Shown: piece by piece, positions 1-64,000 of the stretch | How the letters are laid out: each line of letters starts with the position of its first letter | Numbering within the stretch: position 1 is the first letter of the stretch | Assembly (NCBI GenBank): GCA_900290255.1 | Contig: OMOD01000024.1 | Location: 34,300-98,299, forward strand | DNA from: Candidatus Sulfotelmatobacter kueseliae | GTDB lineage: Bacteria > Acidobacteriota > Terriglobia > Terriglobales > Acidobacteriaceae | Reading direction: 5' to 3' | DNA: 64,000 nucleotides | Translations under genes and position numbers: made by a program | Notes under the pieces: generated by a model | The model's database searches: none | What the model saw: the letters and a program-made list of their open reading frames with translations, nothing else | Told to the model about the DNA's origin: nothing

Positions 1-485
1 ACCGGATAAACTTCCTTCTTCATGTCGGAAGGCTGCTTGAGGCGGGGAGCATCGGTTCGTTCGGCGGACGAGAGCTTCCATTGATCTCCCTGCTTGAGCC
101 AGATGTGATCGTCGGTAACCGTAGTAGAGTGCCCGTCGGGCAAGCCGGTCATGACATCGGCGCGGAAAATGATGTGGGTGACGTCGGGGCGCGGGGTGGT
201 GCTGCGGATGATTTCGACCTTCATGCTCCGCACTTTCATCCCCACCCAGAAATTCACGTCGTCGCTGGCCGTAATCATTTGGTCTTTCACCCTGATTGTT
301 GCCGGCGGATCGGTGCTGTAGAGCGCTTGGAGGGCGGCGTCTCCGGTAAGGACTGCGCCCACCCATTGCTGGAAGGGGGCGAAGGAAGCAGCGTCCGGGG
401 CGGCGGAAGAAGCCGCCTGAGCCCAGGCGCAAGAGGTTATGAGCGCAAGTACAAAGGCAATTGCAAATTTGATTGCACGATTCAT
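1..485 (-). CDS. small secreted protein, possibly NTF2/SnoaL-like; 3' end truncated by window edge
   Basis: Manual minus-strand translation from ATG at 485: MNRAIKFAIAFVLALITSCAWAQAASSAAPDAASFAPFQQWVGAVLTGDAAALQALYST...; signal peptide, open to window start. Confidence 0.65.
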   Translation of the reverse strand, partial: MNRAIKFAIAFVLALITSCAWAQAASSAAPDAASFAPFQQWVGAVLTGDAALQALYSTDPPATIRVKDQMITASDDVNFWVGMKVRSMKVEIIRSTTPRPDVTHIIFRADVMTGLPDGHSTTVTDDHIWLKQGDQWKLSSAERTDAPRLKQPSDMKKEVYP

Positions 486-540
486 GCTTAAACCCTTTCT
501 AGCTGGGGCTGAAGCCCCTGATTTTCGATGGCACGTGTAT

Positions 541-588
541 GGCGCGGTCGCTGCGCGAGCCATGGGCGCGGTCGCTGCGCGAGCCATG
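541..588. repeat. 24-bp perfect tandem duplication (ggcgcggtcgctgcgcgagccatg x2) inside a GGCTAAAGCC-type intergenic palindromic region
   Basis: Direct reading of 541-564 and 565-588; flanked by ggctaaagccatggcc and aagccgcgccctttcaaa. Confidence 0.9.
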
Positions 589-651
589 GCTAAAGCCATG
601 GCCTACCAAGCCGCGCCCTTTCAAAGCATCCGAATCAGGTCCGCGCCACAT

Positions 652-1617
652 TTACTCCTCGCGCAGATGGCGGCCGGTCAAGCGGACGAACACATCTTCC
701 AGGCTGGCCTGCCGCGTGGTCAGATGCTCCAATTCTCTTCCCTGCTGCTCGATTACGTCGAGCAGTGCGGGGATTGTCAGATGTGGTTCCTTCACATTAA
801 GCGCCACCAGGCCATCGTCCTCACGCACCGACTCCACGCCGGGCAGAGCGCGCCAGACTTCGAAGGCTGACGCGGAATGCTCTGAGCCTGGCTCTGATAT
901 TGGCGCCGAGCCGTTGCTGCCGACGGAGAACTCCACCACGTGATGCCCGCCCAGGCGGTCGATCAAATCGGCGGGCGAGCCTTCGGCGATGATCTGGCCG
1001 TGGTCCACGATGGCGAGCCGATCGCAGAGGCGCTCCGCTTCGTCCATGTAATGCGTGGTCAGCAACACGGTGCCGCCGGAGCGCTGAAAGGAGCGAATGA
1101 TATCCCACAACTGGCGGCGGCTTTGCGGATCGAGGCCGGTGGTGGGTTCATCAAGAAAAAGAATCTTCGGATTCGAGACCAGCGCCGTGGCCACGGCCAG
1201 GCGCTGGCGCTGGCCGCCGGAGAGCTTACCCACCCAGGCGTCGGCTTTTTCGGTGAGCTGCAACTGCTCGAGCACGTCGCCGGTCGAGCGGGGCTGGCGG
1301 TAGAAGCTGGCAAAAAGCTCAATGGTCTCGCGCACGCTGAGCTTTTCCGACAGCCGCGTTTCCTGCAGCGAGATGCCCAGCCACTCGCGCATTTCGCGCT
1401 CGTTCTCGTGCCAGGAGTGGCCGAAGATAGAAACCTGCCCGCTGGTCGGCGCAAGCAGGCCTTCGAGGATCTCGATGGTGGTGGTCTTGCCCGCGCCGTT
1501 CGGGCCAAGCAGCCCGAAGCATTCCCCGACCTGAATTTCGAGGCTCAGTCCGCGCACGGCCTCGACCTTGCCGTCATAGGTCTTGCGCAGGTCGCGGCAC
1601 TGGATGGCGGCGGGCAC
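652..1617 (-). CDS. ABC transporter ATP-binding protein (CcmA/DrrA-like)
   Basis: Walker A GPNGAGKTT, signature LSGGQRQRL, Walker B ILFLDEPTTGLDP. Confidence 0.92.
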   Translation of the reverse strand: MPAAIQCRDLRKTYDGKVEAVRGLSLEIQVGECFGLLGPNGAGKTTTIEILEGLLAPTSGQVSIFGHSWHENEREMREWLGISLQETRLSEKLSVRETIELFASFYRQPRSTGDVLEQLQLTEKADAWVGKLSGGQRQRLAVATALVSNPKILFLDEPTTGLDPQSRRQLWDIIRSFQRSGGTVLLTTHYMDEAERLCDRLAIVDHGQIIAEGSPADLIDRLGGHHVVEFSVGSNGSAPISEPGSEHSASAFEVWRALPGVESVREDDGLVALNVKEPHLTIPALLDVIEQQGRELEHLTTRQASLEDVFVRLTGRHLREE

Positions 1618-1655
1618 ACAAGCATTCTATCGTGCAGGTATAATCCTCGCACTCT

Positions 1656-4321
1656 ATGACACTGACCGTGGGCACAAAACTGGGGCCGTATGAGATTGTC
1701 GGAATCGTCGGAGCGGGCGGGATGGGTGAGGTTTACCGGGCCCGCGACGGGCGCCTGGGACGCGATGTCGCGCTGAAAATTCTTTCCGAAGCATTCGCCA
1801 GTGATCCGGAACGTCTGCGCCGTTTTGAGCAGGAAGCGCGCGCGGTTGCGGCGCTGAATCATCCCAACATCCTGGGGCTGTATGACATCGGGTCGCAGAA
1901 TGGCAGCCCCTACCTGGTCTCCGAACTCCTGGAAGGAGAGAGCTTGCGCGAAATCCTGCGCGCAGGGCCGGTGCCATCGCGAAAGGCTGGCGACTATGCA
2001 GTGCAGATCGCCTCCGGCCTCGCGGCCGCCCACGAAAAGGGCGTTGTTCACCGCGATCTCAAGCCGGAGAACCTTTTCATCACCAAGGATGGGCGGGCAA
2101 AGATTCTCGACTTCGGGCTGGCCAAGCTGACTCAGAGCTTTGCCTCAGGCGCGGCTGGTTCCGATGGCGTAACGCTCACCAGTTCGCCAACGCTGGCTGG
2201 AGTGGTGATGGGCACGGCCGGCTACATGTCGCCGGAACAGGTGCGAGGCGAAGCGCTGGATCATCGCACCGACCTGTTCGCTTTTGGCGCAGTGCTTTAC
2301 GAAATGCTCTCGGGCCAGCGGGCGTTTCAGCGCGACACGGCGGCAGAGACGATGACGGCGATTCTCAAAGACGATCCGCCGGAATTGGGCGACCGTACAA
2401 AGCTGGTCTCTCCGGCGCTGGAGCGCATCGTGCGCCGCTGTCTGGAAAAGCGTCCGGAACAGCGCTTCCAATCCGCACAGGATCTCGCCTTTGCGTTGGA
2501 CGCTCTATCGGGCACCGAGGCCAGTGGGGCGGCCCGGGCCACGCCAGCGCCACGTACCAGCCGGCGGTGGCTGTGGGCTTCATTGACGCTGGCATTAGTG
2601 GGCATTCTGCTTGTCGGCTGGCTCTTCACCAGAAAAGGACCTGCCGCCCAGCGCATGCAATTCGCGCTGCCGGTTCCGGGCGAGGTCACCCAGGTGGCTC
2701 TCTCCGCGGATGGGCAGATGCTGGCGTTCGTTTCGCCCGACGACACCACGGGTGCGCCCACGCTCTTCGTGCAGCACATCGGTTCACCCGCCGCGATCGA
2801 ATTGGCCGGAACGGAAGGCGCGAACTTTCCCTTCTGGTCGCCGGACGATGCTTACGTCGCGTTCTTCGCCAAAGGCAAACTGCTGAAGGTATCTGCTTCT
2901 GGCGGGCCGCCTCAAGCCCTCGCCCGAGCCAGTCTTGCCCGGGGCGGGGCGTGGGGATCGACGAACGTCATCGTCTACAGTCCGGAACCCCAAGGCGGAC
3001 TATGGCGCGTTAATGCGGACGGCGGCGGTGGCGCGCCTCTCACCACACTGGGCAAGGACGAGCAATCGCATCGCTGGCCTGTATTTCTGCCTGACGGAGA
3101 TCACTTTTTATTCTGGGCTGGAAATTTCGTGGGCAACCGCGATGACCGTGTCAGCGGCATCTACCAAGGCTCCCTGGATGGCAAGGAAAAAACGCTGGTG
3201 GTCCTGACGCACTCCAATGCGGGAGTCGGGCAGGGCCAGATCTTTTACTCGAATGAGAAGCGCCAGTTAGTAGCTTCGGCATTCGACATGTCGAGGCGAA
3301 TCATCTCCGGCGAACCACGGGTGGTCGCAGAATCGGTTGGATTTCAGCCGTCGATTTTTTGGGGCGCGTTTTCCTCTGCCGCCAATGGAAACCTGATCTA
3401 TTCCACCAGTACCGAGACCACCTTGTCGGCCCTGACATGGGTGGACCGCGCGGGCAAAGAAGTGGCTCGCGTGGGAGAACCCGGCACACTTTCGAATCCC
3501 ATCCTCTCTCTCGATGGCAAGCGCGTGGCCGTGGACGTCGCAGCCGTGAAGACCAACAACGTGGATGTATGGCTCGAAAGCCTGCAAGGCGGCTCCAACA
3601 CGAGATTCACCTTCGATACGGCCGAGGCTGTCGTGGGGATGTGGTCGCGCGACGGAAAGACCATCGCCTATCGTACGGTGGGGGAACACGTCAATCTTAT
3701 GTCGAAGGCAGCCTCGGGGCTGGAACGGGAAAAAACGCTGTACTCGGGGGAAATCGCCGCGGACGTGTTGCCGAATTCCTGGACAGTCGATGATCAGCAA
3801 ATCCTGTGCACGATGTTCTTTCCCCATCCCGTCGGGGACCGCGTCACCGGCCTTGTTCTAATACCGGCTGCGGGCGGGAAGCCCGTTCCGTTCCTGGAGA
3901 CGAGGGGCTCGGAAAGGAATGGCCAGATTTCTCCTGACGGAAAATGGGCGGCCTATGCATCCAATGAATCGGGCGAGTGGGAAGTCTATGTCACCACGTT
4001 TCCCGCGGGAGCCGGAAAGTGGCAAATTTCGCGCGGCGGCGGCACCGAGCCCCGCTGGCGCGGCGACGGCAAGGAGCTTTCCACATCGGACAGTCTGGAA
4101 TTTTGATGGCGGCGCCGGTCACTAACGAAGGGACGTTTTCCAGCGGAACGCCTGTTCCTCTGTTCCAGGTTCGCGGCCGCGCCCCGGTTTCCTCCACCGA
4201 TACATTCATTTACGATGTCAGCAAGGATGGAGAGCAATTTCTGGTGAACCGCTACCTCAAGCCCGACCGTCCCAGTCCGCTGACGATTGTTTTGAACGCG
4301 ACCGCAGACGCACAGAAGTAG
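1656..4321 (+). CDS. serine/threonine protein kinase with C-terminal TolB/WD40-like beta-propeller; probable frameshift near 4078-4082
   Basis: Kinase motifs GAGGMGEVYRARD, HRDLKPENLF, DFGLAKL, then TM helix and PD40-like repeats. ORF 1656..4106 ends prematurely; ORF 3977..4321 in another frame continues the propeller to the C-terminus. Confidence 0.85.
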
Positions 4322-4383
4322 GAACATCAGAAGCAGGAATATCAGGGAGCTGGGCAAAGCTTCCGATCCGTCGGACCGGCTGA

Positions 4384-5487
4384 TTAGTGGCCGGCGAAGG
4401 TGGCGCCGGGGCCGGAACCTCCCGAGGGTTGGGGAATGTCGGGCGGCGGCGTGGGAGGCAGTGGGGACACAGTGTCGGCGGGTTTGGGCACGTTCTCCTG
4501 ATCTTCCCCGGGACGGCGCAGGCTGGGGGCGTTCGGCGGGCGCTCTTGCTCTTTCTTAGCCTGAGCTTCTTTGTCCGGCCGATCGAGGATGACTTCCTTT
4601 TCAGTGCGCACAATTTTTTCGCCGCCGACTTTCATGGTCTCGACGCGCACCACTTCGTCGGCGACGATGCGAACGAAGTCCACGTCCTGGGGCGGTTCGC
4701 CGTAAATCCACTCTTCGTATTCCGTGTTGCCGTCCTTCTCGCGAACTTTTTTCGGCGGCTTGCCCTTGGCGTGCAGCACCATTTCCGAATCCATGCCTAC
4801 GAGCACGTGGTGAGCCTGGATGGCTTCTTTCACCTTGGGGGGAACGGTGTCGAGATAGGCTTCCTCTTTGTTTCTGGCGTTAAAGTCGAGCACGGGAAAC
4901 AGCAGGTCGCGTAATTGCTGGGCACTCATCTCCGGGACATATTTCTTGTCGAAATAAATGTCGAGATAGCTGCCATGCGCGTTCTGCTGGGTTTCATTGG
5001 GAGACAGCTCAACCGGCATGCCGCTGGCGCCGGCCACCTGGATGTGCTGATACCACTTTTTCCGGCGGATCGCGCCACCGTTGATGTCGAAGTGAATGTG
5101 GTCGTCCTTGATCTGCACGAAGGAGATCTGGGCCGGGTCGCCGGGCCTGAGCGCCGGGCCCCAGACAGTCAGCAACTGCTGCAATTCCTGGCCGTTGGGT
5201 GTCGTCACGCCATCTTTCAGACTGATTCCCTTGGTGCCCATGGGGAAGGCCGTGCGCGCGTAGACGAGTTGAGTTTCGAAGTCTCGAATGATTTCGTAGC
5301 GCGTCTGCTTCGACATGTGGGGGGCGTTGGCGGGAATCGGAGGAGCAGGCTTTTGCGCTGGCGGCGCCGGACTGGATGGAGCTGCCGCGGAGGGTTGGGA
5401 CGGCACCGGCTGCGTGGTCTGTCCGAGCAGCGCCGCAGGAATCAGCAACAAAACCAACAGGTAAGACACGCCGCGCGGGCATTCCAT
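4384..5487 (-). CDS. uncharacterised secreted protein with proline-rich termini
   Basis: 367-aa ORF, signal peptide MECPRGVSYLLVLLLIPAALLGQ, Pro-rich N and C termini. Confidence 0.7.
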   Translation of the reverse strand: MECPRGVSYLLVLLLIPAALLGQTTQPVPSQPSAAAPSSPAPPAQKPAPPIPANAPHMSKQTRYEIIRDFETQLVYARTAFPMGTKGISLKDGVTTPNGQELQQLLTVWGPALRPGDPAQISFVQIKDDHIHFDINGGAIRRKKWYQHIQVAGASGMPVELSPNETQQNAHGSYLDIYFDKKYVPEMSAQQLRDLLFPVLDFNARNKEEAYLDTVPPKVKEAIQAHHVLVGMDSEMVLHAKGKPPKKVREKDGNTEYEEWIYGEPPQDVDFVRIVADEVVRVETMKVGGEKIVRTEKEVILDRPDKEAQAKKEQERPPNAPSLRRPGEDQENVPKPADTVSPLPPTPPPDIPQPSGGSGPGATFAGH

Positions 5488-5546
5488 AAACGACCCCAGG
5501 CCGAATCTGCTTCATTATAGCGCCGTCTGGGACAGCCGCAATTGAG

Positions 5547-5656
5547 TCATCCCGAAGCCCCGCGTTTTCACCAGCGGGGCGAGGGATCTCCCGGTTAAAT
5601 TCAGATTGCGAGGGAGATCCCTCGCTTCGCTTGAAGAACAGCTCCGCTCGGGATGA
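5547..5656. repeat. ~110-bp palindromic intergenic element, TCATCCCGAAG...CGGGATGA family
   Basis: tcatcccgaagccccgcg...gagggatctcccgg...gggagatccctcgc...ctcgggatgac; near-identical copies at 23788-23898 and 44628-44739. Confidence 0.9.
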
Positions 5657-5816
5657 CGCCTCACAGGAGGATGAACTCAAACTAGCGCACCGCCCGGAGG
5701 GAAGAACAGGTTTCTCGACTTCGCAGAGTCGCCGGTGACCGGGCGCTTCTGCTCCGCTCGAAATGACAAACTTAGAGTTTACGGCGGTTTTCCTGAGGGC
5801 TGAGGCCTGACGCCTG

Positions 5817-6377
5817 CTACGCCAGATTCAGGGCTTTGCGCATGGTGCCACGCTCCTTCTGAATCTTTTCCTGCAGAAGGGTGATGGCGTAGATCAGCTG
5901 CTCAGGCCGCGGCGGGCAGCCGGGCACGTAGACATCGACGGGAATGACCTGGTTGACGCTTTGCACCAAAGCGTAATTGTTGAACACGCCGCCGGACGTG
6001 GCGCAGGCGCCCATGGACATGACCCACTTGGGTTCCGGCATCTGCTCCCAGAGCTGGCGGATTACCGGCGCCATTTTGTTGGAGACGCGGCCGGCGATGA
6101 TCATCAGGTCGCTCTGCCGCGGCGAGGGGCGGAAGACTTCGGCGCCGAAGCGGGCGATATCGAAGCGGGCCGCGCCCATCGACATCATTTCGATGGCGCA
6201 GCAGGCCAGGCCGAAAGTCATGGGCCAGATCGAACCCTTGCGCATCCAGTTGACGGTGGCATCGACGGTGGTGAGGATGAAACCCTCCGGCGTGGGATTG
6301 CCGAAGGTCAATTCCTTGACGACCTTGTGGCCGTTCTCGATGTCAATGTAAGGGCCGAAGTCGAGTTCGCGGGACAT
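5817..6377 (-). CDS. nuoB: NADH-quinone oxidoreductase subunit B
   Basis: [19 protein letters not shown] and [12 protein letters not shown] motifs. Confidence 0.95.
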
Positions 6378-6450
6378 GTGTATTTATTCTAAACCAGAGA
6401 GGGCTTCGGGGCGCCCCCTTTGACATCTCTGCCATTCCCTTTTGATGACG

Positions 6451-6566
6451 TCATCCTGAGCGCAGCCGTTCTTCAGGCGGAGCGAAGGATCCTGCGCGGG
6501 GCCGAGCGTCCGATGGTGCGCGCAAGATCCCTCGCCCGGCTGAAGAGCGCCGGGCTTCGGGATGAC
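6451..6566. repeat. diverged copy of TCATCCTGAG...GGGATGA palindromic element
   Basis: tcatcctgagcgcagccg...gcgaaggatcctgcgc...gcgcaagatccctcgc...cttcgggatgacgc. Confidence 0.85.
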
Positions 6567-6629
6567 GCATCGGAGAATGAGTTTATGCTGTGGTGTTACG
6601 GGCGCGATTCTCTGCCTTACGGATAGGTT

Positions 6630-7652
6630 CTACGGGTTCACCACGACTTTCCCGAACATCTGGCTTTTCTCCAGATGCTCGTGGGCGGCGCGGAGATCGC
6701 TGAGCGGGAAGACGCGATCCACGACCGGCTTCAGGCGTCCGGCGAACACGTGCCCGAGCACTTCGTGCAGCTCACCCATGGTTCCCATGTAAGAACCGAG
6801 CAGGGTCAACTGCCGGGCAAAAAGATGGCGCAGATCCAGTCCCACGCTGGGTCCGGTGGTCGCCCCGCAAGTCACCAGTGTGCCTCCGCTCTTGAGCGAC
6901 TTCACGCTCTCGTCCCAGGTAGCGGCGCCGACGTGCTCGACGACGATATCCACGCCTTCCTTGTTCGTGATCTTGCGAACTTCTTCGGAAATTCTCTGTT
7001 GGTAGTGATTGATGCCGTGGTCCGCTCCCAGCGCCCGGGCTTTTTCCAGCTTCGATTCGTCGCCGGCGGTGGTGATCACGCGGCAGTGGAACAGTTTCGC
7101 GATCTGGATGGCGGCGATGCCCACACCGGAGCTGGCGCCCAGCACGAGCACGGTCTGCCCCGGACGCACGCCGGCGCGTCCGACCAGCATGTGCCACGCG
7201 GTGAGAAACACGAGCGGCACGCTGGCCGCCTGGTTGAAATCGAGCGAGTCAGGGATTGTGATCACGTTCGCGGCCGGAACCGCGATCAGCTCGCAATTGC
7301 CGCCGTCAACCCCGTTGCCGAGAACCGTGAACTCGCGGCACTGGTTCTGCAATCCGGCAACGCACCTGGAGCAGTGTCCGCAGAAATGCATGGGAGCGAC
7401 CAGCACGCGCTGACCGGGTTTGAATCCGGTGACGTACTCGCCGACTTCAGCAATCTCTCCGGCAATGTCGCTGCCCAGTATGTGCGGCAGCTTCACGCCG
7501 GGCAGTCCTTTGCGCACCCACAGGTCGAGATGGTTGAGCGCGCAGGCTCGGATGCGCACCAGCACCTGGTCTTGGCGGGGCTGCGGATCGGGCACGTCTT
7601 CGTACATGAGGACTTCCGGTCCACCGAATTGATGAATGCGGACGGCTTTCAT
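6630..7652 (-). CDS. zinc-type alcohol dehydrogenase / quinone oxidoreductase family protein
   Basis: MKAVRIHQFGGPEVL start, GSDIAGEIAEVG, CGHCSRCVAGLQNQC zinc site, GASSGVGIAAIQIAK. Confidence 0.88.
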   Translation of the reverse strand: MKAVRIHQFGGPEVLMYEDVPDPQPRQDQVLVRIRACALNHLDLWVRKGLPGVKLPHILGSDIAGEIAEVGEYVTGFKPGQRVLVAPMHFCGHCSRCVAGLQNQCREFTVLGNGVDGGNCELIAVPAANVITIPDSLDFNQAASVPLVFLTAWHMLVGRAGVRPGQTVLVLGASSGVGIAAIQIAKLFHCRVITTAGDESKLEKARALGADHGINHYQQRISEEVRKITNKEGVDIVVEHVGAATWDESVKSLKSGGTLVTCGATTGPSVGLDLRHLFARQLTLLGSYMGTMGELHEVLGHVFAGRLKPVVDRVFPLSDLRAAHEHLEKSQMFGKVVVNP

Positions 7653-7879
7653 GGGCGCGGACTCCTGTGGCGGCGATTGAAGAATCTCAAACCTACCATA
7701 GAGATCGATGTTTCTCATCCCGGGGAAAATGCGGGCGGCAGTTTGATAAGGAAGCGAGCCGAACGCGCATTTGTTGCGTCGCAAAAACCGCGACGCATCG
7801 CGCGGCTCGCCCAGGTCCTTCGGCGGGCACAGACCGCCCGCCTCAGGATGACAAGCAGTCCGGATGTAGAATTCTCAGC

Positions 7880-9118
7880 ATGAGGATGACCATCATGCAC
7901 GGTTTGCCATTCTTTTCTTACAACTCCTGGATTTCTTGGCTCCGACGACTTTCCGCAGCTCTTGTGTGCGCCGTCATGCTCGCTCTGGTCGCGATCGCCG
8001 CAGCTCAAGAGGAAGAAGAGCCCGGTCCGCCGACGCTTGCCATCGGCTCCGCCGCTCCCGACTTTTGCCTTCTGGGAGTGGATGGGAAAACGCACTGTTT
8101 GAAGGACTATGCGGCCTCCAAGATCCTGATGATCGCGTTCATCTGCGATCACTGTCCGACCTCGCAGCTCTATGAAACCCGAATCAAGCAGATCACCGCA
8201 GACTATAAGGACCGGGGCGTGGCTGTGGTCGCGATCGAGCCCAATAATCCCAATGCAGTCCGGCTCGATGAAATGGGATACACCGATGTCGGCGATTCGT
8301 TCGAGGAGATGAAGATTCGGGCCGAATACCGGCATTTCAATTTCCCCTATCTCTACGATGGCGCGGACCAGAAGATTTCCAATCTGTACGGGCCGACGGC
8401 TACGCCGCACGTGTTTATCTTCGATGCGGAGCGCAAACTGCGCTATGAGGGCCGGGTGGATGACAATCCGAGGGAAGCGTTGGTCACGCAGCGCGATGCC
8501 CGCCTTGCCCTGGACGCGCTGCTGGCCGGGAAACCAGTTCCGGTCGCCAAGACGCCCGCAGTGGGCTGCTCTACGAAGTGGCTGTACAAAGAGGAGGGTC
8601 GCCGGGAAGAGATGGCAGAGATCGAGAAACAGCCGGTGAGCGTGAAGCCGGTTTCAGCTGACGACCTGCGTGCGCTGCGCAAGAATTCGACCGGCAAGTT
8701 GCTGCTCGTGGACTTCTGGGCGACCTGGTGCGGTCCTTGCCGCCAGGAGTTGCCCGCCTTTGAAACCATGTACCGGATGTACGGGCATCGCGCCTTTGAT
8801 CTGGTCACGGTAAGTATCAATTACCCGGACGAGAGGCTGGGAGTGGAGAAGGTATTGCGAGCGGAGCACGCCACGAGCACAAATCTGATCCTCGGTTCGA
8901 CCGACCTTTATCCACAACTCGCTGCATTTGATCCCGACTGGAACGCGGCGGTGCCCTATACCCTGCTGATTCGTCCGGATGGCACGATTGCCTACAAAGT
9001 GCAGAGCACGAAGGTTGATCCGTTGCGACTGAAACGCCTGATCATTGCGAACCTGGCCGACGATGACTACATCGGGCACCAGGCCTACTGGAAGACGGCG
9101 GTGGAAGCGAAGAAGTGA
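7880..9118 (+). CDS. secreted protein with two tandem thioredoxin-fold domains (peroxiredoxin/redoxin-like plus TlpA-like)
   Basis: Signal peptide; N domain with AFICDHCPTSQLYETR; C domain with VDFWATWCGPCRQELP. Start set to ATG 7880 rather than ORF-track 7667. Confidence 0.85.
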   Translation: MRMTIMHGLPFFSYNSWISWLRRLSAALVCAVMLALVAIAAAQEEEEPGPPTLAIGSAAPDFCLLGVDGKTHCLKDYAASKILMIAFICDHCPTSQLYETRIKQITADYKDRGVAVVAIEPNNPNAVRLDEMGYTDVGDSFEEMKIRAEYRHFNFPYLYDGADQKISNLYGPTATPHVFIFDAERKLRYEGRVDDNPREALVTQRDARLALDALLAGKPVPVAKTPAVGCSTKWLYKEEGRREEMAEIEKQPVSVKPVSADDLRALRKNSTGKLLLVDFWATWCGPCRQELPAFETMYRMYGHRAFDLVTVSINYPDERLGVEKVLRAEHATSTNLILGSTDLYPQLAAFDPDWNAAVPYTLLIRPDGTIAYKVQSTKVDPLRLKRLIIANLADDDYIGHQAYWKTAVEAKK

Positions 9119-9210
9119 GGAAAAGAAGTGGCCTGCGTTTGACTCTCCCCTGTTAACCGACTGATAATCAGCGTGCAGGCCTGCCGAGCACCGGTTCTGG
9201 AACAACGACC

Positions 9211-10071
9211 ATGGACATCTACGAACAAATCGTCGAGCTGCGCCGTCAAGGGCGGCGGGGCGCGGTGGCCACGATCGTCAACGTGCGGGGATCGATTCCG
9301 TCGTTCAAGACGGCGAAGATGCTGGTGCGTGACGACGGTTCGATTGTCGGGACCATTGGCGGAGGCTGCGTCGAGGCCGACGTCTGGCAGGCCGCGCGTG
9401 AGGTGATGGAGTCAGAGAAGCCACGTACACTGACGTTCGATCTCAACCAGGATCCGAAGTACGATACTGGGCTGGTTTGCGGCGGGACGCTGGAGGTTTT
9501 CATTGAACCCGTCTTACCTCCAGCATTACTTTATGTGTTCGGCGCAGGTCATGTTGCGTTAAGCGTTTGCCAGACCGCGGCGAGCGCCGGGTTCGACGTA
9601 ATTGTCAGCGATGACCGCTCCTCGTACGCGACCAAAGAGCGCTTCCCGGCGGCTCGCGAAATCTACGCCCTCGATTTCGACGAGGCCATGCAGAAGCTCG
9701 ACCCGGACGAGTCTTCCTACATCGTGATCGTGACCCGCGGACACCGCGACGATATGCGCATCTTGCGCTGGGCGGTGCAGACGCGAGCCCGCTACGTGGG
9801 CATGATCGGATCGAAGCGCAAGGTCATACAGATTTTCAAGACGCTCGAGGAAGAGGGAGTGCCGGCCCAGCTTTTCGAGCGGGTTCACGCGCCGATTGGC
9901 CTTGATATCGGAGCGATCACGCCGGAGGAGATTGCGGTGGCGATTACGGCGGAACTGATTGCGGTGCGCCGCCACGCGACCGGTGCTGTGCCGCACATGA
10001 GCTGGTTCAAGACAGTGCGGGACGTGGCCGAGGCTGCAGACAGAGCGGGCGACGGCGACCGCAACAGCTAA
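9211..10071 (+). CDS. XdhC/CoxI family molybdenum hydroxylase accessory protein
   Basis: ATIVNVRGSIPSFKTAKMLV, GTIGGGCVEADVW, VFGAGHVA, YVGMIGSKRK. Confidence 0.92.
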   Translation: MDIYEQIVELRRQGRRGAVATIVNVRGSIPSFKTAKMLVRDDGSIVGTIGGGCVEADVWQAAREVMESEKPRTLTFDLNQDPKYDTGLVCGGTLEVFIEPVLPPALLYVFGAGHVALSVCQTAASAGFDVIVSDDRSSYATKERFPAAREIYALDFDEAMQKLDPDESSYIVIVTRGHRDDMRILRWAVQTRARYVGMIGSKRKVIQIFKTLEEEGVPAQLFERVHAPIGLDIGAITPEEIAVAITAELIAVRRHATGAVPHMSWFKTVRDVAEAADRAGDGDRNS

Positions 10072-10150
10072 TTTCCGATTTACAATTTCCGATTGCCGAT
10101 TGAAAATCAGTTGGACCAGATTGGCAATCGGAAATCGAAAATCGGAGATT
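10071..10150. repeat. heptad inverted array A: 4 units ATTNCCG-like / loop / 4 units ATCGGAA-like
   Basis: ATTTCCG ATTTACA ATTTCCG ATTGCCG ... ATTGGCA ATCGGAA ATCGAAA ATCGGAG; ATG of next gene at 10153. Confidence 0.9.
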
Positions 10151-10152
10151 CC

Positions 10153-10791
10153 ATGTCCCGTTCCCCGAGCTTCGCAGGAGTGATTCTGGCCGCAGGCGAA
10201 TCCGCGCGCATGGGCACGGACAAGGCTCTTCTGCCCTGGCCACCGCAGGTCGCAGGGCAGCCGGCGTCGAACGACACCTTCCTTTCGGCGGCGATCCGGT
10301 CGCTGACTCTCGCCACCGATTTTGTGACCGTGGTGGTGGGACAGAATGAAGCGGCGCTGGCGCCGCTGGTGTATGCCAGCGGAGCGGCGACGGTCACCAA
10401 TCCTGACCCCAGCCGCGGGCAGTTCAGTTCCCTGCAGGTGGGACTGCACGAAGTGCTCAACCGTGGGCGCGATGCGGCGGTGATTACGCTGGTGGACCGG
10501 CCTCCAGTCGGCGCCACGACGATTGGAATCCTGCGTGCCGCCTTCGAAGCCGCGGAGCCGAACATCTGGGCGGTGGTTCCCGAGTTCTCGGGAGAGCACG
10601 GCCATCCTTATTTGGCCGGCCGCGAATTGATCGAAGCCTTTCTGCAGGCCCCGCCCACGGCCTCGGCACGCGACATCGAACATCGCCTTCAGCAACACAT
10701 TCAGTACGTTACGGTTGGTGATCCGCTCGTCGTCCTGAACGTCAACACTCCGGAGGAGTACGCCGCGTTGCTGGAGAAGACGGCGATCTGA
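10153..10791 (+). CDS. MobA-like NTP transferase (MocA/CoxC-type molybdenum cofactor nucleotidyltransferase)
   Basis: GVILAAGESARMGTDKALLPW; downstream of XdhC-like gene. Start placed at ATG 10153, after the repeat. Confidence 0.87.
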   Translation: MSRSPSFAGVILAAGESARMGTDKALLPWPPQVAGQPASNDTFLSAAIRSLTLATDFVTVVVGQNEAALAPLVYASGAATVTNPDPSRGQFSSLQVGLHEVLNRGRDAAVITLVDRPPVGATTIGILRAAFEAAEPNIWAVVPEFSGEHGHPYLAGRELIEAFLQAPPTASARDIEHRLQQHIQYVTVGDPLVVLNVNTPEEYAALLEKTAI

Positions 10792-10800
10792 TGAACAATT

Positions 10801-10868
10801 TTAGATTGCAGATTTCAGATTTGACCCCAAATCAATCTGCAATCTGAAATCTCAAATCTACAATCTGA
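10801..10868. repeat. heptad inverted array B: TTAGATT GCAGATT TCAGATT / loop / AATCTGC AATCTGA AATCTCA AATCTAC AATCTGA
   Basis: Direct reading; 7-bp period in both arms; arms reverse complementary. Confidence 0.92.
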
Positions 10869-10922
10869 AATGGCTACGGCACCATTGCGCATTCCGGCCT
10901 CGGCACGTTATTGTCGAAGTGC

Positions 10923-11648
10923 ATGGAAATCCGGGCAACGTACCCAACCTACCGCACCCAGCACGACTTTCTGGAATCGGTTCTCCGGCTCTCGCCGCGG
11001 GTGGCGGCGTTCGATTGCGACGGCACGCTATGGTCGAACGACGCCGGGATAACTTTTTTCGAGTGGGAGATCAAGAATGGTGTCGTGTCGGCTGAAGTCG
11101 GCCGGGCCATGCGCGCCCGGTATGCGGAATACGAGGCAGGCAGGGTCAGCGAAGACGAGATTTGCGGTGAGATGGTGACCATGCACAAAGGGCTGCCCTG
11201 TGCGGCGGTGATCGAGGCGGCTTCCGACTTCATGACCCGGTTCTTTCCCGGGTCCATCTTCCCCGAGATGCGCGAGTTGGTCCGGCGCCTCGAGGAGAGT
11301 GGTTGTGAGGTCTGGGTGGTTTCAGCGTCGAACGAATGGGTGATCCGCGCCGGCGTCAAGCCCTTCGGCATAGCCGAGAACCGCATCCTGGCCTCGAAAG
11401 TCGAAGTCGAAGATGGGATCGTGACCGACCGCCTGGTGCGGGTCCCTTCGGGCGTGGGCAAGCCGCAAGCGCTGCGAGAGGTTGTGGGTAAAGATGTGGA
11501 CGCGGCTTTTGGCAATTCGCGCTTTGACACGGAAATGCTGGCGGCGGCCGGACACCCGTTTGTCGTCAATCCAAAGCCGGAACTGGAAGCGACGGCACGC
11601 GAACGCGCATGGCCCATCTACTTTCCGGACGGGACGGCGGGACGATAG
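10923..11648 (+). CDS. HAD superfamily (IB/SerB-like) phosphatase
   Basis: FDCDGTLWSND motif I, VVSASNEWVI motif II, AFGNSRFDTEML motif IV. Confidence 0.85.
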   Translation: MEIRATYPTYRTQHDFLESVLRLSPRVAAFDCDGTLWSNDAGITFFEWEIKNGVVSAEVGRAMRARYAEYEAGRVSEDEICGEMVTMHKGLPCAAVIEAASDFMTRFFPGSIFPEMRELVRRLEESGCEVWVVSASNEWVIRAGVKPFGIAENRILASKVEVEDGIVTDRLVRVPSGVGKPQALREVVGKDVDAAFGNSRFDTEMLAAAGHPFVVNPKPELEATARERAWPIYFPDGTAGR

Positions 11649-11662
11649 CGGATTGACGCACC

Positions 11663-11822
11663 TCAGGGGCTAAAGCCCAGCTATAACGGGCCACTTCATC
11701 GCAGCGCTAAAGCGCTGCGCCACCCAAAATCCACCCTATTCGCCTAGGCTGTCGAGCTGCGCTCGACCGGACAGCCCCTTCGGCTTCGCTCAGGGCAGGC
11801 GAGGGCGGCTGCCCCCACATGG
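11663..11822. repeat. composite of GGGCTAAAGCCC and AGCGCTAAAGCGCT palindromes followed by a double-hairpin element (GTCGAGCTGCGCTCGAC + GGACAGCC...GGCGGCTGCCCCCACATGG)
   Basis: Direct reading; double-hairpin structure recurs at 20905-20983, 24974-25020 and inside mutS 26735-26784. Confidence 0.85.
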
Positions 11823-11889
11823 CATCTGCGTATCGCGGCGCTGAAAGCGCGCCAACACGTCCTGGCACCTTGCCGTTAGAATTGCAACC

Positions 11890-12249
11890 ATGTATTCCGC
11901 CCAACTGCTCGATCACTTTCAGAATCCGCGCAACGCGGGCGAAATTGCGGCACCTGACGCCATAGCGGAGATTGAGAACCCGGTGTGCGGGGATGTGCTC
12001 CGGCTGACGCTCTCGATCGAAGCGGGACGGGTCAGGGAAATCCGATTTCGGGCGAAAGGATGCGTTGCGGCGATGGCATGCGCCTCTGCGCTGACCGAAC
12101 TGGTGGCCGGAAAGACGGTGGAAGAAGCGCGAAATATGACCCGCGCCAGCTTGACCGCCGCGGTCGGAGGCCTGCCGCAAGGTTCGACTCATGCAGCGCA
12201 GTTGGCTCTGGATGCGCTGGCGGCCGGGTTGCGCCAGCAGGAGCGTTAG
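11890..12249 (+). CDS. NifU/IscU N-terminal-like iron-sulfur cluster scaffold protein
   Basis: YSAQLLDHFQNPRNAGEI, NPVCGDVLRLTL, RAKGCVAAMACASALTELVAGKTVEEA. Confidence 0.9.
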   Translation: MYSAQLLDHFQNPRNAGEIAAPDAIAEIENPVCGDVLRLTLSIEAGRVREIRFRAKGCVAAMACASALTELVAGKTVEEARNMTRASLTAAVGGLPQGSTHAAQLALDALAAGLRQQER

Positions 12250-12291
12250 CCGGCTGCTGGGAAACTCTCTTCGCCGGTCGACCATTCCCTC

Positions 12292-12358
12292 AGCGACTGA
12301 AGTCGCGGTTGAATTCGCGGCACTTACGGCGCGGCTGGAAGCCGCGCCCTTTCAAAAC
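12292..12358. repeat. intergenic palindromes (AGCGACTGAAGTCGC, GGCGCGGCTGGAAGCCGCGCC)
   Basis: Hairpin sequences of the form stem-TGAA-stem, followed by ccctttcaaa. Confidence 0.75.
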
Positions 12359-12480
12359 AGGGCCGCAGGTCGAGTTCTTCAGCAGCCTGGCAGCGCGGCG
12401 CACCAAAGGAATCTGACGGATTACCGATGTTCCAGTTTCCACAGCGGCAAAGCCCTCCGCCGTGAGGTAAGATTTAATAC

Positions 12481-12966
12481 ATGCTGGCAGCCAGCAGGAT
12501 CGACGAAGTACGCCAGGCAGTCGCTGAACTGGCGCAAGCTGCGCCTACCGCCCGCGATCTGATGCAGCAGATGGTCAAGGCGCTGCACGAGCGCATGCTG
12601 AAATACAACTGGGTCGGCTTCTACTTGCTTGAACCGGGGGCGGACCCGCCGGTTCTGGTGCTGGGTGCATTCGAGGGCGCCATGACCCCGCATACGCGCA
12701 TTCCGCTGAACCAGGGCATTTGCGGGGCGGCCGCCTCGAGCGGGCGAACCGTTGTGGTGGACGACGTCAGCAAGGATCCGCGCTATCTCGCCTGTTCGCT
12801 CGAGACCAAGTCCGAGATCGTTGTGCCGGTGTTTGTCCAGGGCAAGGTGGTCGGCGAGCTCGATATCGACAGTCACTTCTCTTCTGCTTTCACCCTTGAA
12901 CACCAGGAACTGGTGCAGTACTGCGCCATGCTGGTGGGAACGAAACTGGAAGCTTCCGGAAGATGA
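12481..12966 (+). CDS. GAF domain protein, free methionine-(R)-sulfoxide reductase-like
   Basis: NWVGFYLLEPG, GICGAAASSGRTVVVDDVSKDPRYLACSLETKSEIVVPVFVQGKVVGELDIDSH. Confidence 0.8.
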   Translation: MLAASRIDEVRQAVAELAQAAPTARDLMQQMVKALHERMLKYNWVGFYLLEPGADPPVLVLGAFEGAMTPHTRIPLNQGICGAAASSGRTVVVDDVSKDPRYLACSLETKSEIVVPVFVQGKVVGELDIDSHFSSAFTLEHQELVQYCAMLVGTKLEASGR

Positions 12967-13370
12967 AGCGCGTGGTCGCGGCCCTCATCCAGAAGGACGG
13001 CAAGCTGCTGGTGTGTCAGCGCACGCGCCATCAGACCATGCCGCTGAAATGGGAATTTCCCGGCGGCAAGATCGAGGACGGAGAGCAGCCGCGCGACGCC
13101 CTGTACCGCGAACTGGAAGAAGAAATCGGAATCCTGGCGACGATCGGCGACGAAGTGGCGCGCATCCGCCATGAATATCCCAATCGCAGCATGGTCGAAC
13201 TGCGCTTCTTCGTGGTGCGCGAGTACCAGGGAGAGATCGAGAACCGCATCTTCCGCGATATTCAGTGGGCCGCGCTCAAGGACCTGCCGCAGTACGATTT
13301 TCTGGAAGCCGATCTGACCCTGGTGCGGGATCTCGCCGCGGGAAAGCTGCTCCAGGAAGACTCTGAATAA
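12963..13370 (+). CDS. NUDIX hydrolase (MutT-like, 8-oxo-dGTP diphosphatase type)
   Basis: Nudix box GKIEDGEQPRDALYRELEEEIGI; ATGA overlap with upstream GAF gene. Confidence 0.92.
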   Translation: MKRVVAALIQKDGKLLVCQRTRHQTMPLKWEFPGGKIEDGEQPRDALYRELEEEIGILATIGDEVARIRHEYPNRSMVELRFFVVREYQGEIENRIFRDIQWAALKDLPQYDFLEADLTLVRDLAAGKLLQEDSE

Positions 13371-13427
13371 GCTCTCAGATATCCAGCGGCATTAAGGACT
13401 AAGTGGATTGTTAATCAGGGGACGGCA

Positions 13428-14174
13428 ATGCTGAAGCACATTGGACTCGTGTTCATCACGGCGTTGACCTTCATGGTGGTCTCACGATGTAAAGCCGCAA
13501 CCACGGACGAAATCTTGAGAGTTTACTGGAACAAGCAATCGCTTGCAGAACTCCAAAAAATTATTCCTGATCAGAAAGCCGCCCGGCAATTCGCGACAGC
13601 GGTCCTGATGGCGGAGCCGCATACGGACCCTGAGAACATTCATAAGCTGGATGTTGATATGGAAGTTCTGGTGGAATACGAGTTCGTTGACTTGAAGGGG
13701 GACGGCAGCGAGCAGTTTGTGTGCCTGTTGGACATTACCGGCCGTATGCGTCCGACCCTGCTGATGGCGGTTGAGAACGATCACGGCCATCTTAAAACGG
13801 CCTATCTAACGGGCGGGGAAGGCGCTTATGGCATGGGCTACCTCAGCGGCATTATCCGGGACATCAAGCACAACGGAAGGAATGAAGTTCTCACGGTTGA
13901 AGCGCTGGGGCCGTTCGGTGGTGCGGCTTTCCCGACTCCGTATCTCGAGCATATCAATGTTTATCAGGATGGCAAGTTCGTTCAATCGGACCGCGAGTTT
14001 CTTGACTACTACAGGAACGTGTCGCTACCCCAGCGTAGTGAAGAACTCAGTGATCTGTTGCAGCACGGTCCTCCACCTGATGCTGGTCCTGAGGAACGAG
14101 AAGACTATCGAAAGAGCATTGAGGCGAAGCAAAAAGAAATTGCGGCGTTGCGCAAGCTGCTCTCCAATCCCTAG
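13428..14174 (+). CDS. uncharacterised secreted protein
   Basis: 248-aa ORF with N-terminal hydrophobic segment; no family recognised. Confidence 0.65.
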   Translation: MLKHIGLVFITALTFMVVSRCKAATTDEILRVYWNKQSLAELQKIIPDQKAARQFATAVLMAEPHTDPENIHKLDVDMEVLVEYEFVDLKGDGSEQFVCLLDITGRMRPTLLMAVENDHGHLKTAYLTGGEGAYGMGYLSGIIRDIKHNGRNEVLTVEALGPFGGAAFPTPYLEHINVYQDGKFVQSDREFLDYYRNVSLPQRSEELSDLLQHGPPPDAGPEEREDYRKSIEAKQKEIAALRKLLSNP

Positions 14175-15427
14175 CCCGAGCGCAGCGTCCAGAACCACGC
14201 CACCGACAGAACGATCATCACCACCGTCGTCGCCCAGGCGATCAGGTTGAACAGGCGCGTGTTTACATATTCGCCCATCAATTCCTTCTTGTTGATCAGC
14301 AGCAGCATGAAGATGAGGACGAAGGGCAGCACTATGCCGTTTACCACCTGGGAGAGAACGGCGATTTTCAGGAGCGGCAGGCCGGGAATCAGCACGACTG
14401 CGCCACCAGCCACAATCAGCAAGGTGTAGAGCCAATAAAACATGGGGGCTTCGCCAAACTTCATGTCCACGCCTGATTCAAATCCCAGCCCCTCGCAGAC
14501 CGTGTAGGCGGTGGAAATTGGCAGAATGGACGCGGCGAACAGCGAAGCGTTAAACAGGCCGACGGCAAAAAGTATGTAGGCATACTTCCCCGCCAACGGT
14601 TTCAGCGCGGCCGCCGCGTCGGCAGCCGTCTTGATGTCGCGGTAGCCATGGACATAGAGTGTGGCGGCACAGGCCACGATGATGAACCAGGCGACGATGT
14701 CGGTGAAAATGCAGCCCGTGATCACGTCGAGGCGCGAGGCTTTATAGCCGCGCTTGGTCACGCCCTTCTCGACAATGGACGACTGCAGGTAAAACTGCAT
14801 CCAGGGGGCGATGGTGGTACCAACCACGCCGATGACCATATAAAGGTAGGCCTGTTCGCGGAATGCACTCAGCTTGGGGGGAACGAAAGTGGCTTTGGTG
14901 GCATCCATCCAGGCCGGGTGCGCTGGAATGGCCGCAAAAATGTATGTGATATAGAAAAACGAGGCCGCGAGGAAAATCTTTTCCACGCTTTTGTACTGCC
15001 CGTAGACCACGATCAGCCAGACAATGGCGGCGCACACCGGAACAGTTGCGTAGCGGGGAAGGCCGAATAGCTCCAGGCTGGTCGCGATACCGATAAACTC
15101 CGTCACTACGTTGCCGAAGTTGGTGATCAGAATCCCGATCATCATGAAAAAAGTGATGCGCAGACCGAATTCCTCGCGGATGAGGTCGCTCAGTCCCTTG
15201 CCCGTGACGGCGCCCATGCGGGCGCACATCTCCTGTACCACGATGAGCGCGAGCGTAATCGGGATCATGGTCCACAGCAGAAGATGTCCGTATTGCGCTC
15301 CGGCGAGCGAGTAGGTGTAGATGCCGCCGGCATCATTGTCGACGTTCGCGGTAATGAATCCCGGTCCGACAACAGCAAAAAAGAACAGGATCCGGATCTT
15401 CCAATGTCTCAGGAACCTCATGCGCAC
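14171..15427 (-). CDS. NRAMP (SLC11)-family divalent metal transporter with non-canonical metal-site motifs
   Basis: GPGFITANVDNDAGGIYTYS (canonical DPGN) and GVVGTTIAPWMQFYLQSS (canonical MPH); about 11 hydrophobic segments. Confidence 0.88.
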   Translation of the reverse strand: MRMRFLRHWKIRILFFFAVVGPGFITANVDNDAGGIYTYSLAGAQYGHLLLWTMIPITLALIVVQEMCARMGAVTGKGLSDLIREEFGLRITFFMMIGILITNFGNVVTEFIGIATSLELFGLPRYATVPVCAAIVWLIVVYGQYKSVEKIFLAASFFYITYIFAAIPAHPAWMDATKATFVPPKLSAFREQAYLYMVIGVVGTTIAPWMQFYLQSSIVEKGVTKRGYKASRLDVITGCIFTDIVAWFIIVACAATLYVHGYRDIKTAADAAAALKPLAGKYAYILFAVGLFNASLFAASILPISTAYTVCEGLGFESGVDMKFGEAPMFYWLYTLLIVAGGAVVLIPGLPLLKIAVLSQVVNGIVLPFVLIFMLLLINKKELMGEYVNTRLFNLIAWATTVVMIVLSVAWFWTLRSG

Positions 15428-15598
15428 GCTTCGCAGACATACGGGTGAAGCAGAGTCGAGCAGCTAACGACCGAACAGGATAAACGCAGGCCGGGAATCT
15501 GACCAAAGGAAAAGTGCGCTGCACTTGAGATTTGGCAATGCCGGAGTTGGTCCCGGGTCTTGGGTTTGAGGGCTTGGCTCCTGGGGCGCTCTTGATCC

Positions 15599-16855
15599 TT
15601 ATGCTTTGGGTTGATCGAGGTGCAGGGGGCCCTGGTGGATGACCTCAGTCAGACGCTGGTGCCAGGAGACATCGCGCCACATTCCCACGAACTGTGGTCC
15701 GCAGAAATTGCTGGTTGCCATGGCCAGCCAGCGGCCAGTCGCGGACGCCGTGCGCACCCCCAGTTCACAGAGTTCCTTCACCCAGTCCCACTCCAGCAAC
15801 GGCCAATCCTTGTAGTCGATCACGGCCCAGCACTCGGTAGTGACGAGCGGCTTCCTGGTGGCGCGGGACCAGTCGGCAATGGTTTGGATACCGGAAGCGA
15901 GCCCCGCCTTCCAGTGGTCAGGATTTGACAGGTAGATCTTTTTCCCGCGTTCAGCCAGGTTATCGTAGCCTTTGGGGTCGAAACGCTCGTAGTTGTAGCC
16001 GACCTCGTCGTAGAATGTGGTCCACTGTGTCATCCAGATATGCGCCTCCAGGAAGTCGAGCATGGAGACGTCCTGCTGTTGCAACGCGTCGTATTCGGTG
16101 GTGATGGAAAACGTGAAATCCAGGCCGGGATATGCCCGGCGCACGACCGCGATCGCGTCGCGCATCCATTCCTTTCCCTGCTTGTTGGCGCGTTCCGTGT
16201 TAGGTGGCAGGAACGGCGCCCAGTCGGAGAGCGGAAATTCGTTACACAAGTCAACATAGAGAATGTGGGGCAGCAGTCCGTTCGCCGCGATGCTGTCGAG
16301 CGTAGTCTTCCAGATGCGGCCGTGATCCTCGGGCCCGCGAATCTTCATCCGGGTATCGTCAGCATCCTGACGAAACCAGGTGGACAGTGCGACCCTAAGC
16401 CCCCGATCAGCACACTTGCGAATAAATTGGTTCAACTCGGGCTGCACTCGCACGCGATTCCTGGCCGGACTGCCCCAGACCTGCTGATTCCAGCAAGGCA
16501 GCAACTCCCACGTGCGGTCAGCCGCGGTGGCGACCAGATGCGGATAGGCATCGATGCGGACGGCATCGTATCCGCGTTTTTTCAGCTCATCCAGAATCGA
16601 ATCCCAGTCTTCGTATCCCGCGCCGGGCCAGCGCCGCTCCAGCCAGGAGAAATCCCACATGGCGATCGCGAGCGGGTATTTCAACCTGGTCAGCGAGCCG
16701 CCTTGCGCCTGAGTTCCGCCCTGTGCCGGAGTGCCACCCTGGACCAGAGCGCTACGAGCGGCAGCCGCCGCCAGCGCCGCGATCTTCATAAATTCTCTTC
16801 GTTCCAAAGAACCTCCCCGCATTGGCCACGATTGGAGAAGTCGTATTGCAACCAA
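15599..16855 (-). CDS. secreted cellulase-like glycoside hydrolase (TIM-barrel type)
   Basis: RREFMKIAALAAAAA export signal; GYDAVRIDAYPH, LYVDLCNEFPL, LVTTECWAV (barrel motifs with catalytic-like Glu). Confidence 0.65.
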   Translation of the reverse strand: MVAIRLLQSWPMRGGSLERREFMKIAALAAAAARSALVQGGTPAQGGTQAQGGSLTRLKYPLAIAMWDFSWLERRWPGAGYEDWDSILDELKKRGYDAVRIDAYPHLVATAADRTWELLPCWNQQVWGSPARNRVRVQPELNQFIRKCADRGLRVALSTWFRQDADDTRMKIRGPEDHGRIWKTTLDSIAANGLLPHILYVDLCNEFPLSDWAPFLPPNTERANKQGKEWMRDAIAVVRRAYPGLDFTFSITTEYDALQQQDVSMLDFLEAHIWMTQWTTFYDEVGYNYERFDPKGYDNLAERGKKIYLSNPDHWKAGLASGIQTIADWSRATRKPLVTTECWAVIDYKDWPLLEWDWVKELCELGVRTASATGRWLAMATSNFCGPQFVGMWRDVSWHQRLTEVIHQGPLHLDQPKA

Positions 16856-16893
16856 CCATTCGAGTGAGAGCTAAGGCCCACCACCGCTTTTTC

Positions 16894-18150
16894 TTACAAC
16901 TTCGCGCGCAGCATGCTGATCACGTCGTCGGAGGTGATGACGCCGGTCAACTTGTTGTGGTCGTCGACGACGGGAAGGGTCAGCAGGTTGTACTTGTCGA
17001 ACGACTCGGCAACGTCGTTTTCCTGGTCGGATTCGTGGGCGAGGACCAGCGGCTCCTGAGTCAGCGCCAGCATCGGGGTGGAAAGCGGCGCGAGCACCAG
17101 CCGTGCCAGCGGCACCGCTCCCACCAGCGTACCGTTCGAGTCCACCAGGTAGATGGTGCTTACGGCCTCGACTCCGCCTTCGAATTCGCGCATGGAATCG
17201 ATGGCGTTCTGCACCGTCGCGTTTACCGGCAAGGCCAGAAACTCGGTCGTCATGCGGCCGGCCGCGGTTCCCTCTTTGTGCTCGAGCAGCTCGACGACAT
17301 CCTGCTGAACCTCGGGCTCCATCTGGACCAGGATTTGTTCGGTGCGGTCTTCCGTCAACTCGCCGAGCAGGTCAGCGGCGGCGTCCGGATCCATCTCCTC
17401 GACGATGTCGGCCGCGCGCTCGGAGTCGAGCGATTCGACGATCGATTTCTGCACCTTCGGTTCGACTTCTTCCAGGGCTGAGGCAGCTACGCCCTCGTCG
17501 AGGGTCTGGAACACCGCCTGGCGCTCGTCGGGCGCCAGATCCTCGACGATGTCGGCGATGTCGGCGGGATGCAGTTTGGCCAACCCTTCATGGGAGATTT
17601 TCAGCTTCACGCGGCGCGCGGGATCGGTCTCGATCAGGTCCACAAAGTTCCACGGAATGCTGCGCGACGGGAGGCGACCGAGCAGGACGTGCAGGGCGGA
17701 TTTCGGCGCCACACCCCGCAGCAGGCGTCGGATGGCGCCGCGCGCGCCCACGTCCACGGAATGGACGCGCAGCACGGGATGGGTCTGCCCAGTAGGCTCC
17801 TTCTGCGAATCCAACTGCAGGTCGACGTCGTTGACCCGCACCACTTTTCGGCCGTTGATGTCGATTACCTGTTGATCGAGCAGGTCACGCTCCAAAAGAA
17901 AAAGCCCTTCTGCGCCGTTAGCCACTGGCCATTCCGCCGCTGCCGTTGCCGCCTTCACGCCGCCGTTAATCGCAGACACGGCGGCGAAGGGCAGCACGCG
18001 GTTGCCCGAGTTGGTTTTCACGATGAGCGACGAGATGCGGGCGCGGTCCTCCTGCGGGGCGAGCGTCACTTCACGCACACGCCCGCTGGCCGCGCCAGAC
18101 GGGTCATAGACCGTGGCGCCCAGCAGTTCGCTCAGGGCCAGTATCGTCAT
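16894..18150 (-). CDS. soluble PRC-barrel / MgtE intracellular N-domain / CBS-pair protein
   Basis: LHPADIADIVEDLAPDERQAVFQTLDEGVAASALEEVEP (MgtE_N), VSTIYLVDSNGTLVGAV and LPVVDDHNKLTGVITSDDV (CBS pair); ends after CBS with no TM domain. Confidence 0.85.
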   Translation of the reverse strand: MTILALSELLGATVYDPSGAASGRVREVTLAPQEDRARISSLIVKTNSGNRVLPFAAVSAINGGVKAATAAAEWPVANGAEGLFLLERDLLDQQVIDINGRKVVRVNDVDLQLDSQKEPTGQTHPVLRVHSVDVGARGAIRRLLRGVAPKSALHVLLGRLPSRSIPWNFVDLIETDPARRVKLKISHEGLAKLHPADIADIVEDLAPDERQAVFQTLDEGVAASALEEVEPKVQKSIVESLDSERAADIVEEMDPDAAADLLGELTEDRTEQILVQMEPEVQQDVVELLEHKEGTAAGRMTTEFLALPVNATVQNAIDSMREFEGGVEAVSTIYLVDSNGTLVGAVPLARLVLAPLSTPMLALTQEPLVLAHESDQENDVAESFDKYNLLTLPVVDDHNKLTGVITSDDVISMLRAKL

Positions 18151-18196
18151 CCCGCCTAGAGAATAACCAACTCGCGGGCGATTCGGAATTAAAATC

Positions 18197-18371
18197 TGAC
18201 GTCGGACTGCGGACCCCGGACCTCAGGCGTCAGACCTCGGACTTCGGACCTCAGACCTCAGGCTTTGGACCAATGCTGAAAACTGGCCGTGTGTCGATCC
18301 GAAGAGCCGCAGACCCAGGTGTAGGTCTTGGGTCCGAGGTCTGAGGTCCGAAGTCCGAAGTCTGACGTTCG
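18197..18371. repeat. heptad inverted array C: about 10 RGACNTC units / loop / 7 AGGTCYG units
   Basis: TGACGTC GGACTGC GGACCCC GGACCTC AGGCGTC AGACCTC GGACTTC GGACCTC AGACCTC ... AGGTCTT GGGTCCG AGGTCTG AGGTCCG AAGTCCG AAGTCTG ACGTTCG. Confidence 0.93.
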
Positions 18372-18392
18372 CCCTTCCGTATAATTCAAGCA

Positions 18393-19643
18393 GTGCGTCA
18401 CATTTTGGACATTTTCGGGCAGACCCTGCGCACGCTCTGGGCGCACAAGTTGCGTTCGTTTCTGACCATGTTTGGGATTGCCTGGGGCGTGGGTTCGCTG
18501 CTGGTGCTGGTCGGCGTGGGAGAAGGATTCCGCTCCGGCAACCGCAAGCAGTTCGACTCCATCGGCGAAAACGTCATGTTCATCTGGTCGGGCCGCGCCC
18601 CGGCAGTGCAGGGCAGCTTTACGGCTTTGCGCCAGTATTACCTCACCTACCGCGATTACGAGGATATTGTGCGCGAATGCCCCAGCGTCGGAGCGGCGGC
18701 GCCTGTCATCCGAAGGGGTGACCTCCGCGCGGTAAGCGACTTCTACCAAGCCAGCGGCCAGGTGATGGGTGTTCCTGCCAGGTTCAGTCAGATCCGCTAC
18801 TTGCCCATGAATGAGGGCCGCTGGCTGAACGATATGGACGACCTGCAGAAGCGTCCTGTAATTGTTCTTGGCGATGAGGCCCGCCGCACGTTGTTCCTGG
18901 GCCGGCCCTCGATCGGCGCCAGCATTCTCCTCAATGGCATCCGCTTTGAAGTGATTGGCACCCTGCAGCGTATCGGCCATGGCGACAACATGAACCAGAA
19001 TCTCCAGAGCTACGTACCCTTCAGCGCCATGCACGAGTATTTCCGGCCGCTGAATGCCGGGATCGGCACCGATGTGATTTCGTATATCAACTATCAGCCC
19101 AGATCGCGCGCCTTGCACGAAAGGGCACAGGAGGAGGTTCACAAAGTCATCGCCCGCAATCATGGGTTCGACCCCAATGATCCTGACTCCTTCGATGAGT
19201 GGGACACGGTCAGGACAGTCGATCAGGTCGGCAAGATTTTCGACGCGATGAACCTGTTCCTGGGCAGTGTGGGACTAGTCACGCTGACGCTAGGGGCGAT
19301 CGGCATCGTCAACATCATGCTGGTTGCGGTCGCGGACCGGACGCGCGAGATCGGGCTGCGGAAAGCGGTAGGCGCGACCAAAGGCAGCATCATGTTTCAG
19401 TTCTTCGTGGAGGGAGCGTTTCTCACGCTGCTGAGCGGCGGAATTGGCATTGCGGGCGCCGCGGCGGTGATGGCGCCGTTTTCCGGGGTGGAACTCGGAC
19501 CTGGATTTGACGCGCCCAAGCTGGTGCCCTCGACTGCCGTACTGGCGGTCGTCTCCCTGGCGGTTGCGGGGATCGCCGCCGGCCTTTATCCCGCGAGCCG
19601 CGCCGCGGCGCTCGAACCGGTGGAGGCTCTGCGCAGGGAATAA
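18393..19643 (+). CDS. MacB/FtsX-like ABC transporter permease
   Basis: MacB periplasmic-core style N region; C-terminal IMLVAVADRTREIGLRKAVGATKGSIMFQF FtsX motif. Confidence 0.88.
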   Translation: MRHILDIFGQTLRTLWAHKLRSFLTMFGIAWGVGSLLVLVGVGEGFRSGNRKQFDSIGENVMFIWSGRAPAVQGSFTALRQYYLTYRDYEDIVRECPSVGAAAPVIRRGDLRAVSDFYQASGQVMGVPARFSQIRYLPMNEGRWLNDMDDLQKRPVIVLGDEARRTLFLGRPSIGASILLNGIRFEVIGTLQRIGHGDNMNQNLQSYVPFSAMHEYFRPLNAGIGTDVISYINYQPRSRALHERAQEEVHKVIARNHGFDPNDPDSFDEWDTVRTVDQVGKIFDAMNLFLGSVGLVTLTLGAIGIVNIMLVAVADRTREIGLRKAVGATKGSIMFQFFVEGAFLTLLSGGIGIAGAAAVMAPFSGVELGPGFDAPKLVPSTAVLAVVSLAVAGIAAGLYPASRAAALEPVEALRRE

Positions 19644-19644
19644 C

Positions 19645-20886
19645 ATGCACCGCGATATGCTCAAACAGGCGGTTTCGGCCATGCGCCACGACCTGCGCCG
19701 CACTCTGCTCACCATGGCGGGAATGGCCTGGGGCATCGCGACCGTGGTCCTGCTGCTCTCTTACGGCAACGGCTTTGGGCAAGCCGTTCAGAATATCTTC
19801 GAGAGTTTTGGCGCGACGGCGGTCGCCGTGTTCCCCGGGCGCACCTCGCAGCAGGCCGGCGGAAACAAGGCGGGAGTGATTGTCCGTTTCACCAACGACG
19901 ACATCGAGCTTCTGCGCAACAACGTGCCGCTTTGCCGCCACATCGCCCGCATGCTGCAAAAGGACTCGACGGTGCAGAACAACAACCGCTCCTTCACCTT
20001 CCCCGTGATGGGGCTTGACCCTTCTGTCCAGGACATCTGGAATCTGGACATCGAGGAAGGACGATTCCTGAATGATGCCGACAACCTGCAGCACAGACTC
20101 TATGCGGTGCTGGCCTCGGAGGCGCGTGAGAAGCTGTTCTCGGGCATGCCCGCGCTGGGCGAAACCATCCGCATTGATGGCGTCACGTTTGAAGTGATCG
20201 GAGTGGGGAAACCTCGGATGCAGGAGGGCGATAACGACAACAATCGCGTCGTTTATATCCCTTACAACTCGATGGACGTCCTCAAAGACCGCCACTACCT
20301 GGACGGAATCTGGCTCGACTCGGCGGGCCTCGACCACGAGAAGATGGCCAGGACAATCCGCGAAACTCTAGCCACAGCGCACAACTTCAAATCCGACGAT
20401 CAGCGCGCCATTTTTGTGCTGGATGCCCAGAAGCAGCTCTCGCAGTTCGGCATCATTGCGATGGCGCTGAAAGTTCTGCTGGCGTTCATCGGCACGATTA
20501 CGTTGGGAATCGGCGGAGTCGGCCTGATGAACATCATGCTGGTCTCGGTAACCCAACGCACGCGCGAGATCGGCGTGGAAAAAGCGCTGGGGGCGCGCCG
20601 CCACGACATCCTTTTCCAGTTTCTGGCTGAGGCCATGTTCATCACAGCGGTGGGTGGAGTACTCGGAATTCTTCTTTCCTATGCCGTGTCTATTTCCGTG
20701 GGACGTCTCACGCTTTATAGCGCGATCGCCCAGCACGCCGAAGCCGGCGACATTCGCCTGGTGGTTTCGCCCGGGGTTCTGCTGGTGGCAACTACCATCC
20801 TGGTGATCGTCGGCCTGATCAGCGGCATGGTGCCCGCCATGCGCGCGGCCAATCTTGACCCCATCGAGGCCCTGCGGTACGAGTGA
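19645..20886 (+). CDS. MacB/FtsX-like ABC transporter permease (paralogue of previous)
   Basis: IMLVSVTQRTREIGVEKALGARRHDILFQFLAEA; start set to ATG 19645 directly after the previous stop. Confidence 0.88.
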   Translation: MHRDMLKQAVSAMRHDLRRTLLTMAGMAWGIATVVLLLSYGNGFGQAVQNIFESFGATAVAVFPGRTSQQAGGNKAGVIVRFTNDDIELLRNNVPLCRHIARMLQKDSTVQNNNRSFTFPVMGLDPSVQDIWNLDIEEGRFLNDADNLQHRLYAVLASEAREKLFSGMPALGETIRIDGVTFEVIGVGKPRMQEGDNDNNRVVYIPYNSMDVLKDRHYLDGIWLDSAGLDHEKMARTIRETLATAHNFKSDDQRAIFVLDAQKQLSQFGIIAMALKVLLAFIGTITLGIGGVGLMNIMLVSVTQRTREIGVEKALGARRHDILFQFLAEAMFITAVGGVLGILLSYAVSISVGRLTLYSAIAQHAEAGDIRLVVSPGVLLVATTILVIVGLISGMVPAMRAANLDPIEALRYE

Positions 20887-20904
20887 GGCCGGCGCATTCA
20901 GGCA

Positions 20905-20983
20905 GCGGAGCTTCGCTCCGCGGGACAGCCCCATTCGACTCGCTCCGCTCGCTCAGGGCAGGCTTAGGCGGCTGTCCCCACAA
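20905..20983. repeat. double-hairpin intergenic element
   Basis: GCGGAGCTTCGCTCCGC + GGACAGCC...GGCGGCTGTCCCCACA. Confidence 0.85.
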
Positions 20984-20984
20984 A

Positions 20985-21190
20985 GACCTGGGTAGAACTA
21001 TTCGAAAGCTGACCTACTGCCTGCTCGAGCCGCTTGATCAAATCCACTTCGGCCTGCCGGTACGGAGTTCCGTCGGGATGCAGCACCTCGTGGAACCACA
21101 CCGGCGGCTGGCTGAGAATATACGGATGCTCAAGGGAAATTCTCCGCCTGCATTTATATGCTGCTCGTGCCGGATGGATCAACCGCCGGC
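20985..21190 (-). pseudogene. possible C-terminal gene remnant
   Basis: Minus-strand peptide SLEHPYILSQPPVWFHEVLHPDGTPYRQAEVDLIKRLEQAVGQ has globular, non-random composition but no proper N-terminus; lies between repeats. Confidence 0.3.
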
Positions 21191-21204
21191 GCGGGCCCAG
21201 CGAA

Positions 21205-21567
21205 TCAGTCCACGCCCAGGCTGGCGAGCGTTTCTTCCAGCAAGGCCGCATTTATGGTCAGGCGGCGGCCATGCGCCTGCACGTCCTCGAGTTCATCGAA
21301 GGCTCGAAACAGGCGCAGCTTGACCGCCGCGTATTGCTCGGCGTCGTTCAGAGGACGGCCGTGGGCGGCGCTCCACTCGGCCAGCGGATTCTCCGGCAGA
21401 AACACGCTGACCGCGAAGGTCAGCTTGCGGTCGGAAGTCACATCGAAGATGAATTCGGCGGCGGGAGCTTCGGGATCGTCAGCCAACGCCGCCCGCTTGC
21501 CGACAAAGTAGTACTGGTAAACGTAGCCCTGGGCTCCGGCATAGATTTTGAGGCGGCGGACGGTCAT
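21205..21567 (-). CDS. conserved-looking hypothetical protein
   Basis: MTVRRLKIYAGAQGYVYQYYFVGKRAALADDPEAPAAEFIFDVTSDRKLTFAVSVFLP; plausible globular protein. Confidence 0.7.
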   Translation of the reverse strand: MTVRRLKIYAGAQGYVYQYYFVGKRAALADDPEAPAAEFIFDVTSDRKLTFAVSVFLPENPLAEWSAAHGRPLNDAEQYAAVKLRLFRAFDELEDVQAHGRRLTINAALLEETLASLGVD

Positions 21568-21623
21568 GGCACGATTATCGACCTTCATTGGAGCCTTTGT
21601 CTTTGGTGCAGATGGCGCGGGTT

Positions 21624-21725
21624 AATTGTTGATTGTTGAATGTTGAGTGAGAACCCCGGGGTTTCCAAGATGCTTTGTGCAGCGCGAGCTGTTAATCAAC
21701 AATCATCAATCAGCAATCAACAATT
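21624..21725. repeat. heptad inverted array D: AATTGTT GATTGTT GAATGTT GAGTGAG / loop / AATCAAC AATCATC AATCAGC AATCAAC
   Basis: Direct reading of 21624-21651 and 21694-21721. Confidence 0.9.
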
Positions 21726-21760
21726 CTTCTAAACCTGCGCCGTCCTCCTGCCGATATATC

Positions 21761-21897
21761 TAGAACTGGTTTCATAAATCGTCTTGCGCGCGGCGGGCGC
21801 CAGGCCCTCAGGGCTAAAGCCCAGCGTTTATGCGGAGCCCTTGGCGGCCCGGCTGAAGCCGGGCCCTACCCAAAACCTATTTGTGAAACGAGTTCTA
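21761..21897. mobile_element. MITE-like 137-bp element with 19-bp imperfect terminal inverted repeats
   Basis: TAGAACTGGTTTCATAAAT (21761-21779) versus reverse complement of 21879-21897, TAGAACTCGTTTCACAAAT; a partial inverted copy lies at 30422-30517. Confidence 0.75.
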
Positions 21898-21916
21898 CAC
21901 AGAAACGCATCTGATT

Positions 21917-23761
21917 ATGCTCGAATCGCTATCCATCTCTCTCGCCGCCCTGGCCCTGCTGGTCTTGTACCAGCAATACCGGATTTACGGGATCCACAAA
22001 GATTCCAGCAAACGCGAGGAACTGTTCCAGATCGTTACCGAAAACGCCGCTGACATGATTGCGCTGGTGGATGTGAAGGGGAAGCGGCTGTACAACAGCC
22101 CGGCCTACAAGAGGATTCTGGGGTACTCGCCGGCGGAGCTGAGCGAGACTTCATCGTTCGAGCAGATTCATCCCGACGACCGCTTCCAAGTGCTGGAGGC
22201 GGCGCGAGAGGCGCGCGCGACCGGGATTGGGAAACGGCTGGAGTACCGCATCCGGCATAAGGACGGAAGCTGGCGGGTGCTGGAGTCGCTGGCCAGCGCC
22301 GTCCGTGACAGCAAGGGCGAAGTCGCGAAGCTGGTTATCGTGAACCGTGACATCACCGAGCGCAAGCGGGCAGAAGAGCAACTGGAGCACAACCGGCTGC
22401 ACGATCCGCTGACTGGCCTGCCCAACCGGGGCCTGTTCCTGGACCGGCTGCACCAGCTGTTTCTGCGCGCGCAGCGCGACCCGGCCCAGCCGTATGCCCT
22501 GCTGCTCACGAACGTGGATCATTTCAAGGTATTCAACGAAAGCATGGGCACGGCGGCGGGCGACGAAATCCTGCGGGAGATGGCCCGGCGCATCGGAGCC
22601 AGCTTGCGCCAAGCCGACACGATTGCCCACCACGGAAGCGGGGAACTTTCCCCGGAACCGATGTTGTCGCGGCTGGGCGGAGATGAGTTCACCCTCCTGC
22701 TCGATGGCGTGGGCGATCCCAGCGACGCGCTGCGCATCGCGAAAAGAATCCAAGCCGGGGTGGCCGAGCCGCTATTCGTCGGACCGCGGGAAGTGCGGGC
22801 CGCACTGAGCGTAGGCATTGCCCTGAGCGTGCCGGGACACGGCCAGCCGGAAGAATTGTTGAAAGATGCGGACGCAGCCATGCGCCGCGCCAAAGCGCTG
22901 GGCGGGTCGCGCTGCGAGGTTTTTGACGAAGTCATGCACATGCGCGCCGAGGGCCGCCTGCGTCTGGAAGCGGATTTGCGAAACGCGATCGCCGCGCGCC
23001 AGTTCCGCATCTACTACCAGCCGGTGGTGCAACTGGACACGCGGCGGGTGGTGAGCTTCGAGGCCTTGCTGCGCTGGGACCATCCCACACAAGGGTTGAT
23101 TTCCCCCTACCGCTTCATCGAGGCGGCTGAGGACAGCGGGCTCATGGTCTCCATCGGGCACTGGCTGATCCTGCAGGCCTGCCGCCAATTGCGGGAGTGG
23201 GAAGTGAACAACGCGTCCGGGCAGCCGATGAACATTACGGTGAACGTTTCGGCGCGGCAGTTTGCTGATGCCCGGCTGGCCACCGATCTGCAGGATGCGC
23301 TGCGGGAAACGGGCATCAATCCTTCGCAGCTGCAGTTGGAGATGACCGAGAGCGTGGCCGCGGCTGACCCCAAACTCACGGTCACCGTGCTCTCGCATCT
23401 CAAGCACCTGGGAGTGGGTGTGGTGCTCGACGATTTTGGCGTGGGCTCGGCGTCGCTGCGCGGCCTGTGGCAGTTCCCGGTGGATGCGCTCAAAATCGAC
23501 CGGTCTCTGATCCGCGACATGCAGAGCGATCGCGCCGCTTCGGACATGATCGAGGTGTTCATTACTCTGGCCCACAAGATCAACCTGAAAGTGATTGCCG
23601 AGGGCATCGAGACGGCGCGGCAACTCGAGCGGCTCAGCGAATTGGGATGCGAATTCGGGCAGGGATACTACTTCTCGCAGCCCCTCGAAGCCAAAGCTGC
23701 CCTGCAGTTTCTGCGCCAGCAAGTTGCTCCGGCGCGAGGGACGGGGGCGGGCTCACTATAG
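21917..23761 (+). CDS. PAS-GGDEF-EAL cyclic-di-GMP signalling protein
   Basis: PAS region IRHKDGSWRVLESLASAVRD; GGDEF present as RLGGDEFTLLL; EAL present as FEALLRWDHP, DDFGVGSASL. Confidence 0.93.
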   Translation: MLESLSISLAALALLVLYQQYRIYGIHKDSSKREELFQIVTENAADMIALVDVKGKRLYNSPAYKRILGYSPAELSETSSFEQIHPDDRFQVLEAAREARATGIGKRLEYRIRHKDGSWRVLESLASAVRDSKGEVAKLVIVNRDITERKRAEEQLEHNRLHDPLTGLPNRGLFLDRLHQLFLRAQRDPAQPYALLLTNVDHFKVFNESMGTAAGDEILREMARRIGASLRQADTIAHHGSGELSPEPMLSRLGGDEFTLLLDGVGDPSDALRIAKRIQAGVAEPLFVGPREVRAALSVGIALSVPGHGQPEELLKDADAAMRRAKALGGSRCEVFDEVMHMRAEGRLRLEADLRNAIAARQFRIYYQPVVQLDTRRVVSFEALLRWDHPTQGLISPYRFIEAAEDSGLMVSIGHWLILQACRQLREWEVNNASGQPMNITVNVSARQFADARLATDLQDALRETGINPSQLQLEMTESVAAADPKLTVTVLSHLKHLGVGVVLDDFGVGSASLRGLWQFPVDALKIDRSLIRDMQSDRAASDMIEVFITLAHKINLKVIAEGIETARQLERLSELGCEFGQGYYFSQPLEAKAALQFLRQQVAPARGTGAGSL

Positions 23762-23787
23762 GCGGCGTGTCAGGCGAGTGCTCGGCG

Positions 23788-23898
23788 TCATCCCGAAGTC
23801 CCGCGTCCTCACCAGCGGGACGAGGGATCTCCCCGTACAACGGCTCTATGCGTGGGAGATCCCTCGCTCCGCCGGAAAAACGGCTTCGCTCGGGATGA
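23788..23898. repeat. TCATCCCGAAG...CGGGATGA palindromic element
   Basis: tcatcccgaagtcccgcgtcctcaccagcgggacgagggatctcccc...gggagatccctcgctccgcc...ctcgggatgac. Confidence 0.9.
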
Positions 23899-23959
23899 CG
23901 ACCATTGGCCAGGCTGTATTTACGGCGGCGGGCGAGAGCGCCCGCCCCACACCATCGAG

Positions 23960-24886
23960 CTACCGGGTGCCGTTTCCGGGCGAGACGACTCTTCCGTACT
24001 CGGTGGCGCGGCTGAGACGGTCGAACATGCGCCACGCCTCGAGCGATATCTTGCTGATCGCTTCTTCCCCGTCGCGCTCGTTGCCGAGGAACGCCGTCAT
24101 CACCGAGATCACATAAGGACGGCCCTCGACGAAGACGACGCCGGAATCGTTGCGCACGGCTTCGAGCGCGCCCGGCTTGTTGGCAATCTTCAGATCGGCG
24201 GGCAAGTCGCGGGGAATCCAGGAATCCTTGTTCGTGCTCAGGACTTTGAAAAAATCTGCTGTCGAGTCTTTGTTCATCACTTTGCCGTGATAGATGGCGT
24301 CGAGCAGCGTCATCATCTCGCGCGGGGTAGAAATATTTTCGCGGCCCTGCTTCGCGGCTTCGAGGTCCATCATTTTCCGGCGCAGGCGCGTGTGCGTGAG
24401 GCCGAGCGAATCGAGCATGGCATTGACGTTCGGCATGCCGACGCGATCAATCAGGACGTTGGTGGCGGAGTTGTCGCTGACCGCAACCATCATGGTGGCG
24501 AGATCGCGCAGCGTAACGCGGGTAACGCCGGGCGTGAGCCCGTTCATGATGTAGCTGTCGGGAACGAGATCAGACGACTGCACCGTGTAGAGATCAGTGA
24601 GCTTCAGCTTGCCTTGCTCGGCTTGCAGATAAAGGCCGGCTAGGACTGTGATCTTGATCGAACTGGCTTGGGCAAAGACCTCGTCTTCATGCAGGAAGGA
24701 ATGATCACCGGTGGTGAGGTCTTCAATCGCGACGCCCATGACGCCGTCGAGGTGCTGGTCCACCTGCTGAATGCTGGCTTCAAGCTTCTGCCACAGGACT
24801 TTCTGTTTGCCGGCGGATGGGCTTGGGGCTGCGATCTGGGCGAAGCAAGTGGCAAGGAGAAGAGTGCAACAGAGCCAACGTTTCAC
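23960..24886 (-). CDS. class A beta-lactamase-like serine hydrolase
   Basis: SSIK (S-x-x-K), VSDNSATN (SDN), NKPGALEAVRND (KTG-like); signal peptide from GTG 24886. Confidence 0.8.
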   Translation of the reverse strand: MKRWLCCTLLLATCFAQIAAPSPSAGKQKVLWQKLEASIQQVDQHLDGVMGVAIEDLTTGDHSFLHEDEVFAQASSIKITVLAGLYLQAEQGKLKLTDLYTVQSSDLVPDSYIMNGLTPGVTRVTLRDLATMMVAVSDNSATNVLIDRVGMPNVNAMLDSLGLTHTRLRRKMMDLEAAKQGRENISTPREMMTLLDAIYHGKVMNKDSTADFFKVLSTNKDSWIPRDLPADLKIANKPGALEAVRNDSGVVFVEGRPYVISVMTAFLGNERDGEEAISKISLEAWRMFDRLSRATEYGRVVSPGNGTR

Positions 24887-24973
24887 GGGGAGTCTCCTGA
24901 CGGGAGGGATTGTAGCAGGAAGAAAGTTCACCCAGCGATCCCGATCGCTGCTCTGTCCGATGCAGTTGCGACT

Positions 24974-25020
24974 GCCGGGCTTCGCCCGGCCGGACAGCCG
25001 AGGGCGGCTGTCCCTACGCG
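24974..25020. repeat. double-hairpin intergenic element
   Basis: CCGGGCTTCGCCCGG + GGACAGCCGAGGGCGGCTGTCCCTACG. Confidence 0.85.
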
Positions 25021-25028
25021 AGCTTTTC

Positions 25029-26039
25029 TTAGCCATCGATCTTCGCTTCGCGCAACTGCTTCACCGCCGTCTCGGAACTGACCGGCGAATAGTACACCTC
25101 CTTGAAGGTGTAGGAGCGCGCCTTGGATTGCACGACGGGGAGAATCTCGATGTGCCAGTGGTAGTCGTCGTCAATGGTTTTCCAGTAGCCGAGATTCTTC
25201 GAGGGATGCAGGCTGCTGGGGGAAGTGTGCAGCACGAGATGAAAATCCTCGGTAATGGCACGGACGCGCTGCAGGGTGCGGCGCAGCAGAGCGGCCAGGT
25301 TCATGCGCAATCCCGGCCGGCTCAACCCTGCCCGCTCGAAAGAGGAGTCGTGACAGCGGGGCAGAATCCAGATCTCGTAAGGGACTCTCGGGGCAAACGG
25401 GCAGAGCGCCACATAATCGCCCCGCGCTTCCACGACGCGCAGCGCCTGGCGTTCTTCCTGCTGGATAATATCGCAAAAGACACAGCGCTCCTTGCTGATG
25501 AAATAGTCGCGGCCGGCGCGCAACTCGTAGAGCACGCGCCGCGGGACGAACAGGGTCGCGGTGATTTGAGATGTGGGATGGCTGAATTCCTGGCCGGCGT
25601 TCTTGCCGTAGTCCTTGAACAGGCTGACGTACTTGATGCGCGGATCGCGCTTCAGGTCGAGAATGCGTTCGGCAGCGAGGTGGAGGAAATGCCCGATTTC
25701 CTCGTCGCTGGCGTTCCACAGATGCCGGTCGTGGCGCGGGTTTTCGACCAGCACTTCATGCGCCCCCACGGAGTGCATGCAGTCGTAGAGGCCATCGCCA
25801 CGGCGGCCGGGTTCGCCCTCGATGCGATAGAGCGGCGCGGGATGCACCACGGCGCGCGCGGCCCAGGCCGCGCCCGGGTGGTTGGGCGTTGCCGCAATGA
25901 CATGCGTGGAATGAGCGCTGCCCGGGCAAAAACGGCAGGCCGATTCCGGACGCGGTGCGCTTTCCGACAGATCATCTCCGGTGATGACCCAGGAGCGAGT
26001 GATGGGATCTTTACGAAGTTCCACACTCAAGGAGAACAC
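25029..26039 (-). CDS. galT: galactose-1-phosphate uridylyltransferase
   Basis: [39 protein letters not shown]-like [12 protein letters not shown]. Confidence 0.88.
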
Positions 26040-26140
26040 CGCAGAGAACCGGAGTCAACCGCGATTTCCGGGTCAGTGGTGAGAGATGCCGTAAAAGGCC
26101 ATCCCCAGCGCTTTGTTATAATCCGCGCAGTCCCGCCCAG

Positions 26141-28825
26141 ATGAGCGAGCCGTCCACTCCGCTGATGCGGCAATATGCCGCGGTCAAGAAAGAGCATCCC
26201 ACGGCGCTCGTGTTTTTCCGCCTGGGCGACTTCTACGAACTGTTTTTTGACGATGCCATCGTCGCAGCCAAGGAGCTGCAGATCACTCTGACTTCCCGCA
26301 ACAAGGAGAAAGGCATCGCCGTACCCATGTGCGGCGTGCCCTATCACGCGGCGGAAGGCTACATCGGCAAGCTAATCCGTAAGGGCTTCAAGGTTGCGAT
26401 CTGCGAACAGATGGAGGATCCGCGCCTGGCCAAGAAGCTGGTGCGGCGGGAAGTGACGCGGGTGGTCACGCCGGGGACGGCAGCCGATTCGTCGCTGGGA
26501 TCGGAGGAAAACAATTTTCTGGCGGCGCTGGCCGAAGTGGGAGACCGCGTCGGATTCGCGGCCCTGGATTTATCCACGGGAGATTTTCGGGCGACCGAAT
26601 TCTCCGGCGACGGGGCGCTGCGGCGGGTGCAGGAAGAACTGGAGCAGTTGCGGCCGAAGGAATTGCTGTACGGGTCGGCGGCGCCGCTGTTTGAACGAGG
26701 TATGCCTCATCGAGCGGACATGTCTCAGGAAGAGCTGGCGAGCTTCGCTCGCCAGGACGGCCGAGGGCGGCCGTCCCCACATGGTCTTTTCCACTGCACC
26801 GAGACTCCACTGGACGACTGGATCTTCGCGCCCGATCATGCCATTCCTCTGCTGGAGAATCATTTCGGCGTTCTGTCGCTGGAAGGATTTGGCCTGGCAG
26901 GCAAGACGGCGGCCGCCTCGGCCGCGGGCGCGATTCTGTACTACGTGCGCTCGACCCAGCGCGGCTCGCTCGACCACATTGACCGCATCGGATGGTATGA
27001 GCGGCAGAACTGCCTGGTGCTGGACGCGGTCACGGTGCGGAATTTGGAACTGATCGAGCCGCTGTTTGCCGGAGCAGACGCAGGCGTGACTTTAATTCGC
27101 TCGATCGATGCTGCGGTCACGCCCATGGGCAAGCGGTTGCTGCGGGCATGGCTGCTGCGGCCGTCGCTCGACATGGGCGAAATCAATGGCCGGTTGGATG
27201 CCGTGGCAGCGGGCGTAAAGGATATCGTCGCGCGCGAAGAGCTACGTCGCGCGCTCGACGGCGTGCTCGATCTGGAACGGCTGCTGAGCCGGGTTACGCT
27301 GGAGACCGCCAATCCGCGGGACGTACTGGCGCTGGCGGCGTCGCTGGCGAGAATTCCGGCGGTGAAGGCCGCGCTGGGACGGCTGGCTGCGGAGCGGTTA
27401 AAAGCTTTGCATGCATCGCTCGACGAGTTGCGCGACTTGACGGAACGGATCGTCACGACGATTGTGCCTGAGCCACCGCTGACCTTTGCCGATGGCGGGG
27501 TGATCGCCGCGGGCGTGGATCGTGATCTCGACGAACTGCGGGAACTTTCGCGCAACAGCAAACAGGTTCTGGCGCAGATCGAGCAGCGCGAGCGCGGGCG
27601 CACCGGCATCACGTCGCTGAAAGTGAAATTCAACTCCATCTTCGGCTATTACATCGAGGTCTCCAAATCCAACCTGCACCTGGCGCCGCCGGAATACGAA
27701 CGCAAGCAGACTCTGGTTGGAGCCGAGCGCTTTACTACACCAGAACTGAAAGAGTACGAAGTCAAGATTCTGGATGCGCAGGAAAAGATCGTCGAAATCG
27801 AGCGGCGGCTCTTCACCGAGTTGCGAACGGCGATCGCGGCCGAGGCCAGGCGGATCCGGCACACCGCGCTGGCGCTGGCGGAAGTAGACGTGCTGGCGTC
27901 GCTGGCGCATATTGCCGCGCTGCGCAACTACTGCCGGCCTGAGTTGTTGGCTTCGGGGGATGGCGGCGATATCGAAATTATTGAGGGCCGGCATCCAGTG
28001 ATTGAGCAGCAGGAAATGGCCGGGGGCACGGAGCGTTTCGTGCCAAATGATCTGTATATGAACGGCACGACCGACAACATTCTGCTTTTGACCGGCCCCA
28101 ACATGGGCGGCAAATCGACCTATCTGCGGCAGACGGCGCTGATCGTGATTCTGGCGCAGATGGGATCGTTCGTGGCGGCGCGCTCGGCCCGGTTGAGCGT
28201 GGTGGACCGGGTGTTCACGCGCATTGGCGCGAGCGACAATCTGGCGCGTGGCCGCTCGACTTTCATGGTCGAAATGACGGAGACGGCGGCGATCCTGCAC
28301 ACGGCGACGCCGCGATCGTTGATCCTGCTGGATGAAGTCGGCCGTGGCACGGCTACTTACGATGGCCTGGCGATCGCCTGGGCGGCGGTCGAATATCTGC
28401 ACGCGCGGGTGCGGGCGAAAACTCTATTTGCGACGCATTATTTCGAATTGACGGAACTGGCCGAGCAGCTTTCCGGGGTCAAGAACTATCACGTCTCGGT
28501 GAAGGAAACCGGCGGCGGAATTGTCTTCTTGCGGAAAGTCGAGCCGGGTGCGGCCGACCGGAGTTATGGGATTGAAGTCGCCAAGCTGGCGGGATTGCCG
28601 CAGGAAGTGGTCACGCGGGCGCGCGAGGTCTTATTGGAACATGAATTCGCGGAGCAGCAGGCCACGGCACATTTGTCTCCAGGAGCGACTCCGCCGCCGG
28701 CGCAGTTGACGATTTTCACGCCGCTGTCGCAGCCGGTGCTCGACAAGCTACGCGAAGTGGATTTGAATCGCCTGACGCCGCTGGAAGCGCTGAATCTGTT
28801 GGCGGAGTTGAAGAAGGAAATCTAA
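26141..28825 (+). CDS. mutS: DNA mismatch repair protein MutS
   Basis: [77 protein letters not shown]. Confidence 0.97.
26735..26784. repeat. double-hairpin element embedded in-frame in mutS
   Basis: CTGGCGAGCTTCGCTCGCCAG + GACGGCCGAGGGCGGCCGTC + CCCACATGG; same layout as intergenic copies. Confidence 0.8.
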
Positions 28826-37446: not shown

Positions 37447-39087
37447 TCACGTCTCGCCCTTCGTGGCAATGGGAACGCGGCGCCCGTAGCCAAAGGCCTT
37501 GGGAGAAATCTTAAGGCCCGGAGCTGCCTGCTGGCGCTTGTATTCGGCCCGGTCCACCATGCGGATGACGCGCCGCACGGTTTCGATATCGAAACCACGA
37601 TCGGCCGCGATGCGCTCGGCCGAGTGCGAATCCTCCACGTAATCTTCGAGCACCGCGTCGAGGATTTCGTAGGGCGGAAGCGAATCGCTGTCCTTCTGAT
37701 CGGGGCGAAGTTCGGCGGACGGAGGTTTTTCCAGCGTGGCCTGCGGGATCACCGGCCGACGCGAGTTCACGTAGCGGCTTAAGCGATAGACCAGCGTTTT
37801 TGGAACATCGGAAATCACCGCCAGCCCGCCGACCATGTCTCCGTATAGCGTGCAGTAGCCGACGCCCAGTTCGCTCTTGTTGCCGGTAGAAAGGACGATC
37901 GCGCCCAGCTTGTTCGACAGCGCCATCAACAACGTTCCCCGCGCCCGAGACTGGATGTTCTCCTCGGTCACGTCTTCTTTCTGCCCGGCGAAGATGCCCT
38001 GCAAGGTCTGACGATAAGCTTCGTAAGCAGGATTGATGGAAAGCAATTCGAAACGGATGCCCAGATTTTGCGCCAGGGCACGGGCGTCTTCGATCGAACC
38101 CCGCGACGAGTACGGTCCCGGCATGCCGACGCCGATGACGTTTTCCGGCCCGACCGCATCGGCGGCAATGACGGCGGTCAGCGCCGAATCAATGCCCCCG
38201 CTCAGTCCGACGATGGCCTGCCGAAATCCGCACTTGCGCATGTAATCGCGGGTGCCCAGCACCAGCGCGGTGTAAACGCTGGCGTCGTCGCCCGCAATCT
38301 GGTCGTGCATTTCACCCGACAGGCTGCTGGAATCGAAATAGATCAGATCTTCTTCGAAGGACCGGCCCTGGGCAACGACCTGACCTTCCGGGTTAAGAAC
38401 CAGGCTCGATCCGTCAAACACCAGACTGTCGTTACCGCCGACCTGGTTGACGAAAGCCACCGGAACTTTGTGCTGGCGCGCGATGCTGGCCAGCATGTCG
38501 CGGCGGAGTTCGCGCTTGCCAATCCAGAACGGGGAACCTGAGATATTGAGCAGAAAATTTCCACCCGCCTGCATGAGGGACGCCACGGGATCCGACGCAT
38601 ACATCCGCCGGCTCCAAAACTGCTTGTCGTTCCAGGCATCCTCGCAAATGGTGAGTGCCATGCGCTTGCCGCAGAAGGAGAAAAGTTCCTGACTCTTGGC
38701 GGGAGCGAAGTTGCGCATTTCATCGAAGACGTCGTAGGTAGGCAGCAACATCTTCGATTGCACGAACGCGACCTTGCCCTCCAGGAGCCAGGCTGCGGAA
38801 TTCATGACCGACTTCCCGGTGTCGGAGCGAGCCGGCGTGACCAGACCGCAGATGACGGCGATGCCGCGCGTCTCAGCCGCGATGCGCTCGACCGTCTCCT
38901 GGTTCCGGGCCACGAACGACGACCGCTCAACCAGATCGCGCGGCGGGTAGCCGCACACCGAGAGTTCGGGAAACACAACCAGCCCGGCTTCTGCAGCCCG
39001 GGCACGCCGCGAAAAATCTATGATTTTGGCCGCGTTGCCCGAGAAATCTCCGACCGTGGGATTGATTTGTCCGAGCGCGATCTTCAC
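37447..39087 (-). CDS. nadE: glutamine-dependent NAD+ synthase
   Basis: N-terminal nitrilase domain (FPELSVCGYPPRDL, ICEDAWN) plus GLSGGIDSALTAVIAADA, STGNKSELGVGYCTLYGDMVGG. Confidence 0.95.
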   Translation of the reverse strand: MKIALGQINPTVGDFSGNAAKIIDFSRRARAAEAGLVVFPELSVCGYPPRDLVERSSFVARNQETVERIAAETRGIAVICGLVTPARSDTGKSVMNSAAWLLEGKVAFVQSKMLLPTYDVFDEMRNFAPAKSQELFSFCGKRMALTICEDAWNDKQFWSRRMYASDPVASLMQAGGNFLLNISGSPFWIGKRELRRDMLASIARQHKVPVAFVNQVGGNDSLVFDGSSLVLNPEGQVVAQGRSFEEDLIYFDSSSLSGEMHDQIAGDDASVYTALVLGTRDYMRKCGFRQAIVGLSGGIDSALTAVIAADAVGPENVIGVGMPGPYSSRGSIEDARALAQNLGIRFELLSINPAYEAYRQTLQGIFAGQKEDVTEENIQSRARGTLLMALSNKLGAIVLSTGNKSELGVGYCTLYGDMVGGLAVISDVPKTLVYRLSRYVNSRRPVIPQATLEKPPSAELRPDQKDSDSLPPYEILDAVLEDYVEDSHSAERIAADRGFDIETVRRVIRMVDRAEYKRQQAAPGLKISPKAFGYGRRVPIATKGET

Positions 39088-39243
39088 GTCTTTAGTTTAC
39101 GGCCACCGAGAAGGTCGGGCCAAGTGAAGCGTCCGGAGTCCGCTTGCCGGGGCTCGTGATGGTAGCGGTTACAGACCCGGAATCGGCGGGAACCGGTATT
39201 CCGGAAAAGAGGCAAGAAAACTGTTACATTATCGTTTTGCTAG

Positions 39244-41490
39244 ATGCACGGGCACGAGGCTAGAACCATGCGAACCCAGATAAGGCACTACTTCCTAAAT
39301 GCTGTCCTGTTCTCGATCGCAACTTGCAGCAGCGTTCCCTGCTTCCCACAATCCGGCGGCCAGACGCATCCCTGGATGAATCCCACTCTGTCGCCTGACG
39401 ACCGCGCCTCCCTGGTGGTTAAGAAGATGACGCTGGACGAAAAAATCACTCTTTTGCACGGGACGGGCATGGAGGGGCTCGGCCCAGTGAGCCCGTTGGC
39501 CGCACAATCCAATGGAGGGGCGGGATATGTGGTCGGCATTCCGCGTCTGGGCATTCCCGCCATACAGATGTCGGACGCCGCCTACGGCGTCTGCAAGAGT
39601 GGCGAGAACGGCCGCTATTCGACCGCGCTGCCCGCCAATGTGGGCGCGGCGGCGAGCTGGGATCTGGACGCCGCCTACGCCTACGGGGCGCTCATCGGCC
39701 GCGAACTGCGCGCCCAGGGCTACAACATGTCACTGGGCGGAGGGGTTGATATCACGCGCGAACCGCGCAACGGCCGCACCTTCGAATATCTCGGCGAAGA
39801 TCCCATACTGGCCGGCAAGATGGTCGGCGCGCTGATGAAAGGCGAGCAGGCGCAGCATGTGATCGGCGACCTGAAGCACTACGCCTTCAACGATCAGGAG
39901 AGCGGGCGCACCGCCGTGAATGTGAACATCGACCAGCGTGCCGGGCGCGAAAGCGATCTTCTCGCTTTCGAAATCGGTCTCGAGGACTCGAACGCAGCCG
40001 CCGTAATGTGCTCCTACAACCGCGTGAACGGCGCTTATGCGTGCGAGAACAAATACCTGCTGACGGATGTCCTGAAGAAAGACTGGAAGTTCAAAGGATT
40101 CGTCGTTTCGGATTGGGGAGCGACGCACAGCACGGCCAAGGCCTCCGCCGCAGGTCTGGACCACGAAGAACCTGCGTGGATTTTTTATGGCAACGATTTG
40201 AAGAAGGCGGTCGAATCCGGCCAGGTGCCGCTGGCTGAAGTCGACGAGCACGTTCACCGGATTTTGTGGACCATGTTTGCCAGCGGCGTGATTGACGATC
40301 CGCCGCGGAAAAGCGTGGTCGATGTCGAGGGCGGCCTGGAAATTGCGCAGAGGATGGAAGAGCAAAGCGCCGTGCTGCTCAAGAATGACGGGCAGCTTCC
40401 CCTCGATGCCGAAATTCACAGCATCGCGGTCATTGGGCCGCACGCCGACGTGGGAATGATCTCCGGCGGCGGTTCGGCGCAGGTTGATCCTCCGGGAGGA
40501 AATGCGATCATGCCCCCGGGCCAGGGCGCAACGGAATGGGGCGTGCCCATCTGGTTCCCGACTTCTCCGCTGAAATCCATTCGCGCGAAAGTTCCTGGCG
40601 CGCAGGTTCAGTTTAACTCCGGTTCCGATCCCGGCTCAGCTGCGGCCCTGGCAAAAACAGCTGACGTGGCCATCGTCTTTGCCTACCAGTGGGAGAGCGA
40701 GGACATGGATTTGCGCAGTCTCTCACTCCCGGAAAATCAGGATGATTTGATTGCCAAGGTGGCGGCGGCGAATCCGCGCACGATCGTGGTTCTGGAAACC
40801 GGGAGCCCGGTGACCATGCCGTGGGTGGATCAGGTCAGCGCGATCCTGGAAGCCTGGTATGGCGGCAGCCGGGGATCGAATGCGGTCGCAAACATACTTT
40901 TCGGAGATGTCAACCCGAGTGCGAAGTTGCCGGTGACTTTCCCCAAGAGCGAAGCCGACCTGCCGCATCTAACCATTGTCAAACCGCCTAAGAAGACCAC
41001 GGATGCCGACAGCCAGGGCTGGAGGCGGACTGCCGCGGGCTTGCCCGCTTTCCAGGTCGCTTACGACGAGGGAGTGAAAGTCGGCTACAAGTGGTACGAC
41101 GCAGAAAATAAGCCGGTGCTTTTCCCCTTCGGCTACGGGCTTTCCTACACAACTTACTCTTACGCGAATCTCAAGGTGGCGGTGGGGAAAAATCCACGCG
41201 TGAGTTTCACGGTGACGAATACTGGAAGCCGCGCCGGAGCCGAAATCGCGGAAGTCTATGCTTCCCTGCCAGCCGCGGCAGCGGAGCCGCCGAAGCGGCT
41301 GGTGGGCTGGAGCAAAGTCAAACTTGATCCCGGAGAGAGCAAGGAAGTCACGGTTGAAGTGGCGGCGAAATATCTTTCCATCTTCAGTGTTGAGAAAGAC
41401 GGTTGGCAGTTGCTTCCGGGAGAGTACACCTTTATGGTGGGTGGCTCTTCGCAGAACCTGCCATTGAAAGAGGCCGTGACCTTGCGATAG
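39244..41490 (+). CDS. glycoside hydrolase family 3 beta-glucosidase, secreted
   Basis: MTLDEKITLLHGTGMEG, GFVVSDWGATHSTAKASAAGLDHE, fibronectin-III-like C-terminus. Confidence 0.93.
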   Translation: MHGHEARTMRTQIRHYFLNAVLFSIATCSSVPCFPQSGGQTHPWMNPTLSPDDRASLVVKKMTLDEKITLLHGTGMEGLGPVSPLAAQSNGGAGYVVGIPRLGIPAIQMSDAAYGVCKSGENGRYSTALPANVGAAASWDLDAAYAYGALIGRELRAQGYNMSLGGGVDITREPRNGRTFEYLGEDPILAGKMVGALMKGEQAQHVIGDLKHYAFNDQESGRTAVNVNIDQRAGRESDLLAFEIGLEDSNAAAVMCSYNRVNGAYACENKYLLTDVLKKDWKFKGFVVSDWGATHSTAKASAAGLDHEEPAWIFYGNDLKKAVESGQVPLAEVDEHVHRILWTMFASGVIDDPPRKSVVDVEGGLEIAQRMEEQSAVLLKNDGQLPLDAEIHSIAVIGPHADVGMISGGGSAQVDPPGGNAIMPPGQGATEWGVPIWFPTSPLKSIRAKVPGAQVQFNSGSDPGSAAALAKTADVAIVFAYQWESEDMDLRSLSLPENQDDLIAKVAAANPRTIVVLETGSPVTMPWVDQVSAILEAWYGGSRGSNAVANILFGDVNPSAKLPVTFPKSEADLPHLTIVKPPKKTTDADSQGWRRTAAGLPAFQVAYDEGVKVGYKWYDAENKPVLFPFGYGLSYTTYSYANLKVAVGKNPRVSFTVTNTGSRAGAEIAEVYASLPAAAAEPPKRLVGWSKVKLDPGESKEVTVEVAAKYLSIFSVEKDGWQLLPGEYTFMVGGSSQNLPLKEAVTLR

Positions 41491-41521
41491 GAGTTCCTGA
41501 CGATGGTCGAACTACCGGCGC

Positions 41522-41600
41522 CATCCCGAGCGAAGCCGCTTTCTGGTAGACCCTCGGCTTCAGCCGAGGGCGAGCGAGGCGAAGCGAGGGATCTTGCGCG
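41522..41600. repeat. variant CATCCCGAGCGAAGC / GAAGCGAGGGATC palindromic element with CCTCGGCTTCAGCCGAGG hairpin
   Basis: Direct reading. Confidence 0.75.
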
Positions 41601-41641
41601 GGCGTATCAATAGTCTTCTATTGCTGAATTCCAAGCACTTC

Positions 41642-44497
41642 TTAGTTCTCCCCACCCGCAGGGATTACCGTGTGCTTTGCCGCAGGCATGGGCGCTGATC
41701 CTCTCTGATCCTGCCACAACACGCGATTCAACTGGGCCGCGGGCGCGGCATCGGGGCGCGAGAAGTCCATCCGTGACGAGATTTTTGCCCCCGGCGCTTC
41801 ACGTTTGTTGGTCTCGTAAACCAGGCCATTCTTCAGATTGCGGTAGTCGGCGTTGTACGGCGGTTGATCGCCGGCTCCCGAAAATATCGGGCTCATGACC
41901 GGCGCGTAGGCATCATTCTGGTTCATGGGCAGAAGGCCGAGCAGCGACTCCATGGTGTGGACCAGGTTCACCGTGGTGTAGAAGCGATGCTCGACGTAAG
42001 GCTGCGCCGCCGATCCCGGAGAATATTTGCTGACCACGAAGGCGATGGAGCGATGCGCATCCACGTGGTCGGCGCCGTCCTGAGCATCATCCTCCAAGAC
42101 GAAGATCGCCGTGTCGTCCCAGTAGGGGCTATGCGAAACCGCATCCACCACACGCCCGAGCGCCAGGTCGTTATCGGCGACAGACGCGGCAGGACGCGGC
42201 AGGCCGGGCCGCGTGCCTCCGGTGTGGTCGTCGGGCAGGTACAGCAGGACAAACGAAGGCAGCTGAAACTCCGGACCTTCGTTCGCTTCGCGCGCATGGA
42301 CGTAGGCGCCGAACTCGTTCAGAAATTCATCGGCACGAAGCTGGTCCGGATAATCGGTGTTGAAATCCGGGAAAAGCGGATCGAAGTGGTCGCGCAACGC
42401 GGCCTTGGTCGGCTTCACTTCGCTGAATAGCGGCACCGCCCACGGCCAAGGGCTGGGCCCGCCGTGGGGATCACCCACGTTCGGCGGAAGGCTGCCGCCC
42501 TGCTGGACCTCGGTCCGGGGGCAGCGCGCTTCCTGACCTGACGGCGTTCCCTGCTTCGGACTTGCAGCCTTACGTTTCTCGTTGCACCACTCTGCATTCA
42601 CGAATTCGCCGTAGTCGCGGAACGACACGTGGTTGCGCGCCAGATTGTCCCAGAGAAATCCGGTGGAAGGATCGTCAACGTCCGGCTGATTGTGATCCAG
42701 AGGAAACTCGTCGGCGACCTGGCCCTGGAAATCGTAGGTGCGTTCCTTGCCGCGGTAGGCGATCTGCCAGGTCTTCTCGTTGTAATCAGAAGTGATGGCA
42801 GCAGTGGACCACTGATGCCCGTCACCTGAGACTTCTCCGCTGTCGTAGAAATTGTCGAGCACGCCGAACTGCCTGGCCAGTTTGTGCTCGTTGGGAGTGA
42901 CGTCCTCGCCGTAGAGCGTGAGCGAGGGATCGCCGTCGCCAACTTTCAGATCGCCGAGGATCTGATCGAACGTGCGGTTTTCCTTGATGACGTAGAGGAC
43001 ATGCTTGATGGGATTCTGGACGGAGGCGAAAGAAATCTTGCCGGGATCGGTGTCAAACAAATTATTTCGCTCAGCGATGTTCGTGAGATCGACCAGGCGA
43101 TTCACGGTGTCGGGAATATTCAGTCGGGCGATCGACCCCTTGAGCAGCGTGGGAATGTAGGGATGATCTTTGTGCTTGGTTTCGTAAACCGTCTTCCCCA
43201 TGTCTTTGTTGGGGCGCGAGCCTTCGCCTTTGGCGGTGGCGATGAGGAGGTCGGCACCGTGAACGGCAAGCGCGCTGGGGTACCAGTCGGTAGGAATCAA
43301 GCCGATATCGCCGTCTGAGTGGAGCCCCTTTTGCGCCAAGAATTTTGTCACGTCGAAGACCGCCACGGCATTGATCGCCGAATAAGCGACGAAGAGATAC
43401 TGGTTATCGTTCGACAGGGCCAGGGCAGTAGGCGAGATGCCAGCTACCGGTTCTTTCTCCCGCATGGTTCGGGTGAGCATACCGAGAAAGCCCCCTGTGT
43501 CGGTGTCCACCACCGCAACCATGTCGTCATTGGAAAGGGCAATGTACAGGAACTTCTCGTTCGGGCTCAGCAGCATCGCGGTGGGATGAGAAGTCGGAGC
43601 CAGTGGATCTTTTGATCCCGGGAGAGGAAGGGTGCGGGATATGCGCGCTCCAATCAATTCAATCTGCTCGACCTGGGAGCTGTTCCACAGGCTGCACCAG
43701 GCTCGAATGGCGAGGTGGCTCACGACGCAGGTGTAGGGAAAAGTCGAGGGGATCAGATCGTGCGTGCTTACGTCGAAGGTCTCGATGACCTTACCGGTGT
43801 CCGGATTGAGCACGGCGATGGTGTCGGCAAGATTCTCGGCAACAACGAGCCAGTCCTTGCCCTGTGGGTTACGCGCCAGCGCCAGTCCGGCCGGATAGGG
43901 AATGGCAGTATTCGGCCGGGTCTTCTGCAGACCGGCGGCGACTTTTTTCCCCGGCCTTAGCGGTTGCGGATCGATCGGCATAAAGCGCTCGGGCGCGACT
44001 TTTCCTTCATTGAAGCTGTACACCGCGATGCCGTTCCCCAAATCGCCGGGCTTCGTGCCGGTAGGATCGGTCAGCGATCCCACAGAAGCATAGAGATGTT
44101 TCCCATCGGAACTGAACACCAGGCCGATGAAAAAGCTCTGGTGCGCATCATCGCCAAAGCGCGCGTCGGGATAATCCGTAATCTGGTTTGTCTTTAGATC
44201 CAGGACCGCGATGGACTGGTGCGCCAGCGTCTCCTGCGTGCCGTAGCCGTCGTTCAGCAGAACGGCATAGCGGCCGTCAGGACTGAGCACCATTGTGGCG
44301 GGAAAACTGTTGGTGCCGCCAATACGCCCAGGCGTGGGGACGGTCAGCATCTTGCTGGTGGGCAGGTTGATGGGAGGGCGATCGCCGGACGTAGATTGGG
44401 CGGAGAGGGTCGCCGCGGTCAGAAGGACAAGCAAAAAGCAGCTTCCTCGCTTCGCTCGGAATGACAAAACGGAATGACGGCGAAAAAAGCGGTTCAC
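41642..44497 (-). CDS. YncE-like beta-propeller / alkaline-phosphatase-superfamily phosphoesterase
   Basis: Repeated propeller motifs (VLSPDGRYAVLLNDGYG, IAVLNPDTGKVIETFDV); VIKENRTFDQILGD, LARQFGVLDNFYDSGEVSGDGHQWS; C-terminal EDDAQDGADHVDAHR. Confidence 0.88.
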   Translation of the reverse strand: MNRFFRRHSVLSFRAKRGSCFLLVLLTAATLSAQSTSGDRPPINLPTSKMLTVPTPGRIGGTNSFPATMVLSPDGRYAVLLNDGYGTQETLAHQSIAVLDLKTNQITDYPDARFGDDAHQSFFIGLVFSSDGKHLYASVGSLTDPTGTKPGDLGNGIAVYSFNEGKVAPERFMPIDPQPLRPGKKVAAGLQKTRPNTAIPYPAGLALARNPQGKDWLVVAENLADTIAVLNPDTGKVIETFDVSTHDLIPSTFPYTCVVSHLAIRAWCSLWNSSQVEQIELIGARISRTLPLPGSKDPLAPTSHPTAMLLSPNEKFLYIALSNDDMVAVVDTDTGGFLGMLTRTMREKEPVAGISPTALALSNDNQYLFVAYSAINAVAVFDVTKFLAQKGLHSDGDIGLIPTDWYPSALAVHGADLLIATAKGEGSRPNKDMGKTVYETKHKDHPYIPTLLKGSIARLNIPDTVNRLVDLTNIAERNNLFDTDPGKISFASVQNPIKHVLYVIKENRTFDQILGDLKVGDGDPSLTLYGEDVTPNEHKLARQFGVLDNFYDSGEVSGDGHQWSTAAITSDYNEKTWQIAYRGKERTYDFQGQVADEFPLDHNQPDVDDPSTGFLWDNLARNHVSFRDYGEFVNAEWCNEKRKAASPKQGTPSGQEARCPRTEVQQGGSLPPNVGDPHGGPSPWPWAVPLFSEVKPTKAALRDHFDPLFPDFNTDYPDQLRADEFLNEFGAYVHAREANEGPEFQLPSFVLLYLPDDHTGGTRPGLPRPAASVADNDLALGRVVDAVSHSPYWDDTAIFVLEDDAQDGADHVDAHRSIAFVVSKYSPGSAAQPYVEHRFYTTVNLVHTMESLLGLLPMNQNDAYAPVMSPIFSGAGDQPPYNADYRNLKNGLVYETNKREAPGAKISSRMDFSRPDAAPAAQLNRVLWQDQRGSAPMPAAKHTVIPAGGEN
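44441..44466. repeat. half-copy of TCATTCCGAGCGAAGCGAGG repeat within phosphoesterase signal-peptide codons
   Basis: Minus strand TGTCATTCCGAGCGAAGCGAGGAAGC encodes (L)SFRAKRGSC. Confidence 0.75.
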
Positions 44498-44627
44498 GGT
44501 GCCTCCAGCGAAGAAAATAGGTCACAAAAGCGAGAGGGGATGAGGGTAATTCAATCTGCTGTGGGCGGTCAAAGCGCCAGCACCTATCGGGGTGGTGCCT
44601 CAGTCTGAAATCCCGCACATCCCTGCG

Positions 44628-44739
44628 TCATCCCGAAGTCCCGCGCATTCACCAGCGGGACGAGGGATCTCCCGTGCAACCGCTTTGTGAAAGGGAGATC
44701 CCTCGCGCGGTTGGTGAACAACACCACGCTTCGGGATGA
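44628..44739. repeat. TCATCCCGAAG...CGGGATGA palindromic element
   Basis: tcatcccgaagtcccgcgcattcaccagcgggacgagggatctcccgtgcaaccgctttgtgaaagggagatccctcgcgcgg...cttcgggatga. Confidence 0.92.
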
Positions 44740-44808
44740 CGCAACTGAGAGACGCGGTCGGCTCGGGTAATTCGATTGAGGCCCCCGTCCATCCAGCCAG
44801 ATACCGCG

Positions 44809-45522
44809 CTAGAGTCCCGACGCTCGCGACGAAGGCCGCTCTGACTCCTGGCTTTCGGATGCCTCGGGGTGCACATTGTGACGCACATCGGAACCCTGCA
44901 CCCAAAAGATGACATCTTCGGCGATGTTGGTGGCATGGTCGGCAACCCGCTCCAGATTGCGCGCCACCAGCAGCGCATCCAGGGCCTGGCGCACGAACTC
45001 GGGACGCTCGTTCATTGTCTTCACCAACTGGATGAAGGCGTCGTCGCGCATGCGGTCAATGACGTTGTCCATTTCCAGCACCGCCTGCGCCAGTTCGACC
45101 TTGGCCTCGATGAATGCCTCCAGCGAGCGGCGAACCATGGCGCTCACCGCCGAGCCCATACGCGCGATATCCACCGGAAGGTCGGCAGCGGGGAGTTCCA
45201 CCATATCCATGACGCGTTCGGCGATGTTGACCGCCTGATCGCCTACGCGCTCAAGATCGGAGTTGATCTTGGTGACGGCCAGGATGAAGCGCAGATCCAC
45301 AGCCATGGGCTGCTGCATGGCGAGCAGGTCGAAGGCGGCCTCATCAATCTCGCGCTCGGCCATGTTGATCACCGATTCGCCTTCCAGCACCATCTGGCAG
45401 CGGGTGAGGTCACGCTCGACGTAAGCCTGGCGAGCGCGGTCGACGGCTTGCTCCGCCAGCCCTCCCATGCGAAGCAACCGCTGCCGCAAATCGTCAAGCC
45501 CCAGCTGAAAGCGCGTGCGCAT
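44809..45522 (-). CDS. phoU: phosphate signalling complex protein PhoU
   Basis: FQLGLDDLRQRLLRMGGLAEQAVDRA, DLERVGDQAVNIAERV, NLERVADHATNIAEDVIFWVQG. Confidence 0.95.
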   Translation of the reverse strand: MRTRFQLGLDDLRQRLLRMGGLAEQAVDRARQAYVERDLTRCQMVLEGESVINMAEREIDEAAFDLLAMQQPMAVDLRFILAVTKINSDLERVGDQAVNIAERVMDMVELPAADLPVDIARMGSAVSAMVRRSLEAFIEAKVELAQAVLEMDNVIDRMRDDAFIQLVKTMNERPEFVRQALDALLVARNLERVADHATNIAEDVIFWVQGSDVRHNVHPEASESQESERPSSRASGL

Positions 45523-45552
45523 CGAAGCTACCCTTCCTTATCTCACCCAGAT

Positions 45553-45712
45553 TTCTCACCACGGAGTCACGGAGGCACAGAGGGGAAAAATTATCCTCGT
45601 TCGCCGATCTCGTTCGCCTGCTGTCGAAAAACTCCGTTCATCCCCGAGCCCACGTATCCAACAATGCCTTGCCGGGTCTTCTCCGTGTCTCTGTGTCTCC
45701 GTGGTGAGAAGA
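45553..45712. repeat. octad inverted array between pstB and phoU
   Basis: TTCTCACCACGGAGTCACGGAGGCACAGAGG ... TCTCCGTGTCTCTGTGTCTCCGTGGTGAGAA; 8-bp period CACGGAGT CACGGAGG CACAGAGG. Confidence 0.88.
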
Positions 45713-45718
45713 CCCCTG

Positions 45719-46477
45719 CTATCCGAACCTTCCAGTGATGTAATCTTCCGTCCGCTTGTCGGAAGGTTTGGTAAAAATCTTTTCCGTCTTGTCGAACTCG
45801 ATCATCTTGCCCAGCAGGAAGAACCCGGTGAATTCGGCCACGCGCGCCGCCTGCTGCATGTTGTGAGTCACGATCACAATGGTATACCGCTCTTTGAGCT
45901 GGAAGATCAACTCTTCGATCTTTCCCGTCGAGATCGGATCCAGCGCGGAGCAGGGTTCATCCATCAACAGGACCTCGGGTTCGACCGCCAGTGCGCGCGC
46001 GATGCACAGCCGCTGTTGCTGGCCCCCGGATAGGCTGGCGCCCGATTTCTTGTGGATGTGATCCCTCACTTCGTCCCACAGCGCCGAGACGCGAAGCGTA
46101 TGTTCCACAATCTCATCCAGCTTGCGCCGGTCGCGGAATCCGTTCAGCTTCAATCCCGAGGCCACGTTGTCATAGATCGACATGGTGGGGAACGGGTTGG
46201 CTTTCTGAAACACCATCCCCACGCGGCGCCGGAGTTGGGTGGCCGAGGTGCCGTCATAGGCGTCAATGTCGCCGATCTGGACGCGCCCGCTGACGCGCGC
46301 TTCCGGAATGGTCTCGTGCATGCGGTTCAGGCAGCGAATAAAAGTGGACTTGCCGCATCCCGAGGGCCCGATCAGTGCCGTGGCGTGATTGGGGGCGACC
46401 TTCAGATTAATGTCGTACAGGGCCTGGCCCTTGCCGTACCACGCATTCAGATTTTCGACTTGGATCGCAACGCCCAT
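45719..46477 (-). CDS. pstB: phosphate ABC transporter ATP-binding protein
   Basis: [69 protein letters not shown]. Confidence 0.97.
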
Positions 46478-46480
46478 AAA

Positions 46481-47416
46481 TTATGCCGCTCCGAACGTAC
46501 CACGCCGCACGACATAGCGTACAGCCGAGACGGCGGCGACGATGAGAACAATGAGGACCAGCGCTCCCGCCCAAGCCTGGCGGTGCCAGTCGTCATAGGG
46601 AGAGAGCGCGTAAGTATAAATCTGCAGCGGCAACGCCGCCGTGGGCTGGTCGTATCTCACGAAGGGCACGGCGAAATCCTTGCCGAAAAGGGCGAAGCGC
46701 AGGTAGCGGCTCCAGCCTGTATTGCCAAAGGCAGTGAAGATGAGCGGCGCGGTCTCGCCCGCAACCCGGGCAAAGGCCAGCATGATGCCGGTGATCACAC
46801 CCGACGTGGCGGTCCGCAAAGTGACCGAGAGCGTGGTCCGCCAGCGCGGAATTCCCAGCCCGTAGGCCGCTTCGCGCAGAGCCTGCGGAACCAGCAGCAG
46901 CATCTCTTCGGTGGTGCGGCTGATGGTGGGCACCATCATGATCGCCAGCGCCACTCCACCGGCGAGGGCGGAGAAATGTCCCTGATACAGCACCACGATC
47001 GCGTAACCGACGATCCCGATCACAATCGATGGAACTCCATTCAGCACATCGGCGGTAAAGCGAATCGCCGAGCCCAGCCGGTTGCGCCCGAACTCGGCGA
47101 GATAAATGCCGGCGCCGACTCCAAAGGGAACGCCGATAAGGCTGGCAATGCCCAGAATGAACGCCGATCCCACGATGGCGTTGGCCATGCCGCCGCCGAC
47201 TTCACCCACCGGTTTGGGCGTTTGCGTGAGGAACGCCCAGTTGATCGAGCCGACGCCACGGTATACCAGATAACCAAAAACAGCGATCAGCGGCGCCAGC
47301 ACCAGCACTACCGTTGCGATCGCCAGTCCGGTCATCACGTGATCGGTGATGCGGCGGCGCAAACTGATCTTTGGAACCGCGGGCGCTCGGGCGACTGTGG
47401 CGGCGAGTTCAGGCAT
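46481..47416 (-). CDS. pstA: phosphate ABC transporter permease PstA
   Basis: GVPFGVGAGIYLAEFGRN, NGVPSIVIGIVGYA, RVAGETAPLIFTAFGN; between pstB and pstC. Confidence 0.95.
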   Translation of the reverse strand: MPELAATVARAPAVPKISLRRRITDHVMTGLAIATVVLVLAPLIAVFGYLVYRGVGSINWAFLTQTPKPVGEVGGGMANAIVGSAFILGIASLIGVPFGVGAGIYLAEFGRNRLGSAIRFTADVLNGVPSIVIGIVGYAIVVLYQGHFSALAGGVALAIMMVPTISRTTEEMLLLVPQALREAAYGLGIPRWRTTLSVTLRTATSGVITGIMLAFARVAGETAPLIFTAFGNTGWSRYLRFALFGKDFAVPFVRYDQPTAALPLQIYTYALSPYDDWHRQAWAGALVLIVLIVAAVSAVRYVVRRGTFGAA

Positions 47417-48443
47417 GGCCCCTCGCAGGCTGGCCGCGGGTCACGGTCCAAACCAGCAGCCGTGCCATGGCGTTCACCACAATCGTGACCAGGAACAAAG
47501 CCAGACCAATCTCAATTAGCGCGGAACGATGGACATCCCCGGTGGCTTCGCTGAATTCGTTGGCCAGAACGCTGGCCATGCTGTAGCCGGACTCGAATAA
47601 CGAGGCCTTGATCTGCGGCTGGTTGCCGATCACCATGGTCACGGCCATGGTTTCGCCCAGCGCGCGCCCTAATCCCAGAATGATGGCGCCCATGATTCCC
47701 GCGCGCGCGTTGCGCAGCACGCCAACGCGAATCATCTCCCAGCGCGTGGCACCCAGCGCCAGCACGCCTTCGCGCTGATGCTGCGGTACCACCATGAGCA
47801 CTTCGCGCGCGATCGAAGAAATGATGGGCACGATCATGATGGCCAGAATGATTCCCGCCGCGAGCATGCCAAAGCCATAGGAAGGCCCGGTGAACAGACC
47901 GGTCCATCCCAGAGTCTTCGACAGGAACGGCTGCACATACTGGCTCAGGAGCGGAACCAGAACGAACATCGCCCACAGGCCATAGATCACGCTCGGAATT
48001 GCGGCCAGCAGTTCCACGAAAAAGGAAAGCGGCCCGCGCAACGCCTTGGGGCACATCTCGGTCGTAAACACGGCCACGCCGACCGAGAGCGGGACGGCGA
48101 TGATTAGAGCCAACAGCGAAGACACCAGCGTGCCGTAGACGAACGGCAGGGCGCCAAACTGTTCGTTGACCGGATCCCAATCGCTGCCCGAGAAGAACTT
48201 GAAGCCGAACGCGTGCCAGGAAAGGCTGGAGCGGAGCATGAGCTCGAACACGATCAGGCCCAGCACGCCCAGCACTGCCAGGCCACACAGCGTCATCGCG
48301 GTCGAGAAAAGGCGGTCTTGCACCTCGCCGCCAGAAGCGCGCAGCAAGAGGGTCGCCTGACTTGCCTGTGTGGATGTAACCGTCTTGGTTTCAACAGGTT
48401 GCGGACCGGGCATATCAGGCCGTGGCGACGCATGCGAGGCCAT
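47409..48443 (-). CDS. pstC: phosphate ABC transporter permease PstC
   Basis: VPLSVGVAVFTTEMCPKALRGPLSFFVELLAAIPSVIYGLW, GLGRALGETMAVTMVIGN. Start at ATG 48443 preferred over ORF-track 48461. Confidence 0.95.
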   Translation of the reverse strand: MASHASPRPDMPGPQPVETKTVTSTQASQATLLLRASGGEVQDRLFSTAMTLCGLAVLGVLGLIVFELMLRSSLSWHAFGFKFFSGSDWDPVNEQFGALPFVYGTLVSSLLALIIAVPLSVGVAVFTTEMCPKALRGPLSFFVELLAAIPSVIYGLWAMFVLVPLLSQYVQPFLSKTLGWTGLFTGPSYGFGMLAAGIILAIMIVPIISSIAREVLMVVPQHQREGVLALGATRWEMIRVGVLRNARAGIMGAIILGLGRALGETMAVTMVIGNQPQIKASLFESGYSMASVLANEFSEATGDVHRSALIEIGLALFLVTIVVNAMARLLVWTVTRGQPARGHA

Positions 48444-48466
48444 TCGCCTTAACCCTAGCAAACCGT

Positions 48467-48484
48467 TGTTACAAAGGTGTTAAA
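48467..48484 (-). promoter_or_regulatory. candidate Pho box (7+4+7 direct repeat) in pstC / CHAD divergent region
   Basis: + strand TGTTACA-AAGG-TGTTAAA; minus TTTAACA-CCTT-TGTAACA; 11-bp period. Confidence 0.6.
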
Positions 48485-48578
48485 ATCATGGAGCTTTTTT
48501 GCCGCGCTTTCGAGGGGTTCGAAATCGCGGGCGTATTTTGCAATCGTACTTCTGCTCTGCAGCACCAGCGTTCCGCTT

Positions 48579-49433
48579 ATGCCAATTGCACCTAAACGCT
48601 GCCGGCTTGTCTTTCGCAAGCTGGAGCGGGATCTCGAAAAGCTTGCCGCCCAGCAGTCCAATGAGACGGTGCACCGCTTCCGCACTTCCACGCGCCGCTT
48701 GCAGACTCTGCTGGAAGAACTCATGCCCCAGCGCACGCGCAAACAGAAGAAACTGCTGAAAATCCTACGCGCCATTCGCCAACAGGCCGGCAAGGTGCGC
48801 GACCTCGACGTGCAACTCGCCGCTCTGCGCAGTCTGAAAATCCCGCTGGAACCGCGCCGCAAGACCAGACTCCTGCAAGGACTGACCGAGCTTCGTGCAA
48901 AGCATGAGAAGAAGCTCCGTAAGACATTGACCAAGCAGACGGTCCGCGAAATTCACAAACACCTCACTCGGGCTTCTCAGGAGATCGAACTGAAGAGCAG
49001 CGGCGATCCGGCTACCGCCGCGCGCCAGATCCTGTCGCGGGTCGCAACTCCCAGCAGGCCTCTGACGGAAGATGAGTTGCATCGCTGCCGCCTTCTGGTG
49101 AAGCGCGCGCGCTACGCCGCCGAGTTGGCCCCGGAATCGGCGGCCACCACGCAGTTCATCACCCAACTGAAACGGCTGCAGGACATCCTGGGCAACTGGC
49201 ATGACTGGCTGACCTTGACCAACACAGCCGCTGAGCGCCTGGGCGATGTCAACCAATCGCCGCTGGTGGCGGTTCTGCACAACATGGCCAGCGGCAAGTT
49301 CCGGCAGGCAGTCGCTGCGGTCGCGGCTTCGTCCGCGCTCGGCACCGGACCGAAGCCTGTTCCCCTGACCCCATCCCGCAAGCCAGGCGCGAGGATGGCG
49401 ACACCGACCCTGCGCCAAGATCCGGCCGCCTGA
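48579..49433 (+). CDS. CHAD domain protein (predicted polyphosphate-binding)
   Basis: NETVHRFRTSTRRLQTLLEEL, IRQQAGKVRDLDVQLAAL, LHRCRLLVKRARYAAEL, LQDILGNWHDW. Confidence 0.9.
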   Translation: MPIAPKRCRLVFRKLERDLEKLAAQQSNETVHRFRTSTRRLQTLLEELMPQRTRKQKKLLKILRAIRQQAGKVRDLDVQLAALRSLKIPLEPRRKTRLLQGLTELRAKHEKKLRKTLTKQTVREIHKHLTRASQEIELKSSGDPATAARQILSRVATPSRPLTEDELHRCRLLVKRARYAAELAPESAATTQFITQLKRLQDILGNWHDWLTLTNTAAERLGDVNQSPLVAVLHNMASGKFRQAVAAVAASSALGTGPKPVPLTPSRKPGARMATPTLRQDPAA

Positions 49434-49503
49434 ACTTCAAGGCTGAATTTCTTTCGCAAACTTTCAACTCCGCGGTGACGATCTCGCTCAGTGCATGTAA
49501 ACT

Positions 49504-51057
49504 GTGAGGCTTCCTGTTCCGATCGCTATGCCCACGTTTGCCGCGGTCGATATCGGTTCGAACTCCGTACGGTTGAAGATTGCACGCCTGCAGCACGGCC
49601 GCCTGCGCGCCTTGCATGAGGACCGCGAAGTGACGCGTTTGGGCGAAGGCGTATTCCGCTCCGGATTTCTCACCCCAGAATCCATGGCTGAGACGGTGAA
49701 AGTGCTGCGCCGCTTCCATCGCGCCACGCAGCAGATCGTGACCGACAGCGTGCGCGTGGTGGCCACCAGCCCTCTGCGTGATGCGCGCAACTCGCAGGCC
49801 TTCGTCGAGTGGGTGCGCTCGGCCACTGGCTGGACCGTGGAGATCATCTCGGGCGTGGAAGAGGCGCGGCTGATTCACCTTGGCCTGGTCTCCAGCCCGC
49901 GCGTGGACCGCTCGCCCACACTCATGATTGACCTGGGCGGAGGCAGTTGCGAATTGACGGTCTCGCAGGGCGGGCATATCCGTGACGCGGTCAGCCTGCC
50001 TCTGGGCGCGGTGCGCCTGACCGACGAATTCCTGCGCCACGATCCCGCGCGGAAGGGCGAATTGAAACGCTTGCAGAGTTTCGTCATGCGCGAGGTGAAC
50101 CGCATTGCGGCGCGGATTGCCGGAGCCCGGGTGAAGAACGTGATTGCGACTTCGGGCACGGCCGCCGCGCTGGCCGCCGTCGCCACTCATCTGCGTCGCG
50201 GACGCCAGCGGTCGCGGCTGGTGGTATCCAGGGGAGAGATGACTCGCATCGCCAAGCGGCTGGCGCGGCTGCCGGTCGCGGAACGGCGCAAGATCCAAGG
50301 CATCGGACCGCGGCGGGCGGAAATCATCGTCTCCGGTGCCATGGTCTACCACGAATTGCTCGACCGCCTGCACCTCGCCGCTTTTCGCTATTCGCCACTC
50401 GGCCTGCGCGACGGCATTCTCGCGCAAATGGCCGCCGAGTACGATCGCAGCACGCGCTCCGGCAAGCAGATCGAATCGGAACGCTGGGAATCGATTCTGA
50501 AAGCGGTCGAGCATTACCACATTGACCGCAAGCATGCGTTGGACGTCCGCGAATCGGCCATGGTCCTGTTCTCGGGGTTACGCTCGGTGCACCGCCTGCC
50601 TCCCGAATACCGCGAATGGCTCTCGGCCGCCGCCATGCTCTACGAAGTTGGCGATTACGTGAATCGCAATGGCCACCATCGCCACACCCAGTACATCATT
50701 TCGAATTCGGAGATTCTTGGCTTCACACCCGAGCAGCGCCGCGTGATCGCGGCCATTGCCCGTTATCTGGGAAAGTCACGCCCCACGGCAGACGATGGCC
50801 CGATGAAGTTGGTGGACCCTGCCGAACGGGAGAACGTGCAAAAAGCGATCTTGCTGCTTCGCCTGGCGCGCGCTCTGAACCTGGGACGCAGCCGCGCCGT
50901 TGAGCGAGTGCGCATCAGCGTGCGCTCGGCGGATGTGCGGGTAACGCTGGTTCCCCGGCGGCGCGCAGGAGTTGATTTGGAACTTTGGGCGATCGAAAAA
51001 GACTGCGCTTATTTCCGCGAAGTTTTCGGTCGTGAGCTCTCAACCGCGGTTTCGTAG
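49504..51057 (+). CDS. ppx: Ppx/GppA family exopolyphosphatase with C-terminal HD domain
   Basis: AAVDIGSNSVRLKIARL, MIDLGGGSCELTV, ATSGTAAALAAV; HD-like region. ATG 49528 is an alternative start. Confidence 0.92.
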   Translation: MRLPVPIAMPTFAAVDIGSNSVRLKIARLQHGRLRALHEDREVTRLGEGVFRSGFLTPESMAETVKVLRRFHRATQQIVTDSVRVVATSPLRDARNSQAFVEWVRSATGWTVEIISGVEEARLIHLGLVSSPRVDRSPTLMIDLGGGSCELTVSQGGHIRDAVSLPLGAVRLTDEFLRHDPARKGELKRLQSFVMREVNRIAARIAGARVKNVIATSGTAAALAAVATHLRRGRQRSRLVVSRGEMTRIAKRLARLPVAERRKIQGIGPRRAEIIVSGAMVYHELLDRLHLAAFRYSPLGLRDGILAQMAAEYDRSTRSGKQIESERWESILKAVEHYHIDRKHALDVRESAMVLFSGLRSVHRLPPEYREWLSAAAMLYEVGDYVNRNGHHRHTQYIISNSEILGFTPEQRRVIAAIARYLGKSRPTADDGPMKLVDPAERENVQKAILLLRLARALNLGRSRAVERVRISVRSADVRVTLVPRRRAGVDLELWAIEKDCAYFREVFGRELSTAVS

Positions 51058-51539
51058 AGCGTGCGCAGCACTTTGGGAGTCACGCACCACTGCAGCGTGC
51101 CGGAGGTCCGGCGCATCTCGACCTTGGCCACCGCGCCTTTTTTCAGCTCCAGCGATGCCTCGCAACCGGAATCGCTGATCACCGCACCCAGGAATTGGCT
51201 GAGATTGGGATTGTGCCCGACGACCATGATGGCTTCCATGCGGGAGTACTTTTCCAGAAGCTTGCGGAAATCGGCCAGGCCAGCCCCGGGACGCAGGCCT
51301 GTATCCAACTGCAGTTTGCCCTCATAGCCCAGTTCATTGCCCACCAGGGAAGCCGTCTGCGTGCAGCGCTTCAGCGGACTGGAAATGATAGCGTCCACCT
51401 GCACGTCGAGCGCGGCCAGGGCGCGCCCGATGTAACCGCACTGCTCCATGCCCTCCTTGTCGAGAGCGCGTTTTTCGTCCTTCTTGGGATTCGGACCGTG
51501 TGTGCCCGCGCTGGCGTGACGCAGGAAATAGAGGATCAT
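51009..51539 (-). CDS. sixA: phosphohistidine phosphatase SixA-like (histidine phosphatase superfamily)
   Basis: MILYFLRHASAGTH (RHG), SPLKRCTQTASLV, IMVVGHNPNLSQF. Confidence 0.92.
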   Translation of the reverse strand: MILYFLRHASAGTHGPNPKKDEKRALDKEGMEQCGYIGRALAALDVQVDAIISSPLKRCTQTASLVGNELGYEGKLQLDTGLRPGAGLADFRKLLEKYSRMEAIMVVGHNPNLSQFLGAVISDSGCEASLELKKGAVAKVEMRRTSGTLQWCVTPKVLRTLYETAVESSRPKTSRK

Positions 51540-51545
51540 GGCTGA

Positions 51546-53705
51546 TTATCGTTCCTTCCCCACTGTTACTTTACGCCTTCTCGCCGGAACCGGCGCGGGC
51601 AGAACCGCCGGCGCTTTGCCCTCGGCCAGGCTGATCAGAAAATCCTGCGCCGAGAATGCCGCGGCGCCGGTCGGTGGACGGCGATTGCGTTTCCCGTGCA
51701 CCGGCTGCCAGGCCCGGATGTAAGTTGCGTCCTTCAAAAGAAGACGCGCCTTGCGGTTGTCGGCAAGGTAAGCGTCGAGAATCTCCCGTTTTACCCGCTC
51801 CCGCAGTAATTCATCCCGCAGCGGCACCAGGGCTTCGACGCGCTCGTAGAGGTTGCGGGGCATCCAGTCGGCGCTGCCGATGTAGACCTCTTCTTCCCCG
51901 CCATTGGCAAAGTAGTAGATGCGGCTGTGCTCGAGGAACCGGCCCACAATGCTGCGCACGCGGATGTGGTCGCTTACCCCGCGAACTCCCGGGCGGAGAG
52001 CGCAGATGCCGCGCACGATCAGGTCAATCTCGACTCCAGCCTGCGAGGCGCGGTACAACGCCTGCACGATGTTCTTGTCGAGCAGCGCATTCATCTTGGC
52101 GACGATGTGCGCTACTCTGCCCTGCCGCGCGTGCTCGGCTTCGCGCTCGATCAAAGCGATGCATTTCTCCGCCAGGTCAAGCGGTGCCACTAGAAGCGGC
52201 TCGTAGCTGGGGTTTTCAGCGTATGCGGTCAGGAAACTGAACACATCGTGCACGGCCCGGGTGACCTCGGGATTGGCCGTCAATAGACTCAGGTCGGTAT
52301 AAATTCTCGCCGTCGTCGCGTTGTAATTTCCCGTGCCGATGTGGGCATAACTTCGCGTTACGCCGTCGGGATCGCGCCGCACCAGCAACGAGAGCTTGCA
52401 ATGCGTCTTCAAGCCGACCAGACCGTGGAAGACCTGTACCCCGGCATCCTCCAGGTCGCGCGCCCAGCGGATGTTCGAGGCTTCGTCGAAGCGCGCCTTC
52501 AGTTCGACCACGGCCGTGACTTCCTTGCGCGATGCGGCGTCGATCAGCGAAGGCACAATCAACGAATGCTCGCTGGTGCGGTAGAGAGTCTGTTTGATGG
52601 AAAGAACATTCTCGTCTTCCGCCGCCGCCTCGATGAACGAAACCACCGCATCGTAAGAGTCGTAGGGATGATGCAGCAGGATGTCATGCTGCCGGAGTTC
52701 CTCGAACAAATCCTTTGACTTCGAGGTCAGCCGCAACTCGCGGGCAGTAAACGGGCGGTACTTGAGGTCGGGACGCCGCACCTGCTCGTAGATATTGAAC
52801 AGACGCGAGAGGTTGACCGGGCCATTGACGGGAAACACTTGCCAAGCGTCGATCTCGAAAACCGAGCGCAGGCGGTCAATGATTTCAGGATCGGCGTCGG
52901 CTTCAATCTCCAAGCGCACCGCATCGCCCTTTCGCCGGTTGTGCAATTCCGTGCGCACCGACTCCAGCAGGCTGCGCGCTTCTTCTTCCGCCAGGTACAG
53001 GTTGCTGTTGCGGGTTACGCGAAACGGCGCCGCGGCCACGATGTCATAACCGTGATACATACGCACCGCATGATGGGCCACCAGATCGGCGAGAAAGATA
53101 AAATCCGCCGTGCCCTCCGAAGGCAACGGTACCAGTCGCGGCAATGCCCGCGGCACTGACACCACCCCGGTATAGGTCAGCGAGGAGCGCCGCCGGCGGC
53201 GCAGCAGGAATCCCAGACACAGCGCCTTGTTGATTACCCGGGGAAAAGGATGAGCCGGATCCACCGTCACCGGTGTCAGCAGCGGGTCCAGTTCTTTCTC
53301 GCAATATTCGTTTACGAAGCGCAGTGCTTCCGGGTCGAGTTCCTCGAGGCCAAGCACGCGGATGCCGTTTTCCGCCAGCGCCGGACGGAGCCGGGCATTC
53401 CAGCAGTCGTACTGATCGTCCACGAACTCATGCGTGAGTTGGTTCAGCAGATCGCGCTTCGCGGTCAGAGTGTGGCCGTCGGGACCAGCTTCGTTGTAGC
53501 CGTCCTCGATCTGCTGCATCATGCCGGCGATACGCACCTCGAAGAACTCATCCATGTTGCTGGCCGAGATGGAGAGAAACTTCAGCCGCTCCAGCAGCGG
53601 GTTGCCCTCGTCCTCGGCCTCTTCCAGCACGCGCCGATTGAAGGCCAGCCAGGAGGTGTCGCGATTCAAGAAATACTGTGGATTGTCCAGTGAAATACGT
53701 GCCAT
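51546..53705 (-). CDS. ppk1: polyphosphate kinase 1
   Basis: FLNRDTSWLAFNRRVLEEAED, LLHHPYDSYDAVVSF, SIKQTLYRTS, HIGTGNYNATTARIYTDLSL, GICALRPGVRGVSD. Start at ATG 53705 preferred. Confidence 0.96.
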   Translation of the reverse strand: MARISLDNPQYFLNRDTSWLAFNRRVLEEAEDEGNPLLERLKFLSISASNMDEFFEVRIAGMMQQIEDGYNEAGPDGHTLTAKRDLLNQLTHEFVDDQYDCWNARLRPALAENGIRVLGLEELDPEALRFVNEYCEKELDPLLTPVTVDPAHPFPRVINKALCLGFLLRRRRRSSLTYTGVVSVPRALPRLVPLPSEGTADFIFLADLVAHHAVRMYHGYDIVAAAPFRVTRNSNLYLAEEEARSLLESVRTELHNRRKGDAVRLEIEADADPEIIDRLRSVFEIDAWQVFPVNGPVNLSRLFNIYEQVRRPDLKYRPFTARELRLTSKSKDLFEELRQHDILLHHPYDSYDAVVSFIEAAAEDENVLSIKQTLYRTSEHSLIVPSLIDAASRKEVTAVVELKARFDEASNIRWARDLEDAGVQVFHGLVGLKTHCKLSLLVRRDPDGVTRSYAHIGTGNYNATTARIYTDLSLLTANPEVTRAVHDVFSFLTAYAENPSYEPLLVAPLDLAEKCIALIEREAEHARQGRVAHIVAKMNALLDKNIVQALYRASQAGVEIDLIVRGICALRPGVRGVSDHIRVRSIVGRFLEHSRIYYFANGGEEEVYIGSADWMPRNLYERVEALVPLRDELLRERVKREILDAYLADNRKARLLLKDATYIRAWQPVHGKRNRRPPTGAAAFSAQDFLISLAEGKAPAVLPAPVPARRRKVTVGKER

Positions 53706-53800
53706 GGCAGACGCGCTCGCAGGAGCAGGAGTTTCAGTATAGAACATCCCCACGTCTTTCGCAGACGGGCAATTCCCGGCAAGTACTGCCCCGATGGGCA

Positions 53801-53832
53801 AACAAAAGCGCCCGGATATCTGTCCGGGCGCG
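53801..53832 (-). terminator. rho-independent terminator downstream of pstS
   Basis: 9-bp stem GCGCCCGGA/TCCGGGCGC, loop TATCTG, then T-rich tract on minus strand (TTTTGTTT). Confidence 0.85.
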
Positions 53833-53844
53833 CTGGCGGAGCCT

Positions 53845-54861
53845 TTATTTGACCTGCTTGATCGTTTCTTTCACTTTCGCGACCACGTTGTCGGGTAGCG
53901 GCGCGTAGCTCAGCGCAGAGGTCAGTTTTTGACCATCGCTGACCATCCAGCTGAGAAAATCAGCCAGGATCTTGCCCTTGGCCGGATCCTTCGACTGCTG
54001 CGGAATCAGCAGCCAGGTAAAGCTCGAAATCGCGTAGGCATCCTTGCCTGGAGCATTGGTAATGGAGACTCGGAAATCAGCCGGCATCTTGGGAGCCGAA
54101 GCGGCCGCCGCCGTCACTCCCTCCAGCGAGGCCTTCAGAAAAACGCCGGCGGCGTTGCGAACGCTGCCGTACTGGATATTATTCTGCAGGGCATAGATCA
54201 GTTCGATGTAACCGATGGATCCCGGCAGTTGCCGGATGAATCCCGCTACTCCCTCGTTTCCCTTGCCTCCCATGCCCCTCGGCCACTTGACGGAAGCACC
54301 GAAGCCCACCTGGGCCTTCCAATCGGCGCTCACTTTGGATAGATAGTCGGTCCAGATAAAAGTGGTGCCGCTGCCCTCGGAGCGGTGGACGATGATAATC
54401 TCCTGGTTGGGGAACTTGATACCTGGGTTCGCGGCGCTGATGGCCGGATCATTCCAGTTGGAGATTCGCCCCAGGAAAATTTCAGAGAGCATCTCCGGCG
54501 TGAACTTAAGCTCGCCGGAGACTCCTGGAACGTTATAGGCAGGCACGACGGCTCCGAGCACGGTCGGGATATTGAGAACGTTCGTTTTCAGCTTGGCCTC
54601 GGCGTCATGCAGCTGGCCATCAGTCATGGGCATGTCGCTGGCCCCGAAATCCACGGTAGCAGCCGTCACTTGCTGGATTCCCCCGCCGCTGCCGATGGAC
54701 TGGTAGTTGACCTGAATGTCGGGATGAATCTTTTGGTACTCGCTGAACCATTTCGAATAGATGGGATAGGGAAAGGTTGCGCCTGCTCCATTCAGCGTGG
54801 TCTGCCCTACCACCGGCAGGGCCAGAAGGACGCACACCAACAGCAGCATGATTTTGCGCAT
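53845..54861 (-). CDS. pstS: phosphate ABC transporter substrate-binding protein PstS
   Basis: LNGAGATFPYPIYSKWFSEYQK, YQSIGSGGGIQQV, FGASDMPM, VHRSEGSGTTFIWTDYLS. Start at ATG 54861. Confidence 0.96.
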   Translation of the reverse strand: MRKIMLLLVCVLLALPVVGQTTLNGAGATFPYPIYSKWFSEYQKIHPDIQVNYQSIGSGGGIQQVTAATVDFGASDMPMTDGQLHDAEAKLKTNVLNIPTVLGAVVPAYNVPGVSGELKFTPEMLSEIFLGRISNWNDPAISAANPGIKFPNQEIIIVHRSEGSGTTFIWTDYLSKVSADWKAQVGFGASVKWPRGMGGKGNEGVAGFIRQLPGSIGYIELIYALQNNIQYGSVRNAAGVFLKASLEGVTAAAASAPKMPADFRVSITNAPGKDAYAISSFTWLLIPQQSKDPAKGKILADFLSWMVSDGQKLTSALSYAPLPDNVVAKVKETIKQVK

Positions 54862-54912
54862 CAGTAGAAGATTCCTCCTCGTTGAGATATGTCCTCGTTC
54901 TATCGGCGTAGT

Positions 54913-54930
54913 GTTACACAACTGTTACAG
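54913..54930 (-). promoter_or_regulatory. candidate Pho box upstream of pstS
   Basis: Minus strand CTGTAAC-AGTT-GTGTAAC; 7-bp direct repeat with 11-bp period, about 52-69 bp upstream of ATG. Confidence 0.7.
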
Positions 54931-55156
54931 GAACGTGAATTTCTGGTGAACGGGTAGCGGCTGGTTGGGTTCAGCGGACTTGGTCATGTGTTCCGAGCGC
55001 TCTGTGAACCTGGAAAAAAATGCCGGCGAGCATTCGCGCTGGCCCGTAGTCTAAACTATTCTGATGCAAGCAGGCGCAAGAGGTGCGCTCTGATTCGTCA
55101 AAGTTCGGTAAATTCTAGGGAAAGCTTGCTACCTGCCTCTGGGGGAAAGACCGTTC

Positions 55157-57568
55157 ATGAGTGATTCGCCCGAGCGCTATGCCCCGGGCTGGCCGGGCAT
55201 CCCGCCGCGTTGGACCTCCAGCGCCAAGACCGGTGCCGGCACCGCACTGAACCAGCACAGCAAGGTCTGGTTCACGCTCAGCCACGGCATCCTGAACGAG
55301 GTTTATTTCCCGCGCGTGGATCAGGCCTGCACCCGCGACCTGGGGTTGATGGTCACAAATGGCCGCGACTTCTTCTCCGAGGAAAAACGTCACTGCACGT
55401 TCGAGAATCGCCCCGTCAAACTCGGGATTCCGGCCTATCAGCTCACCAACACCTGCAACCAGGGGCGGTATCGCATTCACAAGGAAGTTCTCACCGATCC
55501 TTACCGCAACGTGGTGCTGCAGAAGATCCGCTTCGAGCCACTCGAAGGGCAACTCTCCGACTACCACCTCTATGCCCTCCTCTCGCCGCACCTGGCCAAC
55601 TGGGGCAGCGGCAATACTGGCTGGATCGGCGACTACAAAGGCTTCCCTATGTTCTTTGCCGAGCGCGGCAACGTAGCTTTGTCGCTGGCCGCTTCCGCGC
55701 CCTGGAAAAAAATGGCCGTTGGATTCGTAGGCTTCTCCGACGGCTGGCAGGATGTGTCGCAGCATTTCCAAATGGAGTGGGAATACACACGCGCGGAAAA
55801 TGGAAACATCGCCTTTACCGGCGAGATCGACCTGGCTGCCTGCCACGGCGAATTTCTGCTCGCGCTCGGTTTTGGCTTCATCTCGACTGAGGCTGGACAG
55901 CAGGCGCGCTCCACTCTGTTCGAAGACTACAGCGAATTGCGCCAGCACTACGTTGCGCAGTGGAGCAACTGGCAAGACAAACTGTTCAAGCTGGACGAAC
56001 CGCCGCGCCAGTGCGATCTCTATCGCGCCTCGACTGCGGTCTTGCGCACGCATGAGTCGAAGGATTTTCTGGGCGGCATCATCGCCAGCCTCTCGGTTCC
56101 GTGGGGCTTCAACAAGGGAGATGAAGACCTCGGCGGGTACCATCTGATCTGGCCGCGCGATCTGGTCGAAACTGCCGGCGCGCTGCTCGCCGCGGGAGCC
56201 GTGACCGAAGCCGTGCGCGTCCTGCTCTATCTGGAAACCACACAGGAGGCCGATGGCAACTGGGCGCAGAATCTCTGGCTCGACGGGCGCGCCTACTGGA
56301 GCGGCGTTCAGATGGATGAAACCGCCTTTCCCATCCTGCTGCTCGATTTGTTGCGCCGCGAGGCCCCGGATGCGCTGGGAAAACTCGACCGCTGGTGGCC
56401 CATGGCGCGCAACGCCGCCAGCTTCATCGTGCGCAATGGCCCGGTCACCTTACAGGATCGCTGGGAAGAGGATGCCGGCTATTCCCCATTCACTTTAGCG
56501 GCCGAGATTTCCGCTCTGCTGGCCGCGGCTGACATCGCCGATCTGACCGGACATTCCGAGCAGGCCCAAACCATGCGGGATACCGCCGATGCCTGGAACG
56601 CTAACATCGAGCGCTGGACCTACGCCAGCGGAACCGATTTGGCGCAACAGCTTGGCGTCCCGGGTTATTACGTGCGCATCGCACCGCCCGTCACCGACAG
56701 CGCGGCCTCTCCCGTCCAGGGTTTCGTTCCCATCAAGAATCAGCCGCCGGGCCAGGACGGTGAACGCGCCTACCACATCATCAGCCCTGACGCTCTGGCG
56801 CTGGTGCGCTTCGGCCTGCGTGCGGCGGACGATCCGCGGATTGTCAGCACGCTGCGCGTCATTGATGCCCTCCTTTCCGTCGAGTTGCCTCAGGGTCCGT
56901 GCTGGTATCGCTACAACGGCGATGGCTACGGCGAACACAAGGACGGTTCTGCCTTCGATGGCACCGGTATCGGCCGCCCCTGGCCGCTGCTGGCCGGAGA
57001 GCGCGCCCACTACGCTCTGGCCTGCGGCCACCGCGACGAGGCCGAGGCGCTGCTGACTGTGCTCGAGAATTCCACCGCCGGACAAAGCCGCCTGCTGCCC
57101 GAGCAGGTCTGGGACGCGGCCGACATACCGGCGCTCGAACTGTTCCGCGGTCGACCGTCCGGTTCGGCTTGCCCGCTGGTCTGGGCGCATTCGGAGTACG
57201 TCAAGCTGCGCCGCTCCATCCGCGACGGTCGCATATTTGACCAGCCACCGCAGACGGTTCAGCGTTACCTCGTCGAAAAACATGGCCGGCAACACTACGG
57301 CTGGAGGTTTAACAACAAGGCGCGCACGGTTCCCCACAAGCAGACCCTGCGGCTCAATCTGCTCTCACCGGCGCTCGTGCACTGGAGCATCGACGGCTGG
57401 AAAACGGTGCAGGACAGCGAGACCCACGACACCGGCCTTGGCCTCCACACCTTGAACCTGCCGACGGCTTCCCTGCCGGCCGGAGGACAGGTCGTCTTCA
57501 CTTTCTTCTGGCCCGCGGGAAAGCGCTGGGAGGGAACCGACTACACCGTTACGGTGGAAGCGAGCTGA
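55157..57568 (+). CDS. GH15 glucoamylase-like glycoside hydrolase
   Basis: VPWGFNKGDEDLGGYHLIWPRDLVETAGALLAAG, WAHSEYVKLRRS, GIGRPWPLLAGERAHY. Confidence 0.92.
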   Translation: MSDSPERYAPGWPGIPPRWTSSAKTGAGTALNQHSKVWFTLSHGILNEVYFPRVDQACTRDLGLMVTNGRDFFSEEKRHCTFENRPVKLGIPAYQLTNTCNQGRYRIHKEVLTDPYRNVVLQKIRFEPLEGQLSDYHLYALLSPHLANWGSGNTGWIGDYKGFPMFFAERGNVALSLAASAPWKKMAVGFVGFSDGWQDVSQHFQMEWEYTRAENGNIAFTGEIDLAACHGEFLLALGFGFISTEAGQQARSTLFEDYSELRQHYVAQWSNWQDKLFKLDEPPRQCDLYRASTAVLRTHESKDFLGGIIASLSVPWGFNKGDEDLGGYHLIWPRDLVETAGALLAAGAVTEAVRVLLYLETTQEADGNWAQNLWLDGRAYWSGVQMDETAFPILLLDLLRREAPDALGKLDRWWPMARNAASFIVRNGPVTLQDRWEEDAGYSPFTLAAEISALLAAADIADLTGHSEQAQTMRDTADAWNANIERWTYASGTDLAQQLGVPGYYVRIAPPVTDSAASPVQGFVPIKNQPPGQDGERAYHIISPDALALVRFGLRAADDPRIVSTLRVIDALLSVELPQGPCWYRYNGDGYGEHKDGSAFDGTGIGRPWPLLAGERAHYALACGHRDEAEALLTVLENSTAGQSRLLPEQVWDAADIPALELFRGRPSGSACPLVWAHSEYVKLRRSIRDGRIFDQPPQTVQRYLVEKHGRQHYGWRFNNKARTVPHKQTLRLNLLSPALVHWSIDGWKTVQDSETHDTGLGLHTLNLPTASLPAGGQVVFTFFWPAGKRWEGTDYTVTVEAS

Positions 57569-57596
57569 GCTACCTACGAATGTCCGGGAATTGTCT

Positions 57597-58781
57597 CTAA
57601 GCTTCCGTGCGGACAGCGGGAAGCGAACTTGCCTCCTGCCAGGGCGGCAGGAGCTTGACCAAAACCCACAGAATGCCGAACGGAAGAATCATGAGCGCGA
57701 TCGCAGTCAGCAGCCCTTCCCGCGTCGCGAAACTCATCTTGTACGTGGTGTATCCGAGGAAGCTCTTGGAGAACAGTTGCCCGCCAATGACCACGTTCCA
57801 GCGCATGGCGAAGATACCAATCAAGGTCAGGCCTCCAGCCAGGGCATAAATCCGTTTGCGGGCAACGTCATTCAACTTCACAACTTGAGTCAGCCCCAGC
57901 AGCACGATGGGAGTCACGGTTCCGAGAAGAATCTGCACAATGACCTGCGACTTCCATAACCGCGTGTGCACCATGAAATCCAGGCTACGGAACGACTCAT
58001 CGGCCTCGTAGATGCGCTGCAGCAGGTCGAGCATCTCCAGGCTGAAGTCAATCACGAAGGTATACAGCAGATATTGCGCGATCTTGTCCAGGCAGCGTAT
58101 GTCGATTTCGCGCCCCCGCAGCCGGGTGGAGAGCATGTAGAGCAGCATCACCGCCGCGATGCCCGAAACCATGGCCGAAAAAATGAACACGATCGGCATC
58201 AGCGGCGACGACCACCAGGGGTTCGCCTTCACCGATCCAAAAATGAAGCCGACATAGCCGTGCAGCAAAAACGCGGAAGGAATACCGATCAGGGTAATGA
58301 AATAGCCCAGTCTCTCGTCGATGTGCAGCGAGCGTTCGCTGAGGTTGCTGGAGCCCAGCGTGAGCGCGCGGTACACCAGGCGCGCTGCTCCCTTCGAAGT
58401 CTGGGATTTCAGCACGATGTCGCGCCGGTAGTCCAGCCAGATTTCCAGCAACAGCACCGCCATCAGGTACCACAGATAGACGAAGCCGAACATGGCCATG
58501 GCGGAAGAGCGGTGCGGCGTCAGGTACATCTCCAACGATCGCTCAGGATGGCCGAGGTGCAATTGCAAGGGCAGGGGCGCGACCAGGAGAAATGCAAGCG
58601 CCGTCAACAGGGCCAAACGGTACGTCGGCTTCACCGCTTCCACCCGGAAGACGCGCTCCAGGGACGCCAGAATAAACGCTCCGGCCACCAGTCCCGTGAT
58701 GAAGGGATAGAGAACGATGAGCACGCTCCACTGCAGCTCCACCTCGTTCGGATACATAAAGCCTTCGACGGGAATTGCCAC
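57597..58781 (-). CDS. NrfD/PsrC-family integral membrane quinone-interacting subunit
   Basis: About 8-10 TM segments; FITGLVAGAFILASLERVF, LGHPERSLEMYLTPHRSSAMAMFGFVYLWYL. Confidence 0.88.
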   Translation of the reverse strand: MAIPVEGFMYPNEVELQWSVLIVLYPFITGLVAGAFILASLERVFRVEAVKPTYRLALLTALAFLLVAPLPLQLHLGHPERSLEMYLTPHRSSAMAMFGFVYLWYLMAVLLLEIWLDYRRDIVLKSQTSKGAARLVYRALTLGSSNLSERSLHIDERLGYFITLIGIPSAFLLHGYVGFIFGSVKANPWWSSPLMPIVFIFSAMVSGIAAVMLLYMLSTRLRGREIDIRCLDKIAQYLLYTFVIDFSLEMLDLLQRIYEADESFRSLDFMVHTRLWKSQVIVQILLGTVTPIVLLGLTQVVKLNDVARKRIYALAGGLTLIGIFAMRWNVVIGGQLFSKSFLGYTTYKMSFATREGLLTAIALMILPFGILWVLVKLLPPWQEASSLPAVRTEA

Positions 58782-58800
58782 GAGCCTCCTTGCCTTCCCT

Positions 58801-58866
58801 CAGCGGCTAAAGCCGCACTTTTTTCACCGCACTCGCGGCGCGGCTTGAGGCCGCGCCCTTTCCAAA
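58801..58866. repeat. intergenic palindromes CGGCTAAAGCCG and GGCGCGGCTTGAGGCCGCGCC
   Basis: Direct reading; between NrfD-like and FeS genes. Confidence 0.8.
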
Positions 58867-58883
58867 CCGACCGCGATCAGACC

Positions 58884-59615
58884 CTATCGCACTGAACCGT
58901 CCATGCCGTTGTAGAAAACCTTCGCGCCGGTGGCCATATGCGGCTTTAGAATTTGCACGCTATGAGTTCGCAGGAACTCATGAATCGGATCATTGGGATT
59001 TTTCAAGTCGGCGAGTTGCCGCGCCCCCGTGGGACACACCTCGCAGCACGCCGTCGTCAGGCCCTTGGTGATGCGGTGATAGCACAGCGAACACTTCTCC
59101 GCGGTATTGGTCTTGGGGTTGATGAATCGGCAGCCGTAAGGACACGCCTGCACGCAATAGCGGCAGCCCAGACAATAGGTCTTGTCCACCAGAACGACGC
59201 CATCGGGTGTGACGAAAGTCGCGCCCACCGGACAAACCTGGGTGCAGGGGGAATCGGCGCAGTGATTGCACAGTTTGGGCACGAAGAAATTCTTGCCGCC
59301 GGCATTCTCGTTGGGCGGGAACCCTTGCTTGCCGCCGTTCGGCGACTCCACCTCCGGCCGTTCAATCTTCCAATCGGCGACGTGGTAGCGCTCGATCCAG
59401 GTGCGGAAATATCCCTCCGGCACGTCGTTTTCTTCCGCGCAGGCCCGCACACAGCTGCCGCATCCGATGCACTTGGGGATGTCAATCAACATGCTCCACC
59501 AATGCTCGGTGAGCTTGTAATTGGGCGAAGCCTCAGGCGTACCCGCGAGAACGTATTTCCACGCCACCGCTGCCGCGGGCAACAAAACCAGTAAACGACG
59601 GCGGGTGATGTCCAT
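58884..59615 (-). CDS. 4Fe-4S ferredoxin-type electron transfer subunit (DmsB/PsrB/NrfC-like)
   Basis: CIGCGSCVRAC, CNHCADSPCTQVCP, CLGCRYCVQACPYGCR, CSLCYHR; export signal ITRRRLLVLLPAAAVAW. Confidence 0.92.
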   Translation of the reverse strand: MDITRRRLLVLLPAAAVAWKYVLAGTPEASPNYKLTEHWWSMLIDIPKCIGCGSCVRACAEENDVPEGYFRTWIERYHVADWKIERPEVESPNGGKQGFPPNENAGGKNFFVPKLCNHCADSPCTQVCPVGATFVTPDGVVLVDKTYCLGCRYCVQACPYGCRFINPKTNTAEKCSLCYHRITKGLTTACCEVCPTGARQLADLKNPNDPIHEFLRTHSVQILKPHMATGAKVFYNGMDGSVR

Positions 59616-60136
59616 TATTTCTTGCCCTCCGTCTGGGACTTGGTTGTGGTCTTGGCTTCGGTCTTTTCTTCCTCAATCTTCGGACGGTGCGGTTGGTGGC
59701 AGGTGTCGCAGGCGATTCCACCGGCGTGATCTGCAGTCACAACTTGCGGAAACCACTTCGGCTTGGCGCTGTTGGCTTCATGACAGCGGGCGCAGACGAC
59801 GGCCGTATCCAGCTTGGCCGGGGTGACCGATGCAGGATCGTCGGCATGCTTGGCCAGGGGGCCATGGCAGGCCTCGCAGGGAACAGCCACATGCCTACCC
59901 TGCTTCTTCTGATCGACGACGTCGGTGTGGCAGGCTTCGCAAACTTCGTGGCCGGCAAAAGCGGCGGGCCGGGCCGCGGCTTCCGCGATGGCAGCGCCGC
60001 GGTAATGACCGTACTCGCCAAAGCTGCGCGGAACGACTGCAACCCGCAAAACCAGGAACACGGCCAGCAATACCACAATGACCACGGCAAGCCGGACGAG
60101 ATGTTCTATGTCCTTGAACAATTTCGTGCCCTGCAC
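59615..60136 (-). CDS. membrane-anchored tetraheme c-type cytochrome
   Basis: N-terminal TM, four CxxCH motifs: CEACH, CEACH, CARCH, CDTCH. Confidence 0.88.
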   Translation of the reverse strand: MQGTKLFKDIEHLVRLAVVIVVLLAVFLVLRVAVVPRSFGEYGHYRGAAIAEAAARPAAFAGHEVCEACHTDVVDQKKQGRHVAVPCEACHGPLAKHADDPASVTPAKLDTAVVCARCHEANSAKPKWFPQVVTADHAGGIACDTCHQPHRPKIEEEKTEAKTTTKSQTEGKK

Positions 60137-60390
60137 CGGAGCGCTGATGTGATCCAGAGCGCAATTTTGGTGCTGTACTTCGATACCGAGGATTTGGTTC
60201 CGGAACGATGATCGAAGTCACAGGTACCCGTGATCATGCTCACGTCGGTGAGAAGATCAATGCGAAACATGAGGCCAACGTCAGGCTCTAAGAAGCAAGG
60301 CATCCGGAACGGGGCAACCGCGAAGAAGATGAAGATAATGCAGCCGCCCACGTTAGCGCGAACAGCAAAGCGGCCGGCAAGAGTGCCTGC

Positions 60391-60465
60391 CCCAAGCAAA
60401 GCTTGGCGTCCCCGCGGCGGGACAAACTGTCCCGCGCCCCCGGGCAGGGGACAGTTTGGCCCAGT
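60391..60465. repeat. intergenic multi-hairpin element
   Basis: CCAAGCAAAGCTTGG, GCGGGACAAACTGTCCCGC, then GGGGACAGTTTGGCCC sharing the ACAAACTGTCCC core. Confidence 0.75.
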
Positions 60466-60525
60466 TCACCCGGTAGTAACCATCGAACAATCCTAATCAA
60501 ATCTGTGGCTTACAAGTCCGGGCGT

Positions 60526-60541
60526 TGGCACCTCTCGTGCA
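60526..60541 (+). promoter_or_regulatory. candidate sigma-54 promoter upstream of pilin
   Basis: TGGCAC-CTCTC-GTGCA; GG and GC at canonical -24/-12 spacing, one mismatch in TTGC. Confidence 0.55.
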
Positions 60542-60597
60542 ACGTACCAGTGCAACCTCCCTCTTGAAGAAAGATTCCACGAGGAGGAACACATTCG

Positions 60598-61089
60598 ATG
60601 CGCAAACAAAAGGGCTTCTCGCTGATTGAGCTGCTGATCGTGGTGGCTATCATCCTGATCATCGCCGCCATCGCTATTCCGAACCTGCTGCGTGCCCGCA
60701 TGGCAGCCAATGAGGCGTCGGCAGTCGCCTCCGTCCGCACGATAAACACCGCCATGGTTACATACGACTCCAGCTACCCCGATGTGGGCTTCGCCGCCAC
60801 GCTGGCGACTCTCGGCGGCGCTGACCCTTGCACGCCCAGCTCGACCACGGCCTGCCTGATTGACAGCCTTCTTGCTGCGGGCGTCAAGAGCGGCTACAAC
60901 TTCGCAGCTACCGGCGCGGGTGGTCCTCCAGCCGTGCAGTACTACGTGACAGCTTCGCCGGTTACGCTGAACCAGACGGGCACCATGAGCTTCTGCTCGT
61001 TCGAAGATGCGGTGGTGCGTGTGGATCCCACGGGTGCGGCGGAGGGCAGCGAATCCGCGTGCCAGGCTTTGTCGCCGCTCTACAACTAA
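60598..61089 (+). CDS. type IV pilin / type II pseudopilin-like protein
   Basis: MRKQKGFSLIELLIVVAIILIIAAIAIPNLLRARMAANEASAVASVRTINTA. Confidence 0.93.
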   Translation: MRKQKGFSLIELLIVVAIILIIAAIAIPNLLRARMAANEASAVASVRTINTAMVTYDSSYPDVGFAATLATLGGADPCTPSSTTACLIDSLLAAGVKSGYNFAATGAGGPPAVQYYVTASPVTLNQTGTMSFCSFEDAVVRVDPTGAAEGSESACQALSPLYN

Positions 61090-61125
61090 CACGGGCTCGA
61101 GCCTCAGTTTGCGAATCACGAAACC

Positions 61126-61157
61126 GGACCGCGGTCTCGACCGCGGTCCGTCGTTTT
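61126..61157 (+). terminator. rho-independent terminator downstream of pilin
   Basis: 10-bp stem GGACCGCGGT/ACCGCGGTCC, CTCG loop, then GTCGTTTT. Confidence 0.85.
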
Positions 61158-61180
61158 AGGGCGGTACTTCACTCCTGCTT

Positions 61181-61666
61181 CTACTTCACCACAGGCGAGT
61201 CAGCATCGGCGGGCTTGGTCTCGTCGGCGTGGATTTTACCGTCGTCCTCGGCGTAGAAAGAACGGTGCTGAGCGTCCTGAAACTTGGGGGTCATGGTCAG
61301 GAGGTAGCTGTCGTCCTTCCCTTTGAAACTCACCGTGTAGTCGCCACGGTCGGGATTCACCATCCGCTTGGTGAAGGAACCGGAATGCACTAACTCCGCG
61401 AGCGTCTTGGCGAAGTGGTCGTATTGCTTGTTGAACTGACGCTGGGCGCGGATTACGACGCGCATGTAGGCCAGTGCGGCGGCTTCGGAATCCGACCGCG
61501 CAGGATCACCGGGAAATTTGGGCTGGTAGGTGGGGACTGGCGGTTGAGACGGCGCGTTTTCGGCTGGCGGCGCTGATTGAGCCGGTGGCGTGGGTGCGGT
61601 CTGTTGAGCCAGCAGCGGCGTGGCCAGGATGAAAATCAGAGAGATGATGAGAATGAGTAATTTCAT
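61181..61666 (-). CDS. secreted protein with pilin-like C-terminal segment
   Basis: Signal peptide MKLLILIISLIFILATPLLAQ, Pro/Gln linker, then AALAYMRVVIRAQRQFNKQYDHFAKTLAELVHSG. Confidence 0.7.
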   Translation of the reverse strand: MKLLILIISLIFILATPLLAQQTAPTPPAQSAPPAENAPSQPPVPTYQPKFPGDPARSDSEAAALAYMRVVIRAQRQFNKQYDHFAKTLAELVHSGSFTKRMVNPDRGDYTVSFKGKDDSYLLTMTPKFQDAQHRSFYAEDDGKIHADETKPADADSPVVK

Positions 61667-61844
61667 TCTTGTCTCCGAAAAGAGTGCGATCGCATTTCGT
61701 GCAGGGCCGAAACCCCGCTCGGCCCCTGCGTTTTGAGGCCGATTTCCATGTTACTCCCGTAATTTCCCTTCGGTCACCTTCTCTTTGCATCCGAACGAAT
61801 TATCACTATGCTGATAAAAGAATCCAGACCCTATAGGGAAAACT

Positions 61845-62501
61845 ATGAAAGCAGCAGTCGCCAGAAAACCAGTAATACGAATTGCCGTAGTGGAAAGTGA
61901 TCCTTTGCGTTTTGTAGGGTTCCGTGCCCTGTTTGACTCCGAGCCCGAGTTCGAGCTGGTCTCCGCCGCGTTGCCCGAGATCAACACGCTGCAAAACATT
62001 GACCTCATCCTGCTGGGCAACCGCTCCGGGCAGAACCTGTTTGACGTGATGGCCAGTCTGAAAGCCACGCGGCCCGATTTGCGCATCATCGTCACCGGCT
62101 CCGGTATTGACGAAGAAACCATCTTAAAGGCGATTGCTTCCGGGGCCAAGGGATATGTCGATGAGGCCGCCACACCAGCGGAATTCGCGCAGGCGATTCG
62201 CGTGGTGAACCAAGGATCGGTATGGGCGCCGCGGCGCGTGCTGTCCCTGTTCATCGAGAGAGTGTCATCGTCGCCCGGACGGATTTTCCCGGCGGGCCGC
62301 GTCACCTTCACCGACCGCGAGAAGGAAGTGCTGGAAATGCTGGTGGCGGGACGGTCGAACAAGGAAATTGGCGGCCAGTTAGGGATCGAAGAGCGTACGG
62401 TCAAAGCGCACGTCGCCAAGTTGATGCGCAAAGTGGGCGTGCAGAACCGGATTGCCTTGTCGGTTCACGCCATCACACATTCGCTGGTGGCGACCAAGTA
62501 G
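61845..62501 (+). CDS. NarL/LuxR-type regulator with degenerate receiver domain
   Basis: HTH FTDREKEVLEMLVAGRSNKEIGGQLGIEERTVKAHVAKLMRKVGVQNR; receiver IDLILLGNRSGQN where phospho-Asp is expected. Confidence 0.88.
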   Translation: MKAAVARKPVIRIAVVESDPLRFVGFRALFDSEPEFELVSAALPEINTLQNIDLILLGNRSGQNLFDVMASLKATRPDLRIIVTGSGIDEETILKAIASGAKGYVDEAATPAEFAQAIRVVNQGSVWAPRRVLSLFIERVSSSPGRIFPAGRVTFTDREKEVLEMLVAGRSNKEIGGQLGIEERTVKAHVAKLMRKVGVQNRIALSVHAITHSLVATK

Positions 62502-62502
62502 T

Positions 62503-62572
62503 CGCGAGCCCTGAGCCGCGAGTTGCGGAGGGTTTGGCTCGGGACTCGGGACTCGCAACTCGTAACTACGGG
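62503..62572. repeat. heptad inverted array F: GCGAGCC CTGAGCC GCGAGTT / loop / GGCTCGG GACTCGG GACTCGC AACTCGT AACTACG
   Basis: Direct reading; starts 2 bp after the regulator stop codon. Confidence 0.87.
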
Positions 62573-62779
62573 CCACTTACCTTCGTAATCTTGCGGCCCT
62601 TCCAGATCCGCCACATACTCAGCTTACCTACCACAGAACCTGGGAGACGGGGTTGAGAGTGGCGATTAGGGTCACTGCTTTCAGCCCCGCATTTTTTGTC
62701 TTCTGAATTGCCCGCGCATGCAGCCCCATCGGTGTGACTTCATTTACAATTCAAAGTAACCATCAAAGAGTTTCTGACT

Positions 62780-63487
62780 GTGGTGAGGACCATGAAAAAA
62801 TGTGCGGGTTTGAGCCTGATTGTGGTGTTGCTCTCCTCTCTGTTTGTTTTCGCTGATGATCAAGCGAAAGAATCGAAGGCTACGGATCGCGTCCAAGCGG
62901 CCGCCGACGTGCTGAACGAGATTCAGGCTGCTCCCGACAAAGGCATTCCGCAGAAGATTCTCGGTTCGTCGGAATGTGTGGCAGTCGTGCCGTCGATGCT
63001 GAAAGGCGGATTCATCTTTGGCGCCAAGTACGGGCGTGGAATCGCCAGTTGCCGCACCCCAAAAGGCTGGAGTGCGCCCGCATTTTTCACCATCGAGGGA
63101 GGCAGCTTCGGCTTGCAGATCGGCGGGCAAGCGGTGGATCTGGTGCTGCTGATCATGAACAAGAACGGCGTGCAGCATCTGCTTTCGAGCCAATTCTCGC
63201 TGGGGGCGGACGCGTCGGTGGCCGCTGGCCCGGTCGGGCGCGAAGCGGAAGGCGACACCGACTGGAAAATGCGGTCGGAAGTTCTCACCTATTCCCGGGC
63301 ACGAGGCATATTTGCCGGCGTCACTCTCAACGGCGCCGTCGTGAAGCAGGACAAGAACTCGACCCGCGATTTCTACGGGCGCATGGTGACGTCAAAAGCA
63401 TCGCTGATAGGAGAGGTAGATGCGCCGGCGGCGGCAAGCGCGTTTCTGACCACTCTGGCCAAGTGGGCGCAGGAGGCTGCGAAGTAG
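62780..63487 (+). CDS. SYLF (Ysc84-like) lipid-binding domain protein
   Basis: SECVAVVPSMLKGGFIFGAKYGRGIASCRT, GGSFGLQIGGQAVDLVLLIMN, SLGADASVAAGPVGREAEGDTD. Confidence 0.9.
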   Translation: MVRTMKKCAGLSLIVVLLSSLFVFADDQAKESKATDRVQAAADVLNEIQAAPDKGIPQKILGSSECVAVVPSMLKGGFIFGAKYGRGIASCRTPKGWSAPAFFTIEGGSFGLQIGGQAVDLVLLIMNKNGVQHLLSSQFSLGADASVAAGPVGREAEGDTDWKMRSEVLTYSRARGIFAGVTLNGAVVKQDKNSTRDFYGRMVTSKASLIGEVDAPAAASAFLTTLAKWAQEAAK

Positions 63488-63498
63488 GGGGAGCGGGC

Positions 63499-63745
63499 GT
63501 CGGACGTCAGACCTCGGACGTCAGACCTCGGTGATAGAATCCGGGGCGTGCCTGATTTATCCATCCTTGACCCCGAGCGGTAGCTTTGCGGCGGGAAAAC
63601 GCACACGGGCGAGAAACGCATGACCAAGTAGGGTTCGTCTACTAGTAGGACCCCAGACTTCGGACCTTCGAGGTTCAATGGAAGTTTTGGTTCAGCAGAG
63701 GTTTTGAAGTTTGAGATCTGAGGTCTGAGGTCCGACGTCCGATCC
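63499..63745. repeat. heptad arrays G: GTCGGAC GTCAGAC CTCGGAC GTCAGAC CTCGGTG (63499-63533), then second inverted array 63648-63745
   Basis: GGACCCC AGACTTC GGACCTTC ... AGATCTG AGGTCTG AGGTCCG ACGTCCG; next ATG at 63749. Confidence 0.88.
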
Positions 63746-63748
63746 GTG

Positions 63749-64000
63749 ATGCGTCGCCAACTCGAATACGCGGCAGCGTGGCCATTCATCAAAATGCTGG
63801 GTATTCTGCCCCGGCCCCTGGCGCGGGCCTTCGGCATTACTGTCGGCCAGGTCGTGTATCTTCTGCACGTCCGTTTGCGCCGCGTCGGCATGCGCAATCT
63901 CGCGCTGGCTTTTCCGGAGAAAACTGAAGCGGAGAGGGCGCTCATTCTGCGTGGGGAGTTCACTTCTCTGGGCCGGCAACTGGCCGAAGTCTGCCGCTTC
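63749..64000 (+). CDS. LpxL/HtrB-like lipid A acyltransferase, truncated by window end
   Basis: MRRQLEYAAAWPFIKMLGILPRPLARAFGITVGQVVYLLHVRLRRVGMRNLALAFPEKTEAERALILRGEFTSLGRQLAEVCRF. Confidence 0.8.
   Translation, partial: MRRQLEYAAAWPFIKMLGILPRPLARAFGITVGQVVYLLHVRLRRVGMRNLALAFPEKTEAERALILRGEFTSLGRQLAEVCRF

Follow-up and report, generated by a model that had tools for sequence, protein, structure and literature searches.

The DNA analyzed here, termed the window, is a stretch of 64,000 nucleotides (C89:34300-98299) from a Candidatus Sulfotelmatobacter kueseliae genome (G000; 5.39 Mb in 198 contigs), whose close relatives are Candidatus Sulfotelmatobacter and other Acidobacteriaceae MAGs. Within it three co-directional genes, encoding an XdhC/CoxI-family protein, a MobA-like nucleotidyltransferase and a HAD-family hydrolase, are separated by arrays of degenerate tandem 7-bp units followed, after a loop, by units complementary to the first; arrays of the same build recur farther along. 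The genes and arrays are as follows.

9211-10071, plus strand: XdhC/CoxI-family gene (PF13478, PF02625), its stop codon overlapped by an array
10070-10153, no strand: inverted heptad array, word GATTKNC, arms 10070-10107 (5') and 10117-10153 (3'); found by reading, lag-7 scan and folding
10153-10791, plus strand: MobA-like NTP transferase gene (PF12804), starting at the array end
10795-10872, no strand: inverted heptad array, word AGATTKN, arms 10795-10826 and 10829-10872; between the nucleotidyltransferase and HAD-hydrolase genes
10911-11648, plus strand: HAD-family hydrolase gene (PF12710), downstream of the second array
18194-18377, no strand: inverted heptad array, word RGACYTC, arms 18194-18268 and 18321-18377; flanked by divergently oriented genes
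21617-21728, no strand: inverted heptad array, word GATTGTT, arms 21617-21654 and 21690-21728; found by reading, scan and folding
31756-31841 (31756-31834 in the lag-7 scan), no strand: inverted heptad array, word RGACYTC; just 3' of the AnmK gene stop (gene at 30534-31751)
45559-45704, no strand: inverted octad array, word CACGGAGN, arms 45559-45589 and 45680-45704; found by lag scan, architecture as in the heptad arrays
62500-62570, no strand: degenerate inverted heptad array, word CGAGYYN, 3' arm 62533-62570 and 5' arm starting near 62503; sits at the stop codon of a gene for a LuxR-type regulator
63488-63746, no strand: inverted heptad array with a long loop, word RGACYTC, arms 63488-63531 and 63701-63746; after a Ysc84-domain gene

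The seven heptad loci had been named in a preliminary description, and at all of them an inverted 7-bp array is found both by direct reading and by an unsupervised lag-7 scan; the words given there are likewise borne out, being best written GATTKNC, AGATTKN, RGACYTC (three loci), GATTGTT and CGAGYYN. The octad array had been overlooked. The first array fills the XdhC/CoxI to nucleotidyltransferase junction, overlapping the stop codon of one gene and reaching the start codon of the next; in most relatives this junction is short and holds no array, and in some it holds an array with the same word class or with a different word. A conserved leader lies 3' of the second array and is also present in relatives that lack the array. 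The divergent genes around the 18194-18377 array encode an MgtE-N/CBS protein and a MacB/FtsX permease, and orthologous arrays with an unchanged RGACYTC word occur in two other species (L072 and L121). The array at 63488-63746 has extra or partial units at 63648-63668.

Folded as single-stranded DNA and compared with 200 dinucleotide shuffles per locus, the arrays at 10071, 10801, 21624 and 31757 gave z scores of -5.4, -6.4, -3.4 and -2.7, the first three folding more strongly than 200 of 200 shuffles and the last being matched by one shuffle of 200. Folding proposed as a check on the description thus bears it out at these four loci and only weakly at 62503 (z of -2.1) and in the 63640-63745 half taken alone (-1.3). 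Adjoining the array at 21617 is a GC-rich hairpin at 21799-21871 (AGGGCTAAAGCCCAG ... GGCTGAAGCCGGGCCC), which resembles non-heptad hairpins at ribosomal-protein junctions of relatives. Octads of the form CACAGAGN, related to CACGGAGN, recur in other congeners and in other families, and at C89:13564 of G000 a GATTGTT heptad array is nested inside such an octad pair.

Such arrays are far more frequent than chance would allow. A scan of 388 kb of G000 in 21-base windows, each with at least 17 matches at a given lag, detected 54 regions at lag 7 and 16 at lag 8 versus none in three shuffles; lags 4-6 and 9-11 yielded 0 or 1 region. Over 788 kb of the 5.39-Mb genome, on which the array densities rest, there are 111 lag-7 arms, 82 of them with a reverse-complement partner (a match of at least 16/21 within 250 bp), as against 1 and 0 after dinucleotide shuffling; hence the combined autocorrelation and inverted-repeat search that had been suggested puts the arrays well beyond shuffled sequence. 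At lag 8, 23 of 25 arms are partnered. Control lags 9-13 gave 0-23 arms with 0-2 partnered (14 and 2 at lag 9, 23 and 0 at lag 12), and lag 14 is a harmonic of lag 7. Because the control lags are nearly without partners, inverted pairing belongs to the 7- and 8-bp classes rather than to tandem repeats generally. The 7-bp phase and inverted symmetry described as common to all loci do hold at those named, with the correction that a period-8 class shares the identical architecture. Similar arrays occur sporadically in other families of the class. G000 has an estimated contamination of 8.5%, the relatives are mostly MAGs, and the comparisons are made between species.

A loop separates the two arms of an element, each arm being a tandem run of some 4-10 units of 7 or 8 bp. 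A single degenerate word, with 4-6 fixed and 1-3 free positions, writes both arms, read inwards from each end. The words are not locus-specific, as had been proposed, but form a small, locally clustered vocabulary common to many loci and species: about a dozen recur across loci, in species-specific dialects. Heptad words are GATTKNH (the last base being fixed as C, A or T in each array), RGACYTC, RGCYNNN (with variants TAGCTNC, TCAGCTN, TTRGCTN and GAGCTNC), CAGTKRY and GTCGTTN; octad words are GTTTCARR, GTAATTKN, GATTKNGY and CACRGAGN. Overlapping matches to the pattern GACYTCRGACYTCRGACYTCR number 236 in G000, whereas genome G242 has 89 and most others have none; the GATTKNGY octad pattern has 19 matches in G243, 4 in G238 and none in G000. 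Arrays that share a word are clustered within 5 kb (38 of 101 pairs versus 21.8 expected, p=0.002). Polarity is uniform in G000, where the word stands in the 5' arm and its complement in the 3' arm (82:0 arms); in G209, which belongs to a different family of the class, it is the complement of RGACYTC that sits in the 5' arm, so polarity is a property of the lineage.

Within interior units the core positions are mostly 91-99% conserved, and the remaining positions are free, G/T-only or Y-only; this was determined family by family, each unit being judged without conditioning on itself, in place of an earlier test that pooled all arms and was noisy. Of 170 interior GATT heptads, 97% have G or T at position 5, a pattern that the GATTKNGY octads share. 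Both ends of the GATT family are conserved, as GAATT on the outside and GATTGAAAAC on the inside. An RRYY core common to all words, which had been the impression by eye, was dropped in view of exceptions such as AGTACCT and GTACTCA. Tandem heptad arrays of the ACTATGA and GATGGAC type were also seen in unrelated Thermodesulfobacteriota/Deltaproteobacteria MAGs (L122:205-232, L125:405-457).

Although the two arms of an element are written with one word, they show no coupling at the level of the unit. Partner arms match at 0.818 versus 0.825 for permuted units, and the register obtained from one half of an arm fails to predict the other half (0.414 versus 0.422, p=0.72, 133 halves). Adjacent units, moreover, are no more alike at free positions than in random order, only the array-specific last position being locally uniform. 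Exact inverted duplication, which looked plausible by eye at 10071 (24/28 paired), failed both the unit permutation and the held-out register test. What does exceed its permuted null, in four tested sets, is the length of identical-unit runs shared between loci: 3.00 versus 1.96 (sd 0.22) for GATT in G018, 1.72 versus 1.47 (sd 0.07) for RGCY in G238, 1.72 versus 1.36 (sd 0.09) for RGCY in G243 and 2.08 versus 1.82 (sd 0.10) for GATT in G000. The RGCY and GACYTC families of G000 show no ectopic run sharing, which is weak in that genome overall. The best matches between an array and other loci extend over roughly the length of an arm (median 32 bp). In G018 four arrays (L138:5140-5370; L139:7900-8130 and 11890-12130; L141:9900-10130) have nearly one and the same 3' arm (CAATCTGCAATCTGAAATCNNNAATCTGCAATY), with unrelated loops and different 5' arms. 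Chimeric and half-converted arrays occur among the elements compared, and no near-identical copies of whole elements were found.

Nearly all arrays are intergenic, as judged with a simple codon model and home-made gene calls. In junctions offering 60 bp of slack or more, 40% of arrays are found at most 10 bp from a stop codon, as against 7% expected for arrays placed at random, and the corresponding values for start codons are 10% and 6%. Several junctions are occupied by an array entirely, from stop to start, and some arrays sit between divergent genes. One setting is C147:1-13000 of G000, which, from gene order and protein sequence, we take to be the spc/alpha ribosomal-protein region (rplX, rplE, rpsH, rplF, rplR, rpsE, rpmD, rplO, secY, adk, map, infA, rpsM and others), and most of whose junctions hold arrays. 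Arrays occupy most junctions of the ribosomal-protein operon in 16 congeners, whereas in order-level relatives the junctions are short and hold none; genus-wide, nearly every ribosomal-protein junction bears either an array or another hairpin.

These junctions allow orthologous arrays to be compared. At rplR-rpsE the word is, depending on the species, TAGCTNC, TTRGCTN, GAGCTNC, TCAGCTN or the octad GTAATTTT. Match scores at orthologous junctions average 34-40 between arms of one element but only 16-24 between arms of different species, which implies that the word is concerted across both arms. In the closest array-bearing pair compared, G238 and G243, whose aligned segments are 87-97% identical, the rplN-rplX, rplX-rplE, rplR-rpsE and secY-adk junctions hold GTTTCAAG or RGCY arrays in one species, and in the other they hold octads of the form GATTKNGY, a wholesale replacement by one new word. 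At rplR-rpsE the alignment of the flanking genes extends as far as the stop codon, which itself differs. Other junctions of this pair show an array in one species and none in the other, drift between related words, a single changed arm, or identity. Ribosomal-protein stop codons alternate among TAA, TAG and TGA in congeners alongside turnover of the adjacent array, at rplR-rpsE and at other junctions (L170-L186, L273, L274), which suggests that the array boundary reaches the stop codon. The word at a locus is passed on by descent and drifts in every unit, and in some cases the whole word gives way to another. Because orthologous words change while the arms stay matched, something acts on more than one transposed sequence. 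The preliminary description had ascribed the arrays to a process, or to selection, acting on architecture rather than on one transposed sequence; the general architecture and the matched arms despite a changed word agree with this, but its RNA-structural variant fares badly, as described below. Independent evolution of the arms, named there as the outcome adverse to it, is not seen at the level of the word but is seen for single units.

The arrays belong to a known type. The heptameric repeats of Xanthomonas (GGGAATC) and Nostoc (GGGGA(C/T)T) are degenerate, with fixed and free positions, are about 90% intergenic, lie near the 5' neighboring ORF, are rare between divergent genes and vary between species, and Xanthomonas has 70-75 inverted (convergent) pairs per genome (PMC4692102). 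The Sulfotelmatobacter arrays resemble them in consisting of tandem 7-bp units in which some positions are fixed and others free, in lying mainly between genes, in having words in many dispersed copies and in forming inverted pairs near the 5' neighboring ORF. Unlike them--one G-rich, quadruplex-forming word having been studied per genome--they are built from a dozen mostly non-G-rich words and from octads, are inverted as a rule and show word replacement at orthologous junctions. GGG tracts for G-quadruplexes are absent from the consensus words GATTKNH, RGACYTC, RGCYNNN, CAGTKRY, GTCGTTN and GTTTCARR; the ability to form quadruplexes, however, marks the subset studied in PMC4692102, not heptameric repeats as such. 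A parallel drawn beforehand, with the P6b hairpin of the Nostoc tRNA-Leu(UAA) intron, holds for the motif: P6b consists of complementary degenerate heptads of classes TDNGATT and NNTGAGT, and the two words repeatedly replace each other at one site (PMC4476775), much as complementary degenerate heptads form two arms here with a GATT word nearly equal to TDNGATT. P6b, though, is a single site inside a group I intron, whereas the arrays occupy many sites between protein genes and the window has no Rfam match, and the Xanthomonas GGGAATC arrays (PMC4692102) are the closer parallel.

Marine Beggiatoaceae have about 170 intergenic sets of the heptamer TAACTGA in one genome, some split by related heptamers and some overlapping stop codons (PMC4679880). 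Its reverse complement, rotated, is CAGTTAT, which fits the Sulfotelmatobacter word CAGTKRY; these sets, however, are direct repeats upstream of start codons, with only one inverted case. The STRR heptanucleotides of heterocystous cyanobacteria, as cited in PMC4692102, include several words in one genome (three in Calothrix); they are described as direct tandem repeats, and the inverted two-arm form is absent from the literature examined. Dispersed intergenic palindromes also characterize the REP/RAYT and TIR/TIRYT systems, whose tyrosine transposases are known in Acidobacteria (PMC3733652). The Sulfotelmatobacter arrays are likewise dispersed, intergenic and palindromic, but they alone have a heptad structure, and Y1 genes here are flanked by other repeats. 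The GTAG (or CGTC) tag at the hairpin foot was not seen: GATT arrays end outwardly in GAATT, and the junctions listed share no tag.

Several mechanisms could produce arrays of this kind. In one, replication slippage makes the 7-8-bp tandem units and template switching in the hairpin copies arm onto arm, 7 nt being the length of DNA held by the polymerase and loops of this length evading mismatch repair. The sharp excess at periods 7 and 8 agrees with this, as do a few long near-perfect arrays (C5:14340 in G000; L094) and the heptamer excess in many bacteria together with the idea of a polymerase footprint (Mrazek 2007, cited in PMC4692102 and PMC4679880). Unit duplication, however, predicts that neighboring units should be alike, the opposite of their being no likelier alike than in random order; arm copying predicts unit-by-unit matches that partner arms lack; and the free positions vary with restricted alphabets. 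Since there is neither neighbor-unit likeness nor a held-out register, slippage and arm copying are refuted as a recent process, and this explanation is unlikely as a whole. It is decidedly unlikely, too, that the arrays act as RNA hairpins between cistrons and are under selection because they stabilize or process the mRNA or space translation, in which case any foldable word would suffice. The strong folds, the stop-to-start location with its excess next to stop codons, and the array or other hairpin at nearly all ribosomal-protein junctions of the genus are what such selection would yield. Yet G.U and A.C mismatches in the mRNA sense stand at 120:115, versus 15:2 in the acceptor and T stems of tRNAs from the same genomes (Fisher p=0.004). 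This wobble test was repeated with a second stem finder, the tRNA stems serving as positive control; the first run gave 45:28 (p=0.06) in co-directional junctions of G000 itself, 73:80 in relatives and no bias when pooled. The lack of a G.U excess over A.C implies that RNA pairing is not the driver, which removes the RNA-level form of the structural selection suggested beforehand. Moreover, arrays are found between divergent genes as well, sister species lack individual hairpins, pairing in a fixed register would not hold all units of an arm alike, and a T-run is absent after the arrays (2/34). Intrinsic terminators were accordingly rejected (TTTT within 14 nt in 2 of 34 elements versus 47 of 1209 random intergenic 14-mers), none being found in 9900-11100, as were known RNA families.

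Movement by a transposase of non-autonomous palindromes (MITE- or REP-like), with the words as successive element families, would account for gain and loss at single junctions, for bursts of a single word in one genome and for the conserved ends of the GATT family. Y1_Tnp genes, though present in most genomes examined, are commoner in array-rich ones (Mann-Whitney p=0.005, in a small and phylogenetically confounded sample); yet none of 20 Y1 transposase genes has an inverted heptad array beside it, the inverted repeats that do flank them are unrelated, near-identical whole-element copies are lacking and so is the GTAG tag. Mobilization by RAYT/TIRYT enzymes was therefore rejected, and mobile palindromes in general are a rather unlikely source. 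The repeats that flank the Y1/TIRYT-type genes (L295-L314), such as AAGCGCTGCGCCACCCAAAAGC and GGACAGCCGAGGGCGGCTGTCC, are GC-rich and inverted and make up a second class of dispersed intergenic hairpin in the genus. Binding of a sequence-specific protein that needs a core every 7-8 bp in inverted order, and that leaves free positions unconstrained, would explain core positions mostly 91-99% conserved beside others that are free, G/T-only or Y-only. It is nevertheless very unlikely: each genome has many unrelated words, swapped between sister species, which would call for a dozen co-evolving proteins. If both 3' ends of a break were extended with repeats by templated, telomerase-like synthesis, in the way that DRT10 makes tandem-repeat DNA, the two arms would have one word in common, a fixed polarity and unit orders independent of each other; this suits the observed polarity and the independence of the arms, and a bacterial reverse transcriptase with such a product exists (PMC12632851). 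Hardly any credence can be given to it here, however: no RVT_1 reverse transcriptase was found in array-bearing G018 (99% complete), G242, G238 or G243, and templated synthesis by such an enzyme was set aside.

The explanation tentatively preferred, at less than even confidence, is that the arrays form an intergenic superfamily maintained by DNA-level exchange between arms that share a word, together with gain and loss at junctions. An array would originate in the spacer that follows a stop codon, as a short inverted element. Its arms would then act as independent members of a genome-wide but locally biased pool of arms with the same word, swapping short tracts--a few units, in register and with polarity kept--preferably with nearby arms, by ectopic gene conversion or template switching. 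Such exchange would produce a uniform word in both arms, species dialects and scrambled free positions, and the arms would thereby stay complementary without copying each other and without selection on RNA. Whole elements may be lost and re-inserted at the same tolerant junctions with the word currently active in the genome. In favor of this model count the fixed polarity, the word common to both arms without coupling of their units, the unit runs and arm-length matches shared with other loci, the clustering of same-word arrays, the chimeric and half-converted arrays, the word replacements between G238 and G243 and the lack of a wobble bias. The lack of likeness between neighboring units fits exchange, and also fits selection on the core. 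Against exchange stand the weak ectopic sharing in G000, tracts shorter than homologous recombination usually needs and the fact that no insertion junctions, target duplications or enzyme were identified. Exchange covers existing arms rather than the first arrival of an array where there was none, and by itself it does not account for the restriction of position 5 of the GATT word to G or T. A broader reading is possible but doubtful: that an as yet undescribed DNA-level process in bacteria writes and rewrites intergenic inverted arrays in short degenerate words, gives both arms one word and a fixed polarity without copying one arm from the other, and switches the word at many junctions, also in the ribosomal-protein operon, over no more than the distance between sister species. 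Its products would include the P6b hairpin of trnL as well as the heptamers of Xanthomonas, Nostoc and Beggiatoa.

An intergenic excess of heptamers in bacteria has been on record, free of a mechanism, since at least 2007, polymerase slippage being the usual guess. Because this excess, the inverted arrangement, the closeness to the 5' ORF and word replacement have all been published, the arrays are of a kind already known. New here are a vocabulary of many words and octads in one genome, an inverted architecture that is the rule, the genus-wide occupation of ribosomal-protein junctions, word replacement seen directly between sister species, and the tests that speak against slippage, copying between arms and selection on RNA. 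The literature searched, whose coverage excludes most subscription journals, yielded no earlier report of such arrays in Acidobacteria.

One genus supplies hundreds of arrays, orthologous junctions in the most conserved operon and sister species caught in the midst of replacement. The data argue against unit slippage, arm-to-arm copying and selection on RNA structure, so that the other options become testable. In practice, the arrays may misguide the annotation of repeats, terminators or small RNAs. If the process is general, it would shape operon spacing, stop-codon context and intergenic evolution across phyla.
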